A stretch of DNA of 64,000 nucleotides from Ferruginibacter albus (GTDB lineage Bacteria > Bacteroidota > Bacteroidia > Chitinophagales > Chitinophagaceae). Location: contig NZ_CP083388.1 in the NCBI RefSeq assembly GCF_020042285.1, forward strand, positions 186,001-250,000, given 5' to 3'. This document shows positions 1-64,000 of this stretch, piece by piece. The notes under the pieces are model-generated. The model searched no databases, was not told where the DNA came from, and saw only the letters and a list, made by a program, of their open reading frames with translations. How positions within the stretch are numbered: the stretch's first letter is position 1; every line of letters begins with the position of its first letter. The position numbers and the translations under genes are program-made.

Positions 1-600
1 AGCAATTATTGAAACTACCAACAATATTCGACTAAATTTTTTATCGTTTGAGTTAAAATATAAAATAAAATTTAGTGCAAGAGCAATAAAGGAGAGTGTT
101 ACCAAATATTTAGAAGGACCAATATCTACGTCGCCATAACAAAGTTCTGTACGAATGCCTTCAAAAAAATTTTCTGTTTCCGATAACAAGAATAAATTGA
201 AGCAGGCTTTAATAAAAAATGGCAATCCTACAATTACAACAATTGTACAAGTCAGACATAGATATTTGTTTAAGCTCAAATTGGTTTCTTGTAAAAAGGT
301 TGTTCTTTTTATTGTATCAACGGGTGAATATATAGCCTGCAACAAAGCTCCTAAAGTAAAGAAAACAACCCCACCCAAAAAAACGAGATGAGTAGAAATG
401 CTAAGCTTAAAAAGGTCTTGTAATACTGTATGGCGAACTATAAAGTGAAATAAAATTATAAAAAACCATAGAAATGAAAATAAGATAGCAGGATGAAAAA
501 CTTGTCTTTTAAATATGAGAAGATTTAATCTCCAGGCAAAAAAATGGAGCAGTATAAATAAAATCTCAATTAATATGGTGTCTGATTGTAAGCTTCCCAT
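1..600 (-). CDS. Wzy-like polysaccharide polymerase, second tandem copy (partial, runs off left edge)
   Basis: An open frame of 200 codons starts at the ATG complementary to 598-600 and runs without a stop to the left edge, so the C-terminal half lies outside the window. The product is hydrophobic and closely matches the first 200 residues of the neighbour at 638-1972. Shared blocks include QVFHPAIL, FHFIVRHT, LPFFIKACFNLFLLSETENF and ELCYGDVDIGP. Like the neighbour it should be an inner-membrane polymerase of lipid-linked repeat units (O-antigen polymerase class). The 37-bp gap to the upstream copy suggests co-transcription with wzx, wzz and wza. The similarity is seen directly; the polymerase role is inferred from topology and from wzx, wzz and wza nearby. 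Confidence 0.8.
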   Translation of the reverse strand, partial: MGSLQSDTILIEILFILLHFFAWRLNLLIFKRQVFHPAILFSFLWFFIILFHFIVRHTVLQDLFKLSISTHLVFLGGVVFFTLGALLQAIYSPVDTIKRTTFLQETNLSLNKYLCLTCTIVVIVGLPFFIKACFNLFLLSETENFFEGIRTELCYGDVDIGPSKYLVTLSFIALALNFILYFNSNDKKFSRILLVVSIIA

Positions 601-637
601 CAACCTCGTTTCTTTTATAAATATACAATAATGAAAA

Positions 638-1972
638 TTAAAAGAGATTTTTGCTAAAAGATATATTATTGGCATTGAGCTTATGCCTATTCAAAATATT
701 ATTTATAAAGCAGACAATTTCTACCATAACAATAATTTGTATCCACATAGAAAACAAAGTAAAATATTGATCTTCAAAAAAGCTTAAAAAAAGCGGGAAC
801 AGCATGAATGTATAATAAAGAGAAAACCTCATGTTTTTATAAATTCGGAGATTATTGAAAAGCATAGTATGTAAAAATCCTAAAAAGGCAACTACTAACC
901 ATGAATATAATTTTCCATAATCTGCAACATAAGCACCATATAAAGCATAAACATTTGTGGGATATGGCACAAAAACATACTCTTCAATAGCCGGGCGCAC
1001 AACAATATTGCGATCAATACCCGTTTGATACAAGATTTTTTTAAAAGTTCTTAATGTTCTATCTCCTGTATAATCAGGCTTTGCATTATCTATCTTGGTG
1101 CCGCAAGCATTTAACGGAGTAAACGCGTAAATGGCAATAGATTCAATGGCTGATTTTGAGTTTTCATTTAAAGTATTATCTGACCTGCCGCCTTTAGAAT
1201 AAATAGCAATTCCAATAATACTAAATACAAATAAAAAGCCTATACAAGCCAACAAAACTTTTTTTAATGAAAAGCTATTACTATATATATAACTGGTGCC
1301 AAAATATACAGCAAATAGCATCATGTAATAAATCCTTCCTGTAGTAAATACAATATAGATAAGATTAATAATTATTGATGAGATTAACAATCTTCTGCTA
1401 AGTACTTTATTGGCAGAAGTAAAATATAAAATGAAATTTAGTGCAAGTGTAATGAAAGACAGCGTTACAAAATATTTGGTTGGTCCGATATCTACATCAC
1501 CATAGCAAAGTTCAGTACGAACTCCTTCCAGGAAATTTTCTGTTTCAGATAATAAAAACAGGTTAAAACAAGCTTTAATAAAAAAAGGCAACCCAATTGC
1601 AACTAAAATTGTACAGGCTATACACAAACGTTCATCTAAAATCAAACCCCCTATTTCAATAGCCTGCGGATGCTTTTTTTTTATGGTATCGCCCCGAGAA
1701 AATATCGTTTGCAAAAAAGCCCCAACTGTAAAAAAGACAACTCCTATTAAAAAAACAAGATGAGTGGAAAAACTTAGCTGAAAAAGATCCTCCAGTATTG
1801 TATGACGAACTATAAAATGGAATAAGATCATGAAAAACCATAAGAAAGAAAATAGAATAGCAGGGTGAAAAACTTGCTTTTTAAAAAGAACAACATTCAC
1901 TCTCCACATAAAGAAATGTAGTAGTATAAATAGAATATCTGTAAGAATAATAATTAAACTAGCATCTCCCAT
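638..1972 (-). CDS. Wzy-like O-antigen/exopolysaccharide polymerase
   Basis: A 444-residue, strongly hydrophobic protein with about ten to twelve predicted membrane spans. A large polar loop lies between late spans (around residues 270-340, including SKGGRSDNTLNENSKSA and the PDYTGDRTLRTFKK segment). This is the usual topology of Wzy polymerases, which join undecaprenyl-linked repeat units on the periplasmic side. Sequence conservation in this class is poor, so the call rests on size, topology and neighbours. The start codon shares one base with the stop of the upstream flippase (TAATG), which indicates translational coupling. A near-duplicate follows immediately downstream. The alternative is another oligosaccharide-related integral membrane enzyme such as an EpsG-like protein. 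Confidence 0.7.
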   Translation of the reverse strand: MGDASLIIILTDILFILLHFFMWRVNVVLFKKQVFHPAILFSFLWFFMILFHFIVRHTILEDLFQLSFSTHLVFLIGVVFFTVGAFLQTIFSRGDTIKKKHPQAIEIGGLILDERLCIACTILVAIGLPFFIKACFNLFLLSETENFLEGVRTELCYGDVDIGPTKYFVTLSFITLALNFILYFTSANKVLSRRLLISSIIINLIYIVFTTGRIYYMMLFAVYFGTSYIYSNSFSLKKVLLACIGFLFVFSIIGIAIYSKGGRSDNTLNENSKSAIESIAIYAFTPLNACGTKIDNAKPDYTGDRTLRTFKKILYQTGIDRNIVVRPAIEEYVFVPYPTNVYALYGAYVADYGKLYSWLVVAFLGFLHTMLFNNLRIYKNMRFSLYYTFMLFPLFLSFFEDQYFTLFSMWIQIIVMVEIVCFINNILNRHKLNANNISFSKNLF

Positions 1973-3234
1973 TAAAAATGTTTTTCCGGAAAAGCATTAA
2001 TTTTTCTTTTTATGAAATATACAACAAAAAGTAAGTATATAGAAGCGGCTACAAAGTAACCTGCCGGATAGAGGAGGGGTGTCTTTGCACCACCTAATAA
2101 TAAATAAACAACCAATTGTATTACAAAAGCGAGTATTACAATACTTAACAAAAGCTTACTCATACGCTTCAACTCAAAATATTTATGAGCTACCATTGCA
2201 ATTTGAAATACAAAAGTTCCCAATATCACTATAAGTCCCATTTGCTTATATAGAATTATAGACGGAATTTTTAATATGCTGAATAAAATTGTAGCACCAA
2301 ACAGCCAATAGCAAACGCAACAAGCTACCATTAAAATAAGCTCTAACAGTATAATGCGATAAAGTGTTTTCTTTATTGTTTCCTTTTGGTTTAAGGTATA
2401 AGCCTCTGCTAATAATGGAAAAAGAGTAGTTAAAATCGGAGACAACGCCAATACTATCGTTTTGGATAACATATCAAATATAGCCTGGTAATTACCTTGC
2501 ATTTCTGCTCCGAATGTTTTCAAAATAAAGATCTTGTCAATATAAGATAGCAGGTATGAAAAAATATACCAAAGCGAAAAAGGTCCTCCATAATCAAGAA
2601 ATTTTTTAAACAATTCTTTTTGTTCACCCATTTCTGTTTTAGCCTGTAGAAAAACCGGCACATTTATTTGCTTGTATATGTATGCTATGGAAACTGTGTA
2701 TGAAACAATTATACAAGAATAAAGTACATATAGGTTATTGATACCTAAAACAAAATAAAAAAGAAGCCATGCTATGAGATAAAGCACACTTCTTATAAGT
2801 TCTGAGTATATGTTCTTTGCAGATTTCTTGGATATCTGTATAATAGACAATCCCACTGATTGCAATGAGCATACGAGTGTAATTAAAAAAAATAAAAAAC
2901 TATCAATAAGGCTTCCTGTAAATATGAATACGGTAATGATCATAGGGAGTAGTATGATCAATTGTGATTTCCAGAAAAATTTAAATACGTTTCTTACAAA
3001 TAATTCTTTGTCTTGATAAAAATTATAAAAGAGTAACACACTTTGCACCAACCATCCCGATAAAATAGATGAACAAAGAAGGGCGGCATAAAAAAATATA
3101 GCATACTGTCCATACAATTCAGCGCCGAGCGTTCTTTTTAGTATTGGAATAAATGCTCCTGTTATAAGGGCAGGAAGTATTATACTTAGTAAATAATTAA
3201 GATAATCTTTTTTAAACCTGCTAAAAATATCCAT
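1972..3234 (-). CDS. Polysaccharide flippase (Wzx-like, MOP superfamily)
   Basis: A 420-residue protein with roughly 12 to 14 predicted membrane helices and a basic, soluble N-terminus (MDIFSRFKKDYLNY). The first helix region, LLSIILPALITGAFIPILKRTLGAELYGQYAIFF, carries the pattern common in polysaccharide biosynthesis flippases: an xxLGxxxYGxY turn after helix 1. Such proteins flip undecaprenyl-diphosphate-linked repeat units from the cytoplasmic to the periplasmic leaflet. It sits 9 bp downstream of the wzz-like gene and overlaps the Wzy-like gene by one base, consistent with one leftward operon for export and polymerisation. Substrate specificity cannot be read from the sequence. Confidence 0.8.
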   Translation of the reverse strand: MDIFSRFKKDYLNYLLSIILPALITGAFIPILKRTLGAELYGQYAIFFYAALLCSSILSGWLVQSVLLFYNFYQDKELFVRNVFKFFWKSQLIILLPMIITVFIFTGSLIDSFLFFLITLVCSLQSVGLSIIQISKKSAKNIYSELIRSVLYLIAWLLFYFVLGINNLYVLYSCIIVSYTVSIAYIYKQINVPVFLQAKTEMGEQKELFKKFLDYGGPFSLWYIFSYLLSYIDKIFILKTFGAEMQGNYQAIFDMLSKTIVLALSPILTTLFPLLAEAYTLNQKETIKKTLYRIILLELILMVACCVCYWLFGATILFSILKIPSIILYKQMGLIVILGTFVFQIAMVAHKYFELKRMSKLLLSIVILAFVIQLVVYLLLGGAKTPLLYPAGYFVAASIYLLFVVYFIKRKINAFPEKHF

Positions 3235-3243
3235 GAAGTTTTT

Positions 3244-4311
3244 TTATTCATTCTTTCCTGATGCAGTATCGGAATAATCATTAATGGTTTTTGATTTGGC
3301 CATAAACCAAAAAATAAACGATAGAATAGCAACTCCTAAGAATGCAAACAGAACAGCCATTTTTAATCTGCTCATTTTAATTCTTTTCATTGGGTAATCA
3401 GCACCATCTATTATTTGCATCAGAGGAATTTGCTTTAGATATTGATAGCGGGCCAGTTCAAGGTTTTTAAACAATTCTGCATAAGCGCCTCCGTATGTTT
3501 GCATGTTTAACTGTTGCTTTAGAACAGGCACTTGGCCTTTAGAGAAAGCAGGATTTAAATTAGCATCCTGGATATCAGCTTTATTCGAAATGCTTTGATC
3601 CATATTACCTTTCATATAGGCAACCCTGTCTTCCAGAATCTCAAGCGTTTGGCGTGATTTCTTGCTGCAGATGTCTACATAAAATTCATTCGTTTTTGTT
3701 ATCAACTTATCGGTAAAATCTTTTGTGAATTTTTCGTTTAAGCTAGTTACATTAACATTGTAGATATTTAATTTCCTATCAGGTCTTTCTGCAGTAATAT
3801 AATCTCTTACAAAAATGTTGTAAGTATTCAATAATATGCTGTCTTGTAAATAAGAAAGATTTTCTTTAGTTATACCTGGTAAATAGTCAACATTTGCTGC
3901 ATTGCCTTTAGCTGATTTCTTATAATCAGTGATCGTAAAATAATAGCCGATCATGGTGTAAGGCTTGTTGTCAAAAGTATCTACTGATAATAGAACACTT
4001 TCAACAATCCTTCTGCTTTTCATTATTTCCAATATATTATCTCCAATAAAAACATTTTTACCGTCGCCACCGAGATTTACACCAAACTGAGCTGCCAGGC
4101 TCAAGGCTCCCGATAAGCCAGATTCTGCCCCGCCGTCATCCAATGCAAAAACTAAATTACTTTGATATGCGGGCTTTTTTAAAGATGCATATACAATTCC
4201 ACCAATTGCAGAAATTAAACCAACAGCAAGAAATAGCCATATCTTTTTAACTATGAAATTTTTAATTTCAGCTAGCTTACTTACGATAAATGAGTTACTG
4301 TTTCTTTCCAT
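3244..4311 (-). CDS. Wzz-type chain-length determinant / polysaccharide co-polymerase
   Basis: A 355-residue protein with one membrane span near the N-terminus (about residues 18-45, WLFLAVGLISAIGG) and one near the C-terminus (about 317-338, MAVLFAFLGVAILSFIFWF). They flank a large periplasmic part with helical segments, the topology of PCP/Wzz proteins that set polysaccharide chain length. There is no C-terminal Walker-type tyrosine kinase domain, so it is of the kinase-less type. A LSLAAQFGVNLGG segment after the first span fits the Wzz N-terminal domain. The gene lies 21 bp downstream of the Wza-like exporter. The start at 4311 is the only well-placed ATG. Confidence 0.8.
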   Translation of the reverse strand: MERNSNSFIVSKLAEIKNFIVKKIWLFLAVGLISAIGGIVYASLKKPAYQSNLVFALDDGGAESGLSGALSLAAQFGVNLGGDGKNVFIGDNILEIMKSRRIVESVLLSVDTFDNKPYTMIGYYFTITDYKKSAKGNAANVDYLPGITKENLSYLQDSILLNTYNIFVRDYITAERPDRKLNIYNVNVTSLNEKFTKDFTDKLITKTNEFYVDICSKKSRQTLEILEDRVAYMKGNMDQSISNKADIQDANLNPAFSKGQVPVLKQQLNMQTYGGAYAELFKNLELARYQYLKQIPLMQIIDGADYPMKRIKMSRLKMAVLFAFLGVAILSFIFWFMAKSKTINDYSDTASGKNE

Positions 4312-4332
4312 TTTAAGAAATAAAATTAAGTT

Positions 4333-6834
4333 TTATTTTCTTGTACTAATTATCACATTCGCTACAATTGCCAAAGCAGAAACTATCAAGGACCATTCGC
4401 CCAATGATATTCTGGTTTTATTAGCTGTTGATTTTTGAGGTACAAAAATTTCTGAACGGGAAGTCACTTCGGGATAATTTTTAAAGAATAAGAAATGCCT
4501 TACCTTACTCGCCCTTCCATCAGGGTAAATAACCATTATGCTCGATTTACGCCCCTGTGGTGTCACGTTGCCTGATTTTTGAATATAATATTTTACACTT
4601 CTTCCTTTCTCAAATGGAATAATAGTTGGAAAAAAGACCTCGCCGCTCACTTTTACTAAATTGGTATTTCTATCAATTGTAACGATGTCTCCATCCTCCA
4701 ATATCATGTTTTCTGAGCTGGAAGGATTTTCCAATGCTTCCTTTAAATTAATACTGATAATATCGTAATTCTTATATATCTCATTCTTGATTCTTGGATT
4801 TGCCTGTAAGCTATCCTGGTTAAGATTCAATAGCTTGGTCAATGTTTTCTCCCGTTCTTCGGCTGATTTATTTTTATCGGAATATCTTCTGATCACAATA
4901 GTAGAAGAATCGGCATTAGATGTAAAGCCACCGACTCTTTTAATAAGATCAGCAACTTTGTCGCCACTGCGTTTTAAAACATAACGCCCCGGATTGATTA
5001 CCATTCCATCAACAAACACAGAGCGTTGCCTGCTATAGCCCGAACGTTGTTTTACAATAATTATATCCGATGGCTTTAAAATAATATCCATTGTTGTGCT
5101 GTCGGCTATATTGGCATTAATGATCTCTGTTTGCAAATAATTATTTTGAGTAACCTGCGCATTTTTAATAACTCTCGCAATTTCAACATTAGAAGGGTCT
5201 CCAAATTCTGTTAATCCACCGGCAGTAAGTATTACGTCTCTTAAGGTTATATTTTCCGCCCATTTGTACGTGCCGGGTTTTTTAACCAACCCATCAATAC
5301 TAACAGTTTGCTCGTTTCTTAGATCAAAAATTGAATAAACGGTAACGCTGTCATCTTTTTTTAATACCACATTACTGCTACCGTTTAAAATAGAATCAAT
5401 ATCAAACGATAATTGATAAGGCGTTCTATCAGAATTTAAGCGACTGATGCTTCCGCGTTTGCTATATACATCTTCTTTAACGCCCCCGGCTTTTTCTATT
5501 AGCTCTTTTAAAGTAAGCCCCGAGCTCAAGGCATATTCTCCAGGACGCATAATAGCGCCTTTAATGATCAGTTTGTTTTCAAATCGGTTTAATAACTTTC
5601 CAACAACAATTGAATCGCTTGATTGAGGTTTGTAAATAGCATATTGTTCTTTTGTCAAATCATTTATTCTTCTGTCCTTTTCAGTAAGCTGATAAACAGT
5701 AACTCCTGCTTTGTACGCATCATCAGCAAAGCCGCCACTAAAGCTTAATAGGTCCTGAAAGGTTTCATTGCCCTGCATTTCATACTTGCCTTTGTGCTTT
5801 ATATTCCCGTTTAAAATTACACGGGTCGTGTAGTACGGAATACGTATCACATCGCCTTCGCGTAATAATACATTATCTTTTTGATCGCCTTTCAGCAAAA
5901 AATTATACAAGTCCACCTTTCTTTTAATGTCATTACCTCTTATTAATTCTATATTTCGGTAACTACCGTAATCCGAAGGCCCGCCGCATAAATACAAAAG
6001 ATTAAACAAAGTAGTTAAGGAAGAAACTGTATACGTGCCGGGTTTTTTCGCCTCTCCGATAACGGTAACGCGTACACTTCTTATTTTACCGAGGCTTATT
6101 TGTACATCGGTTTGCCCGCTTCCAATAGCCTTGTAAATAGTAGCTCTAAGTTTTGCCTTTATTTTGGCAGATGCTTGTTCTATGGTTAAACCCGTTACGT
6201 ATAAAGGACCAACTTGCGGAATGTAAATATTGCCTTCTTCGTTTACAGTTAAATTATAGGTTCTTTCGCTGAAGCCAAAAACATTAACGATCAACTCATC
6301 ATCAGGACCTAATATGTAACCGGCAGGAGTGGGGATGCGCAAATTAGGTTCAAATACCAGACTGCTTTCTGTAAAAAGTTCCGACCCGAAAATACTAAGA
6401 TCGCTCTTTACTTTTTTCATGGGTGTAGAGTAGGCATCTCTATTAGCATCTCTGTCCTTTTTATTCCTGTCCTTACTAGTATATTTTGATTTTATATAAG
6501 CTGTAGAATCCTGCATTTCATTGTCATCATCGTCCTCATTATCGCTGTTTTTTACATTGTCAGTTTCTTTTGGCTGCCCTAATGCATCAATACGCTCTTT
6601 TAGCTTATCAATTTCACTGGCAGGCATGCCTCTTTGCGCCAGTGCGGTATAGACTGTTTGTTCGGACAAACCATTGGACAATGCTTTTTGATAGTAAGTT
6701 TTAATTTCCTTATCCGACAGATCATCAACCTTAACAGATGAAAGATCTTCTGATAATAAACTTGCCTGTGCCGAAGCAACAAGTTGAAATAGAAAACAAA
6801 AAAAGATCAAAGCAATGCCACGCTTAAAATTCAT
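4333..6834 (-). CDS. Wza-like outer-membrane polysaccharide export protein with multiple SLBB domains
   Basis: The start chosen is the ATG at 6832-6834. It gives 833 residues beginning MNFKRGIALIFFCFLFQLV, a clear signal peptide ending near SAQA. The open frame extends upstream to 7083, but that stretch holds the promoter region and overlaps the divergent gene. After an acidic low-complexity linker (EDDDDNEMQDS) comes a polysaccharide-export domain (GYILGPDDELIVNVFGF, then YIPQVGPLYVTGLT). Five or six SLBB units follow, each recognisable as (K)PG(T/E/R)Y then (D/L)(L/V)I..(A/G)GG. A C-terminal hydrophobic helix (WSLIVSALAIVANVIIS) may form the outer-membrane pore as in Wza. It is the first gene of the leftward polysaccharide operon and is longer than E. 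coli Wza because of the extra SLBB units. Confidence 0.88.
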   Translation of the reverse strand: MNFKRGIALIFFCFLFQLVASAQASLLSEDLSSVKVDDLSDKEIKTYYQKALSNGLSEQTVYTALAQRGMPASEIDKLKERIDALGQPKETDNVKNSDNEDDDDNEMQDSTAYIKSKYTSKDRNKKDRDANRDAYSTPMKKVKSDLSIFGSELFTESSLVFEPNLRIPTPAGYILGPDDELIVNVFGFSERTYNLTVNEEGNIYIPQVGPLYVTGLTIEQASAKIKAKLRATIYKAIGSGQTDVQISLGKIRSVRVTVIGEAKKPGTYTVSSLTTLFNLLYLCGGPSDYGSYRNIELIRGNDIKRKVDLYNFLLKGDQKDNVLLREGDVIRIPYYTTRVILNGNIKHKGKYEMQGNETFQDLLSFSGGFADDAYKAGVTVYQLTEKDRRINDLTKEQYAIYKPQSSDSIVVGKLLNRFENKLIIKGAIMRPGEYALSSGLTLKELIEKAGGVKEDVYSKRGSISRLNSDRTPYQLSFDIDSILNGSSNVVLKKDDSVTVYSIFDLRNEQTVSIDGLVKKPGTYKWAENITLRDVILTAGGLTEFGDPSNVEIARVIKNAQVTQNNYLQTEIINANIADSTTMDIILKPSDIIIVKQRSGYSRQRSVFVDGMVINPGRYVLKRSGDKVADLIKRVGGFTSNADSSTIVIRRYSDKNKSAEEREKTLTKLLNLNQDSLQANPRIKNEIYKNYDIISINLKEALENPSSSENMILEDGDIVTIDRNTNLVKVSGEVFFPTIIPFEKGRSVKYYIQKSGNVTPQGRKSSIMVIYPDGRASKVRHFLFFKNYPEVTSRSEIFVPQKSTANKTRISLGEWSLIVSALAIVANVIISTRK

Positions 6835-6924
6835 AAAACAATAATTAATGCAAATTTTAAAAAAGAAACCGGTGAAAGGTAGATTTGTTGTATAGGCAAA
6901 TAAGCATTTATAGTTGTGGAGTCG

Positions 6925-6932
6925 CAAATGTA
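6925..6932 (-). promoter_or_regulatory. Candidate -7 promoter box for the polysaccharide operon
   Basis: On the minus strand TACATTTG matches the Bacteroidota -7 consensus TAnnTTTG. It lies about 90 bases before the wza start codon, leaving a leader of roughly 85 nt. No clean TTTG -33 box is seen at the usual 19-21 base spacing, only T-rich sequence. Confidence 0.45.
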
Positions 6933-6995
6933 AGAAACTATATTGGAAAAAAGAATATAAGCGCCTGCAAATAAGGCTTTCACGCTTTCTTATGG

Positions 6996-7003
6996 TAACT
7001 TTG
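6996..7003 (+). promoter_or_regulatory. -7 promoter box abutting the ABC-F start codon
   Basis: TAACTTTG matches TAnnTTTG exactly. It ends five bases before the ATG at 7009, so the expected start of transcription falls on or next to the first codon. That predicts a leaderless or nearly leaderless mRNA. Confidence 0.5.
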
Positions 7004-7008
7004 CGCCC

Positions 7009-8901
7009 ATGCATTACGCCTCGGTAGAAAACATCAGTAAGTCTTTCGGAATCAGGACACTTTTTAAAAATATTTCGTTTCATGTGGAGGAAGGCGATAA
7101 AATAGCCTTTGTTGCCCGGAACGGCAGCGGAAAATCTACTTTATTAAAAATTATTGCCGGCTTGGATACGCCCGATAATGGCACTGTTTGGGTAAATAAA
7201 GAAGTAAAAGTTATAATGCTTGAGCAGGATACTGTTTTTGATGAAACAAAAAGCATTTGGGATAATGTATTACGCCTGGATAATCCGGTAGTGAAGGTGG
7301 TGAAAGAATACGAGATGTTTTTAGAACAGGAATCGGAGGATATTGATAAGCTTACAGAATTAATGTCGAGAGTAGATGAGCTAAATGCGTGGAACTTTGA
7401 AAGTGAATTGAAGCAGATATTGGGAAAGCTCAACCTGCATCACTTGAATGAGCCTGTAAAAAATCTCAGTGGCGGCCAACGAAAAAGAGTGGCATTGGCG
7501 CAGGCTTTAATAGAAGCTCAATTACATGAAGGCCGATGTTTATTGATATTAGATGAACCTACCAATCACTTGGATGTAGGAATGATCGAATGGTTGGAAG
7601 ATTTTTTGTCATCACAAAAAAGCACACTGTTATTAGTTACCCACGACCGCTATTTTTTAGATGCCATCTGCAACGAAATACTGGAAATGGATGACGAAAA
7701 AATTTATGTTTATAAGGGCGATTATGACTATTTCTTAGAGCAAAAAAGTCTTCGCCATGAAGTTCAGCAAAGCGAGTTGCAAAAAGATAAAAATATTTTC
7801 AGGAAGGAGCTGGAATGGATGCGCAAACAACCTAAGGCAAGAACCACTAAATCGAAATCAAGACAGGATGCATTTGCTGAAATTGAAGACAGAGTAAAAC
7901 AGCAAAAAGACGAAACAGAATTGAGCTTGCAGGTTAAAATGACACGATTAGGTGGAAAGATCCTGGAAATGAAAAAGATCTACAAATCATATGGCGATAA
8001 GGTTTTAATAAAAGGATTTGATTATACTTTTAAACGTGGGGAACGTGTAGGGATTGTTGGAAAGAATGGCGTTGGTAAATCAACCTTTTTAAAAATTGCT
8101 TTGCACGAAGAACAGCCGGATAGCGGAAAGATCAATCATGGCGAAACCGTAGTGTTTGGAAACTTTAACCAGGAAGGACTTCGATATAAAGAAGATAAAA
8201 GAGCTATTGAATATGTAAAAGACCTGGCAGAGTTTTTTCCGTTGGCAGATGGCAGTAAGATCAGCGCCAGCCAGTTCATGGAAAAATTTGGCTTTAATGC
8301 CGAACAACAATACACGCTTTTAAGCAAGTTAAGCGGTGGAGAAAAAAGACGCTTACATTTAATGAGCGTTTTGTTTCGTAACCCTAACTTTTTAATATTG
8401 GATGAGCCTACCAACGACCTGGATCTGCAAACGCTAAGAACATTAGAAGAGTTTTTATTGGATTATCCCGGCTGTATATTAATAGTTAGTCACGACCGCT
8501 ATTTTATGGATAGAATGGTGGATCATTTATTTGCATTTGAAGGAGATGGAGTGATAAGGGACTATCCTGGTAATTATACGCAATACAGGGAAGCAGTAGC
8601 CAAAGGAACATTAACGGACGACAGGCAGATAATAAAAGAACAGTCATCAAAACCCGTTGCAGAAACCGTTCTTGCGCAAGAGCCTAAAAAAGGACTTTCA
8701 TTTAAAGAGAAGCGTGAATTTGAATTAATAGAAAAAGAAATGCCGGAACTTCAGAAAGAAAGATCATCATTAGAAGAAAGAATGAATTCCGGTTCTTTAG
8801 CATATGATGAATTGCAAAAAGCTGCAGAACGGGTTGGCACCATAACACAATTATTAGATGAAAAAGAAATGCGTTGGCTCGAGTTGAGCGAACGCATTTG
8901 A
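7009..8901 (+). CDS. ABC-F family ATPase, Uup-like
   Basis: A 630-residue soluble protein with two ABC domains in one chain and no membrane spans, the ABC-F layout. Domain 1 has a P-loop at residues 37-44 (RNGSGKST), signature LSGGQRKRVALAQ near 150 and Walker B LLILDEPTNHLD near 178-189. Domain 2 has VGKNGVGKST near 350, LSGGEKRR near 441 and LILDEPTNDLD near 462. The inter-domain linker is charged and helical (about 245-300). A C-terminal coiled coil (about 565-630) is characteristic of Uup, a DNA- and ribosome-associated member. An oddity is that the first glycine of the first Walker A (GxxxxGKS) is Ala36. ABC-F proteins act on ribosomes; the exact role here is inferred. Confidence 0.85.
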   Translation: MHYASVENISKSFGIRTLFKNISFHVEEGDKIAFVARNGSGKSTLLKIIAGLDTPDNGTVWVNKEVKVIMLEQDTVFDETKSIWDNVLRLDNPVVKVVKEYEMFLEQESEDIDKLTELMSRVDELNAWNFESELKQILGKLNLHHLNEPVKNLSGGQRKRVALAQALIEAQLHEGRCLLILDEPTNHLDVGMIEWLEDFLSSQKSTLLLVTHDRYFLDAICNEILEMDDEKIYVYKGDYDYFLEQKSLRHEVQQSELQKDKNIFRKELEWMRKQPKARTTKSKSRQDAFAEIEDRVKQQKDETELSLQVKMTRLGGKILEMKKIYKSYGDKVLIKGFDYTFKRGERVGIVGKNGVGKSTFLKIALHEEQPDSGKINHGETVVFGNFNQEGLRYKEDKRAIEYVKDLAEFFPLADGSKISASQFMEKFGFNAEQQYTLLSKLSGGEKRRLHLMSVLFRNPNFLILDEPTNDLDLQTLRTLEEFLLDYPGCILIVSHDRYFMDRMVDHLFAFEGDGVIRDYPGNYTQYREAVAKGTLTDDRQIIKEQSSKPVAETVLAQEPKKGLSFKEKREFELIEKEMPELQKERSSLEERMNSGSLAYDELQKAAERVGTITQLLDEKEMRWLELSERI

Positions 8902-8948
8902 TAATATACTTTTTAGTTGCCTTTGCAAGAAAAAGTTTGGCGGAGTTT

Positions 8949-9491
8949 TTAATTTGTTACAGTTCTTCCCTTCATTTGTCTTTTTTGAATATTGGTTGTT
9001 TTCACCCATTTGGCATCTATTTTAACAGCAGCTTCTGTTCCGGTAGATTCTATGTGGTAACGCTTACCTTCATAAGTAATAATGCCATAATCGCTTACCC
9101 AATTATCCGCTAATATTCTGTAAGGATCATCTGCAGTGCCCGCTTTTGTTCTGCCAAAGTTTAAAAATTTTCCATCTCCCATTTCAAATGAAATAGAAAC
9201 TTTGTCTGGACCTGAATAGGTACAAACACCTGGTGTTCCTTTCTTTAAAGTAATGATGTTTACATAGTGCCCATTCTCAAACTTAACAGCCCCAGATGCA
9301 ACCTTGGTTTCACCCTTATCCAGTTCTCTTTTTAAAACAACATCTCTATCAATAAAATATTGAATTTTTGAAAGAGGCACCGAGTTGGCTTCTACCCGCT
9401 TTCTAATGTTTGCACTAAAATAAGTTTTGCTGCTGCTGCAGGAAGATAAGATCACCATGCTTACTAAGCCGACATAAAAATAATTTTTCAT
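8949..9491 (-). CDS. Uncharacterised lipoprotein
   Basis: The start taken is the ATG at 9489-9491 (MKNYFYVGLVSMVILSSC); an upstream TTG/ATG extension would add ten polar residues before the signal. The product is about 180 residues with a lipobox VILSSC, so a lipid-anchored envelope protein. The mature part has no recognised domain. It contains a repeated FENGHYVNIITLKKGTPG-like beta-rich pattern and a C-terminus rich in Lys and Arg. It is convergent with the ABC-F gene (47-bp gap). No function can be assigned. Confidence 0.6.
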   Translation of the reverse strand: MKNYFYVGLVSMVILSSCSSSKTYFSANIRKRVEANSVPLSKIQYFIDRDVVLKRELDKGETKVASGAVKFENGHYVNIITLKKGTPGVCTYSGPDKVSISFEMGDGKFLNFGRTKAGTADDPYRILADNWVSDYGIITYEGKRYHIESTGTEAAVKIDAKWVKTTNIQKRQMKGRTVTN

Positions 9492-9654
9492 AATACTTGT
9501 TTTCGTAAAAGCCATAGACACTAACTGATTTAAAAAGTTTATTGGTTAAATGCACATTAACATGCAATTTATAATATCAACGGTTATATTAACAACTCAC
9601 TTACATTTAAGTAATATTTTTATCGTCATAATACTAATACTTTAAATATTTTTT

Positions 9655-9948
9655 ATGTCTCAATCCAATAATAAATCACCGCATATTTTAAATGCTTCTT
9701 CGAATCTGTTAGGCATTTGCTTTGTAGTACTTACTTCATTAAAGATTTTAAATATTTCTCAAAAAACAATTATTGACGAAATAACAACGGTTGCTATTAT
9801 ATTATTTATGGGTAGCTGTACACTTTCATTTTTATCCATTCGTAATAACAATAACAAGATTGAACGAATAGCAGAGTATTTATTTTTGGGAGGGATCGGC
9901 TTGTTATTTTTAACCACGTTGCTGTTTACGTTCAATATAATAGCTTAA
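9655..9948 (+). CDS. Small hypothetical membrane protein
   Basis: A 97-residue protein with three predicted membrane spans: about residues 16-32 (LLGICFVVLTSLKIL), 44-62 (VAIILFMGSCTLSFLSI) and 75-94 (LFLGGIGLLFLTTLLFTF). A short basic loop (RNNNNKIER) separates the last two. It lies directly upstream of obg on the same strand, but obg has its own promoter box. I do not recognise the family. The ATG at 9655 is the only plausible start and the frame is intact. Confidence 0.6.
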   Translation: MSQSNNKSPHILNASSNLLGICFVVLTSLKILNISQKTIIDEITTVAIILFMGSCTLSFLSIRNNNNKIERIAEYLFLGGIGLLFLTTLLFTFNIIA

Positions 9949-9983
9949 GTTTAAAGCTTTCATCCTAAACCTTTCACCTTTCC

Positions 9984-9991
9984 TATCTTTG
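9984..9991 (+). promoter_or_regulatory. -7 promoter box abutting the obg start codon
   Basis: TATCTTTG matches TAnnTTTG and ends four bases before the obg ATG at 9996. As with the ABC-F gene, this places the transcription start at the first codon (leaderless mRNA). Confidence 0.5.
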
Positions 9992-9995
9992 CCGC

Positions 9996-10994
9996 ATGGA
10001 AAAATCCAACTTTGTTGATCAAATACGTATTTTTTGCAGAAGCGGGCATGGAGGTGCCGGCAGTAAACATTTTATGCGTACTAAATACAATGCAATGGCA
10101 GGGCCGGATGGTGGCGACGGTGGACGTGGCGGGCACATCATTTTAAGAGGAAATAATCAACTTTGGACATTATTGCATTTGCGTTATTATAAAAATGTAT
10201 TGGCTGAAAACGGAGAGCATGGAAATAAAAACAATAGTACCGGCAGAAACGGTAAAGATATTATTATAGAAGTTCCTTTAGGAACTATTGCACGGGATGA
10301 AGAAAGCGGAAAAAAAGAAATTGAGATATTGGAAGATGGACAGGAGGTTGTATGGATGAAAGGTGGACGTGGTGGATTGGGAAACAGCAATTTTAAAACG
10401 GCAACTAACCAGGCTCCGGAATATGCACAACCCGGCGAAGAAGGGATAGAAGGATGGAAAGTGCTGGAGTTAAAAGTATTGGCAGATGTGGGATTGGTGG
10501 GCTTTCCCAATGCAGGAAAATCAACGTTGTTATCATCTATAACGGCAGCAAAACCTAAAATAGCGGATTATGCATTTACTACATTAACACCGCAATTGGG
10601 TATGGTAGAATACCGCGATGGTAAAAGCTTTTGTGTTGCCGATCTGCCGGGGATAATTGAAGGCGCTGCAGAAGGAAAGGGATTAGGTCATCGCTTTTTG
10701 AGGCATATAGAACGGAACTCTATTTTACTTTTTGTGATCCCTGCAGACAGCAAAGACCATAAAAAAGAATATAAAATATTACTGAACGAATTAAAGGAAT
10801 ACAATCCTGAAATGTTGCAAAAGAATTTTGTGATTGCCGTTAGTAAAAGCGATATGCTGGATGAGGAGTTAAAAGCTGCCATTAAAAAAGAACTACCTAA
10901 AAAAATACCACATATCTTTATTTCATCTGTTATTAATCAAAATTTAAATGAGTTAAAAGACCTGTTGTGGGCTGAGTTAAATCGAAAAGAATAA
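9996..10994 (+). CDS. obg: GTPase Obg (ribosome assembly / stringent response GTPase)
   Basis: A 332-residue protein. The N-terminal Obg fold is glycine-rich ([33 protein letters not shown]). The G domain begins near residue 168 with P-loop GFPNAGKST and continues with a switch [18 protein letters not shown] and a G4-type SKSD near 283. It lacks the longer C-terminal OCT domain of some Firmicutes homologues, as is normal for shorter Obg proteins. Obg binds the 50S subunit and responds to guanine nucleotide levels. Its promoter box directly precedes the ATG. Confidence 0.97.
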
Positions 10995-11084
10995 TAACTT
11001 TAAATTCCAGATAACAGTATCCAATTCTTAATGTAAAGACTTTACAAATCTGTAATTTGCAATCTATAATTTGTCAATCTCACG

Positions 11085-11990
11085 ATGCAGCGTAAAATAA
11101 TTTATTTTATTAATCCGGTTTCAGGAATACAAGACAAAGCTACACTGCTGAAAATGATCGAGGAGAAAACCCGCCAACGCCAGGTCAAATATGAGATAGA
11201 ACATACCAATCCACAAGGCAATTATTTTTATTTAAAAGATAAGATAGATGCCGAAAATATTACAGATATAGTTGTTTGCGGAGGAGATGGAACTGTTAAT
11301 CAGATTGCGAGCGCTTTAATAGATATTGATATAAATGTTGGTATTATTCCTGTGGGAAGCGGTAATGGGCTTGCATTAGCAGCTAAGATCCCCAAGCAAA
11401 TTGATAAAGCCATTGACTTGATCTTTACGGGCAAAGCTTCTTATATAGACGCTTTTTTTATTAATGATAAGTTCAGCTGCATGTTATGTGGTTTAGGCTT
11501 TGATGCACTGGTAGCACATGAGTTTGCCAAACAGCCAAAAAGAGGGTTGGCTACTTACGTAAAACAAACTGCGATACATTTTATTACTGCCGAGCCTTAC
11601 ACGTTTGAATTAACCAGCATGGGAAAAAGCTTTTCTACGCAGGCATATTTTATTTGCATAGCCAACAGCAATCAATTTGGCAACCAGGTTACTATTGCGC
11701 CGCAGGCAAGCTTAAATGATGGATTGTTGGATATTGTAGTGGCGCAAAGCACCAGCAAGCCAAAGCTGTTGTGGGAGATAATCAAACAGGTGCGTAAAGG
11801 AAAAGTTCAACCCAATCAAAGCGAATATTCAAGGCAAAAAGATATATTGTATTTTCAGACAGATAAGCTAATCATCAATAATCTTTCGATGGCACCCTTG
11901 CATATAGATGGAGAGCCTGCTTCTACAGGAAGAAAATTTATCATTGAAACAATTCCGGGTGCATTTAGACTGATACAGCCTGTAGCATAA
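11085..11990 (+). CDS. Diacylglycerol/lipid kinase family protein (YegS/DgkB-like)
   Basis: A 301-residue protein with the DAGK catalytic domain at its N-terminus. FINPVSG lies near residue 7, the nucleotide-binding VCGGDGTVNQ near 64-73 and IIPVGSGNGLA near 87-97. The C-terminal half has the usual beta-sandwich with HIDGEP near 270. Family members phosphorylate diacylglycerol, sphingoid or related lipids; the substrate cannot be told from the sequence. It is monocistronic or weakly linked to obg, 90 bp upstream. Confidence 0.88.
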   Translation: MQRKIIYFINPVSGIQDKATLLKMIEEKTRQRQVKYEIEHTNPQGNYFYLKDKIDAENITDIVVCGGDGTVNQIASALIDIDINVGIIPVGSGNGLALAAKIPKQIDKAIDLIFTGKASYIDAFFINDKFSCMLCGLGFDALVAHEFAKQPKRGLATYVKQTAIHFITAEPYTFELTSMGKSFSTQAYFICIANSNQFGNQVTIAPQASLNDGLLDIVVAQSTSKPKLLWEIIKQVRKGKVQPNQSEYSRQKDILYFQTDKLIINNLSMAPLHIDGEPASTGRKFIIETIPGAFRLIQPVA

Positions 11991-12003
11991 GCTTAAAATG
12001 CTT

Positions 12004-12011
12004 TATATTTG
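12004..12011 (+). promoter_or_regulatory. -7 promoter box of the THX gene
   Basis: TATATTTG fits TAnnTTTG and lies 32 bases upstream of the THX ATG at 12044. No convincing -33 box is seen. Confidence 0.4.
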
Positions 12012-12043
12012 ATCTCTTATTTTATACTAACAACAATTACAAC

Positions 12044-12148
12044 ATGGGACGTGGAGACATTAAAACAAAAAAAGGTAAAATAGCAAAAGGTTCTTTCGGT
12101 AAAGCAAGACCCGCAAAAGCTAAGAAAGCGGCTGCTAAAAAAGCATAA
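12044..12148 (+). CDS. 30S ribosomal protein THX (34 residues)
   Basis: A short gene easily missed by length filters. It encodes 34 residues beginning MGRGDIKTKKGKIAKGSFGK and ending in a Lys/Ala-rich tail (KARPAKAKKAAAKKA). The GxGDxKTKKGKIxxGSxGKxRP pattern is that of THX/bS31, a tiny, very basic peptide buried in the head of the 30S subunit in Thermus and many Bacteroidota. It has its own promoter-like box upstream and is convergent with pdxH, with a 13-bp gap. Confidence 0.9.
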   Translation: MGRGDIKTKKGKIAKGSFGKARPAKAKKAAAKKA

Positions 12149-12161
12149 ACTTAACCGTTAG

Positions 12162-12803
12162 TTAAGGAGCCAGGCGCTCAATTTTCCAATTATTATCTTT
12201 TTGTAAGCTATATTGAATTCTGTCATGGAGGCGATTAGGCCTTCCCTGCCAGAATTCAATTTGTTTTGGTACTATACGGTAGCCGCCCCAGTGCGGCGGA
12301 CGTGGAATGTCTTTTCCTTTGAATTCTTTTTCATAAGCTAAAAAACTTTCCTCGAGCTCATTTCGAGTGCTAACCACTTTGCTTTGAGGCGATGCCCATG
12401 CTCCAATACGACTTCCCTCCGGCCGGGAAGCAAAATATACATCACTTTCTTCGGCACTTAATTTTTCAACAGTTCCTTCAATACGAACCTGGCGTTGTAA
12501 TTCTTTCCAAAAGAAAAGTAACGCAGCCTGTGGATTGGATGCTAATTCCAATCCTTTATCACTTTCATAATTAGTATAAAAACTAAATCCTTTCTCATCA
12601 AATCCTTTTAATAAAACAATACGGGCAAATGGTTTTCCGGTAGGTGTTGCGGTAGCCAATGTCATAGCGTTTACTTCATCAATATTACTTTTGATAGCAG
12701 CATCCCACCATTTTGAAAATTGCTCTACCGGGTTTGCGGCAACATCCGATTCAGCCAACGACTGTAGTTTATATTCTGTTCTTATATCCGCTATTTTAGT
12801 CAT
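12162..12803 (-). CDS. pdxH: Pyridoxine/pyridoxamine 5'-phosphate oxidase
   Basis: 213 residues, the normal length for PdxH. It oxidises pyridoxine or pyridoxamine phosphate to pyridoxal phosphate using FMN. Visible landmarks are [20 protein letters not shown] with downstream [19 protein letters not shown] (FMN-binding split barrel), [29 protein letters not shown], and the C-terminal [20 protein letters not shown] and LHDR signature. The start at 12803 ([16 protein letters not shown]) matches the family N-terminus. Confidence 0.96.
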
Positions 12804-12849
12804 CTTAATTTTCTTTTTGAAATTTCAAAATTCCCAATTCCATTGTAAG

Positions 12850-13353
12850 CTAACTTTCAGCAGCTAGCTTTTCTTTTAATTCATCTCTTTCTCTTTGTAC
12901 AATTTCCAGCAGGCTTTCTAATTCTGAGATCTGGCTGGTTTGCTGTTGCAATTGCAAATTTCTGTTTTCCATTTCAACCAAACGGGTTTGCAGGTCGGTT
13001 AATTGAGTTTGCAGGTAAGTATATTGCTGTTGCATATCTTCCAATTGATGTTCAGTGCTCACGGCTGTGCCTAACTGTTTTTCAAGGTCCATTTCACGGT
13101 CGGCAGCACCTTTAGCTTGTTGTCGTAATCGATATAAATGATCTTGTAAAATATCGAGCTCTTCTAATTGATTATCAATATTGCTTTTTGTTTGAGTTAC
13201 TTCACCCATTTTTCTTTTAAGAGCATCAATTTCTTCATTACGGGTGTCAATTATGTAGCGATACTCTTCCAATTGCGCTTTAAGGCTTTCGTTTTCTGCC
13301 ATAAAATGCATTAATTGCAGTTGGGTATCATTTGGTTGTGTTGAATCGCTCAT
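12850..13353 (-). CDS. Coiled-coil protein of unknown function
   Basis: 167 residues, almost entirely predicted coiled coil: long heptad-like runs of Leu, Glu and Gln from about residue 15 to 163, with Q-rich stretches such as MENRNLQLQQQTSQISEL. There is no signal peptide or membrane span, so it is probably cytoplasmic. It lies 46 bp upstream of pdxH on the same strand and may share its transcript. I recognise no family. It could be a structural or tethering protein, but that is only a guess from composition. Confidence 0.65.
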   Translation of the reverse strand: MSDSTQPNDTQLQLMHFMAENESLKAQLEEYRYIIDTRNEEIDALKRKMGEVTQTKSNIDNQLEELDILQDHLYRLRQQAKGAADREMDLEKQLGTAVSTEHQLEDMQQQYTYLQTQLTDLQTRLVEMENRNLQLQQQTSQISELESLLEIVQRERDELKEKLAAES

Positions 13354-13457
13354 TTTTTAACGATACTGATTGCCGATTAGAAATAATTGTTAAATATCCC
13401 GTTAATTTAAGCCATCCATAATTAATAGTAAAATATAGCCGGATTTTTTGTAATTTA

Positions 13458-13479
13458 AACCACTGCAGGCGGGCAGCGT
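13458..13479 (+). promoter_or_regulatory. Candidate ECF-type (autoregulatory) promoter
   Basis: AAC at 13458-13460 and CGT at 13477-13479 are separated by 16 bases, the general form of ECF sigma promoters. They lie upstream of the sigma gene at 13535. This is inference from a short motif only. Confidence 0.3.
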
Positions 13480-13534
13480 ATGATCCGTACAAAGTATCTA
13501 CGAAAGGTCGAGCCTGCTTAAAACGAAGAGCAAT

Positions 13535-14077
13535 TTGACTGAAGAGCAATTAATAAAAGCTTGCATCAGGGAAGATGCCTCCAGCCAAAAGGAGGTATTT
13601 AACCGTTTTAGCGGCCGCATGTTAGGCGTATGTTACCGCTATGCCCGCAATGCAGCAGATGCAGAAGACATTTTGCAGGAAGCTTTTATTAAAGTGTTCA
13701 ACAAACTTCACCAGTTTAAATTCGAAGGCTCTTTTGAAGGCTGGATACGGAGAATTGTGGTGAACACAGCGCTTAAGAAATATTCAGTTGCCCGTTATGA
13801 GAAAGAAATAGTTGGCTACGAGGTGAAGGATAAAGATGAAAGTATACTGGAGCCTTCGGCTTATTCGCACATAACGCAAAAAGAATTGATGGATTTGATT
13901 AATAATTTGCCCGATGGCTACAGAATAATTTTTAACCTGTATGTTATAGAAGGTTATCAGCATGATGAAATTGCAGAAATGCTGGGAATTCAACCCGGTA
14001 CCAGCAGAAGCCAATTAGTAAAAGCCAGAACTATGTTACAAAAGCAAATTTTACAACTGCAAAAAATTGCCGTATGA
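13535..14077 (+). CDS. RNA polymerase sigma factor, ECF (sigma-70 family)
   Basis: 180 residues with the two-domain ECF layout. Region 2 contains RYARNAADAEDILQEAFIKVF (about residues 35-56) and FEGWIRRIVVN. Region 4 contains LPDGYRIIFNLYVIEGYQHDEIAEMLGIQPGT (about 125-155), a helix-turn-helix for -35 recognition. The only sensible in-frame start is a TTG at 13535; no ATG occurs between the upstream in-frame stop at 13481 and this position. Its stop overlaps the ATG of the next gene (ATGA), so the two products are translationally coupled, as expected for a sigma factor and its membrane-bound regulator. Confidence 0.92.
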   Translation: MTEEQLIKACIREDASSQKEVFNRFSGRMLGVCYRYARNAADAEDILQEAFIKVFNKLHQFKFEGSFEGWIRRIVVNTALKKYSVARYEKEIVGYEVKDKDESILEPSAYSHITQKELMDLINNLPDGYRIIFNLYVIEGYQHDEIAEMLGIQPGTSRSQLVKARTMLQKQILQLQKIAV

Positions 14078-15576
14078 GTAACGCAGATAACTTTGATGAA
14101 CATATAAGAAGCGAATTCAGTGATTTTAATCCCCAGGTACCTCGGCATATCTGGGATAATATTGTTGCAGAGCGTGAGCGCAGAAAACCTGCTGGTTTTT
14201 GGTTTAATCTTTTTAATAATAAGGCAGGTATGTGGGCAGGATTGATTGCTGCCGGAGTAGTGGGTATATTATTGCTTGCAAAAAATAACAATACTTCTAT
14301 TACAGACGAATTAAATGAGCAAAAAACTATTACTACTCAACCTATCAACAATAATGCAGGCTTAAAAGATAATAATGCAACGAATGCTGTTGTAGGAGTG
14401 AAAGAAAAAACCAATACAACGATAACTGCTTCTAAAGATCTTGTTGCAGCAGAAAAAAATCCGTCTTTCAAAAGAAGTAGAAGTAATACATTGGTTCATT
14501 CCGGGAATTCAGAATATAATATCAACAAAGCAAATAACAATAGCAATGCTATTGCAAAAGCAAATAAAGATAATAATATTACAGAGGGTTTGCCATCACA
14601 ACAAAATACGTTGTCTTTTTATAAAAGATCAAAAGGGAAGTTTTCATCTTTTAAAAGCAGAACAAATAGTGTCATTAATAACGGCTCTGAAGAAGATGTA
14701 AATGATATAGCAGAAGATAATATTTCAACAAGTACGACTTTTAATTTCTTAGCATTATCTCAATATTCGCCATCAACAGTAGAAAAAAATTCTTTAGTGA
14801 TGAATGATAACTTATCACTAAAGAAAAAGCCAACGCCCGATATCAACCTGCCCGAATGTCCTACAATAGAAAAAGACGCTGCAGGAAATAAACGTTATTT
14901 TGAAGTGTATTTAGGTCCGGATTATGGAGTAAGAACACTTTCAGATACCGCCAATTCTGTTTACCTGCAAAAAAGAGAAGAAACCAGCCGCTTCACGTAT
15001 GGATACAGTGCCGGCGTTCGTTACACAAAAGTATTTAGTAACGGAATGAGCGTAAGAGCAGCGCTTAACTACAGCCAGATAAATGAGAAATTTACTTTTA
15101 TACAAGGCAATATTGTGCAGGTAACTTATACCATCGACCCTAATACAGGCGATACAACAGGTAGTTATACTGTTACAGGCTCCCGTTATAAAACTACCTA
15201 TAATGCCTATCGCAGCATCGATATTCCATTAACCATCGGTTATGAATTAGGTAATGGAAAAATACATGCAAATATTAATGCAGGAATAGTTGCCAATATT
15301 TATAGCTGGCAAAGAGGAGATATATTGGATACTAATTTTAAACCTGTTGATATTACTACCGGCAAAGGATCTACTTTCTATCAATTTAAAACCAATGTAG
15401 GCTTAGGCGTTACAGGGGGCGCATCTATTTATTATAAAATAAATGAACAATTGCATTTCCTGGCTGAGCCTTATGTGAGGTATAATTTTCAACCGATGGG
15501 TACCAACAATCTTTCATTACAACAAAAATATACTACTATCGGCTTGCGGTTAGGCTTGCGGTTCGATATCCCTTAA
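14074..15576 (+). CDS. Anti-sigma-like N-terminus plus single TM plus C-terminal beta-barrel-like domain
   Basis: 500 residues in three parts. Residues 1-45 are cytoplasmic in character (FDEHIRSEFSDFNPQVPRHIWDNI), the segment common in Bacteroidota sigma-coupled membrane proteins. One hydrophobic span follows at about 52-70 (AGMWAGLIAAGVVGILLLA). A long Asn/Lys/Thr-rich linker (about 75-260) leads to a C-terminal beta-rich region (about 270-500) ending LRLGLRFDIP, which reads like an outer-membrane beta-barrel with alternating aromatic residues. The four-base overlap with the sigma gene implies a regulatory pair. The barrel and anti-sigma assignments are inferred from sequence pattern, not from a catalytic motif. 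Confidence 0.7.
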   Translation: MSNADNFDEHIRSEFSDFNPQVPRHIWDNIVAERERRKPAGFWFNLFNNKAGMWAGLIAAGVVGILLLAKNNNTSITDELNEQKTITTQPINNNAGLKDNNATNAVVGVKEKTNTTITASKDLVAAEKNPSFKRSRSNTLVHSGNSEYNINKANNNSNAIAKANKDNNITEGLPSQQNTLSFYKRSKGKFSSFKSRTNSVINNGSEEDVNDIAEDNISTSTTFNFLALSQYSPSTVEKNSLVMNDNLSLKKKPTPDINLPECPTIEKDAAGNKRYFEVYLGPDYGVRTLSDTANSVYLQKREETSRFTYGYSAGVRYTKVFSNGMSVRAALNYSQINEKFTFIQGNIVQVTYTIDPNTGDTTGSYTVTGSRYKTTYNAYRSIDIPLTIGYELGNGKIHANINAGIVANIYSWQRGDILDTNFKPVDITTGKGSTFYQFKTNVGLGVTGGASIYYKINEQLHFLAEPYVRYNFQPMGTNNLSLQQKYTTIGLRLGLRFDIP

Positions 15577-15638
15577 AATCCAGTCAGGCAGCACATTTGA
15601 GAAGTAAGGTATCTGCTAAGTGTGAAGCTGCAAATAAA

Positions 15639-16655
15639 ATGAAGCTAATGAGAAAAACATACACGATTACATTTTTATTGATAACGTTGGCATGGTTAAG
15701 TTCTTGCACTAAAGATACGGATGTGTTTATTGCAGATGCGGGACAAATAACGCAGCCCGATAGCACGTGGTATTCTTCCCTCACTTCTAATATGCCGATA
15801 AATGACCTGCAGAAGGGATTACAATTGCGTCCTGATGTAGATACAATAACAATTGATGGGATCAATGATAATTCAATTTATTCTTCTTCGGGTTTAAGCT
15901 GTACAATCCCGGCAAATAGCCTTATTGATTCTAATGGCATACCTGTTACCGGAACCATAAATATTGAAAGTTATTTATTGCAAAAAAAAGGAGAATTATT
16001 AAGAATGGGATTGCCTACTGTTTGTAATGGTAAATTATTGGTATCTCAAGGTGTCTTTTCAATTGAAGCTAAAAAAGATGGGCAAAAATTGAAGTTTGCA
16101 GATAGTGCAATTTTGTCTTTTAGTTATCCCCGCATTATTACAAATCCTCAACAAGCAGTACAAAAAGTACAGCTGTTTGCGGGAAGTGATACCAACGGAC
16201 AATTTAACTGGAATTTATTACCTCCAAATGATTCTTCAAATTTTATATTGCCAACCGATCAATTATACTTTAGTAATATTACTTATGCAAATTTAAAATG
16301 GATCAACTGCGATTATTTTTATGCTGATACTTTAGCAGGAAAAATTACTATCGCCGTAAAGCTACCTCCTTATTTCACTAATGTTAATACAAGTGTAAGT
16401 ATTGTGTTTGATGATATTCGTTCTGTAACTGGTGCTTTTCCTGATATTGCTTCAAAAAAGTTCAAGAGTGATAAATTACCTGTAGGGCTAAATGCAAAAA
16501 TTGTAACTGTTACAAAAGATGGTAATTTTTATTACTTAGGCACAAAAGAGTTTACAACAGAGCCACCATCCTCTGATGATGGAACTCAATTGGTAAATGT
16601 CACTCCCGGGCGCTGTACATTGAATGATATTAATACATTACTAAATTCTTTATAA
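15639..16655 (+). CDS. Uncharacterised lipoprotein, sigma-operon neighbour
   Basis: The start taken is the ATG at 15639 (MKLMRKTYTITFLLITLAWLSSC); an ATG three codons later is also possible, and the upstream TTG extension is not. About 338 residues with a lipobox WLSSC, so a lipid-anchored envelope protein. The mature part is beta-rich and hydrophilic with no catalytic motif that I recognise. A ZU5- or carboxypeptidase-like fold is suggested by SGLSCTIPANSLIDSNG and VTGTINIESY, but weakly. It lies 62 bp after the barrel protein on the same strand and ends at a strong terminator, so it is probably the last gene of the sigma-factor operon. Confidence 0.65.
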   Translation: MKLMRKTYTITFLLITLAWLSSCTKDTDVFIADAGQITQPDSTWYSSLTSNMPINDLQKGLQLRPDVDTITIDGINDNSIYSSSGLSCTIPANSLIDSNGIPVTGTINIESYLLQKKGELLRMGLPTVCNGKLLVSQGVFSIEAKKDGQKLKFADSAILSFSYPRIITNPQQAVQKVQLFAGSDTNGQFNWNLLPPNDSSNFILPTDQLYFSNITYANLKWINCDYFYADTLAGKITIAVKLPPYFTNVNTSVSIVFDDIRSVTGAFPDIASKKFKSDKLPVGLNAKIVTVTKDGNFYYLGTKEFTTEPPSSDDGTQLVNVTPGRCTLNDINTLLNSL

Positions 16656-16678
16656 ACTTTTGCTTGCTTATATATACA

Positions 16679-16713
16679 AAAGCTTCAGTTTAATTACTGA
16701 AGCTTTATTTTTT
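16679..16713 (+). terminator. Intrinsic terminator after the sigma-factor operon
   Basis: An 11-bp perfect stem (AAAGCTTCAGT with ACTGAAGCTTT), a 6-nt loop and ATTTTTT downstream. It sits between convergent genes and may also serve pyrH on the other strand. Confidence 0.85.
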
Positions 16714-16729
16714 AAGAGAATTTTTTTGC

Positions 16730-17443
16730 TTATCCTTTCACCAGTGTTCCTACTTTTTCGCCTGTAACTACTTTTAATAAATTGCCGGGCGTATTCATAT
16801 CAAAAACAATAATGGGCAAATTATTTTCCATGCAAAGAGTAAATGCAGTCATATCCATTATTTTTAAATTTTTGCTGATGCATTCATTGAAAGTAATGGT
16901 TTCGTATTTTTTTGCATTCGGGTCTTTTTCGGGATCAGCTGTGTAAATGCCATCTACCCTGGTTCCTTTTAAGATAACATCTGCATTAATTTCAATAGCT
17001 CTTAATGAACCAGCCGTATCCGTTGTGAAATAAGGGTTGCCCGTACCTGCGCCAAAGATGACCACTCTTCCCTTTTCTACATGACGCATCGCTCTTCTGC
17101 GTATATAAGGTTCTGCAATTTGTTCCATTTTTATAGCGCTTTGCAAACGGGTGTATACTCCTGCTTTTTCTAAACCACTTTGTAATGCCATCCCATTAAT
17201 AACTGTTGCCAGCATTCCCATATAATCTCCTTGTGCACGCTCTATGCCTGTTTCCGCTTCATTCATACCACGATAAATATTACCTCCTCCTATAACGATC
17301 GCCACTTGCACGCCTAAAGCTGTTACTTGTTTTATATCCTTTGCGTAACGAGAAATCACATCACTATCAATTCCATAGTTTTTATCGCCCATTAATGATT
17401 CACCTGAAAGTTTTAATAAGATCCGTTTGTAAGCAACAGCCAT
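16730..17443 (-). CDS. pyrH: UMP kinase
   Basis: 237 residues of the amino-acid-kinase fold, typical for bacterial UMP kinase, which converts UMP to UDP with ATP. Motifs: [13 protein letters not shown] near residue 6, [14 protein letters not shown] near 48-61, and [19 protein letters not shown] near 128-146, with the conserved DT of the nucleotide site. The start at 17443 ([15 protein letters not shown]) fits the family. In many Bacteroidota pyrH sits next to frr or tsf; here it is near HU and separate from tsf at 30.9 kb. Confidence 0.97.
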
Positions 17444-17530
17444 TATAATTATTTTTTAATAGAAATTTTTGTGAGAAAATTAATGAACACAAATATCATT
17501 AATCATTTTTAAAAGTAATGCTTAAAAAAA

Positions 17531-17563
17531 AGCAAGATATAAATGAATATATCTTGCTTTTTT
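17531..17563 (-). terminator. Intrinsic terminator after HU (bidirectional form)
   Basis: A 10-bp perfect stem (AGCAAGATAT with ATATCTTGCT), a short AT loop, and A/T runs on both sides give termination potential in both directions. It lies directly downstream of the HU stop. Confidence 0.75.
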
Positions 17564-17581
17564 AATGCGATTGGTCAAGCA

Positions 17582-17854
17582 TTACAATTTAGCTGATAAT
17601 TCTTTACCCGCTTTAAACTTAGCTACTTTTTTAGCTTTGATTTTGATAACAGCACCTGTTTGTGGGTTACGTCCGTTACGTGCAGCTCTTTTTGAAACAG
17701 AGAAAGTTCCAAATCCAACTAAAGTAACTTTACCGCCACCTTTTAAAGTTTTAGTAACTGCTTCTACAAAAGAATCTAAAGCTGCATTAGCTTGAGTTTT
17801 TGTAATCTCAGCATCATCTGCAATTTTTGCAATTAATTCTGCCTTGTTTGCCAT
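17582..17854 (-). CDS. hup: HU/IHF-family DNA-binding protein
   Basis: 90 residues, the standard HU length. MANKAELIAKIADDAEITKTQ forms the N-terminal helices, followed by VTLVGFGTFSVSKRAARNGRNP, the conserved entry to the DNA-binding beta-arm (GFGxFxxxxRxARxGRNP), then QTGAVIKIKAKKVAKFKAGKEL. It bends and compacts DNA as a dimer. A near-consensus promoter lies 30-60 bases upstream and a terminator follows the stop, so it is transcribed alone. Confidence 0.96.
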   Translation of the reverse strand: MANKAELIAKIADDAEITKTQANAALDSFVEAVTKTLKGGGKVTLVGFGTFSVSKRAARNGRNPQTGAVIKIKAKKVAKFKAGKELSAKL

Positions 17855-17883
17855 AATAAGTGTGTTTGATTTTTTAACGGTAA

Positions 17884-17913
17884 CAAATATAGAGGCTTTT
17901 TAATTGCAACAAA
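17884..17913 (-). promoter_or_regulatory. HU promoter (TTTG ... TATATTTG)
   Basis: On the minus strand TATATTTG (17884-17891) is a perfect -7 box. TTTG (17910-17913) lies 18 bases upstream, close to the usual 19-21 base spacing of Bacteroidota primary promoters. Confidence 0.65.
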
Positions 17914-18186
17914 ATTTTTTCTATGATTTTTTATTGTGAAGATTTTGCTGTAATGTAGTATTGGCGTGGGATTTGTGAAAAATTATAGAGTATATTTTAT
18001 AAGTTGTAAATTGAATGATAGGCTGAAATGCTTGACAGGCAAGGGTTTTAAGAGATTGTCTTTGAAAGCCTGTATTCATGCGGGTTTGCGGCAATATACA
18101 AATGTTTTATTCTTAAAAAAGAATTAATTTTTGTTTTGCACATTTATTGCACAGGAGATATTATTGACAACAAATAAAGATGAATA
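17914..18186. other. Intergenic stretch between HU and xth, no gene seen
   Basis: About 270 bases without a credible reading frame. It contains an imperfect nested fold around ACAGGC (near 18038) and GCCTGT (near 18068), and AT-rich flanks. A small RNA is possible but nothing recognisable supports it. Confidence 0.3.
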
Positions 18187-18957
18187 CTATTTTGTTTTTA
18201 TTTCCAGAAAGATCGGGCAGTGATCACTTTGCTTTACATCAGGATAAATATCGGCGCTTACCAATTGCTTTTTTAACGGCTCTGTTACTGTAATATAATC
18301 GATACGCCATCCCTTATTATTTAATCGAACACTTGGAAAGCGCTGGCTCCACCAACTATAACGATGCGGTTCTGTATGAAATTCCCGAAATGTATCGATC
18401 CATCCGCTTGCTAAGAACTTATCCATCCATGCTCTTTCTTCAGGTAAAAAACCACTGCTGTTTTTATTTCCTTTCGGATCATGTATGTCGATTTCTTTGT
18501 GTGCAATATTATAATCGCCACACAATATGATTTTAGGATGTTTCTTTTTTAATTCATTCAGATAATTATAAAATTCATCCAGCCATTTATATTTGAATTG
18601 CTGGCGTTCATCGCCGCTTGTGCCAGATGGAAAATAGGCATTGATCAATCGTATATCGCCAAAGTCCAATTGTATTACTCTTCCTTCATCGTCGCTTGCA
18701 CCATGCCCATTCCCAAAAACAACATTTGTTGGTTTTATTTTTGTAAATACGGCAACGCCACTGTATCCTTTCTTTTGCGCACTGAACCAATGATGTTCAA
18801 AGCCCAACGCTTCCAACAGTTTCACATCAACATCATCTTTGGTCGCTTTTGTTTCCTGCAGACAAATAATATCAGCAGGATCTGTTTTTAACCAATCAAT
18901 AATGCCTTTTTTTAAAGCAGCACGAATGCCATTTACATTATAAGAGACGATGCGCAT
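18187..18957 (-). CDS. xth: Exodeoxyribonuclease III (AP endonuclease, ExoA/Xth family)
   Basis: 256 residues of the EEP fold. Catalytic and metal motifs appear in the expected order: SYNVNGIRAA (5-14), IICLQETKA near 30-38 with the metal-binding Glu, SGVAVFTK near 66, NAYFPSGT near 107, CGDYNIAHKEID near 146-157, GWRIDYITV near 220 and the terminal SDHCPIFLEI with catalytic His. It repairs abasic sites in DNA. It is downstream of the metH genes on the same strand with a 56-bp gap. Confidence 0.96.
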   Translation of the reverse strand: MRIVSYNVNGIRAALKKGIIDWLKTDPADIICLQETKATKDDVDVKLLEALGFEHHWFSAQKKGYSGVAVFTKIKPTNVVFGNGHGASDDEGRVIQLDFGDIRLINAYFPSGTSGDERQQFKYKWLDEFYNYLNELKKKHPKIILCGDYNIAHKEIDIHDPKGNKNSSGFLPEERAWMDKFLASGWIDTFREFHTEPHRYSWWSQRFPSVRLNNKGWRIDYITVTEPLKKQLVSADIYPDVKQSDHCPIFLEIKTK

Positions 18958-19013
18958 GATGTGTTAGATTTTTGAATTTTGTGTATAGATAAACTCTTTG
19001 CGCTTAAAATATT

Positions 19014-21710
19014 TTAAGCATACTCTAAAATAGGACTTAACCATCTTTCTATTTCTTCAATAGGCATTTCCTTTCTTTCAGCGTAGTTCACTACCTGGTC
19101 TTTTTCAATTTTGCCAACGCCAAAATATTTACTTTCAGGATTAGCAAAATACCAACCGCAAACCGAAGCCGCAGGATACATCGCCAATGATTCAGTTAAT
19201 GTAATACCGGTTGCTTCTTTACCTCCTAATAGATTAAATAATTTATATTTTTCTGTATGATCAGGACAAGCAGGATAGCCCGGTGCCGGACGAATGCCTA
19301 AATATTTTTCAGCGATCAGGTCTTCATTGCTTAAATGTTCATCTTTTGCATAACCCCACAATTCTTTTCGTGTTCTTGTATGTAATAATTCTGCAAATCC
19401 TTCTGCTAAACGATCAGCCAATGCTTGTAAAGTGATTTTATTATAATCATCATGTGCTACCTCAAACTTTTTAATATGTGGTTCAATACCCTCAATAGTT
19501 ACAGAAAATGCACCAATATGATCCTGGTAATTTTTTTCTGCAGGAGCAATAAAATCTGCCAACGACATATTCGGTTGGCCTTCTGCCTTCTTAATTTGCT
19601 GACGTAAAAACTCTAATTTTAAAGTTGATGAATTTGCTTTTACATCTACTGTATCAGCAGCAATTTTATTAGCCGGCCAAAAACCAACAACACCTTTTGC
19701 ACTTAACCACTTTTCATCAATGATCTGTTGGAGTAATTTTTTAGCATCATTATAAAGCTTGGTTGCTTCTGCACCTACTTTTTCATCGCTTAATATTTGA
19801 GGAAATTTACCGTGCAATTCCCATGCAATGAAGAAGGGCTGCCAATCTATGTATTCAGCGATTTCAGCTAAAGAATAATTTTCAAAAATCTTTGTTCCGG
19901 TAAATGTTGGGGCCACCGGAGTGAATTTATCCCAATCAACTTTAAAAACATTTTTTTGCGCTTCTTCAAAACGTAAATAATTTTTTATCACTTTCTTCTT
20001 ACCAAAGTCTTCTTTTATTTTATCATATTCTTTTTTAACTGCTTGAAGAAAGCCTGGTTTTTGCTCTTTGCTTAATAAGCTACCAGCTACGGTTACACTA
20101 CGACTTGCATCCAATACATGAATAACGCCATTGTCATATTCCGGTGCGATCTTTACAGCGGTATGTGTACGGCTTGTAGTGGCACCCCCGATCAATAGTG
20201 GAATATCCAGTTGCTGGCGTTTCATTTCTTTGCCAATATGCACCATTTCATCTAAAGAAGGAGTGATCAATCCGCTTAACCCAATAATATCAACATTGTG
20301 CTTTTTTGCTTCTGTTAAAATTTTATCCGCAGGAACCATCACACCCAAATCAATAATATCATACCCATTACAACCTAATACAACACCCACAATGTTTTTA
20401 CCAATATCGTGCACATCGCCTTTTACAGTTGCCAACAATATTTTTGCAGCACCGCCTTGTTGTGCATTGGGATTATTTCTTTTTTCTTCTTCGATGAAAG
20501 GAGTTAAAACAGCCACGGCTTTTTTCATTACACGAGCGCTCTTAACTACCTGTGGCAAAAACATTTTACCTGCGCCGAATAGATCACCCACAATGTTCAT
20601 TCCATCCATTAGCGGACCTTCGATCACCTCCAACGGCCTTGGATATTTTTGACGAGCTTCTTCTGTGTCAGCATCAATATAATCAGTAATACCGTTCACT
20701 AATGAATGTGCCAAACGTTTTTCAACCGGTTCATTACGCCATGCTTCATCTTTAACTTCTACTTTGCCTTTTGCTTTTACAGTATCTGCAAATGTGATCA
20801 GTTTTTCAGTAGCGCCGTTATCATCATTATTTTTATTAAGAATAACGTCTTCGCATAATTGTTTTAATGTTGGCTCAATATCATCGTAAATAACCAATGC
20901 GCCAGCATTTACAATGCCCATATCCATGCCCGCTTTTATAGCATGATACAAGAACACGCTATGAATGGCTTCACGCACATGGTCATTACCTCTGAAAGAA
21001 AAGGAAACGTTACTTACACCACCGCTTACTTTCGTCAGCGGCATTAGCCTTTTTATTTCACGGGTTGCTTCAATAAAATCAACTGCATAATTATTGTGTT
21101 CTTCAATACCGGTAGCAACGGCAAAAATGTTCGGATCAAAAATGATGTCTTGCGGAGCGAAACCAACCTGCTCCGTTAATATTTTATACGCACGATGACA
21201 TATTTCTATTTTACGAGCTTCTGTATCTGCCTGACCAACTTCATCAAACGCCATTACAATTACGGATGCACCATAACTTTTACAAACGAAAGCCTGCTCA
21301 ATGAATTTTGCTTCGCCTTCTTTCATTGAAATAGAGTTCACAATACACTTGCCTTGCACACACTTTAAACCAGCTTCAATAATTTCAAACTTACTACTGT
21401 CGATCATCACCGGGATTTTTGCAATGTCCGGTTCAGCCTGCAATAAGTTTAAAAATGTTGTCATTGCCGAAACGCCTTCCAGCAAGGCGTCGTCCATGTT
21501 TACGTCAATTATCTGTGCACCGCCTTCCACTTGCTGACGAGCGACACTCAACGCTTCTTCATAATTTCCTTCTTTAATTAAACGTGCAAATTTTTTACTA
21601 CCGGTAACGTTTGTACGCTCACCAACGTTTACAAAATTTGTTTCCGGACGAACAACTAAAGGCTCCAATCCGCTTAAACGTAAAAAAGGTTTTATAATAT
21701 TTTGTTCCAT
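19014..21710 (-). CDS. metH: Cobalamin-dependent methionine synthase, C-terminal three modules
   Basis: 898 residues comprising the last three of the four MetH modules. The pterin (methyltetrahydrofolate)-binding domain comes first ([40 protein letters not shown]). The cobalamin cap and Rossmann domain has [18 protein letters not shown] with the B12-ligand His of DxHxxG, then [11 protein letters not shown] and GGATTSRTH. The C-terminal SAM-dependent reactivation domain ends with [15 protein letters not shown] and [12 protein letters not shown]. The homocysteine-binding module is missing here and is encoded by the gene just upstream (21831-22850), so the two polypeptides should work together to transfer methyl from methyl-THF to homocysteine. 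Confidence 0.95.
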
Positions 21711-21745
21711 TTTTTGTACTTAGCTTTTATGCTACTATTAAGCAT

Positions 21746-21813
21746 TGTCGTGAACTTGTTCTGTTATCCATTTCTTTCAGTGAAAGAAATGAGATAATCT
21801 CTCTTGCACGACA
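21746..21813. repeat. Palindromic element between the two metH genes
   Basis: Outer 7-bp inverted ends TGTCGTG (21746-21752) and CACGACA (21807-21813) enclose a perfect 10-bp palindrome ATTTCTTTCA-G-TGAAAGAAAT (21770-21790). The element can fold as a long hairpin in the intercistronic RNA, or may be a small REP/MITE-like insertion. No flanking target duplication is obvious. Confidence 0.6.
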
Positions 21814-21830
21814 CAATTCTATTCATCTAT

Positions 21831-22850
21831 CTATGCAAAACTTTCTTCCACAACAGGTAATTGTCTTGTTGTGAATTTTTTCACTGCATCTGCCATGTGT
21901 TTAATATGATCTGGAGTTGTGCCGCAACAACCACCAACAATATTTAAGAATCCTTCTTTTGCCCACTCTTCAATGATATGCGCTGTTTCATGCGGCTCTT
22001 CATCATACTCGCCAAAAGCATTTGGCAAACCTGCGTTGGGATAAGCAGATACAGCACAAGTGGCTATCTGCGATAACTCTTCAATGTGCGGACGCATTTG
22101 CGTAGCACCTAAGGCACAATTTAATCCAACACTTAAAGGATTGGCATGTGCTACAGAAATATAAAATGCTTCCAATGTTTGGCCGCTTAAAGTTCTTCCT
22201 GAAGCATCGGTAATAGTTCCCGAGATCATTATCGGTAATTCAGGGAGGTTATTATTTCTGAAATAATTTTTTGCAGCGTAGATAGCCGCTTTTGCGTTTA
22301 ATGTATCAAAAATTGTTTCGATCAATAATACATCTGCTCCGCCGTCAACCAAGCCTTTTATTTGTTCGGTATATGCAATGGCTACTTCATCAAATGTTAC
22401 TGCACGGTAACCGGGATTGTTTACATCAGGCGATAAGCTTAATGTTTTATTTAACGGTCCGATGGCACCTGCAACAAAACGTGGTTTGCTGGGATCTTTT
22501 TTTGTGTATTCATCGGCTGCTCTGCGTGCACATTGTGCAGATGCGACATTTAATTCGTATGCCAATGCCTGCATATCGTAATCTGCCTGGGCAATAGTAG
22601 TGCTGCTGAATGTATTGGTTTCAATAATATCAGCACCGGCTTCCAAATATTGTTTGTGAATGCCTTCAATAATTTGTGGTTGCGTAATGCTCAACAGATC
22701 GTTATTACCTTTTACATCAGTATGCCAATCTTTAAAGCGTTCGCCGCGATAATCTGCTTCTTCTAATTTATGACGCTGTATCATAGTGCCCATTGCGCCA
22801 TCAATAATTAATATTCTTTCTTTAAGACAGTCTTGAATTGTTTTGCTCAT
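21831..22850 (-). CDS. Homocysteine S-methyltransferase module of split methionine synthase
   Basis: The start chosen is the ATG at 22848-22850 ([21 protein letters not shown]). It is preceded by a strong AGGAGG ribosome-binding site seven bases upstream, unusual for this phylum; the longer open frame to 22895 would run through a hairpin. 339 residues with the Zn-dependent fold of MetH module 1: DGAMGTMIQ near 17, [22 protein letters not shown] (first Zn Cys) and the C-terminal [11 protein letters not shown] (paired Zn Cys). It binds and activates homocysteine. The folate, B12 and reactivation modules are in the next gene downstream, 120 bp away. Confidence 0.93.
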
Positions 22851-23105
22851 AACTTTTTCCTCCTTTTGCCTTTGTCTTTTTTGACGGAAAGGCATTTTTG
22901 TTTTTAGACAGTAACGAGTTTATTGTTGAAATTGGTATGCCGTTTAAGTGAGTGACACAACGATGTTGAACATAGTTGTTAAGCTGACCCCAAAAAATCA
23001 ATGTATAAACTGATAAACGACAATCAACCTGTGAGAGTTATAGAGATTGGTTCGTTTATTAGTTCGATTTTTACAGGCTGAACAATAAACAAATCCGCCT
23101 GAATT
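22851..23105 (-). promoter_or_regulatory. Long 5' leader of the metH operon with dyad and hairpin
   Basis: From the promoter at 23113-23143 the transcript would carry a leader of about 250 nt. It holds an imperfect 23-nt dyad ACAAC-G-ATGTT-G-AACAT-A-GTTGT at 22957-22979. It also holds a hairpin TGCCTTT...AAAGGCA (22867-22894) just before the AGGAGG site. No known SAM or cobalamin riboswitch core is recognisable by eye. Confidence 0.45.
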
Positions 23106-23112
23106 GCGGAGG

Positions 23113-23143
23113 CAAAGTTAATGGATGTATTACGGATTACAAA
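23113..23143 (-). promoter_or_regulatory. metH operon promoter
   Basis: Minus strand: -33 box TTTG (23140-23143), a 19-base spacer, and -7 box TAACTTTG (23113-23120). This is a complete match to the Bacteroidota primary promoter TTTG-N19-21-TAnnTTTG. It sits immediately after the stop of the upstream DUF5777 gene. Confidence 0.75.
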
Positions 23144-23147
23144 ATGT

Positions 23148-24053
23148 TTACCAGCCGGACTTTGCCTTTTTGGAAACATTGAAAACACGGGAAAGATTGA
23201 ATCCAAAGCCGATCTCGCCCTTATCCCACTTACCCGTGGTTTCGGCAATGAAAGCCTTGTCTGTCATACCTTGTGTGTTGGTGAAATGGAGCTGGAATAC
23301 GTGACCGCCGGTTTCAATATCAATACCAATGGAAAGAACGTTGGCGGAGCCGGGCTCCTGTGTAGAAGGTAATTGGTAATAGTATTCTGCATTAAGGCTC
23401 ATGTGCCGGGTAATTTTTTGGCGACCGCCGATGCCAATGGCAAAATCAACCGGGTGTGAGAAAGAAAAGAACGAAGCCTGGTCTTTTACAATGAAGGCTG
23501 GCATTATTTGCAAGGATAAATTTTCAGAGAATTTTCTTCCGATCACTAAAGTTGTTGCTACGCTTGTTCTGTCTGCCGCATCAAGCGTTTTGCCAATCAC
23601 TTCATCTTTTAGCGTATTGTAAGCTACTGTAGCAGCAAGGTCTACTGTTACAGGCATATTGATTTTGCCGGTTGATTGGCGTAATATTTTCCACTTGAAA
23701 AATGCATCATATGTTTTTTGATAAGTAGTATGCCCGATACCGACCATTAGTGATTTACTGATTCCATAATCAAAACCGAGGCGCATAGAAGCATTGTCTA
23801 AACCAAAAAATTCATAAGCGCCACCGTTTAATGAACTAAAGCGATGATCGATACGAAGATCCAAAACTCCGGGAGCTGTTGTTTCTACAGATTGTCCGTT
23901 TATTAAGCGGGTGGTTTTAAAAGTAGCAGTAGTATAAATGGTTTTGGCGGAGTCCTTTTCTAACTGAGCCATTACATCTGTAGTGTCTTGAGCAATTGTA
24001 TAGTTACTGAAACAGAAAATGAAAATGAAAGCAGGTAGTATTTTTTTTATCAT
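23148..24053 (-). CDS. DUF5777-type outer-membrane beta-barrel protein
   Basis: 301 residues with a signal peptide (MIKKILPAFIFIFCFSNYTIAQ). The mature part reads as a beta-barrel: alternating strands such as GVLDLRIDHRFSSLNGG, MRLGFDYGISKSLMVGIGHTTY and GGRQKITRHMSLNAEYYYQLP. The N-terminal DLRIDHRF motif and overall layout fit DUF5777. Function is unknown. It is the last gene of a cluster with YceI and an OB-fold protein, 4 bp after the YceI stop, so the three are surely co-transcribed. Confidence 0.8.
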   Translation of the reverse strand: MIKKILPAFIFIFCFSNYTIAQDTTDVMAQLEKDSAKTIYTTATFKTTRLINGQSVETTAPGVLDLRIDHRFSSLNGGAYEFFGLDNASMRLGFDYGISKSLMVGIGHTTYQKTYDAFFKWKILRQSTGKINMPVTVDLAATVAYNTLKDEVIGKTLDAADRTSVATTLVIGRKFSENLSLQIMPAFIVKDQASFFSFSHPVDFAIGIGGRQKITRHMSLNAEYYYQLPSTQEPGSANVLSIGIDIETGGHVFQLHFTNTQGMTDKAFIAETTGKWDKGEIGFGFNLSRVFNVSKKAKSGW

Positions 24054-24057
24054 AGCA

Positions 24058-24603
24058 TTATATTTTGTTTGGATAGGTGCAAGCCACCGTTATTTCAATA
24101 GTTTCGGCAACATTGTTTTTTACAATGCTGATGTTTATTTTATAATCTGATAAATTGATCTTGAATTTTGAATTGGAAGAGATAACGCCGTTTTTAACAG
24201 TGATGGTTCCGGTTGCAGTTACTTTATTAGTAACGCCGTGAATGAAAAGATCACCGGTTACTGTAGTATTGTACGTTCCGTCTTTAGTAAAATTGATATC
24301 GCTGAGGTTGGTGATCTTTCCTTTAAAAGTTGATTTTGGATACTTTTCACTTTCCATGTAATCTTCATTAAAATGCTCTTCCATAGTGGCTTTTGGAAAG
24401 TGAAAGCCTGTATTTAATAAAGAGAATTGAATTTCGCCTGTGGCCGGATTGATAACGCTTAATACTTCGTTGTTATCTGCTTTAATGTCTTCCAGCTTAG
24501 CCTTGGAATAAAAAGAGATCAAGCCGTTTTTAGTATAAAACTTTTGTGCATTGCTGCCAATAACAGCAAACAAACACAATATTGAAATGAATATCTTTTT
24601 CAT
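24058..24603 (-). CDS. YceI family periplasmic protein
   Basis: 181 residues with signal peptide MKKIFISILCLFAVIGSNAQ. The mature lipocalin-like YceI fold is recognised from FHFPKATMEEHFNEDYMESEKYPKSTFKGKI (here cited as HFNEDYMESEKYPKSTFKG), then TVTGDLFIHGVTNKVTATG, the GxLtixGvtkxvxvxg signature. YceI proteins bind isoprenoid-like or other amphiphilic ligands in a beta-barrel; the physiological ligand is unknown. The gene is tightly packed between an OB-fold protein (2-bp gap) and the DUF5777 barrel (4-bp gap). Confidence 0.9.
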   Translation of the reverse strand: MKKIFISILCLFAVIGSNAQKFYTKNGLISFYSKAKLEDIKADNNEVLSVINPATGEIQFSLLNTGFHFPKATMEEHFNEDYMESEKYPKSTFKGKITNLSDINFTKDGTYNTTVTGDLFIHGVTNKVTATGTITVKNGVISSNSKFKINLSDYKINISIVKNNVAETIEITVACTYPNKI

Positions 24604-24605
24604 AA

Positions 24606-25046
24606 TTAATTATTTTCTGCAACATAACATCTTACCAAAATAACATCGCCGGGTATGCCCAGGTCTGCATCGCCGCCGTTGTAACCGTTGCATATTCCTT
24701 TAAGGGTTATGGTATGATCGAATATGATATTATTTATATCGCCTTCCATGGTACAATTGATAGATGCGTTTTGTTGCGCTGTGTTTAACAGTATGATTTT
24801 TTGTTTTAAATTATTTATACTAGAATCGGCAATAACACCGGTTACTTCAACGATCTTGTTTAGATATTTTGTTCTTGCTGCCGCCGAATCTTTAATAAAG
24901 CTATTGTACAATTCATTGGCTGTTACTTTGATGGCTGTTGCATCTTTTACATCTTTATGCGGCTTGTTCCACATATAAAATCCAACTGCGCCGGCAACTG
25001 CAATAATAAAAACTATTATTAAAATTATTTTGAATCTATTGCTCAT
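24606..25046 (-). CDS. Membrane-anchored OB-fold (tRNA_anti-like) protein
   Basis: 146 residues with an N-terminal membrane anchor (about residues 7-27, ILIIVFIIAVAGAVGFYMW) and a periplasmic domain of OB-fold type. TANELYNSFIKDSAAARTKYLNK is followed by KIVEVTGVIADSS and a second strand block ending GDVILVRCYV. This is the pattern of tRNA_anti-like proteins found across Bacteroidota. It is the first gene of the OB/YceI/DUF5777 cluster. The OB fold suggests ligand or oligosaccharide binding, but nothing specific can be claimed. Confidence 0.75.
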   Translation of the reverse strand: MSNRFKIILIIVFIIAVAGAVGFYMWNKPHKDVKDATAIKVTANELYNSFIKDSAAARTKYLNKIVEVTGVIADSSINNLKQKIILLNTAQQNASINCTMEGDINNIIFDHTITLKGICNGYNGGDADLGIPGDVILVRCYVAENN

Positions 25047-25096
25047 TGGTGAAATACTATCGGTTATAAATGAAGCTTGGTTGCCTTCGTAAATAA

Positions 25097-25723
25097 TTAT
25101 CCTTCATTAATATAATGCTCTACCGGAATACGATTACTGATGCTTTTTGCCAGGGTCATTTCATCGGCATATTCCAGTTCGCCGCCAAATGCAATACCAC
25201 GGGCAATGGTGGTAATCTTAACCGGGGTATTTTTTAATTTCTTACTAATATAGTAGACTGTTGTATCGCCTTGTATATTGGGGTTGAGCGCAAAAATGAT
25301 CTCTTTGATTTCTTCCTTTGAAATACGCTGTATCAATGAATCGATATTCAATTGTTCGGGACCAATTCCATCCAAAGGAGAAATAATTCCGCCCAATACA
25401 TGATAAACCCCATTGAACTGTTGTGTACTCTCTATCGCAATCACGTCTCGAATAGTTTCCACCACACAAAGCGTTTCATGCAGGCGTGAGCGATTGGAGC
25501 AAATATTGCACAAGTCATTATCAGAGATATTGTAGCAGCGGCTGCAAAAGCGAATCTCATCCCGCATTTTAGTAATAGTATCGCCAAAATAATTTACTTC
25601 GCCTTTATCTTGCTTAATAAGATGTAAGACCAAACGTAAGGCAGTTTTTTTACCAATGCCGGGAAGCTTTGCAAATTCATTTACCGCATTTTCTAAAAGA
25701 GAAGAAGAAAAAACCATATCCAA
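25097..25723 (-). CDS. recR: Recombination mediator RecR
   Basis: 208 residues, normal for RecR. An N-terminal helix-hairpin-helix (FAKLPGIGKKTALRLVLHLI, residues 14-33) is followed by the C4 zinc finger CSRCYNISDNDLCNIC near 56-71. The Toprim domain follows (LCVVETIRDVIAIEST, then YHVLGGIISPLDGIGP) and the C-terminal Walker-B-like segment includes ARGIAFGGELEYAD. It works with RecF/RecO in loading RecA at gaps. It lies downstream of rnhB on the same strand. Confidence 0.97.
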   Translation of the reverse strand: MDMVFSSSLLENAVNEFAKLPGIGKKTALRLVLHLIKQDKGEVNYFGDTITKMRDEIRFCSRCYNISDNDLCNICSNRSRLHETLCVVETIRDVIAIESTQQFNGVYHVLGGIISPLDGIGPEQLNIDSLIQRISKEEIKEIIFALNPNIQGDTTVYYISKKLKNTPVKITTIARGIAFGGELEYADEMTLAKSISNRIPVEHYINEG

Positions 25724-25738
25724 AATTAATTAAACTTT

Positions 25739-25809
25739 TCTCACAGAGATACAGAGATCACAGAGTATAAAATTTGTTGCTCTTCGAGCGCTTTGTGTAC
25801 TCTGTGAGA
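25739..25809. repeat. CTCACAGAG-type inverted repeat between rnhB and recR
   Basis: TCTCACAGAGATACAG at the left end is matched in inverted orientation by TGTGTACTCTGTGAGA at the right end. Further CAGAGAT/CACAGAG units lie between. The same word family appears near 61430. It looks like a dispersed AT-rich repeat rather than a gene. Confidence 0.5.
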
Positions 25810-25810
25810 C

Positions 25811-26407
25811 CTAAAATATTTGTAATTGCGCAGGAATAATATTGAAGCTCTTGCGGTGGTATTTACAAATTCCGTGTTCTTCAATAGCCCGGCGATGCTC
25901 GGCTGTGCCGTAGCCTTTATTACTTGTCCAGCCATAATGTGGAAATTCATCGTGCAATTGCTGCATGTATTCATCCCGGTAGGTTTTGGCTAAAATACTT
26001 GCAGCGGCAATGGATGCGTATTTGCCATCGCCTTCAACTATACAGTGATGGGAGATTTCTTTATATGCTTTAAATCGATTGCCATCTACCAACAAACTTT
26101 CGGGAATAATTGACAATGCATCTAAAGCCAGGTGCATGGCTTTAAAAGATGCCTGCAAAATATTTATGATATCTATTTCATCATTATCTATAGATGCTAC
26201 AGCATAAGCAATGCTTTCTTTTTCGATTATTGGACGAAGGAGATTTCTGACTGATTCTTTTAATTGTTTACTGTCGTTTAATAATGGATGATAAAAGTTT
26301 TTAGGAAGAATAACAGCTGCCGCAAACACAGGTCCTGCATAACAACCACGACCGGCTTCATCCAAACCGGCTTCAACTAATTTTTTATTAAAAAAAGATT
26401 GCAGCAT
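25811..26407 (-). CDS. rnhB: Ribonuclease HII
   Basis: 198 residues. The catalytic DEAGRG motif is at the N-terminus (AGLDEAGRGCYAGPVFAAAV, residues 13-32), followed by LLNDSKQLKE and a mid-protein SLLVDGNRF (third Asp). ASILAKTYRDEYM then continues to the conserved HY/GY region HYGWTSNKGYGTAEH. It removes ribonucleotides from RNA-DNA hybrids. It is probably co-transcribed with recR 87 bp downstream, with a dispersed repeat in the gap. Confidence 0.97.
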   Translation of the reverse strand: MLQSFFNKKLVEAGLDEAGRGCYAGPVFAAAVILPKNFYHPLLNDSKQLKESVRNLLRPIIEKESIAYAVASIDNDEIDIINILQASFKAMHLALDALSIIPESLLVDGNRFKAYKEISHHCIVEGDGKYASIAAASILAKTYRDEYMQQLHDEFPHYGWTSNKGYGTAEHRRAIEEHGICKYHRKSFNIIPAQLQIF

Positions 26408-26449
26408 TAAAAATAATTGCAGGTAACAAAAATAACATTGTTGCTTTAC

Positions 26450-26457
26450 TAACTTTG
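26450..26457 (+). promoter_or_regulatory. -7 promoter box of heme A synthase gene
   Basis: TAACTTTG matches TAnnTTTG and ends 16 bases before the ATG at 26474, giving a short leader. No clear -33 box is seen. Confidence 0.45.
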
Positions 26458-26473
26458 CGGCAATTTATTCACA

Positions 26474-27412
26474 ATGCGATTTATTAAAGGTTGGATAGTT
26501 GCAACGTTTGTTCTTACTTTTTTAGTAATTATTGCAGGCGGAGTGGTGCGAACTACACAAAGCGGAATGGGTTGCCCGGATTGGCCAACCTGTTTTGGTA
26601 AATGGATACCACCAACCAATGCATCTGAATTGCCTCCCGATTTTGAAAAGTATTTACGTAAGCAGGATATTGATCATACGTTTAATGCCTTTCACACCTG
26701 GATAGAATATTTTAATAGATTGTTTGGGGCATTATTGGGCTTGTTTGCTATTGTGCAAGTTGCATTGCTGTTTCCTAAAAAAGAAAGCTATAAAAAAACA
26801 TATCGATTATCTGTTGCTTACCTGGCTATAGTGTTACTCACCGGAATTTTTGGGGCAATTGTAGTAAAGTTAAATCTGTCTCATGCAAGTATTTCTGTTC
26901 ATTTATTTTTTGCGTTATTGTTATTACAAATTCAACTGGCGTTAATACTTTCACTTAAATCATCTTTAGCCGCTATTCATGTAGAAAAAAGAGTAATTCA
27001 ATGGCTGGTTATTTTTTTAGCATTATTAGTAATACAGGTATCCTTAGGTACTAATGTGAGAATGTATGTAGATAATGTTTCCAAAATCTTACATTACGAA
27101 CAGAGGGAAACCTGGCTGGCTGCCACGCCTGTAGCTTTTTTAATTCATCGTAGTTTTTCCTGGGTAGTATTGTTAAGTATAATTGGCATCAGCTGGTATT
27201 GCAGAAATAATCAGCTTATAAATAAGAAAATATTCTTGTTAGCTACCATTATCATAGCAAGCATGATAACCGGCATTGTTCTTTTTTATGCTGATATGCC
27301 TGCCGTTGCTCAACCAATACACTTGTTCTTAGCAAGCTGCGCCATTACACAAACCATTTCTATTTTACTTCAGACTAAAACAAATAAGGTTTCGGATACG
27401 TTAAATAGCTAG
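26474..27412 (+). CDS. Heme A synthase (COX15/CtaA family)
   Basis: 312 residues with about eight predicted membrane helices. It oxidises the C8 methyl of heme O to make heme A for cytochrome oxidase. The N-terminal motif GGVVRTTQSGMGCPDWPTCFG carries the Cys-rich substrate region of the family (quoted here as SGMGCPDWPTCFG). Four histidines in membrane segments suit heme ligation: FHTWIEYFNRLFG, NLSHASISVHLFF, FLIHRSFSW and QPIHLFLAS. The gene stands alone, without ctaB or oxidase genes nearby. Confidence 0.93.
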   Translation: MRFIKGWIVATFVLTFLVIIAGGVVRTTQSGMGCPDWPTCFGKWIPPTNASELPPDFEKYLRKQDIDHTFNAFHTWIEYFNRLFGALLGLFAIVQVALLFPKKESYKKTYRLSVAYLAIVLLTGIFGAIVVKLNLSHASISVHLFFALLLLQIQLALILSLKSSLAAIHVEKRVIQWLVIFLALLVIQVSLGTNVRMYVDNVSKILHYEQRETWLAATPVAFLIHRSFSWVVLLSIIGISWYCRNNQLINKKIFLLATIIIASMITGIVLFYADMPAVAQPIHLFLASCAITQTISILLQTKTNKVSDTLNS

Positions 27413-27479
27413 CAAGCTGTACAGATTTTGTTGATTGTGTGCTTATTTAAGTACTTTTAAGAAAGGAACCACAGTCCAA

Positions 27480-29696
27480 ATGCGCCGACTACTCAACGAT
27501 ATTTTCTATTCTTTTCCCGTACAGCTTTTTATTTTACATTTTCGTAAATATCAATTGCTGCTGGTGTTTTGGTTTATTCTGATCAGTACGATCGACAGTA
27601 ATTTTATGAAAGGCTATGGCGCCGATGCTTTGTTTTTTGTTCCGGAGTATTTAGGTAAAACATCACCCTTAAGTATGGCGATTGTAGGCGTTGCAATAGG
27701 CGTGTTTTTTATGAGCTGGAATATTACGACGTTCATACTGCATAGCAAGCGATTTAAATTTTTAGCAACTACCTCCAAACCATTTTTAAAATATTGTATC
27801 AACAATGCAATAGCGCCGCTGCTGTTCTTAATTTTCTATTTTATTCGACTTTCACAATTTGACAGTAACCGTGAATTATTGACCGGCGGCCAAATTGTTT
27901 TATTGTTGCTGGGTTTTATCGGAGGCCTATTGTTATTACTTATTTTCTCTTTTGCTTTTTTCTTTGGCGCTGATAGAAGGATACTGAAGACCATTGCACC
28001 TGTTATAGCGGACCCCAAAATGTTCAAGAAAAATTATGATCCAACAGTAAACCCACAGCAGGATGGATTTGGGATGAAGGTCAGTTATTTTTTCAGCAGT
28101 GGATTCCGGTTAAAAAAAGCAAGAAGTGTCTCGCACTATAGCCAGCTTTTTCTAGATAGGATTTTTAAACGTCATCATTTTGCCGGAATGATCGGTGTTT
28201 TGCTGGCATTTATTTTTTTGGTGATCGTTGGGTTCTTTTTAGATGTAAAAGCATTCCAGGTGCCGGCGGCTGCAAGTATCATCATATTTTTTGCCATTAT
28301 GATCGCTGTTATTGGAGCGCTTACGTATTTTCTGCAAAGCTGGAGTATGGTATTTATAATTGTATTGGTAGTGGTGTTGAATATTTTATATACCAATGAG
28401 ATCATAGACCCCAGAAACAAAGCATATGGATTGAATTACGATAATAAAACAGAATATCCCAATTATACCAAGCAATCTGTACAAAGGTTATGCCCCCCGC
28501 AAACCATACAGCAGGATAAAGAGAACATGCTGCAAATTTTAGAGAATTGGAAAAAGCGACAAACTTCAGAAAAGCCGGTGATCTTTTTTGTAAATGTAAG
28601 TGGCGGCGGACTTAGAAGTGCTACGTTTACAATGAATGCTTTTCAGCAATTAGACAGCATTACACACGGGCAGTTCATGAAACAAACTTTTTTGATCAGT
28701 GGCTCGAGTGGTGGTATGCTGGCAGCAACTTATTACCGTGAACTATATCGTCAAAAACAAAATAATCCTTCTATCAATTTGCATAGCAACCGATATACAG
28801 ATGATATTACACAAGATCTGTTGAACCCGGTTTTTTCATCTATGTTTAACAGGGATATATTTTCTCCTGCACAACAATTTTCGATTGCACCTTACAGCTA
28901 TGTGAAAGATCGTGGGTATGCTTTTGAAGAAAAGCTGGATGAAAACTCTGAAAATATTTTGGGCGGCCAATTAAAGGATTATTATACAGATGAAAGAACG
29001 GCGACAATACCTATGATAATTTACAATGCCGTAGTAACAAGAGATGGAAGAAAGTTGATAATGGGTACACAGCCTCTCAGCTTTATGATGAAGCCTTCAT
29101 TGTATGCAGCGGATAGCAATTATAGTCCGGATGCAGTAGATTTTTCTTCTTTCTTCGCAAAGCAGGACCCACAGAATTTAAGAATACTGACAGCATTAAG
29201 AATGAATGCGACATTTCCTTATGTATTGCCAAATGTATGGTTGCCTTCTACCCCGGTAATAGACGTAATGGATGCAGGGTTACGGGATAATTTCGGACAG
29301 GAAAATGCCTTACGTTTCATAGATAATTTCAGAGACTGGTTGGATAAAAATACGGGCGGAGTTGTAATTATTAATATGCGGGACCGGTTGAAAGATAACT
29401 GGCAACATCCGTTGGTTACCGGTTCTGTTACGGATATTTTTACAAAGCCAATGGCAATGCTGCAATACAATTGGTACAAGCTGCAGGATTATTACCAGTC
29501 AGACCAGTACGATTATCTAAAAGATTCTTCTGCTAATATTCATCGGCTTACTTTTATGTACGAACCTGAAAATGAAGATAAGGGAGCTGAACTTAATTTT
29601 CATTTAACTGCTGCTGAAAAGAAAGATGTTATATCTTCATTCAATTCGCAATACAATAAGCAAATGGTTAAAGAGCTTTTATCTTTAATAAAATAA
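27480..29696 (+). CDS. Membrane protein with C-terminal patatin-like phospholipase domain
   Basis: The start taken is the ATG at 27480 (MRRLLNDIFYSFPVQLF), not the upstream GTG at 27435. About 738 residues. The N-terminal half (to about residue 320) carries some seven membrane helices. The rest is a patatin-like lipase domain: oxyanion loop FVNVSGGGLRSA near 370, nucleophile elbow LISGSSGGML (GxSxG) near 405, and the catalytic Asp in DVMDAGLRDNFG near 595. It probably hydrolyses membrane lipids or acyl esters, with the catalytic domain tethered to the inner membrane. Substrate and side of the membrane are unknown. Confidence 0.82.
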   Translation: MRRLLNDIFYSFPVQLFILHFRKYQLLLVFWFILISTIDSNFMKGYGADALFFVPEYLGKTSPLSMAIVGVAIGVFFMSWNITTFILHSKRFKFLATTSKPFLKYCINNAIAPLLFLIFYFIRLSQFDSNRELLTGGQIVLLLLGFIGGLLLLLIFSFAFFFGADRRILKTIAPVIADPKMFKKNYDPTVNPQQDGFGMKVSYFFSSGFRLKKARSVSHYSQLFLDRIFKRHHFAGMIGVLLAFIFLVIVGFFLDVKAFQVPAAASIIIFFAIMIAVIGALTYFLQSWSMVFIIVLVVVLNILYTNEIIDPRNKAYGLNYDNKTEYPNYTKQSVQRLCPPQTIQQDKENMLQILENWKKRQTSEKPVIFFVNVSGGGLRSATFTMNAFQQLDSITHGQFMKQTFLISGSSGGMLAATYYRELYRQKQNNPSINLHSNRYTDDITQDLLNPVFSSMFNRDIFSPAQQFSIAPYSYVKDRGYAFEEKLDENSENILGGQLKDYYTDERTATIPMIIYNAVVTRDGRKLIMGTQPLSFMMKPSLYAADSNYSPDAVDFSSFFAKQDPQNLRILTALRMNATFPYVLPNVWLPSTPVIDVMDAGLRDNFGQENALRFIDNFRDWLDKNTGGVVIINMRDRLKDNWQHPLVTGSVTDIFTKPMAMLQYNWYKLQDYYQSDQYDYLKDSSANIHRLTFMYEPENEDKGAELNFHLTAAEKKDVISSFNSQYNKQMVKELLSLIK

Positions 29697-29716
29697 TTTA
29701 TTTTTCATTTTTATTT

Positions 29717-30127
29717 ATGGATGCAAAACAACTGTTGGCAGAGCTGCGTAATGAAACGTATGTAATGATAAAACCTTCACCGATCGATGGTATTGGAGTA
29801 TTTGCTATCAGGGATATACCTAAAGGTTGTCGTAGTATGTTTTCAAAAAACATGGGTGAATGGATACCAATTCCTAAAATTGAAATTGATTCACTGCCCA
29901 GGCATTCCAAACAATTGGTGGAAACCTATTGCTTATTTGATGACGACCAGTATTTTGTTCCGGACTATGGATTTAAAGTAATGGACCTGGTTAATTACCT
30001 GAATCATTCTGAAACACCTAATATCATTTCTATTAATGATGGTGAAGTGTTTGAAGCCATAAGAGATATTAAGGAAGGAGAAGAACTTTTGATCAATTAT
30101 GGAGATATTGTTGAATCTGATGAATAG
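29717..30127 (+). CDS. SET domain-containing protein
   Basis: 136 residues that are essentially one short SET fold. It opens with PSPIDGIGVFAIRDIPKG, the first SET strand pair. DLVNYLNHSETPNI then gives the NHS/xP pocket near residues 89-102, followed by EAIRDIKEGEELLINYGD with the catalytic-type Tyr. SET proteins transfer methyl from SAM to lysine; bacterial targets are mostly unknown. It follows the patatin gene by 20 bp on the same strand and may share its transcript. Confidence 0.85.
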   Translation: MDAKQLLAELRNETYVMIKPSPIDGIGVFAIRDIPKGCRSMFSKNMGEWIPIPKIEIDSLPRHSKQLVETYCLFDDDQYFVPDYGFKVMDLVNYLNHSETPNIISINDGEVFEAIRDIKEGEELLINYGDIVESDE

Positions 30128-30201
30128 ATGATTTTATAATATGTGCTGATTCTTTTATACTTTAGCGAGCACGAAAAATCTTAAAAACTAAAACCTACAC
30201 G

Positions 30202-30852
30202 ATGAAAAAATTAACGGCAACACTTTTTGCCATAGCTTTCATTTGCTCTATTTCATTCGCACAAAACAAGATCAGCAATCAATCTTCACAAACTATCTCC
30301 GATAAGGGAACCTGGGAACTCACCCCAAACATCGGGTTTAATTTTGCATCCTTGCAGGCAAATTCCTATCAACAAACAGCTTCAAAAGTTGGATTGAACA
30401 TTGGAGCTTCAATAGAATATTATATTTCGGACAGATGGAGCTTTAAAGGTCGATTAGCTTTTGATCAAAAGGGATGGGGCAACGGATTTATTGTGCCGGA
30501 TAATGGACCATCTTATACTACTGATTTTACGCTGAATTATGTTACAACCACTTTACTAGCAAGCTATCATTTTGCAAAAAAACGAAACTGGTATTTGCAC
30601 TTCGGGCCTTATTTTGCTAATCTTATCAGTGCCAGTGAATCCGCAGGTGGTATGGATGTTAAAGATGCTTTTAGCAGTGGTGATATTGGATTAGATGCCG
30701 GTATAGGAGTAAGATTACCTATATCTGAAAAAGCAAAAATAATTATAGAGTATGACGGGCAAAGCGGATTTGGCAATGTATTTAAAAGCGGAACAAATGC
30801 AACTACGCTGCGAGGCAGTTTTAATTTCGGAGTAAATTTAAAATTCAATTAA
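30202..30852 (+). CDS. Outer-membrane beta-barrel protein (porin-like)
   Basis: 216 residues with signal peptide MKKLTATLFAIAFICSISFAQ. The mature protein is a small barrel of the OMP beta-brl type: WELTPNIGFNFASLQAN, GLNIGASIEYYISDRWSFKG, YVTTTLLASYHFAKKRNWYLHFGPY and a C-terminal FNFGVNLKFN ending in Asn after an aromatic. Its function is probably structural or in passive transport. It is transcribed toward a bidirectional terminator shared with tsf. Confidence 0.85.
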   Translation: MKKLTATLFAIAFICSISFAQNKISNQSSQTISDKGTWELTPNIGFNFASLQANSYQQTASKVGLNIGASIEYYISDRWSFKGRLAFDQKGWGNGFIVPDNGPSYTTDFTLNYVTTTLLASYHFAKKRNWYLHFGPYFANLISASESAGGMDVKDAFSSGDIGLDAGIGVRLPISEKAKIIIEYDGQSGFGNVFKSGTNATTLRGSFNFGVNLKFN

Positions 30853-30868
30853 AGACATAACAATAAAA

Positions 30869-30905
30869 GAAAAGAGCGAAACATTTGTTTCGCTCTTTTC
30901 TTTTT
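30869..30905 (+). terminator. Intrinsic terminator between barrel gene and tsf
   Basis: A 14-bp stem (GAAAAGAGCGAAAC with GTTTCGCTCTTTTC), a 4-nt loop, followed by TTTTTATTT. It sits between convergent genes. Confidence 0.9.
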
Positions 30906-30920
30906 ATTTCATTCAGGTTA

Positions 30921-31745
30921 TTAACCTAATGCTACTCTTTTAAAGTCTGTTACTTTTAGATCAGCAGCAACTCCTTTTAAGTATTCAGCAACAGATTTAT
31001 TGTTGTCTTTTACGAAAGGCTGTGCTAACAATGTGTTTTCTTTAAAGAATTTAGCCAGCTTACCTACGGCAATTTTTTCAGCCATTTCAGCAGGCTTGCC
31101 TTCTGCTTTGATTTGCTCAATAGCTATTTCTTTTTCTCTTTGAATTGTTTCGGCAGAGATAGATGTTTCATCAACTGCTAATGGATTCATCGCAGCAATT
31201 TGCATGGCTACGTCTTTACCGGCTTCTTCAGCTTCTTTAGTTAAGCCAACCAAAACGCCCATACGGTTTGCACCGTGTATGTAAGAAGCAACATAAGGAG
31301 CTTCTACTCTTTCAAATTTAGAAATAGCGATCTTTTCACCGATAGCAGCTAATTTATCATTGATAAGATCCGCTACTTTAGCGCCGTTGATCAGTACTTC
31401 ATTCAACTCATCCACACTTTTTACATTGTTGGCGATTGCTGCATCAGCAATGCCTTGCGCAAACGCAACGAAGTCTGCATTTTTACTTACGAAATCAGTT
31501 TCGCAACTGATGCATAAAACGATACCTGCTTTGTTATCTGCAGTTGTTTTTGCTAAAACAACGCCTTCTTTAGCTTCACGGTCGCTACGTTTAGCAGCCA
31601 CTTTTTGACCTTGCTTACGCAACCAGTCGATTGCTGCTTCAAAGTCACCATTGCTTTCTGTTAAAGCTTTACGACAATCTAACATTCCTGCGCCGGTTGT
31701 TTGACGCAATTTATTTATATCAGATGCTGTTATTGTTACACTCAT
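30921..31745 (-). CDS. tsf: Elongation factor Ts
   Basis: 274 residues. It starts MSVTITASDINKLRQTTGAG and continues with MLDCRKALTESNGDFEAAIDWLRKQG, the UBA-like N-terminal domain. LCISCETDFVSKNADFVAFAQ follows, then the two core subdomains with the TDFV and HIGANRMGVLV-like (here IHGANRMGVLVGL) segments. EF-Ts recycles EF-Tu by nucleotide exchange. It is the last gene of the rplM-rpsI-rpsB-tsf cluster. Confidence 0.98.
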   Translation of the reverse strand: MSVTITASDINKLRQTTGAGMLDCRKALTESNGDFEAAIDWLRKQGQKVAAKRSDREAKEGVVLAKTTADNKAGIVLCISCETDFVSKNADFVAFAQGIADAAIANNVKSVDELNEVLINGAKVADLINDKLAAIGEKIAISKFERVEAPYVASYIHGANRMGVLVGLTKEAEEAGKDVAMQIAAMNPLAVDETSISAETIQREKEIAIEQIKAEGKPAEMAEKIAVGKLAKFFKENTLLAQPFVKDNNKSVAEYLKGVAADLKVTDFKRVALG

Positions 31746-31854
31746 AAATGAGAATTAAAAATTAATAATTAAAAATTTAGGACAGTTCGACATAATAACA
31801 ACAATTGATGTTAATTGTTGAACTGCACTGTAATTGAACAAACTTACTGCTCAA

Positions 31855-32736
31855 TTATCTTGGGCCGCCTGTACCAGCTGGTCTTCTGCCACCTGCGCCT
31901 GGTCCTGGAACCCTGCGCTTAGGAGCATTACCACTTCTGCGTCTGCCACCATCTTCGCCATCAGCTTGTTGTTCAAAACGTCTTGCTTTTGCTTCTGCTG
32001 ATTCTTCAGCTTCTGCATTGCTGTCGTCTTCATCTTTTTCAGCCTGGCGTTCAGCTAAACCTTCTGCAATAGCAGCAGTAAGATAATTAGCAATAATAGC
32101 AATTGACTTAGTAGCATCGTCGTTTGCAGGAACTGCAAAGTCAACTTTGTTAGGATCGCAATTCGTATCAACCATACCAAAAGTAGTGATGTTCAAACGT
32201 TTTGCTTCTGCCAATGCAATGTGCTCGTGACCAATGTCAACCATGAACAAAGCTGCAGGGATACGGCTTATTTGCGCAATACCGCCCAATACTTTTTCCA
32301 TTTTGTCTTTATCACGTGTTAAGGTTAAACGTTCTTTTTTAGTAAGATTATCGATGCTGCCATCGTTCAACATTTTTTCAATGCTCTGCATTTTTTTAAC
32401 GCTCTTACGCACTGTGTTGAAGTTCGTCAACATACCACCCAACCAACGTTCGGTAACAAAAGGCATGTTTACTTTTTTAGCGCAATCCGAAACGATTTCT
32501 TTCGCTTGCTTTTTAGTAGCAACAAACATTATTTTTTTACCGCTTTTTGCAATTGATTTCAATGCAGCAGCAGCTTCCTGTAAACCTTCTACGGTTTTGT
32601 TCAGGTCAATAATGTGAATACCTTTTTTTTCTGCAAAGATGTAAGGCAACATTTTTGGATTCCATTTCTTTTTCAAATGTCCAAAGTGTACACCTGCATC
32701 AAGCAATTGTTGTTGTAAGGAAGTGTTATTTTCCAT
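31855..32736 (-). CDS. rpsB: 30S ribosomal protein S2
   Basis: 293 residues. The body matches S2: LLDAGVHFGHLKKKWNPKM at the N-terminus, RWLGGMLTNFNTVRKSV near 98-114, and ALFMVDIGHEHIALAEAKRL followed by GMVDTNCDPNKVDF. The C-terminus carries an extra acidic then Arg/Gly/Pro-rich tail (about residues 240-293: DEDDSNAEAEE, GGRRRSG, RRVPGPGAGGRRP), longer than the E. coli protein. Such tails are common in this phylum. It lies between rpsI and tsf. Confidence 0.98.
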   Translation of the reverse strand: MENNTSLQQQLLDAGVHFGHLKKKWNPKMLPYIFAEKKGIHIIDLNKTVEGLQEAAAALKSIAKSGKKIMFVATKKQAKEIVSDCAKKVNMPFVTERWLGGMLTNFNTVRKSVKKMQSIEKMLNDGSIDNLTKKERLTLTRDKDKMEKVLGGIAQISRIPAALFMVDIGHEHIALAEAKRLNITTFGMVDTNCDPNKVDFAVPANDDATKSIAIIANYLTAAIAEGLAERQAEKDEDDSNAEAEESAEAKARRFEQQADGEDGGRRRSGNAPKRRVPGPGAGGRRPAGTGGPR

Positions 32737-32829
32737 TGTCTATTATTAAAGTAGTTTATTATTAGTTTAGCTTCAAGTCTCAAGCTGCGAAGAGTAAAAC
32801 CCTTGTGGCTTGCATCTTGTAGCTGATTA

Positions 32830-33219
32830 TTAACGTTTGCTGAACTGGAAGCTTCTTCTTGCTTTTTTGCGACCTGGTTTTTTACGCTCAACAGAACGTG
32901 GATCACGTTTAAGCAAACCTGCTGCTTTTAAAGCCGGGCGATAATCAGCATTTACCTGTAACAAAGCACGGGCAATACCTAATTTAATTGCTTCAGCCTG
33001 TCCTTTTACACCACCGCCTTGTGCATTGATAACAACGTCAAATTTGTCAGTAGCTTCAATAGTTTTAAGCGGAGATTCTACCTGGTTTTGTAAATAAACC
33101 AATGGGAAATATGCTTTATAATCTTTACCGTTTATCGTTAACTTACCATTACCCTTGCTTAAGAAAACACGGGTTACAGCTTCTTTACGACGACCAACAG
33201 CGTTTTTTTGTTTTTCCAT
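32830..33219 (-). CDS. rpsI: 30S ribosomal protein S9
   Basis: 129 residues. GRRKEAVTRVFLSKGNGKL lies at the start, GGGVKGQAEAIKLGIARAL in the middle, and the conserved basic C-terminus RDPRSVERKKPGRKKARRSFQFSKR (cited as ERKKPGRKKARRSFQFSKR) ends in the Lys-Arg tail that reaches the P-site tRNA. It is 10 bp downstream of rplM, the usual bacterial pairing. Confidence 0.98.
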   Translation of the reverse strand: MEKQKNAVGRRKEAVTRVFLSKGNGKLTINGKDYKAYFPLVYLQNQVESPLKTIEATDKFDVVINAQGGGVKGQAEAIKLGIARALLQVNADYRPALKAAGLLKRDPRSVERKKPGRKKARRSFQFSKR

Positions 33220-33229
33220 TATTTAAAAA

Positions 33230-33673
33230 TTAGAACGTTAATGTTTGAGGTTTTTGAGCTGAATGAGAATGTTCGCCACCTGCATATACAAATAATTTTT
33301 TGTACATCTTGCGACCTAAACGATTTTTAGGCAACATCCCTTTAACTGCTCTTTCAATAATAACTTCAGGACGACGTCTTTGAAGATCTTTTGCAATTTC
33401 TTCTTTACGTCCGCCGGGGTAACCGGTAAAGTGGTCGTACACTTTTTCGTCTAATTTGTTACCGGTAAATTTTACTTTTTCGGCATTAATAAGAATGATA
33501 AAATCGCCGCAATCAACGTGTGGAGTAAAATATGCTTTGTTCTTACCACGAAGAACAGCAGCAATTTTAGAACACAAGCGACCAACGGTTTGATTAGTAC
33601 CATCCACAACATACCAGTTGTGCGTAACGGTAGCCTCGTTCGCATGCTTTGTAGTGAAATGTAATTTGCTCAT
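33230..33673 (-). CDS. rplM: 50S ribosomal protein L13
   Basis: 147 residues. NWYVVDGTNQTVGRLCSKIA, FTPHVDCGDFIILINAEKV, DHFTGYPGGRKE and AVKGMLPKNRLGRKMYKKL are the standard L13 blocks in order. It is the first gene of the rplM-rpsI-rpsB-tsf cluster, with a promoter and a small GC-rich hairpin in the leader upstream. Confidence 0.98.
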   Translation of the reverse strand: MSKLHFTTKHANEATVTHNWYVVDGTNQTVGRLCSKIAAVLRGKNKAYFTPHVDCGDFIILINAEKVKFTGNKLDEKVYDHFTGYPGGRKEEIAKDLQRRRPEVIIERAVKGMLPKNRLGRKMYKKLFVYAGGEHSHSAQKPQTLTF

Positions 33674-33692
33674 TATTTATTTTTTTTTAGAT

Positions 33693-33761
33693 TCGCCGCT
33701 ATCCCGGCGATTTTTAAAATGGAGTGCAAAGGTGCAGCTTCGTAAATTGTTTTCCAACAAA
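33693..33761 (-). promoter_or_regulatory. rplM operon promoter and leader hairpin
   Basis: Minus strand: a TTG/TTTG -33 region (33755-33761) and CACCTTTG (33727-33734), a one-base variant of the -7 box, at 20-base spacing. Downstream in the leader is a GC-rich hairpin TCGCCG-N6-CGGCGA (33693-33710), a candidate autoregulatory site for a ribosomal protein. Confidence 0.45.
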
Positions 33762-36273
<2,512 letters not shown>

Positions 36274-36365
36274 CGAATATTTTTTTTATATTTATAACAG
36301 GTTCTTAATAAAATTTTGTACAGGCATATTTGTTGCATGTACTCACTTAATAAAACGATGTTATT

Positions 36366-36929
36366 ATGGTCAAGAAAATTGCCGGAGAAACATGGAAGCA
36401 ACTTCAGTTTGGCGGCCGCAATGCTCTCCGTAAAAAATATGCAATCTCTTCCTTAGGACGTGCTGCCAGTTATACAATTACTGTATCTGAAGATGGAAAA
36501 CTTTTGGTGGGTTCTCTTACTTCCGGTTATAGAACATTGAACTTACATATTGGTGATGGTAACGGAACTATTTACCTGCACCGGGAAGTAGCCAAATTGT
36601 TTTTAAAAAAGCCATCTCCTAAATACAAATATGTAATTCATCTTAATCACAAAAAAAGTGATAATAATTACAAAAATTTAAAATGGGCTACGTTAGAAGA
36701 AGTGAGCGAGCATCAGCAAGGTAGTCCACAAAAAATTGCGTACAAAAAGCGACAAGCCAGTAAAACCAATGGGCTTAAGCTGTCAGCAACCCAGGTTAAA
36801 ACAATTAAAGACACACTTAAAAACCCCAAGCGTAAGCTTACTTACAAGCAATTGGCAACTAAATATAAAGTAAGTGAAATGACATTATATAGAATAAGAA
36901 GTGGTGAAAACTGGAGTAAGGTTAAGTAA
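36366..36929 (+). CDS. NUMOD4/HNH-type endonuclease-like protein with C-terminal HTH
   Basis: 187 residues in three parts. A NUMOD4-like start (WKQLQFGGRNALRKKYAISSLGR, cited as KKYAISSLGR, residues 24-33) is followed by an HNH-like segment, LHREVAKLFLKKP then IHLNHKKSDNNYKNLKWAT near 92-114, which keeps the H..H and the DNxxNLxW pattern. A C-terminal helix-turn-helix (about 135-180, LTYKQLATKYKVSEMTLYRI) completes it. This is the architecture of freestanding homing-endonuclease relatives. It is not inside an intron or intein here, and a terminator follows. Whether it cuts DNA is unknown. Confidence 0.78.
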   Translation: MVKKIAGETWKQLQFGGRNALRKKYAISSLGRAASYTITVSEDGKLLVGSLTSGYRTLNLHIGDGNGTIYLHREVAKLFLKKPSPKYKYVIHLNHKKSDNNYKNLKWATLEEVSEHQQGSPQKIAYKKRQASKTNGLKLSATQVKTIKDTLKNPKRKLTYKQLATKYKVSEMTLYRIRSGENWSKVK

Positions 36930-36950
36930 ACTTTAAATTGAAAATTTATA

Positions 36951-36987
36951 AAGGAATTGAGCAATTCGTGCATCAATTCCTTTTTTA
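36951..36987 (+). terminator. Intrinsic terminator after the HNH gene
   Basis: A 10-bp stem AAGGAATTGA/TCAATTCCTT followed by TTTTATTTTG. It would interrupt any upstream start of the next small gene, supporting the internal ATG at 37046 for that gene. Confidence 0.8.
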
Positions 36988-37045
36988 TTTTGTAATATTT
37001 TTGAAGATAGATTTGTATAGATTACAAAATACTTATAACCAATTT

Positions 37046-37303
37046 ATGAATAAAATACTTAATGATTTTAAAGTAACGAATAGGTTAGCTTTTATAGAGT
37101 TTTTTAATTTGCTAAGACAAGATTTATTAGGTAACCCTGAAAATTGGGAGAACAAAACATTACCTGATTTTTTAGAGGCTTTAAGTTCTTGTACAGAAGA
37201 TATTCAAGGTTATTACAGCAATATGAAACAAGAAATAAATGTCAATAATCCAAATTGGCAAGTGTTTGCAGATATTTTTAAATCAGCAACAATCTACGAA
37301 TAA
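37046..37303 (+). CDS. DUF7660-like small acidic protein
   Basis: The start taken is the ATG at 37046, giving 85 residues (MNKILNDFKVTNRLAFIEFF); the longer frame from 36938 crosses a terminator. The pattern FxxFxxLLxxDLxxNPxxWENKTLPDFLEALSS, then YYSNMKQEINVNNPNWQVFADIF and a terminal YE, fits DUF7660. This is a small family often seen as a standalone or immunity-like protein. It is cytoplasmic with no catalytic motif. The family call is from memory of the pattern and should be treated as likely, not certain. Confidence 0.65.
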   Translation: MNKILNDFKVTNRLAFIEFFNLLRQDLLGNPENWENKTLPDFLEALSSCTEDIQGYYSNMKQEINVNNPNWQVFADIFKSATIYE

Positions 37304-37340
37304 GCGTTTTGTTAGATTAATAATATAATTTTTTTACTTC

Positions 37341-38003
37341 ATGCTACAATCCTCTACTTTAAAATTTTTAAAAGACTTAAAGAAGAATAATAACAAACCT
37401 TGGTTTGATGAGAATCGAAAAATTTATGAGCTGGCAAAACAGGATTTTATTTCGATGGTAGAAAAATTAATTACTGGTATTGCAAAATTTGATGCACCCA
37501 TCGGAATATTGAAAGCAAAGGATTGCATTTTCAGAATTAATAGAGATATACGTTTTAGTAAAGATAAAAGCCCTTATAAAACCAATATGGGAGCGTTTTT
37601 TACCCGCAATGGGAAAAAAAGTCCTGACGCAGGTTATTACATTCATTGCGAACCGGGGCAAAGTTTTATCGGCGGCGGATTATATTTGCCAATGTCTCCT
37701 TTATTAGCTAAAGCCCGACAGGAAATTGATTACAATTTTGATGAATGGAAAAAGATCGTCAACAATAAAAATTTCAAAAAATACTTTCCGGAGGGTGTTG
37801 ATGGAATTGAAGTTTTATCACGTCCGCCAAAAGGATATGCGGATGACAACCCTGCTATTGAATTTTTAAAAATGAAAAGCTTTATCGTTTCGCATGCCGC
37901 TGAAGATAATTTGCTGACTGATAAAAATTCAACAAGTAATATTCTGCAATCCTTTGCAGCAATGAAACCTTTCCTGGATTTTTTGAATAATGCTATTGAA
38001 TAG
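37341..38003 (+). CDS. DUF2461 family protein
   Basis: 220 residues matching the DUF2461 (TIGR02453) layout. LKFLKDLKKNNNKPWFDENRK is at the N-terminus, CIFRINRDIRFSKDKSPYKTNMGAFF (cited as FRINRDIRFSKDKSPYKTN) near 62-80, and GYYIHCEPGQSFIGGGLYLP near 103-122. The biochemical role of the family is not known. It lies 37 bp after the DUF7660 gene on the same strand. Confidence 0.9.
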   Translation: MLQSSTLKFLKDLKKNNNKPWFDENRKIYELAKQDFISMVEKLITGIAKFDAPIGILKAKDCIFRINRDIRFSKDKSPYKTNMGAFFTRNGKKSPDAGYYIHCEPGQSFIGGGLYLPMSPLLAKARQEIDYNFDEWKKIVNNKNFKKYFPEGVDGIEVLSRPPKGYADDNPAIEFLKMKSFIVSHAAEDNLLTDKNSTSNILQSFAAMKPFLDFLNNAIE

Positions 38004-38310
38004 TTTCAAACAATGAATCTGAGAAAACAAAGCCTATAAGAATATCCGTTATTATTTCGTCTTTCTTTGTGCGGTTACAAAACCTCCATTAAAAAAGATG
38101 GCCAGTGATAAAAATCACCGGCCTTGCTTACCTCTGAAACCACAAGAAAAAAAGGTAAAAATATTTTTATGTTATAAAGGATATATAAAATTGAATCTTG
38201 CAACAGCACATAGCTGTCACATCACCGGTTTAAATAAGATTGGAGGAATTTGGGTTAGCGACCAAGCAGACCGTAAAGTTAATATATTCTCGAAATAAAT
38301 ATAATTTTTT
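38004..38310. other. Intergenic region with hairpin, no confident gene
   Basis: A stem GGCCAGTGAT/ATCACCGGCC with an AAAA loop (38099-38122) would be followed on the minus strand by ATCTTTTTT. It is therefore a plausible terminator for the leftward cupin gene, though about 190 bases past its stop. A 66-codon frame on the plus strand (38098-38298) has no family resemblance I trust; its end (GGIWVSDQADRKV) could be a gene remnant. Confidence 0.35.
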
Positions 38311-39195
38311 TTAAGAATCTTTCTGAGAAAGTTCAATTTCTTTAGAAGCAGCAGTTAAAAGTTGGGTTTTTTTATGTTCATACCACCATTTTGGCGCTGT
38401 TTTCTTCATCAAAGTATCAATATTTCTCATTCCAAAAAGGTTCCATACGCCATGCAATTTGCCCGTCAGCGTATTTTGCATAGCCCTTAAGCTCATAGCA
38501 AAGCCACTTTCCAGGTATTCCATATGATGCCAGTAGCCAGCGGGCATAAATAAAGTATCGCCATGTTCCAAAATAACTTCGTAACCTTTTGCCAGCTTTG
38601 CTGCCGGAAAACTTTTGTAATCAAACTTATTGTAATAATTGGCGTAATTAGCCATGCTTAAAACTTCCCACGGTTTTCGATATAGCTTGTGTTGTTCCTC
38701 GTAAGGAAATAATAGTACTCTTTTTTTACCCAGGAACTGCGTATGTAAAATGTGGCTCAGGTCAATATCAAAATGCATATGTGTTATAGAGCCTTCCCCG
38801 CCAACAAATAACATAGGATATTTCTTTACAAAGCCTTTCATTAAATGTTCCGGCCATTCAAAATCCTTTACCAGTTGCGGGGCATGCTGAAAAATATTAA
38901 ATAAAAAGATCCTCAATTCCAACGGACCTTTTTTTACCTGTTGTAAATAATCACCAAATTTCATGTAATCATCTGCCGTATTGATCGGTGTGTAAGCATC
39001 GCTCTTTATATTATTATAAACACCCACCTTGGTTTCGCCCACTACTTCAGTAAAATAATCCCAATTCCATTTGTTATATGCGGACCATTGCTTCGCAAGT
39101 CCGGTGATCACTACCGGCTCTTCGGCATTGTAATAATTTGCTTTAAAATTCTCAGGAGAAATGGTTTCAATCTTGTCAACAGGTTTTAGCAACAT
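38311..39195 (-). CDS. Cupin-like / JmjC-type Fe(II) oxygenase-like protein
   Basis: The start taken is the ATG at 39193-39195 (MLLKPVDKIETISPENFKAN); 24 upstream residues would reach into a repeat. 294 residues of the cupin_8/JmjC class. Landmarks are EPVVITGLAKQWSAYNKW, the iron motif THMHFDIDLSH (HxD) near 155-165, FLGKKRVLLFPY and HGDTLFMPAGYWHHMEYL with the distal His near 240. Relatives are 2-oxoglutarate-dependent hydroxylases of proteins or RNA. The target here is unknown. It has no obvious operon partner. Confidence 0.85.
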   Translation of the reverse strand: MLLKPVDKIETISPENFKANYYNAEEPVVITGLAKQWSAYNKWNWDYFTEVVGETKVGVYNNIKSDAYTPINTADDYMKFGDYLQQVKKGPLELRIFLFNIFQHAPQLVKDFEWPEHLMKGFVKKYPMLFVGGEGSITHMHFDIDLSHILHTQFLGKKRVLLFPYEEQHKLYRKPWEVLSMANYANYYNKFDYKSFPAAKLAKGYEVILEHGDTLFMPAGYWHHMEYLESGFAMSLRAMQNTLTGKLHGVWNLFGMRNIDTLMKKTAPKWWYEHKKTQLLTAASKEIELSQKDS

Positions 39196-39259
39196 AGCAC
39201 AAATTTGATGTGCAAAATTAAAGATTAAACCAATCTGGGCTGTCAACAATATGTCAATG

Positions 39260-39358
39260 TTCACCAACGGTCCGGGCTGTACGCTGCAAGTACGCCACGC
39301 CCCAGGGGGACTGCCTCCGCACCAATCTTCAGCGTGCTTTTCGCTTCCATCCCGCAGC
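39260..39358 (-). repeat. Dispersed GC-rich repeat, copy 1
   Basis: Read on the minus strand it begins GCTGCGGGATGGAAGCGAAA and contains GTACTTGCAGCGTACAGCCC before ending GTTGGTGAA. It aligns along most of its length with 60050-60137, with an 11-base difference in the middle. It is GC-rich against an AT-rich background and non-coding. Confidence 0.8.
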
Positions 39359-39411
39359 TTTTCAACATTTTTTTATAATCATCTATTAAAAAGCACACGT
39401 CAAATCACCAC

Positions 39412-39864
39412 TCAATCAAAATAATAATGACAGCCGATAGCAGCCTGGTAAAACTCTACTTTGCTAACTTCTACAGAAAGATTTTTGTATAAAAAAGTCA
39501 ACCCATATCCACCTATCCAATAATTGCCATCAGCCTTTTCACTGCTTGATAAAAAGCGATAATACCCACCGCCGGATAAAATAAATGTGGTGTTCTCGCC
39601 TGTATTCCAACCATAACCAACACGTCCTCCTAAATAAAAGGGGCTTACACCACCGGTAAATGAACGTTGATCATACTCTGCTACAATAAGTCCATTGGGA
39701 TCAAATACTTCATTGAACTGGTAGCCAAATCGTAAATTCATTAACGGTGAATTACTCATACCCGGACGGAATGCCAAACCAAGGTTATAACCACCATACA
39801 TTTGAGCATTTACATTGTACGCAAAGAAAAGCATACAACATGCTACCAATAATTTTTTCATCAA
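39412..39864 (-). CDS. Small outer-membrane beta-barrel-like protein
   Basis: 150 residues with signal peptide MMKKLLVACCMLFFAYNVNAQ. The mature part is glycine- and tyrosine-rich with alternating strands (MYGGYNLGLAFRPG, MNLRFGYQFNEVF, YLGGRVGYGWNTGENTTFILSGGGYY) and ends CHYYFD, like small Bacteroidota barrels. Function is unknown. It is divergent from the large adhesin-like gene at 40253, with a 388-bp AT-rich gap. Confidence 0.7.
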   Translation of the reverse strand: MMKKLLVACCMLFFAYNVNAQMYGGYNLGLAFRPGMSNSPLMNLRFGYQFNEVFDPNGLIVAEYDQRSFTGGVSPFYLGGRVGYGWNTGENTTFILSGGGYYRFLSSSEKADGNYWIGGYGLTFLYKNLSVEVSKVEFYQAAIGCHYYFD

Positions 39865-40252
39865 TAAATTTTAAATAAGAAATAATACGGTTACCAAACA
39901 GGTGTTGACCTTAGCGTGTAATTATTTTCGAAGGATAAATGAAACTAAGCGGATATTGCGACAAGCATAATCAGTACCTGCACAAGATAAGTAAAATTTA
40001 TCTTATATATCAACTGTTCCTTGCTATAAAAAATAAATATTAAAAGGTTAAAGACACATAGAGTTCACAATATCTTAATCAATTGATAACTCTGCAAAAT
40101 CAATATTATTGGCATAATCAAAGATTTTTGTGGCTTTGAATTATTTCCAAATTCTAATTCAGCGGAAATCCGCCCACTCTCCGAAAAACAGTTTAACTGA
40201 GCTTATTTGTAAGCTGCTTTGCACAGAGTTAATTTATGTGAAATAGTATTTT
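39865..40252. other. AT-rich divergent intergenic region
   Basis: 388 bases between divergent genes for two secreted proteins. It must hold the promoters of both, but I see no box matching TAnnTTTG with confidence, no hairpin and no reading frame of note. Confidence 0.4.
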
Positions 40253-43200
40253 ATGTTTTTACGCTTCAAAAAAATCTTATTAATTATTGTAGAGTGTATT
40301 GGCATATTTCTATTGTCACAATCTTCTGTAAAAGCTCAAAATATACTTTATTTTCAGGGCTTTGAGGGTATATGCGATAATTGGAGTACGTCCGGTGCTG
40401 TACAGGTTACCGCGGGTACCCAACGTACAGGCAGCCATTCGGGAAGAGTAGGAAACCAGAACAGTACACTTACACTAGCTTCTGCCAATGTTACGGGCTA
40501 CTCCGGTTTACTATTAAATATTTATCATTCCGTAAATGCAGGGCAGGGTCCGGGCATGGATACGAGAGAAGGCGCTCTTATACAAATAAGTCTTAATGGT
40601 GGCGCATTCACTACTATTGGTCGCGTGAGCGGATATAATGACGCACATTGGGCATTCGGTGCAACCGGCGCTCCCAACGGAGGACCATCAGCAGGTTGTA
40701 GTGTGTACACAATGCCCAATCCTGTTACTTATAATATTCCTAATGGCACTACATCAGTACAGGTAAAAGTAGTAACAGTAAGAGCAGGGAGTTGCAGTGC
40801 TTTTAATACGGCAATGAACAATGCAACACCGTCCAGCTTTGATCGAGCAGATGAAGGTATTTATATTGACGATGTACAAATTACTACTACCACACCTTTG
40901 CCTCCTGTGTTGGTACTTACTTCGCCTGAACCTTCAGATACGCAGCATATAATTTCCTGCACCAATACAGCTATTGATAATATCACTTATTCGGTTAGCG
41001 CAGGCGGTGGTACAGTAACAGGATTGCCACCCGGAGTTACGTATGCAAACAATAATGGTGTATTAACTATCAGCGGCTCTCCAACTGCAGATGGTAATTA
41101 TAATTATACAGTAAAAGATGTTTGTTCCGGAGAAACATTAACAGGATTGATCACGAAGCTAACGCCAACTTCCACCAGTGTAGATTCAGAAAATGTGTGT
41201 ACCGCAGGTCTTCCTTATACATGGAATGGAACAGCTTACAGTTTAGCTGGTAGCTATGTTTATCATACTACCAATGCCGCAGGTTGTGATTCTGCAGTTA
41301 CTTTAGTTCTTTCTGTTACGAATGATGTTACTAAAAATATTCCTGTGAGTGTTTGCGAAAACTTACTGCCATATGTATGGAATGGGAACTCTTATACTAC
41401 AGCCGGCTCTTATGACTATCACACAACAAACGCAGCAGGATGCGATTCGACTGCTACATTGCAATTAACCATTTTAAAATCTACTGCCAGTCCCACACCT
41501 GTAAGTATTTGTGAGAATTTACTGCCGTATGTATGGAATGGCAATTCTTATGCTACAGATGGTTCTTACGATTATCATACAACAAATGCCGCAGGTTGTG
41601 ATTCTACTGCAACATTAGTACTAACCGTATTAAAAGCCTCAAGTAGTTTTACACCTGTAAGTGTTTGTGAGGCATCTTTACCATATTCATGGAATTCTAC
41701 TCTTTATGATAGCAGCGGCTCTTATGATTATCATACCATCAATGCTGCGGGTTGCGATTCCAGTGCAACGTTGGTGCTAACAGTTTTGAAAGCCACTAAT
41801 AGCTCTACACCTGTTAGCGTATGTGCCTCTACGCTACCTTATCAATGGAATGGCAATTCTTATACTACAGATGGCTCTTACGATTATCATACAACGAATG
41901 CTGCAGGCTGTGATTCCACTGCTACGTTAGTATTAACTATTTTGCCAACTCCTGTTACTTCTATCAACCCTATAAGTGTCTGCGAAAATTTATTACCGTA
42001 TGTATGGAATGGTAACTCTTATGTTACAGCCGGTTCGTATGATTATCACACAACGAATGCCACAGGCTGTGATTCTACTGCTACGTTAGTATTGACGATA
42101 TTAAAAATATCAGGCAGCACTAATCCTGTAAGCGTTTGCGAATCAGCATTGCCATATGTATGGAATGGCAGCTCTTATACTACAGCCGGCTCATATGATT
42201 ATCATACAACCAATGCTGTAGGTTGTGATTCTGCTGCAACGTTGGTATTAACAGTATTAAAAATGTCCAGCAGCACTAACCCTGTAAGCGTTTGCGAAAA
42301 CTTATTACCATATACGTGGAATGGCAGTTCTTATAACAATAGCGGTTCCTATGATTTTCATGCTATGAATGCTGCAGGTTGTGATTCTACTGCAACCTTA
42401 GTATTGACAGTATTAAAAACAACAAGCAGCACCACTTCTGTAAGTGTTTGCGCAGGATTGCTACCATATGCATGGAATGGTAACTCATACAGTACAGCCG
42501 GTTCTTATGATTATCACACAACGAATGTTGCAGGTTGCGATTCCACTGCTACATTGGTGCTGACCATATTACAGGCGCCTACTAATTCCATCAACCCAAT
42601 TAGTGTTTGCGAAAATTTATTGCCATATGTATGGAATGGTAAATCGTACAATTTGCCCGGCTCTTACGACTATCATACAACGAATGCTGCGGGTTGCGAT
42701 TCCACTGCTACATTGGTGCTGACAATATTGAAAACATCTAAAAGTGTTACACCTGTTAGCGTATGTGCCTCTACGTTACCATATCAATGGAATGGAAATT
42801 CGTACAACACTGCCGGCTCTTATGACTATCATACAACGAATGCTGCAAGTTGCGATTCCACTGCAACTTTAATATTAAGTGTATTAAAAGAAACAAGCAG
42901 CTCTACAGCTGTTAAAATTTGTTCTTCTGCATTACCTTATACCTGGAATGGCAACGCATATAATGCAGCAGGGTCATATGATTATCACGCTACCAACGCA
43001 GTTGGCTGCGATTCAACCGCAACACTTATTTTAACAGTTTATAAACCGGCTACCAGTATCATAACAATAAAAATATGCCCCACTGATCTGCCATATATAT
43101 GGAATGGCAATTCTTATACTACAGATGGTTCTTACGATTATCATACCATCGGAACAGGAGGTTGTGACTCTATTGCAACATTGGTATTAACTATATTGAA

Positions 43201-43876
43201 AGCAACCAATAGTGTAACTACAATAAATGTATGTAACACAAACCTTCCTTTTGCCTGGAACGGGCAGGCATATACGCAATCAGGAACGTATGTAATGCAT
43301 GTTCCAAATGTTGCCGGCTGCGATTCTTTAGTTACATTGCAATTAACTGTTATTGACAATGATTTCAATGTAGAACTATCCGCCTCTGACAATGATGTGC
43401 TTCCGGGCGCTGCTATTTCTCTAAATACTTCAGGTACTTCCGACTATCACATATTATCATGGAAACCCAAACAGGATTTTCTTTCACAAACATCTTTGAA
43501 TCAAAACCTGATTGCTAAAAAAACCACGGACATTATAGTAACAGCTATGTCGCAATTAGGATGTTTAGATACGGTTAGCTTACGATTGGTTGTAAAAGAC
43601 GTAAATGACTTTTTTGTACCCAATGCATTTTCGCCTAATAATGACGGTTCAAATGATTTCTTCTCGGTATATGGAAGTTCGGTAAGCAGTGGTAGAATGT
43701 CGGTATATAACCAATGGGGACAATTGATGTTTGAAACTGCTGATATTAAAAAAGGATGGGACGGCACTTACAAAGGAAAGCAACAGCCTGCCGGAGTATA
43801 TAACTATATCGTAACTGCGGTTATGTATAATGGTGCAGCTATAAATACAAAAGGAACTATAAATCTTATACGATAG
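40253..43876 (+). CDS. Giant repetitive cell-surface protein with T9SS type B (CHU_C) sorting domain
   Basis: 1207 residues. A signal peptide (FKKILLIIVECIGIFLLSQ, cleaved near KAQ) precedes an N-terminal beta-sandwich-like domain to about residue 215 and an Ig/cadherin-like segment to about 305. Fourteen tandem repeats of about 52 residues follow, each with the pattern VC-x5-PY-x-WNG-x-(S/A)Y-x4-GSYDYHTTNAAGCDSTATLVLTVL. Each has two cysteines likely to pair. The C-terminal gliding-motility-associated domain (VPNAFSPNNDGSNDFF to the end) directs type IX secretion and surface attachment. The next gene encodes a PorP/SprF partner 4 bp away. The role is probably adhesion or gliding, by analogy to SprB. 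Confidence 0.88.
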   Translation: MFLRFKKILLIIVECIGIFLLSQSSVKAQNILYFQGFEGICDNWSTSGAVQVTAGTQRTGSHSGRVGNQNSTLTLASANVTGYSGLLLNIYHSVNAGQGPGMDTREGALIQISLNGGAFTTIGRVSGYNDAHWAFGATGAPNGGPSAGCSVYTMPNPVTYNIPNGTTSVQVKVVTVRAGSCSAFNTAMNNATPSSFDRADEGIYIDDVQITTTTPLPPVLVLTSPEPSDTQHIISCTNTAIDNITYSVSAGGGTVTGLPPGVTYANNNGVLTISGSPTADGNYNYTVKDVCSGETLTGLITKLTPTSTSVDSENVCTAGLPYTWNGTAYSLAGSYVYHTTNAAGCDSAVTLVLSVTNDVTKNIPVSVCENLLPYVWNGNSYTTAGSYDYHTTNAAGCDSTATLQLTILKSTASPTPVSICENLLPYVWNGNSYATDGSYDYHTTNAAGCDSTATLVLTVLKASSSFTPVSVCEASLPYSWNSTLYDSSGSYDYHTINAAGCDSSATLVLTVLKATNSSTPVSVCASTLPYQWNGNSYTTDGSYDYHTTNAAGCDSTATLVLTILPTPVTSINPISVCENLLPYVWNGNSYVTAGSYDYHTTNATGCDSTATLVLTILKISGSTNPVSVCESALPYVWNGSSYTTAGSYDYHTTNAVGCDSAATLVLTVLKMSSSTNPVSVCENLLPYTWNGSSYNNSGSYDFHAMNAAGCDSTATLVLTVLKTTSSTTSVSVCAGLLPYAWNGNSYSTAGSYDYHTTNVAGCDSTATLVLTILQAPTNSINPISVCENLLPYVWNGKSYNLPGSYDYHTTNAAGCDSTATLVLTILKTSKSVTPVSVCASTLPYQWNGNSYNTAGSYDYHTTNAASCDSTATLILSVLKETSSSTAVKICSSALPYTWNGNAYNAAGSYDYHATNAVGCDSTATLILTVYKPATSIITIKICPTDLPYIWNGNSYTTDGSYDYHTIGTGGCDSIATLVLTILKATNSVTTINVCNTNLPFAWNGQAYTQSGTYVMHVPNVAGCDSLVTLQLTVIDNDFNVELSASDNDVLPGAAISLNTSGTSDYHILSWKPKQDFLSQTSLNQNLIAKKTTDIIVTAMSQLGCLDTVSLRLVVKDVNDFFVPNAFSPNNDGSNDFFSVYGSSVSSGRMSVYNQWGQLMFETADIKKGWDGTYKGKQQPAGVYNYIVTAVMYNGAAINTKGTINLIR
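41175..43353 (+). repeat. Fourteen coding tandem repeats of about 156 bp
   Basis: The WNG-to-WNG distance is 156 bp (for example TGG at 41378 and 41534). Copies differ mainly at synonymous positions and in the inter-block linkers. Blocks such as TATGTATGGAATGG and TCTTATGATTATCATAC recur almost unchanged. The unit number is likely to vary between strains. Confidence 0.9.
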
Positions 43877-43879
43877 ATA

Positions 43880-44890
43880 ATGCGAAGAAAGGGTTTACTA
43901 TATTTTATTTTATTTATTGGTATTTTCAATAAAACAACGGCGCAGGTCGATCCTCATTTCTCGCAATTTTATGCATACCCATTATATCTGAATCCTGCAT
44001 TAACCGGCGTGCTGGATGGCGATTACAGGGCAACCGCTATTCATCGCAATCAATGGAATGTTTTCGGAGCCCCTTTTGTTACCACCGGCATATCTGCAGA
44101 TATGACCACTAAAAGCAAACTAAACGTAGGTATAAATATATTTGATCAAACTGCCGGCGATGGTGGTTATAATTATTTGCAAGGCGCACTTTCCTTAGCA
44201 TATTCAGGTTTACAATTGGATGCAAAAGGCTTTAAAAAAATAATCATCGGTTTGCAGGTAGGATTTATCAATCGTAGATTCGATCCCGCAAAATTAAAAT
44301 TTGGTGATCAATGGGTATTCGGCACAGGCTATGATCCCAATATAGTTTCTCACGATCTGTTATCAACCACTTCTGCCACCACGTTTGATGCCGCAGCAGG
44401 TATTGCTTATTATGATAATGATCCGGACAAATCAGTAAATCCTTTTATTGGATTTTCTATGGATCATCTTACACAACCGGTAGATCCTTTTTTATCAACA
44501 GGCTTAAAAGAAAAGCTCCCATACCGGTATACAATTCATGGAGGATTAAAATACTTTTATACAGAGCGGGTAAGCATTACACCTAATTTTATTTATATGC
44601 AGCAGGGAAATGCAAATGAGATAATGATAGGTGCTAATGTGCAGGTACCTGCAAATCCCGCATCGCAAACAGATATAATTGGTGGAATAAATTATAGATT
44701 GAACGATGCAATATCTCCTTTTGCGGGCTTATATTTTAATCATGTTACGATTGGAGTAAGCTATGATATCAATACTTCATCATTAGGTAAAGCAGTAAAA
44801 AATACCAATAGTTATGAGTTATCATTAACTGTAACCGGGAAGCGAGTAGCAACAGATAATTCTTTCCGGTGTGCTCCGCCAAGATTTTAA
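43880..44890 (+). CDS. PorP/SprF family type IX secretion membrane protein
   Basis: 336 residues with signal peptide (MRRKGLLYFILFIGIFNKTTAQ). The mature protein starts with the family signature VDPHFSQFYAYPLYLNPALTG and DYRATAIHRNQWN, then barrel strands ending SVTGK/SLTVTGKRV. PorP/SprF proteins are outer-membrane barrels needed for secretion or surface anchoring of a specific T9SS cargo. The 4-bp gap to the adhesin gene makes that protein the obvious partner. It is transcribed as a pair with it. Confidence 0.93.
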   Translation: MRRKGLLYFILFIGIFNKTTAQVDPHFSQFYAYPLYLNPALTGVLDGDYRATAIHRNQWNVFGAPFVTTGISADMTTKSKLNVGINIFDQTAGDGGYNYLQGALSLAYSGLQLDAKGFKKIIIGLQVGFINRRFDPAKLKFGDQWVFGTGYDPNIVSHDLLSTTSATTFDAAAGIAYYDNDPDKSVNPFIGFSMDHLTQPVDPFLSTGLKEKLPYRYTIHGGLKYFYTERVSITPNFIYMQQGNANEIMIGANVQVPANPASQTDIIGGINYRLNDAISPFAGLYFNHVTIGVSYDINTSSLGKAVKNTNSYELSLTVTGKRVATDNSFRCAPPRF

Positions 44891-45009
44891 GACAAAAAAC
44901 GCTGTTCTCTTAATTTGTTGTTAATGAATTACTTATCTATTGAGTATTTTTTCGAGTTGTCTTATAAAACCTACAAAATAAAGAGAATACCTGTTTTAAT
45001 TTTACCATT

Positions 45010-45432
45010 ATGAATACTTTAAAGGGAGTATTGATCGTAGATGATGAAGATATAATAGTAAAAGGATTACAATATCTCATTTCGGCAAACTTCCGTGATT
45101 ATATTATTAAAGGGGCATCTTCGCTTAAAGAATTAGATCAATCCCTTATTGCAAATGAATACACGCACTTGATTCTTGATCTAAATCTTAAAGACGGCAA
45201 TTCTATTGATATACTTCCCCGGCTCACTATACAATATCCGGATCTTTCCATACTTATTCATAGCATGGTTTCTGACAAAGAAACGATAGATAAACTAATG
45301 CAATTCAAAATCGCAGGTTTTCTTAATAAAAGATCCGGCGAAAAAGAAGTGTTAAATACCTTACAGAATTTTTTAAATAAAGGATGTCGTGATAGCAATA
45401 CTCCTGAAGAAAAAAAAACTAACTATTTCTAA
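45010..45432 (+). CDS. Response regulator receiver protein, apparently lacking its output domain
   Basis: 140 residues covering one receiver domain. The acidic pocket is IVDDEDIIV at residues 8-16, the phospho-acceptor Asp is in LILDLNLKDG near 57, the Ser is in ILIHSMVSDKE near 83, and the C-terminal Lys is in GFLNKRSGEKE. It stops after NTPEEKKTNYF, just where LuxR-type regulators normally enter the linker before the HTH. Either it is a single-domain regulator or its DNA-binding half was lost. It overlaps the histidine kinase gene tail to tail by 14 bp, an unusual arrangement for a pair. Confidence 0.8.
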   Translation: MNTLKGVLIVDDEDIIVKGLQYLISANFRDYIIKGASSLKELDQSLIANEYTHLILDLNLKDGNSIDILPRLTIQYPDLSILIHSMVSDKETIDKLMQFKIAGFLNKRSGEKEVLNTLQNFLNKGCRDSNTPEEKKTNYF

Positions 45433-46198
45433 AGATCAGGATGGTTTTTGTTTTATTGGGTATTTCTGCTTCAAACAAAACCTTGATAGTTATTTTTCTA
45501 CTCAACTCATCTACTACTTTTAAACCAAGTCCTTCCAATCCTTTAGAAGAACTATTGTTTGCTATGATCTGTTCATACTGTTGCTGGCTGAATGGTTCAC
45601 CTTCGTTAGTAATGGATAAAGTAGTGTAAGGCAGACCACCTATTGATTGTTCTGCGCTGTCAATAGTAATAGTACTATTAGGGATAGCTGCTTTAATGGC
45701 ATTTTGTAAAAGATTACGGATAATAGTTTGTAAAAAATCAGGATCGGTATATACCAACACAGATTCATTTACGTTGTTTTCAATTGTAATATTCTTTGCT
45801 TCAATGGTAAGTGCTAATAGTTGCAGGCATTGAGATAGAAGTGAGAGTAATGATACATTTTGATAAACTGTTGTAAATTGGTTTAGCTGCGTTTTACTCC
45901 AGAGCAACAAATTTTCCATTGTTTCCAACAATGAGCCGGCTGCAGTTTGTAATTTATTATTTAAGTTTTCCTTTTCAGTTTCTGTAAACAAATGTGGCGC
46001 TTTTTGCTGTAGTTTTAAAAACTGATGAACGTGATGAATAGGTGAGCGGAGATCGTGGCTTATAATACCAAATAATTTTGCTTTTACGGCAATACCGGTT
46101 CCGCTTAAATGTGTTTGTGTAAATCCAAGAATTTCTTTACTGCTGTAATTGTATCCGCTGCACCAATCCCATCCATTAAACTTATCCCATTTTTGCAC
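45419..46198 (-). CDS. Chimeric histidine kinase: GH92-like start fused to HK catalytic core
   Basis: 259 residues from a GTG start. From about residue 41 (AKLFGIISHDLRSPIHHVH) it is a histidine kinase core: H-box HDLRSP, N-box RNLLQNAIKAA near 167, and a shortened G2-like region GLEGLGLKVVDE near 225. Residues 1-37 do not look like any kinase linker. FNGWDWCSGYNYS and ILGFTQTHLSGTGIA match the highly conserved N-terminal motif of GH92 alpha-mannosidases. The sensor region is therefore gone and replaced by a glycosidase fragment in frame. It is probably a recombination product and may not signal normally. Confidence 0.72.
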   Translation of the reverse strand: MQKWDKFNGWDWCSGYNYSSKEILGFTQTHLSGTGIAVKAKLFGIISHDLRSPIHHVHQFLKLQQKAPHLFTETEKENLNNKLQTAAGSLLETMENLLLWSKTQLNQFTTVYQNVSLLSLLSQCLQLLALTIEAKNITIENNVNESVLVYTDPDFLQTIIRNLLQNAIKAAIPNSTITIDSAEQSIGGLPYTTLSITNEGEPFSQQQYEQIIANNSSSKGLEGLGLKVVDELSRKITIKVLFEAEIPNKTKTILIFRNS

Positions 46199-46617
46199 TA
46201 TGTTAGAAGGCCCGACAGGTAAAAGGAAAAGTAATCGACTCCAAAGATGGCTCCGCTTTATCTTCCATATCAGTAAAGGGTGAAAAAACAGCGACCATTA
46301 CTAAACCCGGCAACATTGAAAGTAGAAGCAAAAGCAATATCCAACGGAACGATCAATGTTATATTAAGTAATTCAAAAGACAATCTTGTTGCATTCTTCA
46401 ACGTAAAAGCGGCACCCGGTATAAAAAACAAATTCCTATATTTTATAATGCCGCCTGGTTGGAGCCATACCGGTGATCATAAAACTGCTAAAGCAACTTT
46501 AAAAAAATATCTTGAGGAAGAACAAAAAACCCAAAGCCATTATCTAATTGACAGCTTTTGAGATTGTATGATTTAAGCAAAAAGCAGCTATATCTGTTTA
46601 TTTGTATTAAAACTTAG
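46199..46617 (+). pseudogene. Remnants of several genes (SusC-type regulatory domain, GH2, desaturase-like)
   Basis: Short pieces in different frames. VKGKVIDSKDGSALSSISVKG (cited as GKVIDSKDGSALSS) near 46220-46280 resembles the carboxypeptidase-like domain of TonB-dependent receptors. KVEAKAISNGTINVILSNS near 46319-46375 resembles the last beta domain of GH2 enzymes, and IMPPGWSHTGDHKTAKAT near 46445-46500 resembles a sterol desaturase C-terminus. The last two are read in one frame of 93 codons (46280-46561). No complete gene is present. Family matches are by memory of motifs. Confidence 0.55.
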
Positions 46618-46689
46618 TAGTCCCAGCAAGAATCGAACTTGCATCAAAAGTTTAGGAAACTTCTATTCTATCCATTGAACTATGGGACC
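46618..46689 (-). tRNA. tRNA-Arg (anticodon CCT)
   Basis: 72 nt folding as a cloverleaf on the minus strand. The acceptor is GGTCCCA/TGGGACT with discriminator A (first pair G-U). The anticodon stem GAAGT/ACTTT encloses loop TTCCTAA, anticodon CCT. The T arm is GCAAG-TTCGATT-CTTGC. The CCA end is not encoded. It decodes AGG. Confidence 0.95.
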
Positions 46690-46748
46690 AATATTGAGCG
46701 GCAAAAATACTATCACAAATCAGAAATCACAAATCCACTATCGTGCCC

Positions 46749-46756
46749 TATCTTTG
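46749..46756 (+). promoter_or_regulatory. -7 promoter box upstream of the TPR gene
   Basis: TATCTTTG matches TAnnTTTG and ends 18 bases before the ATG at 46775. This supports that start over the longer open frame that begins inside the tRNA. Confidence 0.45.
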
Positions 46757-46774
46757 CCATCCAATTTTATATGT

Positions 46775-47425
46775 ATGAAGTGGTTGAACACGATTATCAA
46801 ATACCGTTTACAATTAGGTATTCTTTTTTTAGCGCTGGCAATTTTTACCAATATACAAGCTGGTTTTTGGCCTTCATTTATTTTATATTTGATAGCAGTG
46901 GTGCTGATTGTAGGGCATTTTATTTTTGGCCCGCTACGTTTAATACAGGATGCTATGGAGCAGGGGGATATGGAAGGAGCCAAAAAGGTAATTAATTCTA
47001 TAAAATTTCCGGGGTTGTTGATCAAACCCGTTCGCTCGGTGTATTATACTATTAAAGGCAATCTGGCAATGGTTGACCAGGATTTTGATACCGCTGAAAG
47101 GCTAATGAAGAAGAGCCTCGATATGGGTATGCCGATGAAAGAAGCTGAAGGCGCCAACAAATTGCAATTAGGAATGCTCGCCATGCAAAAAGGCGATCTA
47201 AAACAATCGGAATCTTATATCCGTGCAGCTATCCGTTCAGGATTGCCTGATAAAGAAAATGAAGCAGCAGCCTACTTACAGCTATCTTCTATCATGATAA
47301 ACAAAAGAGAGTTTCGAGCAGCAAAAGAATATTTCAGAAAAGTAAAAGCATTAAAGCCTACTACTCCGCAAATTGTTGACCAGGTAAAGCAAATGGAGAA
47401 ATATATTACCCGTATGCCGGGATAA
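46775..47425 (+). CDS. Membrane-anchored TPR-like protein
   Basis: The start taken is the ATG at 46775 (MKWLNTIIKYRLQLGILF). The longer frame overlaps the tRNA gene and is rejected. 216 residues with two N-terminal membrane helices (about residues 9-28 and 34-53, WPSFILYLIAVVLIVGHFIF). Helical repeats follow: GDMEGAKKVINSI, GNLAMVDQDFDTAERLMKKSLDMG and MLAMQKGDLKQSESYIRAAI, spaced as in TPR proteins. It probably scaffolds interactions on the cytoplasmic face. A strong terminator follows. Confidence 0.75.
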   Translation: MKWLNTIIKYRLQLGILFLALAIFTNIQAGFWPSFILYLIAVVLIVGHFIFGPLRLIQDAMEQGDMEGAKKVINSIKFPGLLIKPVRSVYYTIKGNLAMVDQDFDTAERLMKKSLDMGMPMKEAEGANKLQLGMLAMQKGDLKQSESYIRAAIRSGLPDKENEAAAYLQLSSIMINKREFRAAKEYFRKVKALKPTTPQIVDQVKQMEKYITRMPG

Positions 47426-47441
47426 TTAAAAAAAACTTAAT

Positions 47442-47475
47442 AAAAAGCCTCTCAAATTTTGAGAGGCTTTTTATT
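47442..47475 (+). terminator. Intrinsic terminator after the TPR gene
   Basis: A 14-bp stem AAAAAGCCTCTCAA/TTGAGAGGCTTTTT with a 3-nt loop, then ATTAG. The A and T flanks make it usable from both sides. Confidence 0.85.
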
Positions 47476-47491
47476 AGCGATCTTAAAATCA

Positions 47492-47848
47492 TTAATAAGG
47501 CAACGTCAAAGCATTTTTATTAATTTCCGGTTTATAAATATTTTTTACAAACGAAATATTATTCTGTAGCCAATCTTCATTCGTTGCCCAGGCAATACAT
47601 TTTTTTATAAATTCATTTTCCCAGTTTTGGCTAATGATAGTTTGGTCGGATTCATTTCCAACAATAAAGTCTTTTAGCTTTGCATCAAAGTAAGGAATAG
47701 AAACAATAAAGTCTACGATCTCTTCATCTGTAACAGCAATGGTTTCATTTGCTACACTCTCTACAGAGATATTACGACGCAGATAAATGGTAGTATTGAT
47801 AGACCTTTCAATGATGTTTACTAAATAATCCCCGGTTATTGATGTCAT
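47492..47848 (-). CDS. Hypothetical protein
   Basis: 118 residues, soluble, no signal peptide or membrane span. It begins MTSITGDYLVNIIERSINTT and is rich in Ile, Asn and acidic residues, with an Asn/Trp-containing helical C-terminus (WATNEDWLQNNISFVKNIY). I recognise no family. It lies 22 bp downstream of the radical SAM gene on the same strand and is likely co-transcribed. Confidence 0.55.
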   Translation of the reverse strand: MTSITGDYLVNIIERSINTTIYLRRNISVESVANETIAVTDEEIVDFIVSIPYFDAKLKDFIVGNESDQTIISQNWENEFIKKCIAWATNEDWLQNNISFVKNIYKPEINKNALTLPY

Positions 47849-47869
47849 AAGTTTTATCGATTTAATTTC

Positions 47870-49006
47870 TCAAAATAATTTTCCCTGTCCGCCCGGAACT
47901 CTAAATAATTTTGTATTCAAGCTCCACTCTTCTGCATTCATATTATACAGCTTACCGTATTTTTTATATTGCTGATTTACTAATTGCGCAATATTTCCTT
48001 CGCCCCGCATGCGCACGCCCCAGCGGGTATCATTCACTTTTCCATCATGACTTTGCTCTACTAAATGCCAAACTTTATCTGCATGATTCGGAAAGTTTTT
48101 ATACAGCCAATCGTGAAATAAGAATTTAATAGCGCCATTTAAACGGATAAAAGTATAAGCAGTAAAAGTGGCACCGCAATCAGCAGCAGCTTTCATGATG
48201 CGTTGCATTTCGTGTTCATTCAAACCCGGGATCATTGGTCCCATCATTATTCCCATGCGCACACCGGCATTGCTTAACTCTTCAATTACTTTTAATTTTT
48301 GCTTGGCGGTGGTAGTACGCGGCTCCATTACTCTGCGCAGATCTTCATTAAAAGAAGTAATGGAAACCATGGCTGATACAATTTGTTTCTTCGCCATTTC
48401 CTGTAACACATCTTTGTCTTTTAATATCCATGAGTTTTTTGTGAGTATGCCAACCGGCTGATTAAATTCGTTGCATACTTCCAGCATCGCTCTTGTTAAA
48501 CGATAAGTTTGTTCTGCCGGTTGATAACAATCTGTATTTCCGCTTAACATGATGGGAGTACAAACCCATTTTGGATTCATTAAGAACTTGCGTAACAGTT
48601 GTGGTGCATTTTTCTTTACAATTATCTTTCGTTCAAAATCCAAACCTGCACTGTAACCCCAGTATTCATGAACATTACGTGCATAACAATAAATGCAGCC
48701 ATGTTCACAACCGGCATAAGGATTCATACTATAGCTCATGCCCACATCCGGACTTGCAACATTGTTTACAATGGTTTTTGATTGTTGCTCTATGTATTGT
48801 GTCGGCACATTTGTTTCTTCCCAATCATCAATACCTTCAATATGTTCTTTGGTAGATTCATTTTTTATGAACTTATTTTTTGTATTGAATTGTGCTCCTC
48901 TGCCTTGTAGGTACTGAGATGTCTCTTCCTGTGATTTTACATTTACTTTATGATGGTCCTGCCGAAGATTCATTTGCTTGGCAGATGGTTTGGAGTTATT
49001 ATCCAT
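47870..49006 (-). CDS. PA0069-type radical SAM protein
   Basis: 378 residues. The iron-sulfur motif is CEHGCIYCYAR (CxxxCxxC) near residue 98, preceded by MSYSMNPYAG as in the PA0069/SplB-like family. Downstream are GNTDCYQPAEQTYRLTRAML, VGILTKNSWILKD and PMIPGLNEHEMQRIM. The C-terminus includes WGVRMRGEGNIAQLVNQQY. Such proteins use a 4Fe-4S cluster and SAM for radical chemistry; they resemble spore photoproduct lyase but the reaction is not established. It lies near a DNA-damage-type operon but is not obviously co-regulated. Confidence 0.9.
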   Translation of the reverse strand: MDNNSKPSAKQMNLRQDHHKVNVKSQEETSQYLQGRGAQFNTKNKFIKNESTKEHIEGIDDWEETNVPTQYIEQQSKTIVNNVASPDVGMSYSMNPYAGCEHGCIYCYARNVHEYWGYSAGLDFERKIIVKKNAPQLLRKFLMNPKWVCTPIMLSGNTDCYQPAEQTYRLTRAMLEVCNEFNQPVGILTKNSWILKDKDVLQEMAKKQIVSAMVSITSFNEDLRRVMEPRTTTAKQKLKVIEELSNAGVRMGIMMGPMIPGLNEHEMQRIMKAAADCGATFTAYTFIRLNGAIKFLFHDWLYKNFPNHADKVWHLVEQSHDGKVNDTRWGVRMRGEGNIAQLVNQQYKKYGKLYNMNAEEWSLNTKLFRVPGGQGKLF

Positions 49007-49018
49007 TATTATTATTTT

Positions 49019-49056
49019 GTTTCACGCAAGCTGCAAAGAGTTAAAGCGCAAAGATT
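49019..49056. repeat. TTTCACGCAA/GCAAAG-type repeat
   Basis: TGTTTCACGCAAGCTGCAAA and following GCGCAAAGATTTTTTG closely resemble 33921-33966 (TGTTTCACGCAAAGAGGCAA). A separate inverted pair AGCGGTA/TACCGCT (49102-49108 and 49171-49177) flanks the next 70 bases. Both look like dispersed non-coding repeats. Confidence 0.5.
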
Positions 49057-49179
49057 TTTTGTTGAATATTATTTCAGACTTAAAAGTTGCTAATAGTTGA
49101 CAGCGGTATACGTACAAGTGAAAGATGCTTCGTTTCTCAGCACAGTTTCCACAATGCCGAAATTTAATAGTACCGCTCG

Positions 49180-49803
49180 TTACATAAATAACTCGCCTTG
49201 TGTCGTTGCCGGTATCAGCAGGTTTTGAAATTCCAGCCGCTGCACAATTTGATAGCGCATTTCACCAACAGGTCGTTTTAATAATAACATGGCGTCGGCT
49301 ATAAATCTTCCCGTAAAATGTTTGTGACTGTATTCCAACCAGCCTTTTTCATATTGCCAGGGTAAAAGTTTACGGGCAATCGTTAAATGCGGTTCCAAAA
49401 TAAAGTGTGGCTTATTGTCCTCGTTTAGTTTCATTAAACGTTGAGCTTCACTGCGAATTTGCTTTACCAAACTTTGTATCGGCAATTTTGATAGTATATT
49501 AATATATATGGTATGCGATGGAAAGCTGCCGTAATCTTTCAATTCTATTTTTATGGGATGAAATGACATGGCAATTGCCTTTAAACGATTCAATAATCTT
49601 TCTTCCAGCATTTCGTATTGTACAAAATTTACCAATGTGATATGAGGTTTGCTGTATAAAGCCGTATCGGATTGATAGGTATCATGAAACTGCTGCTTTA
49701 CATGCATGATCTTATTACGCAATTCTTCATGTGGATTCAGCACCAGTAAATATTCATATACCCTGTAACCGGGTATACTGTTGAGTTCTTTAATGTTTTT
49801 CAT
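49180..49803 (-). CDS. 2H phosphoesterase (2'-5' RNA ligase/LigT-like)
   Basis: 207 residues carrying the two HxT motifs of the 2H phosphoesterase superfamily: SKPHITLVNF near residue 52 and LEPHLTIARKL near 137. The spacing fits LigT/ThpR relatives. These proteins act on cyclic or 2'-5' phosphodiester bonds in RNA or nucleotides; the substrate is unknown. It diverges from umuD with a shared 113-bp intergenic region containing a dyad. Confidence 0.85.
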   Translation of the reverse strand: MKNIKELNSIPGYRVYEYLLVLNPHEELRNKIMHVKQQFHDTYQSDTALYSKPHITLVNFVQYEMLEERLLNRLKAIAMSFHPIKIELKDYGSFPSHTIYINILSKLPIQSLVKQIRSEAQRLMKLNEDNKPHFILEPHLTIARKLLPWQYEKGWLEYSHKHFTGRFIADAMLLLKRPVGEMRYQIVQRLEFQNLLIPATTQGELFM

Positions 49804-49869
49804 ATTTAAATTTTTTTATGCCTGATGTATGTAGTACAAACTCTAAACCAAACTTGTTTTACCAAATAA

Positions 49870-49898
49870 TTTAGTATAAATTTACTAAAATATTTAGT
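49870..49898. promoter_or_regulatory. Candidate operator between 2H phosphoesterase and umuD
   Basis: TTTAGTA-N6-TACTAAA (49870-49889) is a perfect 7-bp inverted repeat, followed by a third half-site TTTAGT (49893-49898). It sits 28-47 bases before the umuD ATG. The location and symmetry suit a damage-response repressor site, but the repressor is not identified. Confidence 0.5.
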
Positions 49899-49916
49899 CA
49901 AACAAAATTAATTTTT

Positions 49917-50363
49917 ATGGAGGATGAACTTTTTTTTAGCAGTACTTATAAGGGGAGTAAACAATTTAAGCAACAAGATGTACCGATGGCTAATGCAACC
50001 GGCTTTGGCGCTGCTGCCGATGATTATATGGAACGTGGCATAGATCTGAATGAACAATTGATCCGAAATAAACCGGCAACATTTTTCTTTAAGATGAATA
50101 GCAACGCTATGAATGGTGCCGGCATTCAAAGTGGAGATATATTGATTGTTGACCGTTCTGTGAAAGCAATAAGCGGAAAAATAATTATTGCAGCGATTGA
50201 TGGAGAGTTGGTAGTACGTCGCTTATCACAAACAATGAATCGCATCATACTGCAGGCAGAAAACAGGCAATTCAGAGATATTGTTGTGGAAGAGTTTACC
50301 GCATACCAGCCTTGGGGCGTTGTTACCTGCGTTATTCATATTCTTGAAAAAGGATTGTTATGA
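49917..50363 (+). CDS. umuD: UmuD-like protein with both catalytic residues replaced
   Basis: 148 residues aligning without gaps to E. coli UmuD through the core. ATGFGAAADDYMERGIDLNEQ corresponds to the cleavage region (cut site C-G becomes Thr28-Gly29). FKMNSNAMNGAGIQSGDILIVD corresponds to the segment around catalytic Ser60, which here is Ala64 (codon GCT at 50106-50108). AAIDGELVVRRLS corresponds to the catalytic Lys97 region, which here is Arg102. So the Ser-Lys dyad needed for self-cleavage is absent. It overlaps umuC by 4 bp (ATGA). It may act as a fixed UmuD or UmuD'-like partner of UmuC. Confidence 0.9.
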   Translation: MEDELFFSSTYKGSKQFKQQDVPMANATGFGAAADDYMERGIDLNEQLIRNKPATFFFKMNSNAMNGAGIQSGDILIVDRSVKAISGKIIIAAIDGELVVRRLSQTMNRIILQAENRQFRDIVVEEFTAYQPWGVVTCVIHILEKGLL

Positions 50364-51640
50364 AAGCTGTAGTAGATTGTAATAGTTTTTATTGTTCCTG
50401 CGAACGGTTGTTTCAACCGCACTTGGACGATCGCCCTGTTGTGGTGCTGAGTAATAATGATGGATGCATTGTTTCCCGCAGCGATGAAGCTAAAAAGATC
50501 GGCGTTGAAATGGCAGGACCATATTTTAAAGCAAAACCATTGATAGATAAATACAATGTTGCAACGTTTTCTTCTAATTATAATTTGTATGGCGATTTAA
50601 GCTGGCGTGTAATGGAAACATTAAAAATGATCCTGGGAAGAGAGAATGTAGAAGTATATTCTGTTGATGAAGCCTTTTTAAATTTAGATGAATTTGAGAA
50701 CGCTGATCTGTATGAAGTCGGTTTATTCATTCGCCAAACTGTAGAGCAATGGACGGGGATAAAAGTATCTGTAGGTGTAGCGCCAACAAAAGTGTTATCG
50801 AAAGTTGCCAATCATCTTGCCAAAAAAAATAAAAAAGAAACACAGTGTGTAGTGGTACTGGATAATGAAGAAAGTATTGCCGGTGCATTGCAACAAACGC
50901 CTGTTGGCGAGATATGGGGCGTAGGTAGAAAATATGCAGAGAAGCTACGGATGTACTTATTATTTACCGCTTATGATTTAAGTAAGAAAACAGAAGAATG
51001 GGCAGGTAAAAATATGGGAGGTATAACGGGCGTGCGTTTATTGAGAGAATTGAAAGGCGAAGATGCAATTTTTTCGGACAATGAATTGATAAATAAAAAG
51101 ATGATCGCCACTACAAGAATGTTTGGTCGTATTGTTGATGATATTAATGAGATCAAAGAAGCAGTGGCTACTTATACTTCAAAAGCTGCAGAAAAATTAC
51201 GTCGACAACAAAGTGCTGCTACTGTAATAAGCGTGTTTATGGTTACAAAAGGAGAAGATCATAACATCGGTTTTCATCGCGGTAAAAGCATTGGAAGTTA
51301 CACTACTTTGCCTTTTGCAACATGTGCCACCAACGAATTGATTAAACCGGCATTAGAATTAGTAGAACGTTTATATGAGAAGGACAAACTCTATAAAAAA
51401 GCCGGCGTAATGTTAAGCGGATTGGTTCCTGATGAAACCATACAGGGAAATTTGTTTGTTCCTGAAACAGACAATAACAAACGTTTTTTAATGAATACAG
51501 TTGATAATGTAAACTTCGCTATGCGCAACGATGTAATAAAATTTGCAGCATCCGGCACTAAAAAAGATTGGAAAATGCGACAGGAACTGCGTAGCCCAAG
51601 ATATACTACCCGGTGGAATGAACTAATGGAAGTGAAATAA
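50360..51640 (+). CDS. umuC: Y-family DNA polymerase V catalytic subunit
   Basis: 426 residues, full length for UmuC. The first catalytic Asp is in AVVDCNSFYCSCERLF at residues 3-18. The second acidic pair is in YSVDEAFLNL near 100, preceded by FSSNYNLYGDLS. KVSVGVAPTKVLSKVANHLAKK follows with the little-finger region after about 240. It copies past DNA lesions. All active-site residues appear intact, in contrast to its UmuD partner. It is translationally coupled to umuD. Confidence 0.96.
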   Translation: MKAVVDCNSFYCSCERLFQPHLDDRPVVVLSNNDGCIVSRSDEAKKIGVEMAGPYFKAKPLIDKYNVATFSSNYNLYGDLSWRVMETLKMILGRENVEVYSVDEAFLNLDEFENADLYEVGLFIRQTVEQWTGIKVSVGVAPTKVLSKVANHLAKKNKKETQCVVVLDNEESIAGALQQTPVGEIWGVGRKYAEKLRMYLLFTAYDLSKKTEEWAGKNMGGITGVRLLRELKGEDAIFSDNELINKKMIATTRMFGRIVDDINEIKEAVATYTSKAAEKLRRQQSAATVISVFMVTKGEDHNIGFHRGKSIGSYTTLPFATCATNELIKPALELVERLYEKDKLYKKAGVMLSGLVPDETIQGNLFVPETDNNKRFLMNTVDNVNFAMRNDVIKFAASGTKKDWKMRQELRSPRYTTRWNELMEVK

Positions 51641-51752
51641 CAATTGCTTTACAATTGCAAAAGTTTTCTTAAAGGAAATTCGTGTTTAAACTTTGTTTTC
51701 AATAAAACATCTATTTAGTAAAAGAATTAAATAACAATTAAAAACATTTTTT

Positions 51753-51944
51753 ATGAAATCGAAATTCTTCCTTGCATCAATTGCAACATTAATATTGGCT
51801 TTTGGAATCAGTACAGCGAATGCTGCTCCTGTAAAACCTCCGGTTAAACATGGTACCGAAATGCGGGTAAACAAAAAACAGGTAAAAAAACATCATCATA
51901 AACACCACCACAGACACCATAAAGGAATAAGACGCGTTAAGTAG
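51753..51944 (+). CDS. Short secreted His-rich basic peptide
   Basis: 63 residues. A clear signal peptide (MKSKFFLASIATLILAFGIS, cleaved near ANA) leaves a mature peptide of about 39 residues, APVKPPVKHGTEMRVNKKQV then KKHHHKHHHRHHKGIRRVK. It contains nine His and about a dozen Lys or Arg. The composition suggests metal binding or interaction with an anionic surface; acid-shock-type peptides are similar in style. No family is certain. It has its own terminator 28 bp past the stop. Confidence 0.7.
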   Translation: MKSKFFLASIATLILAFGISTANAAPVKPPVKHGTEMRVNKKQVKKHHHKHHHRHHKGIRRVK

Positions 51945-51971
51945 TTTTTGTTTGAAACATGGGTAATGATA

Positions 51972-52003
51972 AATGCTTCGGGATAGACCCGGAGCATTTT
52001 TTA
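51972..52003 (+). terminator. Intrinsic terminator after the His-rich peptide
   Basis: A stem ATGCTTCGGG/CCCGGAGCAT (one G-T pair) with loop ATAGA, then TTTTTT. It overlaps the last codons of the convergent YrdC-family gene. Confidence 0.75.
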
Positions 52004-52609
52004 TGCAGCCCATTCGCCCAATCCTTGGCGTAATACTTTCCAATCGTCGGTAGTACAATCAACAACAGTAGAAGGAACCATTCCGCCAATGCCACCATCA
52101 ATAACTATGTCCACCAGGGTTTCAAATTTTTTATACATTAATTCAGGGTCGGTGTATTCTTCTACCATTTCACCGGGTAACGATGTGCTCAAAATAGGAT
52201 TACCGGTTTCCTGTAAAATGGCGCAGCAAATCTTATTGTCCGGCACACGCAAGCCAATAGTTGATTTTTTGCTTTGCAGTATTTTAGGCACCTGCTTACT
52301 GGCAGGTAGAATAAATGTATAAGGCCCGGGCAAATGATTTTTTAATACACGGTAAAGTGGAGTGTCAATACTTTTAGTATAGTCGCTTAGATTACTAAGG
52401 CTGCTGCAAATGAATGATAACTGCGCTTTTTGAATGTCTATATTCTTAATGCGACAAATTTTTTCAACGGCTTTATGCTGAAAAATATCACATCCTAAAC
52501 CATAAATGGTATCAGTAGGATAAATAATGATACCGCCATCTTTCAGGCATTCGGCTACCTGCTTAATCAACCTTGGTTGAGGGTTTTCAGTATGAACCTG
52601 TATTAACAC
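52001..52609 (-). CDS. YrdC/Sua5-family L-threonylcarbamoyladenylate synthase-like protein
   Basis: The start taken is the GTG at 52607-52609, giving MLIQVHTENPQPRL, which matches the usual YciO/Sua5 N-terminus; the longer frame to 52672 adds unrelated residues. 202 residues of the YrdC fold. GGIIIYPTDTIYGLGCDI near 25-42 is followed by RIKNIDIQKAQLSFIC, HLPGPYTFILPAS, TIGLRVPDN and the C-terminal PSTVVDCT. TsaC/Sua5 enzymes make threonylcarbamoyl-AMP for tRNA t6A; the shorter YciO type may have another role. The KxR/SxN pattern is only partly conserved. Confidence 0.85.
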   Translation of the reverse strand: MLIQVHTENPQPRLIKQVAECLKDGGIIIYPTDTIYGLGCDIFQHKAVEKICRIKNIDIQKAQLSFICSSLSNLSDYTKSIDTPLYRVLKNHLPGPYTFILPASKQVPKILQSKKSTIGLRVPDNKICCAILQETGNPILSTSLPGEMVEEYTDPELMYKKFETLVDIVIDGGIGGMVPSTVVDCTTDDWKVLRQGLGEWAA

Positions 52610-52672
52610 AATGGTAATTTTATTGTTTTGTAAAAACCTTTCACAACTTAGCAAAAACACTTTGCAATCCAC

Positions 52673-52680
52673 TACTTTTG
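52673..52680 (+). promoter_or_regulatory. -7 promoter box upstream of the PfkB kinase gene
   Basis: TACTTTTG matches TAnnTTTG and lies 44 bases before the ATG at 52725. No -33 box is clear. Confidence 0.4.
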
Positions 52681-52724
52681 CATAGTTTTTTAGAAATCAA
52701 TTTTTATACCATTTAAAATTAATT

Positions 52725-53648
52725 ATGTCTGTAATTACAGTTGGCACCATGGCTTTTGACGCTATTGAAACGCCTTTCGGAAAAGTAGATAAGATAGTAG
52801 GAGGTTCCGCAACATATGTTGCGTATGCTGCAAGCAATTTTGTACAACCTGTACAACAAATCTCTATTGTTGGCTACGATTTTCCTAAAGAAGAAATGGA
52901 TTCATTAAAAAAGTTGGGTGTTCAGTTGGAAGGTGTAGAAATTGTTCCCGATAAAAAATCTTTTTTCTGGAGTGGTAAATATCATTTAGATATGAACACC
53001 CGTGATACATTGGTTACAGATCTAAACGTGTTGGCAGATTTTAAACCTGTTGTACCGGATAGTTATCAAGGAGCAGAATTTGTAATGTTAGGAAATTTGG
53101 CTCCTGAAATACAACTGAGTGTGATCAGTCAATTAAAAACAAGACCAAAGTTGATCGTAATGGACACCATGAATTTTTGGATGGACATTGCTTTGGATGG
53201 ATTGAAACAAGTATTGCAAAAGGTAGATGTATTATTAGTGAATGATGGGGAAGCAAGGCAATTAAGCGGTGAATTTTCTTTAGTGAAAGCAGCCCGTAAA
53301 ATATTAACCATGGGTCCAAAATTTTTGATCATAAAAAAAGGAGAGCATGGTGCATTACTATTCCACGAAAATCATGTTTTCTTCGCACCTGCGTTACCGT
53401 TAGAAGAAGTGTTTGATCCCACCGGTGCCGGAGATACATTTGCGGGTGGCTTCATCGGTCATTTAGCAAAAACAAAAGACATCAGCTTTGAAAATATGAA
53501 GACTGCTATTATTGTTGGTAGCGCTTTGGCGAGTTTCTGCGTAGAAAAATTTGGGCCTGAAAGAATAAAAGAAATAACCAAAGAAGATATTGACAGAAGA
53601 TTAGCAGAGTTTGTACAATTGGTAAATTTTGATATTGATTTAGTATAA
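52725..53648 (+). CDS. PfkB-family sugar/nucleoside kinase
   Basis: 307 residues with the ribokinase fold. IVGGSATYVAYAASNFV lies near residue 25 (N-terminal GG motif), VDVLLVNDGEARQLSG near 167, LIIKKGEHGALLF near 203, and the catalytic DPTGAGDTFAGGFIGHLA near 232-249 with the Asp base. It phosphorylates a sugar, nucleoside or related alcohol using ATP; the substrate cannot be assigned. It is followed 2 bp later by a small membrane protein gene. Confidence 0.92.
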   Translation: MSVITVGTMAFDAIETPFGKVDKIVGGSATYVAYAASNFVQPVQQISIVGYDFPKEEMDSLKKLGVQLEGVEIVPDKKSFFWSGKYHLDMNTRDTLVTDLNVLADFKPVVPDSYQGAEFVMLGNLAPEIQLSVISQLKTRPKLIVMDTMNFWMDIALDGLKQVLQKVDVLLVNDGEARQLSGEFSLVKAARKILTMGPKFLIIKKGEHGALLFHENHVFFAPALPLEEVFDPTGAGDTFAGGFIGHLAKTKDISFENMKTAIIVGSALASFCVEKFGPERIKEITKEDIDRRLAEFVQLVNFDIDLV

Positions 53649-53650
53649 CT

Positions 53651-54016
53651 ATGGCAGACGCAATAATATTAATATTTCTTTGTTGGGGTATTTCAATTAA
53701 AGCCAGGAAAAAAGGGCTAAGTTCCATACGATGGATATTTTATACCATCGCTGCCTGGTTTGGGGCTGAATTGTTTATTGGCGCTCCGCTTGCATTATCA
53801 TTGTCACATATAAATGCGGAACAGTTGCGGAACATGGTTTTAAATCCTACTTCCAATGCAGATCTTTCTCAATTGCTTTTATTTGAACTAATTGCATTAA
53901 TGGCTGCTTTCGGCGGTTACCTTGTGATAAGATATAATTTAGAAAAGAAACCGGATTATGACGATAACGAGAAAAAAGATGTGGGTATCGATGATCTAAA
54001 ACCTCCGGTAAAATAA
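53651..54016 (+). CDS. Small hypothetical membrane protein
   Basis: 121 residues with three hydrophobic helices: about residues 3-17, 26-50 (WIFYTIAAWFGAELFIGAPLAL) and 75-96 (LLLFELIALMAAFGGYLVI). The C-terminal tail is charged (LEKKPDYDDNEKKDVG). It starts 2 bp after the PfkB kinase stop, so it is in the same operon. No family is recognised. A terminator follows. Confidence 0.65.
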   Translation: MADAIILIFLCWGISIKARKKGLSSIRWIFYTIAAWFGAELFIGAPLALSLSHINAEQLRNMVLNPTSNADLSQLLLFELIALMAAFGGYLVIRYNLEKKPDYDDNEKKDVGIDDLKPPVK

Positions 54017-54020
54017 CTAA

Positions 54021-54051
54021 AGCTCCTCATTGCCAAATGGGGAGTTTTAAT
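54021..54051 (+). terminator. Intrinsic terminator after the PfkB operon
   Basis: A stem CTCCTCAT/ATGGGGAG (one T-G pair) with a 6-nt loop and TTTTAATTT after it. Confidence 0.65.
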
Positions 54052-54129
54052 TTATACTGTTTAGCATCTTATTAATATTTTTTCTGCCAAATAATAATTT
54101 ACTTTATACATAGAAAATAAGTAACTGCC

Positions 54130-56544
54130 ATGAAGAGAAACCGCATGTTTAAATTTTTATCTTTCATTGTCATTGTTTTACTCTTTATTCAACCTGTTAA
54201 GGCACAGCATATAGATTCATTATTAAATCAATTAACTGCCCAATATCAGCAGGAAAAAATTTATGTGCAGTACGATAAAGGATATTATTTTTCCGGCGAT
54301 ACCATTTGGTTCAAAGCTTATATTACCACAGTAAACCTGGCACCTGCATTAAGTAAAACGATATATGCAGAATTGTTGGATGATAAAGGAAAATTATTAC
54401 AGCGGAAAGTAATGCCGGTAATTCAATCGGGAGCGGCATCAGCGTTTGAATTACCCGATTCATTAAAATCATCAACATTGTACGTTCGTGCTTATACACA
54501 ATGGATGCTCAACTTCGATTCCTCTTTATTATATATAAAACCTATTTCTATTATCAATACTTCTCAAGCACCCAAAAAACCAATTGCCTCATTATATACG
54601 TTATCGTTTTTTCCTGAAGGTGGTGACCTGGTCGCAGGCATTGCTTCCAAAGTAGCATTTAAGGCAGTTGATCAAAAAGGAATGCCGGTAGCGGTTTCAG
54701 GCAATATTGTTGATGAAAAGAATTCAAAAGTGACAGCCTTTTCGTCTGTACATGATGGTATGGGATATTTTACGCTTGATCCCTTGGCAGGCAAGCTCTA
54801 CAAGGCACAATGGAAAGATAAAAAAGGAACGTTGCATGAAACTGCCTTGCCAACAATAAAAGAACAAGGAGCAACATTAGCGCTTACCTATGAAAATAAT
54901 CGCGTTAATTATAGTATCTCAAGAACAGATGGTGTTGATGAATCGTTCAAAAAATTTTCCGTTATAGCGCATATCCAACACCAATTGGTTTACAGCGCTA
55001 AAATTAATATGGCTGCTAAAAACGTAGTGAATGCATATATTCCTGCAGACAGTACTATTGATGGCATTATGCAGGTAACCTTATTCAATGCGGATGATGT
55101 GCCCGTTGCCGAACGTATTGTTTTTGTTAGCCAGGGAAATTATTTTTTTAATACGGATCTGCATGCTATTGAAAAGAATATTATCAAGCGTGGTCACAAT
55201 GTGTTGCAGATAGATGTTGGCGGAACGTTAAACACCAATTTGTCTATTGCTGTTACAGATGGTGATTTAAATCCTGTTTCGGGTAATGAAGACAATATTT
55301 ACTCTTCTTTATTATTGAGCCAGGATGTAAAAGGATATGTGTATAACCCTGCTTATTATTTTTCAAGTGATGATGATTCTGTAAAACAACATTTAGACCT
55401 GGTAATGATGACAAACGGTTGGCGTAGGTTTAAGTGGGAGGAATTATTGGTCGGTAAATGGCCGCAATTAAAATATTCCATCGATAGCCAAATATCAATA
55501 CAAGGCAAGGCATTTGGATTAACCTCGATTGCTTTAAAAGGAAAAGAGTTGACGGGGATCCTTAAAACAAAAAATACATCTACCAATATGTTTATAATGC
55601 CATTGGATAAAGCCGGGCAATTTAAACAAAGTAATATGTATTTTTTTGATACGGCTAAATTGTTTTATCAATTCAATAACGATAAGGATAAGATATTTAC
55701 TTCTACGGCGAGTTTCTCTTTTAGTAATGGTTTTGCAAAACCCCCGTTTTCATCACTTCAACAATTAAATGATCTTTTTATAAATCCTATAGATAGTTCT
55801 TTATGGAAAAAAAATAAACTTATTGCAGATCTGATTCACAAAGAATTTTTAGAAAATGAAAAAAAGATAAAGCTACTAACCACTGTTACGGTAACTGCTA
55901 AAATAAAATCCAAGGAGGAAAAAATGAATGAAGAATATACTTCAGGATTTTTTTCCAGCGATGACGCACATACGTTTATATTGGAAGATGATATATCGTC
56001 AAGTTCCTATTCAAGTATTATTAACTACTTGCAAGGAAAGGTAGCTGGGCTGCAAATCTATACGGATGGCAGCGGCAATGCTTCGGCTTCGTGGAGAGGA
56101 GGTACTCCGGGCTTTTACCTGGATGAAATGAGCAGCGATATGAGTGCGATGCAATCAATACCTGTTGCAGACATTGCTATGATAAAAGTTTTTCCGCCTC
56201 CATTCTATGGAGGTTCAGGAGATGGGTCAGGTGGTGCTATTGCCATTTATACAAAAAAAGGCAGCAGCCGAAACCCGGACATAAAGGGGTTGGATTTTGT
56301 TTCTATTGTTGGGTATTCGCCTATTAAAGAATTCTATTCTCCTAACTATGAAACAACTACCGATTTTTCAGCTCCTGATTATCGCACTACGCTTTACTGG
56401 AATCCTTATTTGATAATGAATGCAAAACGAAGAAGAATAACCATTCCTTTTTATAATAATGATCAATGTAAAAAGATCAGAGTTATAATTGAAGGCGTAA
56501 ATGAAAATGGACAGTTAACGCACGAAGAAAAAATATTTCAATAA
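54130..56544 (+). CDS. MG2-like surface protein with a C-terminal TonB-plug-like domain
   Basis: 804 residues with signal peptide (FKFLSFIVIVLLFIQPVKAQ). YVQYDKGYYFSGDTIWFKAY near residues 40-60 is the signature of the Bacteroidota macroglobulin-like (MG2) proteins. Several Ig-like domains follow (LSFFPEGGDLVAGIASKVAF, IIKRGHNVLQIDVGG). The last part resembles a TonB-dependent receptor plug (SSIINYLQGKVAGLQIYTDG, VADIAMIKVFPPPFYGGSG, GGAIAIYTKKG) but no barrel follows. Such proteins are common in the phylum and of unknown function; association with an outer-membrane complex is inferred. Confidence 0.82.
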   Translation: MKRNRMFKFLSFIVIVLLFIQPVKAQHIDSLLNQLTAQYQQEKIYVQYDKGYYFSGDTIWFKAYITTVNLAPALSKTIYAELLDDKGKLLQRKVMPVIQSGAASAFELPDSLKSSTLYVRAYTQWMLNFDSSLLYIKPISIINTSQAPKKPIASLYTLSFFPEGGDLVAGIASKVAFKAVDQKGMPVAVSGNIVDEKNSKVTAFSSVHDGMGYFTLDPLAGKLYKAQWKDKKGTLHETALPTIKEQGATLALTYENNRVNYSISRTDGVDESFKKFSVIAHIQHQLVYSAKINMAAKNVVNAYIPADSTIDGIMQVTLFNADDVPVAERIVFVSQGNYFFNTDLHAIEKNIIKRGHNVLQIDVGGTLNTNLSIAVTDGDLNPVSGNEDNIYSSLLLSQDVKGYVYNPAYYFSSDDDSVKQHLDLVMMTNGWRRFKWEELLVGKWPQLKYSIDSQISIQGKAFGLTSIALKGKELTGILKTKNTSTNMFIMPLDKAGQFKQSNMYFFDTAKLFYQFNNDKDKIFTSTASFSFSNGFAKPPFSSLQQLNDLFINPIDSSLWKKNKLIADLIHKEFLENEKKIKLLTTVTVTAKIKSKEEKMNEEYTSGFFSSDDAHTFILEDDISSSSYSSIINYLQGKVAGLQIYTDGSGNASASWRGGTPGFYLDEMSSDMSAMQSIPVADIAMIKVFPPPFYGGSGDGSGGAIAIYTKKGSSRNPDIKGLDFVSIVGYSPIKEFYSPNYETTTDFSAPDYRTTLYWNPYLIMNAKRRRITIPFYNNDQCKKIRVIIEGVNENGQLTHEEKIFQ

Positions 56545-56561
56545 AAGTGCTATAAAATAAT

Positions 56562-56596
56562 AAGTCCAGCATAATTTTTAAAATTATGCTGGACTT
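56562..56596. terminator. Long hairpin between convergent genes
   Basis: A 16-bp perfect stem AAGTCCAGCATAATTT/AAATTATGCTGGACTT with a 3-nt loop. There is no long T run on either side, so termination is likely but not textbook. Confidence 0.7.
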
Positions 56597-56612
56597 AAAC
56601 GATAAAAATAAT

Positions 56613-57197
56613 CTAGAAATTTTTGCTCGCCAATTCCATTTCTGCAGATAAACCTTCTATTTTAATTTCTCCATACTGATCCGACCAATAAGAGGTTTGA
56701 TCATTGAATGCATTTTTAAAAGTTGTTTTTATTTTTTTGCAAATAAATGTTCCTGCAGGTACCGTAACAGATTCATTTAATGATTCAAGCTCGTGATAAT
56801 ACGTTTCTGAAGGCGTTATTCTTGTCCATTTGTCACCAACCTGCGCATTGGTAAATTTCAAAATAGGCTGATCAGGACCAATACTTTCTCCGTCATCATA
56901 CGTACATAAAAATCCATTTGAATAATATTCAAATGCCGTGCTTTTATCATTATCAAACGTAACAGCTAATGTAAATATTCCATTATTGTTGGCGGTTATT
57001 TCCTGCGTGGAGGTAGAATAACTGAATGCAAGGATTCCTCCTGTTATATTGTACACCCATTTATTACCTGTTTTTAAATAGGTGATTGGAGGATTAGGGT
57101 CGGCTTTAACACCACCTGAACTGGCATCATCTTTTTTACAGGAATACAAGGATATAATAGCGCATAGCGCTAATGCCGGAATACGAACTTTTTTCAT
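56613..57197 (-). CDS. Uncharacterised lipoprotein
   Basis: 194 residues. The signal peptide with lipobox ISLYSCKKDD gives a lipid-anchored protein with acidic residues right after the Cys, typical of surface-exported lipoproteins in this phylum. The mature part is beta-rich (ITYLKTGNKWVYNITGG at the start, FKNAFNDQTSYWSDQYGEIKI near the end) with no motif that I recognise. It stands alone between the MG2-like protein and the lamin-tail protein. Confidence 0.65.
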   Translation of the reverse strand: MKKVRIPALALCAIISLYSCKKDDASSGGVKADPNPPITYLKTGNKWVYNITGGILAFSYSTSTQEITANNNGIFTLAVTFDNDKSTAFEYYSNGFLCTYDDGESIGPDQPILKFTNAQVGDKWTRITPSETYYHELESLNESVTVPAGTFICKKIKTTFKNAFNDQTSYWSDQYGEIKIEGLSAEMELASKNF

Positions 57198-57280
57198 TTG
57201 TAGGTTTTTTAAAATTTGGGAATTATGTTATAGAACAAATATATATAATTTGTTTTGATGATGTTCCCGATAAACATAAA

Positions 57281-59938
57281 TTAGTTCTTTCTTGCCAATA
57301 CAACAGTATTCTTAAACTGTTTTGTTTTTCCTTGCAGGTTAAATATTTCTGTATAGATCACATACACGCCAACAGGGAGCTTCGCATTTTTATCATTCAA
57401 TCCATCCCAGCGATAAAATCCTTTTATACCGCAAAGTGCATTCTTTTGCAGGTAGCGTACCGGCCTTCCTGAAGCATCAAAAATTGTTATGTTGGCAACA
57501 TATCCCGGCTCAGGAAAATTATAATCGATCGTTGCAAAATCATCTTGCCCATCATTGTCAGGAGAAAATACAGATGGAGAAACAGTTATCTCACCTTGCA
57601 CCTGTTGATCTAAGCGGTATTGAGAATTTTTATAAGTAGGTGTTCCATATCCAACACTTGTGGCAGCAGAATGCCAGTTGCTCTGTTGTTGTGGTTGTGT
57701 AGTGTCATCAGAATTGATTCTTTCCAAAGCAACGCCTTCTGTATTATGGATCAGCGGAAATTGCCATTTGTCTGTATAATCCACTTCATCAATTATGGTT
57801 TGGTCTCCCGTGCAAAGTATCACATACCCCTTATCATCACTATAAGATGGCATACTCGGTACCGTTACAAAAGCGGTAGTATCTTTTACATAAAAATCTC
57901 TGCGTACAATAGCCGGATTAGATGTTGCCACTACATACTGTTGCGGTTGTAACAGCTGACTTGCACTGCTTAATTTTTGTAAACTTCCTATAGCTCCTGT
58001 TGTGCTGCTGCGATTGGCAATATAAACAGTGCTCAAATCAATTACTTTGTTACTGCGATTGTATATTTCAACATAATCAACACCCGAGGGTTGTAAATTG
58101 ATGGATGGAATAGGATTGTATAATATTTCATTTACCACGAGGTCAAAAGGCGCAACAGGAGAAGCAACTAATAAATTGGCTGAATTGGTAGCGCCGATCA
58201 GGTTGCCTAAGCAATCTGTAACATTGCTTGCTGTAATTGTATATTGAGTACCTGTAACCAATGGAGCACTTAATGTAATATTAACGGAATTGTATAACGG
58301 ACCAACTGCTGTTGCGGCACTAACAGTTAAATTATTAGTGAGTGTGTAATTAGAAATGGCAGAACCGGAGATACTATCCAATGATTCATCGAAGTTGATA
58401 ACAATGTGCGTTGGATCTGTAACAAAAGCGCTTAAAAGTTTTGGACCTGTTACATCTGCAGTTCCTCCGTTTACTGAATTAACGGTGCCGGGTGTTCCGC
58501 CACGAGGGTCGATGCTTGCTGTCCAATTGGAAGCACCTGAGCATGGGCTCGTAGTGTTGATCATTTCCAATGTCCAGCCGCCATCTTTCTTTGTATCATC
58601 TCCAAACCAGTCAGGAGAATAATTTACAGCGTGAATGGTTGCTCCATTATTGTCCACCAACGTAAGCAATTCACCTGAATTATTTAATGAAGGAAAACTG
58701 CTTACACCCAGTACATCGCCATAAGCCGACATATCTGCAACAGAACTTGTACCACATAAAATTACATAAGAGCCGGGTTGCAAAACAAAGGAAGTAAAAG
58801 CGCCGCTTTGTCCTGTAGCATCTTTAATTCGCCAGCCTTGCAGATTGATGGCAGAGGAAGAAGTATTCTTCAGTTCCACCCACTCTCTTTCAGGCAGGCT
58901 GACAGCAGGTGTTTCATCGCTCATGATCTCATCAATTACCACATCATATTTTTGAGCTGTATAAGGAGCAAAATAAGTGAAGCTGGTAGTTCCATTACTA
59001 ATTGCATTACCCGAAATATCTTTTACTCCGTTGATGGTAAGCGTATTGCTTACAGCATTTGCAAAACCGGCAGAAAAGGTTAAATGTACCAATGCGCTAT
59101 TGCTTACATCTAATGCGGCAGTTGATGGGGCGCCTAAATTATTATTGGCTGAATAATTATTGATGTCCTGTGCTGTAGTAGCATCTAACGCTTCATTAAA
59201 CAATACATCTACTGTTGATGGTAATGTAACAGCGGAGGATTGAATAAGCGGTGGGGTAACATCGGGCGTGTAAGGTTGCACTACTATGCTATCGAAATAA
59301 TGATTTTTACGTGGAGTAGCCGCGTTGCTTTCCGTAATTAATATGCCAAAGAAAGAAGAGGTAGTATAAGTAGCATCCACTGCAGAGCCTTCGCTGCTGT
59401 AATTGGTACCACCGGTCATGTCACGATATAATATCCATTGATTGTTGGCATCCCGTACTACTTTAATGCGGATCAGGTTATTACTGGAACTTGATACTTC
59501 GTTATTTAATCCATCAATTAAACGGGTTGTATCATTTGCACCTGTGCTACCTTTTTTAAATAAACAGATTTCTTTTTGAGTACCGCCGATGCGTACAAAG
59601 TAACCTGAAGTGGCGCTCGCCGTTAGATCGCTTGCAGAAGCAATTAAATAAACATCTACGTAATTGGCGCTGCTAACGGAGAATTTAAGATTTACGAAAA
59701 AACTCCATTCGGCAGTAGTAGCTAAAGTATTGGCAGTACTTAAATAGTATTTAATAGAGCTTGCGCCCACAGCATTGCTTTGCAGTTGCGATGATGTGTT
59801 TACGATGAAGCTGTCGGTATTACCAATCCAGGTGGGATTATTGGTAAAGTCGCCATCGGTAAAAGTTTCTGAAAATTGTGCAGACCCGGTTAGCACTGAA
59901 AATAATAACGAAAGGCAGAAAATCAATTTTTTCCTCAT
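57281..59938 (-). CDS. Lamin-tail-domain protein with T9SS C-terminal sorting domain
   Basis: The start taken is the ATG at 59936-59938 (MRKKLIFCLSLLFSVLTGSA), a clear signal peptide. About 885 residues. An N-terminal laminin-G-like region runs to about residue 225. An alternating series of Ig-like (Big_5-type) and two lamin-tail domains follows: IDEIMSDETPAVSLPEREWV near 338 and LVVNEILYNPIP near 600. It ends in a CHU_C-type domain (VSPSVFSPDNDGQDDFATID). It is probably a type IX-secreted surface or matrix protein. Confidence 0.85.
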   Translation of the reverse strand: MRKKLIFCLSLLFSVLTGSAQFSETFTDGDFTNNPTWIGNTDSFIVNTSSQLQSNAVGASSIKYYLSTANTLATTAEWSFFVNLKFSVSSANYVDVYLIASASDLTASATSGYFVRIGGTQKEICLFKKGSTGANDTTRLIDGLNNEVSSSSNNLIRIKVVRDANNQWILYRDMTGGTNYSSEGSAVDATYTTSSFFGILITESNAATPRKNHYFDSIVVQPYTPDVTPPLIQSSAVTLPSTVDVLFNEALDATTAQDINNYSANNNLGAPSTAALDVSNSALVHLTFSAGFANAVSNTLTINGVKDISGNAISNGTTSFTYFAPYTAQKYDVVIDEIMSDETPAVSLPEREWVELKNTSSSAINLQGWRIKDATGQSGAFTSFVLQPGSYVILCGTSSVADMSAYGDVLGVSSFPSLNNSGELLTLVDNNGATIHAVNYSPDWFGDDTKKDGGWTLEMINTTSPCSGASNWTASIDPRGGTPGTVNSVNGGTADVTGPKLLSAFVTDPTHIVINFDESLDSISGSAISNYTLTNNLTVSAATAVGPLYNSVNITLSAPLVTGTQYTITASNVTDCLGNLIGATNSANLLVASPVAPFDLVVNEILYNPIPSINLQPSGVDYVEIYNRSNKVIDLSTVYIANRSSTTGAIGSLQKLSSASQLLQPQQYVVATSNPAIVRRDFYVKDTTAFVTVPSMPSYSDDKGYVILCTGDQTIIDEVDYTDKWQFPLIHNTEGVALERINSDDTTQPQQQSNWHSAATSVGYGTPTYKNSQYRLDQQVQGEITVSPSVFSPDNDGQDDFATIDYNFPEPGYVANITIFDASGRPVRYLQKNALCGIKGFYRWDGLNDKNAKLPVGVYVIYTEIFNLQGKTKQFKNTVVLARKN

Positions 59939-60049
59939 AAATAGCAAATCTTGTTTTTTAAAGATAATGACTTTATATAATACTCAGTTCATTGTTTACC
60001 TGCTTTGTGATAAGTTGCTATTGTTCAATATAAAAATACGTGATGACGG

Positions 60050-60137
60050 GCTGCGGGATGTAAGCGGAAAGCCCGCTGAAGCTAAGTGTGTGGGCTATGT
60101 GGCGGACTTGTAGCGTACAACCCGAACCACTGATGAA
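60050..60137 (+). repeat. Dispersed GC-rich repeat, copy 2
   Basis: It begins GCTGCGGGATGTAAGCGGAA, contains GGACTTGTAGCGTACAACCC and ends near ACTGATGAA. It matches copy 1 (39260-39358, opposite strand) over nearly its whole length. It is non-coding and GC-rich and lies between the lamin-tail gene and the asd control region. Confidence 0.8.
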
Positions 60138-60205
60138 TAAAGCGGTGCAGCCGATAGCCCATAAAAATTATTAATTGCCAATTATAAATTATTAATTAAA
60201 ATGCC

Positions 60206-60213
60206 TACATTTG
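60206..60213 (+). promoter_or_regulatory. -7 promoter box of the asd attenuator region
   Basis: TACATTTG fits TAnnTTTG and ends eight bases before the first ATG of the leader peptide at 60222. No -33 box at proper spacing is obvious. Confidence 0.5.
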
Positions 60214-60221
60214 CGCCCACA

Positions 60222-60278
60222 ATGATGAACAAGAAACATACAAAGACCACCAAGACGTTTTCCCAAAAGGAAGGTTAA
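60222..60278 (+). CDS. Lys/Thr-rich leader peptide upstream of asd
   Basis: 18 codons, MMNKKHTKTTKTFSQKEG and a TAA stop (60276-60278). Five are Lys and four are Thr, with the control cluster TKTTKT at 60240-60257. Lys and Thr are end products of the pathway that asd serves, the composition expected of an attenuation leader such as thrL. A promoter -7 box sits just upstream, and a terminator plus competing segment follow. It is too short for routine gene calling. The regulatory role is inferred from arrangement. Confidence 0.75.
   Translation: MMNKKHTKTTKTFSQKEG
60268..60276 (+). promoter_or_regulatory. Antiterminator arm of the asd attenuator
   Basis: AGGAAGGTT at 60268-60276 can pair with AGCCTTCCT at 60308-60316 (nine pairs, one G-U). 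That captures the 5' arm of the terminator. It overlaps the last leader codons and the stop, so a ribosome finishing the leader would mask it. Confidence 0.65.
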
Positions 60279-60306
60279 TGGTATTTGTTTGTTCTACAAT
60301 ATTCAC

Positions 60307-60337
60307 AAGCCTTCCTCAACGGGAAGGCTTATTTTTT
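60307..60337 (+). terminator. Attenuator terminator in the asd leader
   Basis: A perfect 9-bp stem AAGCCTTCC/GGAAGGCTT, a 6-nt loop TCAACG, and ATTTTTT. It lies between the promoter and asd, 20 bases before the asd ATG, so it can only act as a conditional terminator. Confidence 0.88.
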
Positions 60338-60356
60338 AAATTTAAAAACAAATAAA

Positions 60357-61349
60357 ATGAAAGTTGCCGTAGTAGGCGCTACCGGCTTGGTAGGCAGCAA
60401 AATGTTGCAGGTTTTAGCAGAAAGAAATTTTCCTGTGGATGAATTAATTCCTGTTGCTTCTGAAAAATCAATAGGTAAAGAAGTGGAATTTAAAGGAAAG
60501 AAATATAAAGTAGTTGGCTTTGAAGATGCAATTAAAGCAAAGCCTGCTGTAGCTATATTTTCTGCAGGTGGCAGTACCTCGTTAGAGCTGGCACCAAAAT
60601 TTGCTGAAGCAGGTATTACGGTTATCGATAACTCATCGGCATGGCGCATGGACCCTACTAAAAAATTAGTAGTGCCGGAAGTAAATGCCAATGTATTGAC
60701 GAAAGACGATAAGATCATTGCAAATCCTAACTGCTCTACCATCCAAATGGTATTGGTGTTAAAACCTTTGCACGAAAAATATAAAATTAAAAGAGTAGTG
60801 GTTTCTACTTACCAAAGTGTTACCGGTACAGGCGTTAAAGCCGTTGATCAATTATTTAATGAACGTAAAGGCGTGGAAGGTGAAATGGCTTACAAATACC
60901 AGATTGATCTGAATGTAATTCCGCAGATCGATGTGTTTACAGAAAACGGTTACACGAAAGAAGAAATGAAGATGATCAAAGAAACCAACAAGATCATTGG
61001 CGATAATTCTATTAAAGTAACGGCAACGACTGTACGCATTCCTGTTATTGGCGGGCATAGCGAAAGTTTGAACATTGAATTTGAAAATGATTTTGATGTA
61101 GAAGAAGTAAAAGCATTATTAAGCAAAGCTCCTGGATTGGTGTTGCAGGATGATATAGCGAATGCTGTTTATCCAATGCCATTAACAGCGCATGAAAAAG
61201 ATGAGACCTTTGTTGGTCGCATCCGCAGAGATGAATCACAAGCGAATACATTGAACTGCTGGGTGGTGAGCGATAACTTGCGTAAAGGCGCTGCTACTAA
61301 TGCTATACAAATTGCAGAGTATTTGCAAAGTAAAGGTTTGTTGAATTAG
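60357..61349 (+). CDS. asd: Aspartate-semialdehyde dehydrogenase
   Basis: The start taken is the ATG at 60357 (MKVAVVGATGLVGS); the longer frame from 60285 runs through the attenuator. 330 residues. An N-terminal NADP-binding motif VGATGLVG (6-13) is followed by IFSAGGSTSLELA, the catalytic NPNCST with Cys126, a TGTGVKAVDQLFNER segment, and RIPVIGGHSESLNIEF with the catalytic His. It converts aspartyl phosphate to aspartate semialdehyde, the branch point to Lys, Thr, Met and diaminopimelate. Regulated by the upstream attenuator; a terminator follows. Confidence 0.97.
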   Translation: MKVAVVGATGLVGSKMLQVLAERNFPVDELIPVASEKSIGKEVEFKGKKYKVVGFEDAIKAKPAVAIFSAGGSTSLELAPKFAEAGITVIDNSSAWRMDPTKKLVVPEVNANVLTKDDKIIANPNCSTIQMVLVLKPLHEKYKIKRVVVSTYQSVTGTGVKAVDQLFNERKGVEGEMAYKYQIDLNVIPQIDVFTENGYTKEEMKMIKETNKIIGDNSIKVTATTVRIPVIGGHSESLNIEFENDFDVEEVKALLSKAPGLVLQDDIANAVYPMPLTAHEKDETFVGRIRRDESQANTLNCWVVSDNLRKGAATNAIQIAEYLQSKGLLN

Positions 61350-61383
61350 AGCTGAACGAAGATTGATAACAGATATATTATGA

Positions 61384-61415
61384 TAAGGCTCCGATTTTTC
61401 GGAGCCTTATATTTA
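61384..61415 (+). terminator. Intrinsic terminator after asd
   Basis: A stem TAAGGCTCCGA/TCGGAGCCTTA with a TTTT loop, then TATTTATTTC. Confidence 0.85.
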
Positions 61416-61450
61416 TTTCTTTGTGCGCTTTGTTTCTCTGTGAGAAATCA
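61416..61450. repeat. CTTTGTG/CTCTGTG-type repeat
   Basis: TTTGTGCGCTTTGTTTCTCT followed by GTGAGAAATCA is in the same word family as the inverted repeat at 25739-25809. Confidence 0.35.
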
Positions 61451-61451
61451 T

Positions 61452-61928
61452 TTAAAACAATCCCCATTCATCTTCACAATCGTCTTTTTCAAAAGTAGCT
61501 ACCCACTCTTTAAAAAGTAAACGGAAGTTTTGCATTTCATCCTTTATTACCTTTTCGTGTTTTTCATCTGCTAGTCCCATTAATACAGATACGCCTATTT
61601 GTTCCATTAGCTGAATACAGTTTACACGAATAATGGCGGCATTTTCCATTTTAATGATATAAAGCGTATCGCCGGCAGCACTCATAATTTTGGGCGCAAC
61701 TACCATTAGATTTTCTATGATGAGCTTTTGCGTAAAACCTTGCTCCTCATCTTCGGGCAGCGATTCGGCAAAAGCAATCGATAAATGAAAAACATCTCTC
61801 CATTTATTATAAAGCGTTTCGGCTATCTGTATTGCTTTATTGGTTTTCCATTCTTCTCCTTCTTCATTATTAAGCCGTAAAAATTTATCATCCCATTCCG
61901 GCAGAAAAAATAACTGTCCCAGGTCCAT
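61452..61928 (-). CDS. Conserved hypothetical protein
   Basis: The start taken is the ATG at 61926-61928 (MDLGQLFFLPEWDDKFLRL). 158 residues, soluble, mostly helical and acidic. Features: NNEEGEEWKTNKAIQIAETLYNKWRD, FAESLPEDEEQGFTQKLIIE and an acidic C-terminus EKDDCEDEWGLF. No signal peptide and no catalytic motif. It looks conserved in character (few rare codons, intact frame), but I do not recognise the family. It diverges from the cupin gene at 62006. Confidence 0.6.
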   Translation of the reverse strand: MDLGQLFFLPEWDDKFLRLNNEEGEEWKTNKAIQIAETLYNKWRDVFHLSIAFAESLPEDEEQGFTQKLIIENLMVVAPKIMSAAGDTLYIIKMENAAIIRVNCIQLMEQIGVSVLMGLADEKHEKVIKDEMQNFRLLFKEWVATFEKDDCEDEWGLF

Positions 61929-61979
61929 ATTAATTTTTTGAGGAAACAAAGGAACGATTCATTTTAATAAATAACGTTA

Positions 61980-61987
61980 TAATTTTG
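61980..61987 (+). promoter_or_regulatory. -7 promoter box of the cupin gene
   Basis: TAATTTTG matches TAnnTTTG and ends 18 bases before the ATG at 62006. This supports that start over the TTG-like start at 61985, which would lie inside the box. Confidence 0.45.
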
Positions 61988-62005
61988 CGATTCCTATTTT
62001 ATACA

Positions 62006-62512
62006 ATGACAGTGACACCTCAACAGCTTATTAAGCAATTCAGTTTACAACCGCATCCGGAAGGTGGTTATTATAAAGAAACCTATCGTTCTGCAGAAGT
62101 AATTCCTGTAAAAGTTCTGGATAAACGTTTTAAAGGAGACCGGAACTTTTCAACCGCTATTTACTTTTTATTGGAGCAGGGTAATTTTTCTGCTTTTCAT
62201 AAAATACAAAGTGATGAATGCTGGCATTTTTATGCAGGAGGCTTGTTGTTGATCCACGTTATACATATCAATGGAAAATTTGAAACCATCAAATTGGGAA
62301 GTGATCTGCAAAAAGGTGAAGTGTTTCAATATGTAATACCTGCCGGTTGCTGGTTTGCAAGCGAACCTGCACCAGGTACAGAGTTTAGCTTTGTAGGTTG
62401 TACCGTTGCTCCGGGTTTTGATTTTGACGATTTTACTTTGGCTAAAGCTGATGTATTGGCAAAAACTTTTCCTAAGCAGGAAACAATTATAAGAAGATTG
62501 TGCAGGCAATAA
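62006..62512 (+). CDS. DUF985/cupin_5 family protein
   Basis: 168 residues. LIKQFSLQPHPEGGYYKETYRS at the N-terminus (cited as PHPEGGYYKETYRS), FSTAIYFLLEQGNFSAFHKI near 49-68, SDECWHFYAGG near 70-80, and QYVIPAGCWFASEP near 110-123 are standard DUF985 blocks. It is a single cupin domain; its ligand is unknown, though relatives resemble RmlC-like epimerases. The ATG was chosen because the -7 box overlaps the upstream alternative. Confidence 0.88.
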   Translation: MTVTPQQLIKQFSLQPHPEGGYYKETYRSAEVIPVKVLDKRFKGDRNFSTAIYFLLEQGNFSAFHKIQSDECWHFYAGGLLLIHVIHINGKFETIKLGSDLQKGEVFQYVIPAGCWFASEPAPGTEFSFVGCTVAPGFDFDDFTLAKADVLAKTFPKQETIIRRLCRQ

Positions 62513-62523
62513 TAAACGTATAG

Positions 62524-63636
62524 TTAATCTTGTGCATTTTTGGCAGCTAATTTTTTCTTCAACATCTTATCAATACGCCACATAATTATCCAATACAATG
62601 GCAAGAGTATAGGATATAATAAAAGGCAAAAAAATACGTAGCCATGAAACCGGCTTGCGCTGCTTCCGATAATAGTATCAATGAAGTCAAATGAAAAGAG
62701 GTAAATGAATAAAACAGCAAGCGGTATAACCAGGCTTCCAATTATTACCGCTAATGAGAATTTTTCTGTTGGATATCTATTTCGATAATGGCGAACTGTT
62801 CTTAAATGTAACATGAAGAATAAGATGCCCGATATGACTGCTATTCCAAAAGGATCGATAAATACTAAAACCTTTGCCAATACATTGATTTTCGGCATAT
62901 AGTTAATATCAATATAGTCGTCAGGAAGCTTATTGAATGACCAGCTATTGCTTTGTTGAATTGTTTTTCCGTTTGGCTCACCTAAATTGGTGGTGAATGG
63001 TTTGGTATCGCCTTCGCTTTCAACATAGACATCCAATTTACCAAAGGATTTCCAAAATTTAGCAGGTGTCAAAGAATAACGGAAGCTGTGTTGAGCAACC
63101 CAATCATTGCGGTCTGTCCATGCATTGGCAGTGTATTCTACTCTTATTTTATGAGTGCCTTTCGTTAAGCTGGCTTCAAAGTATTTCAGGTCATTGATTT
63201 CATAATTAGATTGATAATTTTCGCTCCAGTAAATTGTGACAAATGGAGAATTGCTATAATTGCTTGCTTTTTTAATGGAATTTGCAAACACTGAAAACGG
63301 AGAATCATTAATATTTTTATAACTGTCGGGTATTTGTTGTACAGTTACTTTTTGATCATCAACCCAAACTATAAAATCATCTTTATAATTTTCTGCATAA
63401 AAAAGTAAAGGAATTTGCTTGCCCGTGCTATCGGTTTCAATTGAATATTCAACAACATATTTTGCTGTAGTAAATTCTTTATTAATGCTGATGTGGATAG
63501 TTTCGGAAAGAATATTAATGTCTTTGCTGGAAAAAGGAGCACTTGTTTTTGTTCCTTCCTGAACAGGAGAAGCCATGTTTGCCTTACTATGTAAAGCAAA
63601 CAATAATGATATAATAATTAGAAGCTTCGTTTTCAA
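62524..63636 (-). CDS. Membrane protein with N-terminal extracytoplasmic domain
   Basis: 370 residues. A signal peptide (MKTKLLIIISLLFALHSKAN) is followed by a beta-rich domain to about residue 240 (ISINKEFTTAKYVVEYSIET, PLLFYAENYKDDFIVWVDDQ). Three C-terminal helices (about 257-275, 295-315, 325-345; LVIPLAVLFIYLFSF in the middle one) follow, with a Lys-rich tail. I recognise no family. It is 9 bp downstream of the MFS gene on the same strand, so may be co-expressed. Confidence 0.65.
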   Translation of the reverse strand: MKTKLLIIISLLFALHSKANMASPVQEGTKTSAPFSSKDINILSETIHISINKEFTTAKYVVEYSIETDSTGKQIPLLFYAENYKDDFIVWVDDQKVTVQQIPDSYKNINDSPFSVFANSIKKASNYSNSPFVTIYWSENYQSNYEINDLKYFEASLTKGTHKIRVEYTANAWTDRNDWVAQHSFRYSLTPAKFWKSFGKLDVYVESEGDTKPFTTNLGEPNGKTIQQSNSWSFNKLPDDYIDINYMPKINVLAKVLVFIDPFGIAVISGILFFMLHLRTVRHYRNRYPTEKFSLAVIIGSLVIPLAVLFIYLFSFDFIDTIIGSSASRFHGYVFFCLLLYPILLPLYWIIMWRIDKMLKKKLAAKNAQD

Positions 63637-63645
63637 AATGTATGA

Positions 63646-64000
63646 TTATGTTTCTACAAAATTCAGATCCTTACCAAAACTTTCTTTTGTATAATACGCA
63701 GCTATTACAGCCATCGCCATTAAAATAATTCCTGTTATCCATCCGCCGGAAACATAATGACCGGTTAGGCTTCTTATCCCCCTAAACAATAGCAATATTA
63801 ATGGCAGCCCTCCACGCACCATGTTAGGAATGGAAATAGCAGCAGTTGCTCTTAAATTAGTTCCAAATTGTTCAGCAGACATTGTAATGTATAAAACAGA
63901 AAAGCCCGAACCAAAGCCTAATCCGGCACAAAGCCAATACATTCTTTCTGCGCTTCCCCCCGCTTGCAAAAAATATAAAATGGTAAATATGCCTTGAATG
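63646..64000 (-). CDS. MFS transporter, C-terminal part (5' end beyond window)
   Basis: An open frame of 117 codons enters from the right edge and ends at 63646; its start lies outside the window. Four helices are visible. ERMYWLCAGLGFGSGFSVLY and MSAEQFGTNLRATAAISIPN match the late segment of bacterial MFS permeases of the sugar-phosphate/metabolite type, where AEQFGTNLRAT is a conserved cytoplasmic loop. The substrate is unknown. The internal TTG-type start at 63969 is not a gene start. Confidence 0.8.
   Translation of the reverse strand, partial: IQGIFTILYFLQAGGSAERMYWLCAGLGFGSGFSVLYITMSAEQFGTNLRATAAISIPNMVRGGLPLILLLFRGIRSLTGHYVSGGWITGIILMAMAVIAAYYTKESFGKDLNFVET

Follow-up and report, generated by a model that had tools for sequence, protein, structure and literature searches.

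Sequence comparison points to a lysine-led, ribosome-mediated transcription attenuator before asd in Ferruginibacter albus and its relatives

Aspartate semialdehyde is the common intermediate in the synthesis of four amino acids, lysine, threonine, isoleucine and methionine. Attenuation by leader peptides has long been known, as in hisL of the his operon, and attenuators in bacteria were reportedly surveyed by Lopatovskaya and others in 2010; lysine is the classical riboswitch amino acid, the L-box RNA binding lysine itself without ribosome or codons. The region before the aspartate-semialdehyde dehydrogenase gene (asd) of Ferruginibacter albus carries a promoter-like box, a short open reading frame (ORF) rich in Lys and Thr codons and a terminator, which raises the question of whether this gene is regulated by a ribosome reading the codons of the pathway products. 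The conserved parts, the alternative pairings, the codon bias and the contrast between asd and dapA leaders, all established by comparison of sequences, lead to the reading that a ribosome-mediated transcription attenuator very probably precedes asd, the best reading being that the attenuation is led by Lys. The start site, the ribosome positions, the termination and the response to amino acids described below are deduced from these comparisons.

The window, i.e. the whole stretch of 64,000 nucleotides that was analysed, belongs to a genome of 3.76 Mb in a single contig. The regulated gene scores 430 bits against TIGR01296 (cut-off 324) and its best named matches are Chitinophagaceae proteins, several of them labelled Ferruginibacter, records of the genome itself being possibly excluded. 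The initial annotation had described a -7 box, an 18-codon Lys/Thr ORF, an antiterminator arm lying over the stop codon and a terminator with a T run, followed by asd, and direct reading found every one of these in its place (Table 1). The leader ORF (ATG ATG AAC AAG AAA CAT ACA AAG ACC ACC AAG ACG TTT TCC CAA AAG GAA GGT TAA) includes five Lys and four Thr codons, and the antiterminator arm overlaps the first base of its stop codon. The terminator (60307-60330) reads AAGCCTTCCT-CAAC-GGGAAGGCTT, with nine Watson-Crick pairs and one G-U; it is not that of the large upstream gene at 57281-59947, because that gene is on the minus strand, divergent from asd, and runs the opposite way. This neighbour encodes a large protein beginning ...FSETFTDGDFTNNPTWIG and, as judged by eye from the upstream DNA, seemingly also lies before asd in the attenuator-less relatives L084, L086, L096 and L104-L106. 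Just upstream of the asd promoter, a weak match to the Flavo-1 RNA was observed at 60045-60131 on the plus strand, with 27.2 bits against a cut-off of 42 and an E of 0.00064 when 261 bases were searched. Across the window, a tRNA at 46618-46689 on the minus strand is the only Rfam match to reach gathering score.

Table 1. Features of the putative asd attenuator, in positions of the window
Feature	Position	Strand	Basis or remark
-7 promoter box TACATTTG	60206..60213	+	Read directly; Bacteroidota sigma-A type; in register with leader ATG in 65 loci
Predicted transcription start	60218	+	From the box position in F. psychrophilum; 5' UTR about 4 nt
Leader peptide ORF MMNKKHTKTTKTFSQKEG*	60222..60278	+	Read directly; aligned with 64 relatives
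Control codons Lys Lys His Thr Lys Thr Thr Lys Thr	60231..60257	+	Codon conservation, composition test, asd/dapA contrast
Codon helix strand 1 (ACAAAGACCA)	60240..60249	+	Own-versus-other permutation 0/5000, 65 loci
Segment 2, antiterminator arm AGGAAGGTT	60268..60276	+	9 pairs with 60308-60316; permutation 0/5000, 65 loci
Codon helix strand 1' (TGGTATTTGT)	60279..60288	+	Between leader stop and terminator
Segment 3, terminator 5' arm, common to antiterminator	60307..60316	+	
Segment 4, terminator 3' arm	60321..60330	+	
T run of intrinsic terminator, ATTTTTT	60331..60337	+	
asd, aspartate-semialdehyde dehydrogenase, regulated gene	60357..61349	+	TIGR01296 and NF011456 over cut-off (NCBIfam)

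Within the window alone, a 165 nt region folds with a z-score of -2.33, 6 of 200 shuffles being equally good. The leader exceeds base-shuffled codons in Lys+Thr (p 0.015) and in Lys+Thr+Ile+Met (p 0.010), and the antiterminator arm has a p of 0.005 against shuffled leaders. Pattern scans over 3 kb gave 2 terminator-like sites where 2.7 were expected and 6 sigma-70-like promoters where 9.8 were expected, so that such scans by themselves would not reveal the element. The case for it rests on conservation.

Regions upstream of asd came from 88 genomes in the genus and from 80 named loci, and 154 of these 168 loci were distinct after 14 duplicates were dropped. The best terminator within 450 nt was sought at each locus, which yielded 70 distinct regions above the score limit, 78 with none and 6 that were too short; the limit loses some true elements, such as L002, which is matched by the covariance model described below. 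A leader was defined by a rule blind to codon content, namely a -7 box (TAnnTTTG with at most one mismatch), an ATG within 22 nt and an ORF ending before the terminator. A short ORF starting 4-9 nt after the -7 box was found in 65 of the 70 distinct terminator-bearing regions, while the identical rule, applied as a control to 154 other terminators of these loci, found one. Among the five regions without a leader by the rule (L023, L043, L083, L085 and L117), L023, L083 and L085 match the covariance model. The leader ORFs of the 65 loci have 14-22 codons, and an intrinsic terminator, beginning up to about 250 nt before asd, stands between leader and structural gene, as in leader-peptide attenuators.

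A second promoter element in register, TTG exactly 20 nt upstream of the -7 box, is present in 52 of the 65 loci and absent from the window, which has TTATA at that stretch. The spacing from box to ATG is 8 nt in the window. In Flavobacterium psychrophilum the box spans -12 to -5 (PMC9723704). On that pattern transcription would begin 0-5 nt upstream of the leader's ATG, 4 nt in the case of the window, and the asd leader ORF is thus predicted to be almost leaderless. Messages of this class make up 5.5% of mRNAs in F. psychrophilum (PMC9723704), and about 3.7% of 5' UTRs in Bacteroides thetaiotaomicron are under 10 nt (PMC7366714).

The alternative pairings were scored locus by locus, as RNAalifold on a MAFFT alignment of the 65 sequences recovered the terminator core alone (5 pairs) because the terminators are slipped by a base. 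The motif GGRAGG occurs in 42 of the 65 leaders, within the ORF, at its stop or further on, with 15 cases in frame 0, 12 in frame 1 and 15 in frame 2, so that it reads as a peptide end GR, EG or GKV among others, or lies past the stop; its occurrence in all three frames indicates that the antiterminator arm is kept as RNA and not as peptide. Taken singly, segment 2 reaches p 0.05 against shuffles in 46 of 65 loci, and its fit to segment 3 is 18.2 for the own partner and 16.3 when partners are swapped (0/5000 permutations over 65 loci; own-versus-swapped permutations, here and below, leave the relatedness between loci in place). Eight loci carry a variant terminator arm; in five of them (L041, L042, L076, L094, L098) this arm is a better match to segment 2 than the consensus arm, and in L040, L065 and L100 it is no better. 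In L065 (Flavihumibacter), the terminator has GGCCCCGAC..GTCGGGGC in place of GCCTTCC..GGAAGGC and the leader carries GGGGCT, possibly a three-way change, on which the swap test is neutral. The initial annotation had proposed that the GGAAGG of the leader and the 3' arm of the terminator compete for the same CCTTCC. Both pairings and their coordinated change are seen across the 65 loci, consistent with an antiterminator that would exclude the terminator by occupying its 5' arm, three of the eight variant arms being neutral.

The control codons also pair with the stretch between the stop codon and the terminator (for example ACATACAAA with TTTGTATGT in L065). The own fit of this codon helix is 17.1 against 15.6 when swapped (0/5000 permutations, 65 loci); the swap test gives 1/5000 for the 25 loci without CATACA and 56/5000 for the 40 loci with it, and the signal is weak in per-locus shuffles, 22 of 65 loci reaching p 0.05. 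Since the codon helix encloses segment 2, it excludes the antiterminator, and vice versa, except as a pseudoknot. The classical 1:2 helix, between the codons just past the stall point and segment 2, looks good in the window, and was dropped because 913 of 2000 permutations reach the observed value.

Among 61 leaders measured, 57 have segment 2 at a distance of 11-18 nt from the base at which aligned codon 7 begins, and segment 2 finishes anywhere from 9 nt before the last base of the stop codon to 12 nt beyond it. A ribosome reaches about 12 nt ahead of its A site, close to this distance. Halted at the control codons, it would thus leave segment 2 more or less free, and at the stop it would cover the segment, as expected of an attenuator. 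When the stalled ribosome was masked in the nascent RNA, the antiterminator probability exceeded 0.5 in 61 of 65 loci, against 48 of 65 unmasked (0.97 and 0.41, respectively, in the window); the corresponding value with the ribosome at the stop is 0 by construction. At full-length equilibrium the terminator remains the prevailing fold even under a stalled ribosome (mean 0.75), and since it thus wins on energy, the switch must be kinetic, decided while the RNA emerges.

Codons were compared in the 60 of 65 leaders that could be aligned on the K-H-T-K block, the five unanchored leaders being left out of this comparison only. Lys occupies aligned codons 3, 6 and 7 in 45, 50 and 47 of the 60 leaders, with both AAA and AAG in use, and Thr occupies codons 2 and 5 in 47 and 33, its commonest replacement being Ile (11 and 12). 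His, an amino acid outside the pathway, is found at codon 1 in 53 of the 60, a conservation that we attribute to the codon helix. In the Lys-Lys pair, AAG usually precedes AAA (AAG in 41 of 50 at codon 6, AAA in 39 of 47 at codon 7), and aligned codon 0 is AAA in 54 of 60 leaders.

Between the second codon and the stall point, Lys, Thr, Ile and Met together account for 539 of 727 codons (74%) in the 65 leaders, compared with 46% in base shuffles, 144/615 (23%) and 241/673 (36%) in the other two frames and 55/377 (15%) in the later codons; the end of the counted region being set by the Lys block, Lys is slightly favoured in this test. Over the same stretch of codons, Asn, Arg and Gln fall below expectation (ratios of 0.47, 0.39 and 0.40, respectively). 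At single loci, an excess at p 0.05 is reached by 41 of 65 for the four amino acids and by 32 of 65 for Lys+Thr. Three of the 65 leaders have fewer than three Lys codons and lean to Thr and Ile, and the weighting of the signals therefore shifts. A short ORF, predicted to be translated and made up largely of codons for the pathway products, is what would be expected of an attenuator. The conservation of leader codons and alternative pairing among Chitinophagaceae relatives, on which the initial annotation had staked its proposal, is thus borne out, with coordinated change, at the 65 loci.

The distribution of the element was examined with a covariance model built from the 65 leaders. At E 0.01 it matches 215 out of a sample of 294 genomes of the family, the weak end including hisG leaders and plain terminators; with the limit at 1e-5, a hand count gives about 181 genomes. 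A closer reading of 13 genomes, selected because they had several matches, placed all 17 matches below 1e-5 before asd (12) or dapA (5), while the 13 weaker matches read there comprise six hisG leaders and seven that are neither. Outside the family, at 1e-4, the model matches 1 of 149 genomes sampled in the order and 15 of 295 sampled in the class; the eight other-family loci that were read all lie before asd, judged by its N-terminal sequence, and their leaders have 4-7 Lys and 0-1 Thr codons (e.g. MKMICKNKKHDKKLFHSGKGN, MMIKKIKCAKKLFR). Among the asd loci themselves, 37 of 88 from the genus and 39 of 80 named ones match, including Terrimonas, Flavihumibacter, Lacibacter, Longitalea, Limnovirga and Sediminibacterium roseum. 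The other 51 and 41, some of which are truncated at contig ends, give no match to the model, and every locus labelled Mucilaginibacter, Pedobacter or Chitinophaga is among the named ones without it. The genome of the window has 24 matches at E up to 10, namely asd, hisG and 22 weaker ones, six of which were read and look like ordinary terminators.

dapA encodes the first step of the lysine branch, and a second strong copy of the element precedes it in some genomes; TIGR00674 was over its cut-off in the three leader-bearing dapA genes tested. Both leaders were read in 15 genomes of four genera, pairs which are not independent of each other (the dapA leader of G131 was left out, its asd leader being unread). 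Their core codons are alike in Lys (68/179 in asd, 65/170 in dapA), while Thr falls from 28 in asd to 14 in dapA and Met from 20 to 0; Ile, with 7 in asd and 15 in dapA, goes opposite to the prediction from the pathway. Genome by genome, the dapA leader has fewer Thr codons in 12, an equal number in three and more in none, and fewer Lys codons in 4 of 15, more in two and an equal number in nine; one genus has no Thr at all in its dapA cores, which read KKYSSKK or KKYACKK. As the dapA copies were found with a model trained on asd, such a search would hide differences between the two kinds of leader and not create them. Except for Ile, the codons of the sequenced leaders follow what the product of each gene feeds. 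The dapA gene of the window's own genome has a terminator and no leader by the rule. Leaders were seen in four of the 30 dapA upstream regions collected (L190 and L289-L317), which is not a rate as they come mostly from genomes picked for at least two matches, and eight further dapA loci gave no model match.

The initial annotation had read the leader as one of Lys and Thr. On the sequence evidence Lys is the constant signal, because it is kept in the dapA copies and in the asd leaders of other families while Thr falls; Thr proved variable, and Ile and Met codons also take part. The element is therefore best described as a lysine attenuator widened by the Chitinophagaceae to other products.

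By the same kind of evidence, the attenuator is not confined to asd, being found before dapA in some genera and, in a His version, before hisG. The hisG gene of the window's own genome (L207, G000:C1:2552700-2552815, minus strand) is preceded by the leader MIQNTHTHHHHTLANG and a terminator, a GTAAGC over the leader stop appearing by eye complementary to the terminator arm, and similar His leaders precede hisG in G063, G093 and six further loci. thrA has a Thr/Ile-rich frame of its own in L198 (G000:C1:1107000-1109400, within the 200 nt before position 613), as well as in L199, L201, L202, L204 and L205. In the window's own genome this frame ends ...GTTITTSTTTR, and its stop codon lies inside a strong hairpin (ACAACCCG..GGGTTGT); a similar stretch comes next, and a T run is absent. 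L198, L199 and L201 gave no Rfam match up to E 0.5. This may be an attenuator of a different kind, Rho-dependent or translational.

The following mechanism is proposed for asd. RNA polymerase would start a few bases before the leader ATG, and a ribosome would load on the almost leaderless message. When charged Lys-tRNA (in Chitinophagaceae also Thr-, Met- or Ile-tRNA) is scarce, the ribosome would halt on the control codons, the last of which lies mostly 11-18 nt before segment 2, and would stop just short of that segment, also breaking the helix between the control codons and the stretch after the stop. Segment 2 (GGAAGG) could then pair with segment 3 (CCTTCC), no terminator would form and asd would be transcribed. 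Under good supply, a ribosome at the stop would cover segment 2, leaving segments 3 and 4 to form the terminator, and transcription would end before asd. In the absence of translation, the codon helix, which encloses segment 2, should favour termination. The central step, the freeing of GGAAGG by a stalled ribosome so that it captures CCTTCC and blocks the asd terminator, had been put forward in the initial annotation, and it agrees with the control codons, the pairings and their coordinated change.

Other readings of the locus have to be weighed. The peptide itself, through KHTKRTKK, might halt the ribosome by nascent-peptide arrest with no sensing of starvation, and the good conservation of the KHTK..KK motif in the family, including a His that lies outside the pathway, speaks for it; the eight other-family loci, however, lack the motif and remain rich in Lys before asd, Thr, Ile and Met codons are frequent where positions of the motif are replaced and are over-used, and the dapA copies retain Lys and shed Thr and Met codons, which together make this reading improbable. 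A -7 box, an ORF and a terminator that lies up to about 250 nt before asd would also suit a small-protein gene or small RNA with an ordinary terminator, asd being transcribed from its own downstream promoter. Such a unit would have to account for an ORF of only 14-22 codons whose C-terminal part crosses segment 2 in different frames, for a segment 2 fitted to its own terminator, and for strong model matches which, where the gene was read, all lie before asd or dapA (18/18, 17/17 below E 1e-5 and 10/10), and it is accordingly thought very improbable.

A metabolite-binding riboswitch, whether the lysine L-box or a novel aptamer, with an accidental ORF would fit a premature terminator, and lysine genes are classically under L-box control (PMC1262725). 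Against it, the L-box (RF00168) has no match in the window's genome and none over the cut-off in a sample of 247 genomes from the class (a single match fell short of it), against 4 positives in 14 control genomes, no Rfam family reaches its cut-off at the locus and the consensus fold of the 65 sequences holds the terminator core alone; we regard such a riboswitch as highly improbable. Among the leader families, Thr_leader, His_leader and Phe_leader did not reach gathering score at the locus, the sole match being to Phe_leader (23.8 bits on the plus strand of the asd leader region, cut-off 55), and the T-box was absent among the matches up to E 5. The initial annotation had further suggested that a second frame, opened by an ATG at 60278 that overlaps the leader stop (TAATG), could couple translation of the leader to asd. 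This frame, of 25 codons, stops a single base short of the asd ATG; however, only 8 of the 65 loci have an ATG in that place over the leader stop and none of the other seven frames reaches asd, so that the suggestion falls away as barely credible.

Among known systems, the proposed attenuator resembles the thr attenuator of Escherichia coli (thrL, with Thr/Ile codons), a system described in PMC12925634, in its end-product codons, its alternative antiterminator, its intrinsic terminator and its place in the aspartate-family pathway. It differs in that the thr attenuator controls thrABC and senses Thr and Ile, whereas Lys is the constant signal of the asd leader, and in that thrA has, in the window's genus, a separate Thr/Ile-rich frame without a T run. 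With the his operon attenuator it shares the logic, the amino acid and the gene being others, and the genome itself has a His version before hisG. The L-box is alike in being RNA control of lysine genes, in other phyla (PMC1262725), and differs in that it is not over the cut-off in the 247 class genomes and that the asd leader would use a ribosome and codons. The same paper assigns lysine to riboswitch control and His, Thr and Phe to attenuators, and PMC12925634 gives thr attenuation for Vibrio natriegens and E. coli and another control for the lysine genes. Leader-peptide attenuators have been proposed for amino-acid operons of F. psychrophilum, of the same phylum and mechanism type (PMC9723704), and asd may be one of the genes concerned. 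Short ORFs reminiscent of leader peptides have been noted in long 5' UTRs of B. thetaiotaomicron (PMC7366714), and leader genes in general are treated in PMC4833913. Searches of open-licence PMC papers brought up no description of a lysine or asd leader-peptide attenuator, and lysine is, as far as could be seen, a new signal for such attenuators.

Taken as one joint proposal, part of the Bacteroidia may control the trunk of the lysine and aspartate-family pathway by ribosome-read Lys codons, a role that a lysine riboswitch has in other phyla. An ancestral Lys leader before asd, common to several families, would have gained Thr, Met and Ile codons in Chitinophagaceae, giving one peptide that reads all four products, and would have been copied to dapA with Thr and Met shed; its traits would be a near-leaderless start, a codon helix enclosing the antiterminator arm and termination as the default without translation. 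We consider this combination evenly poised between being right and wrong. If confirmed, it would add a lysine-sensing attenuator family with a small regulon (asd and dapA) in a phylum with little-known RNA control, and would offer a natural experiment in which the paired leaders of one genome differ in their codons as the gene products predict. A leader read from a near-leaderless message would, moreover, be a testable case of a class that is rare in the mapped Bacteroidota.
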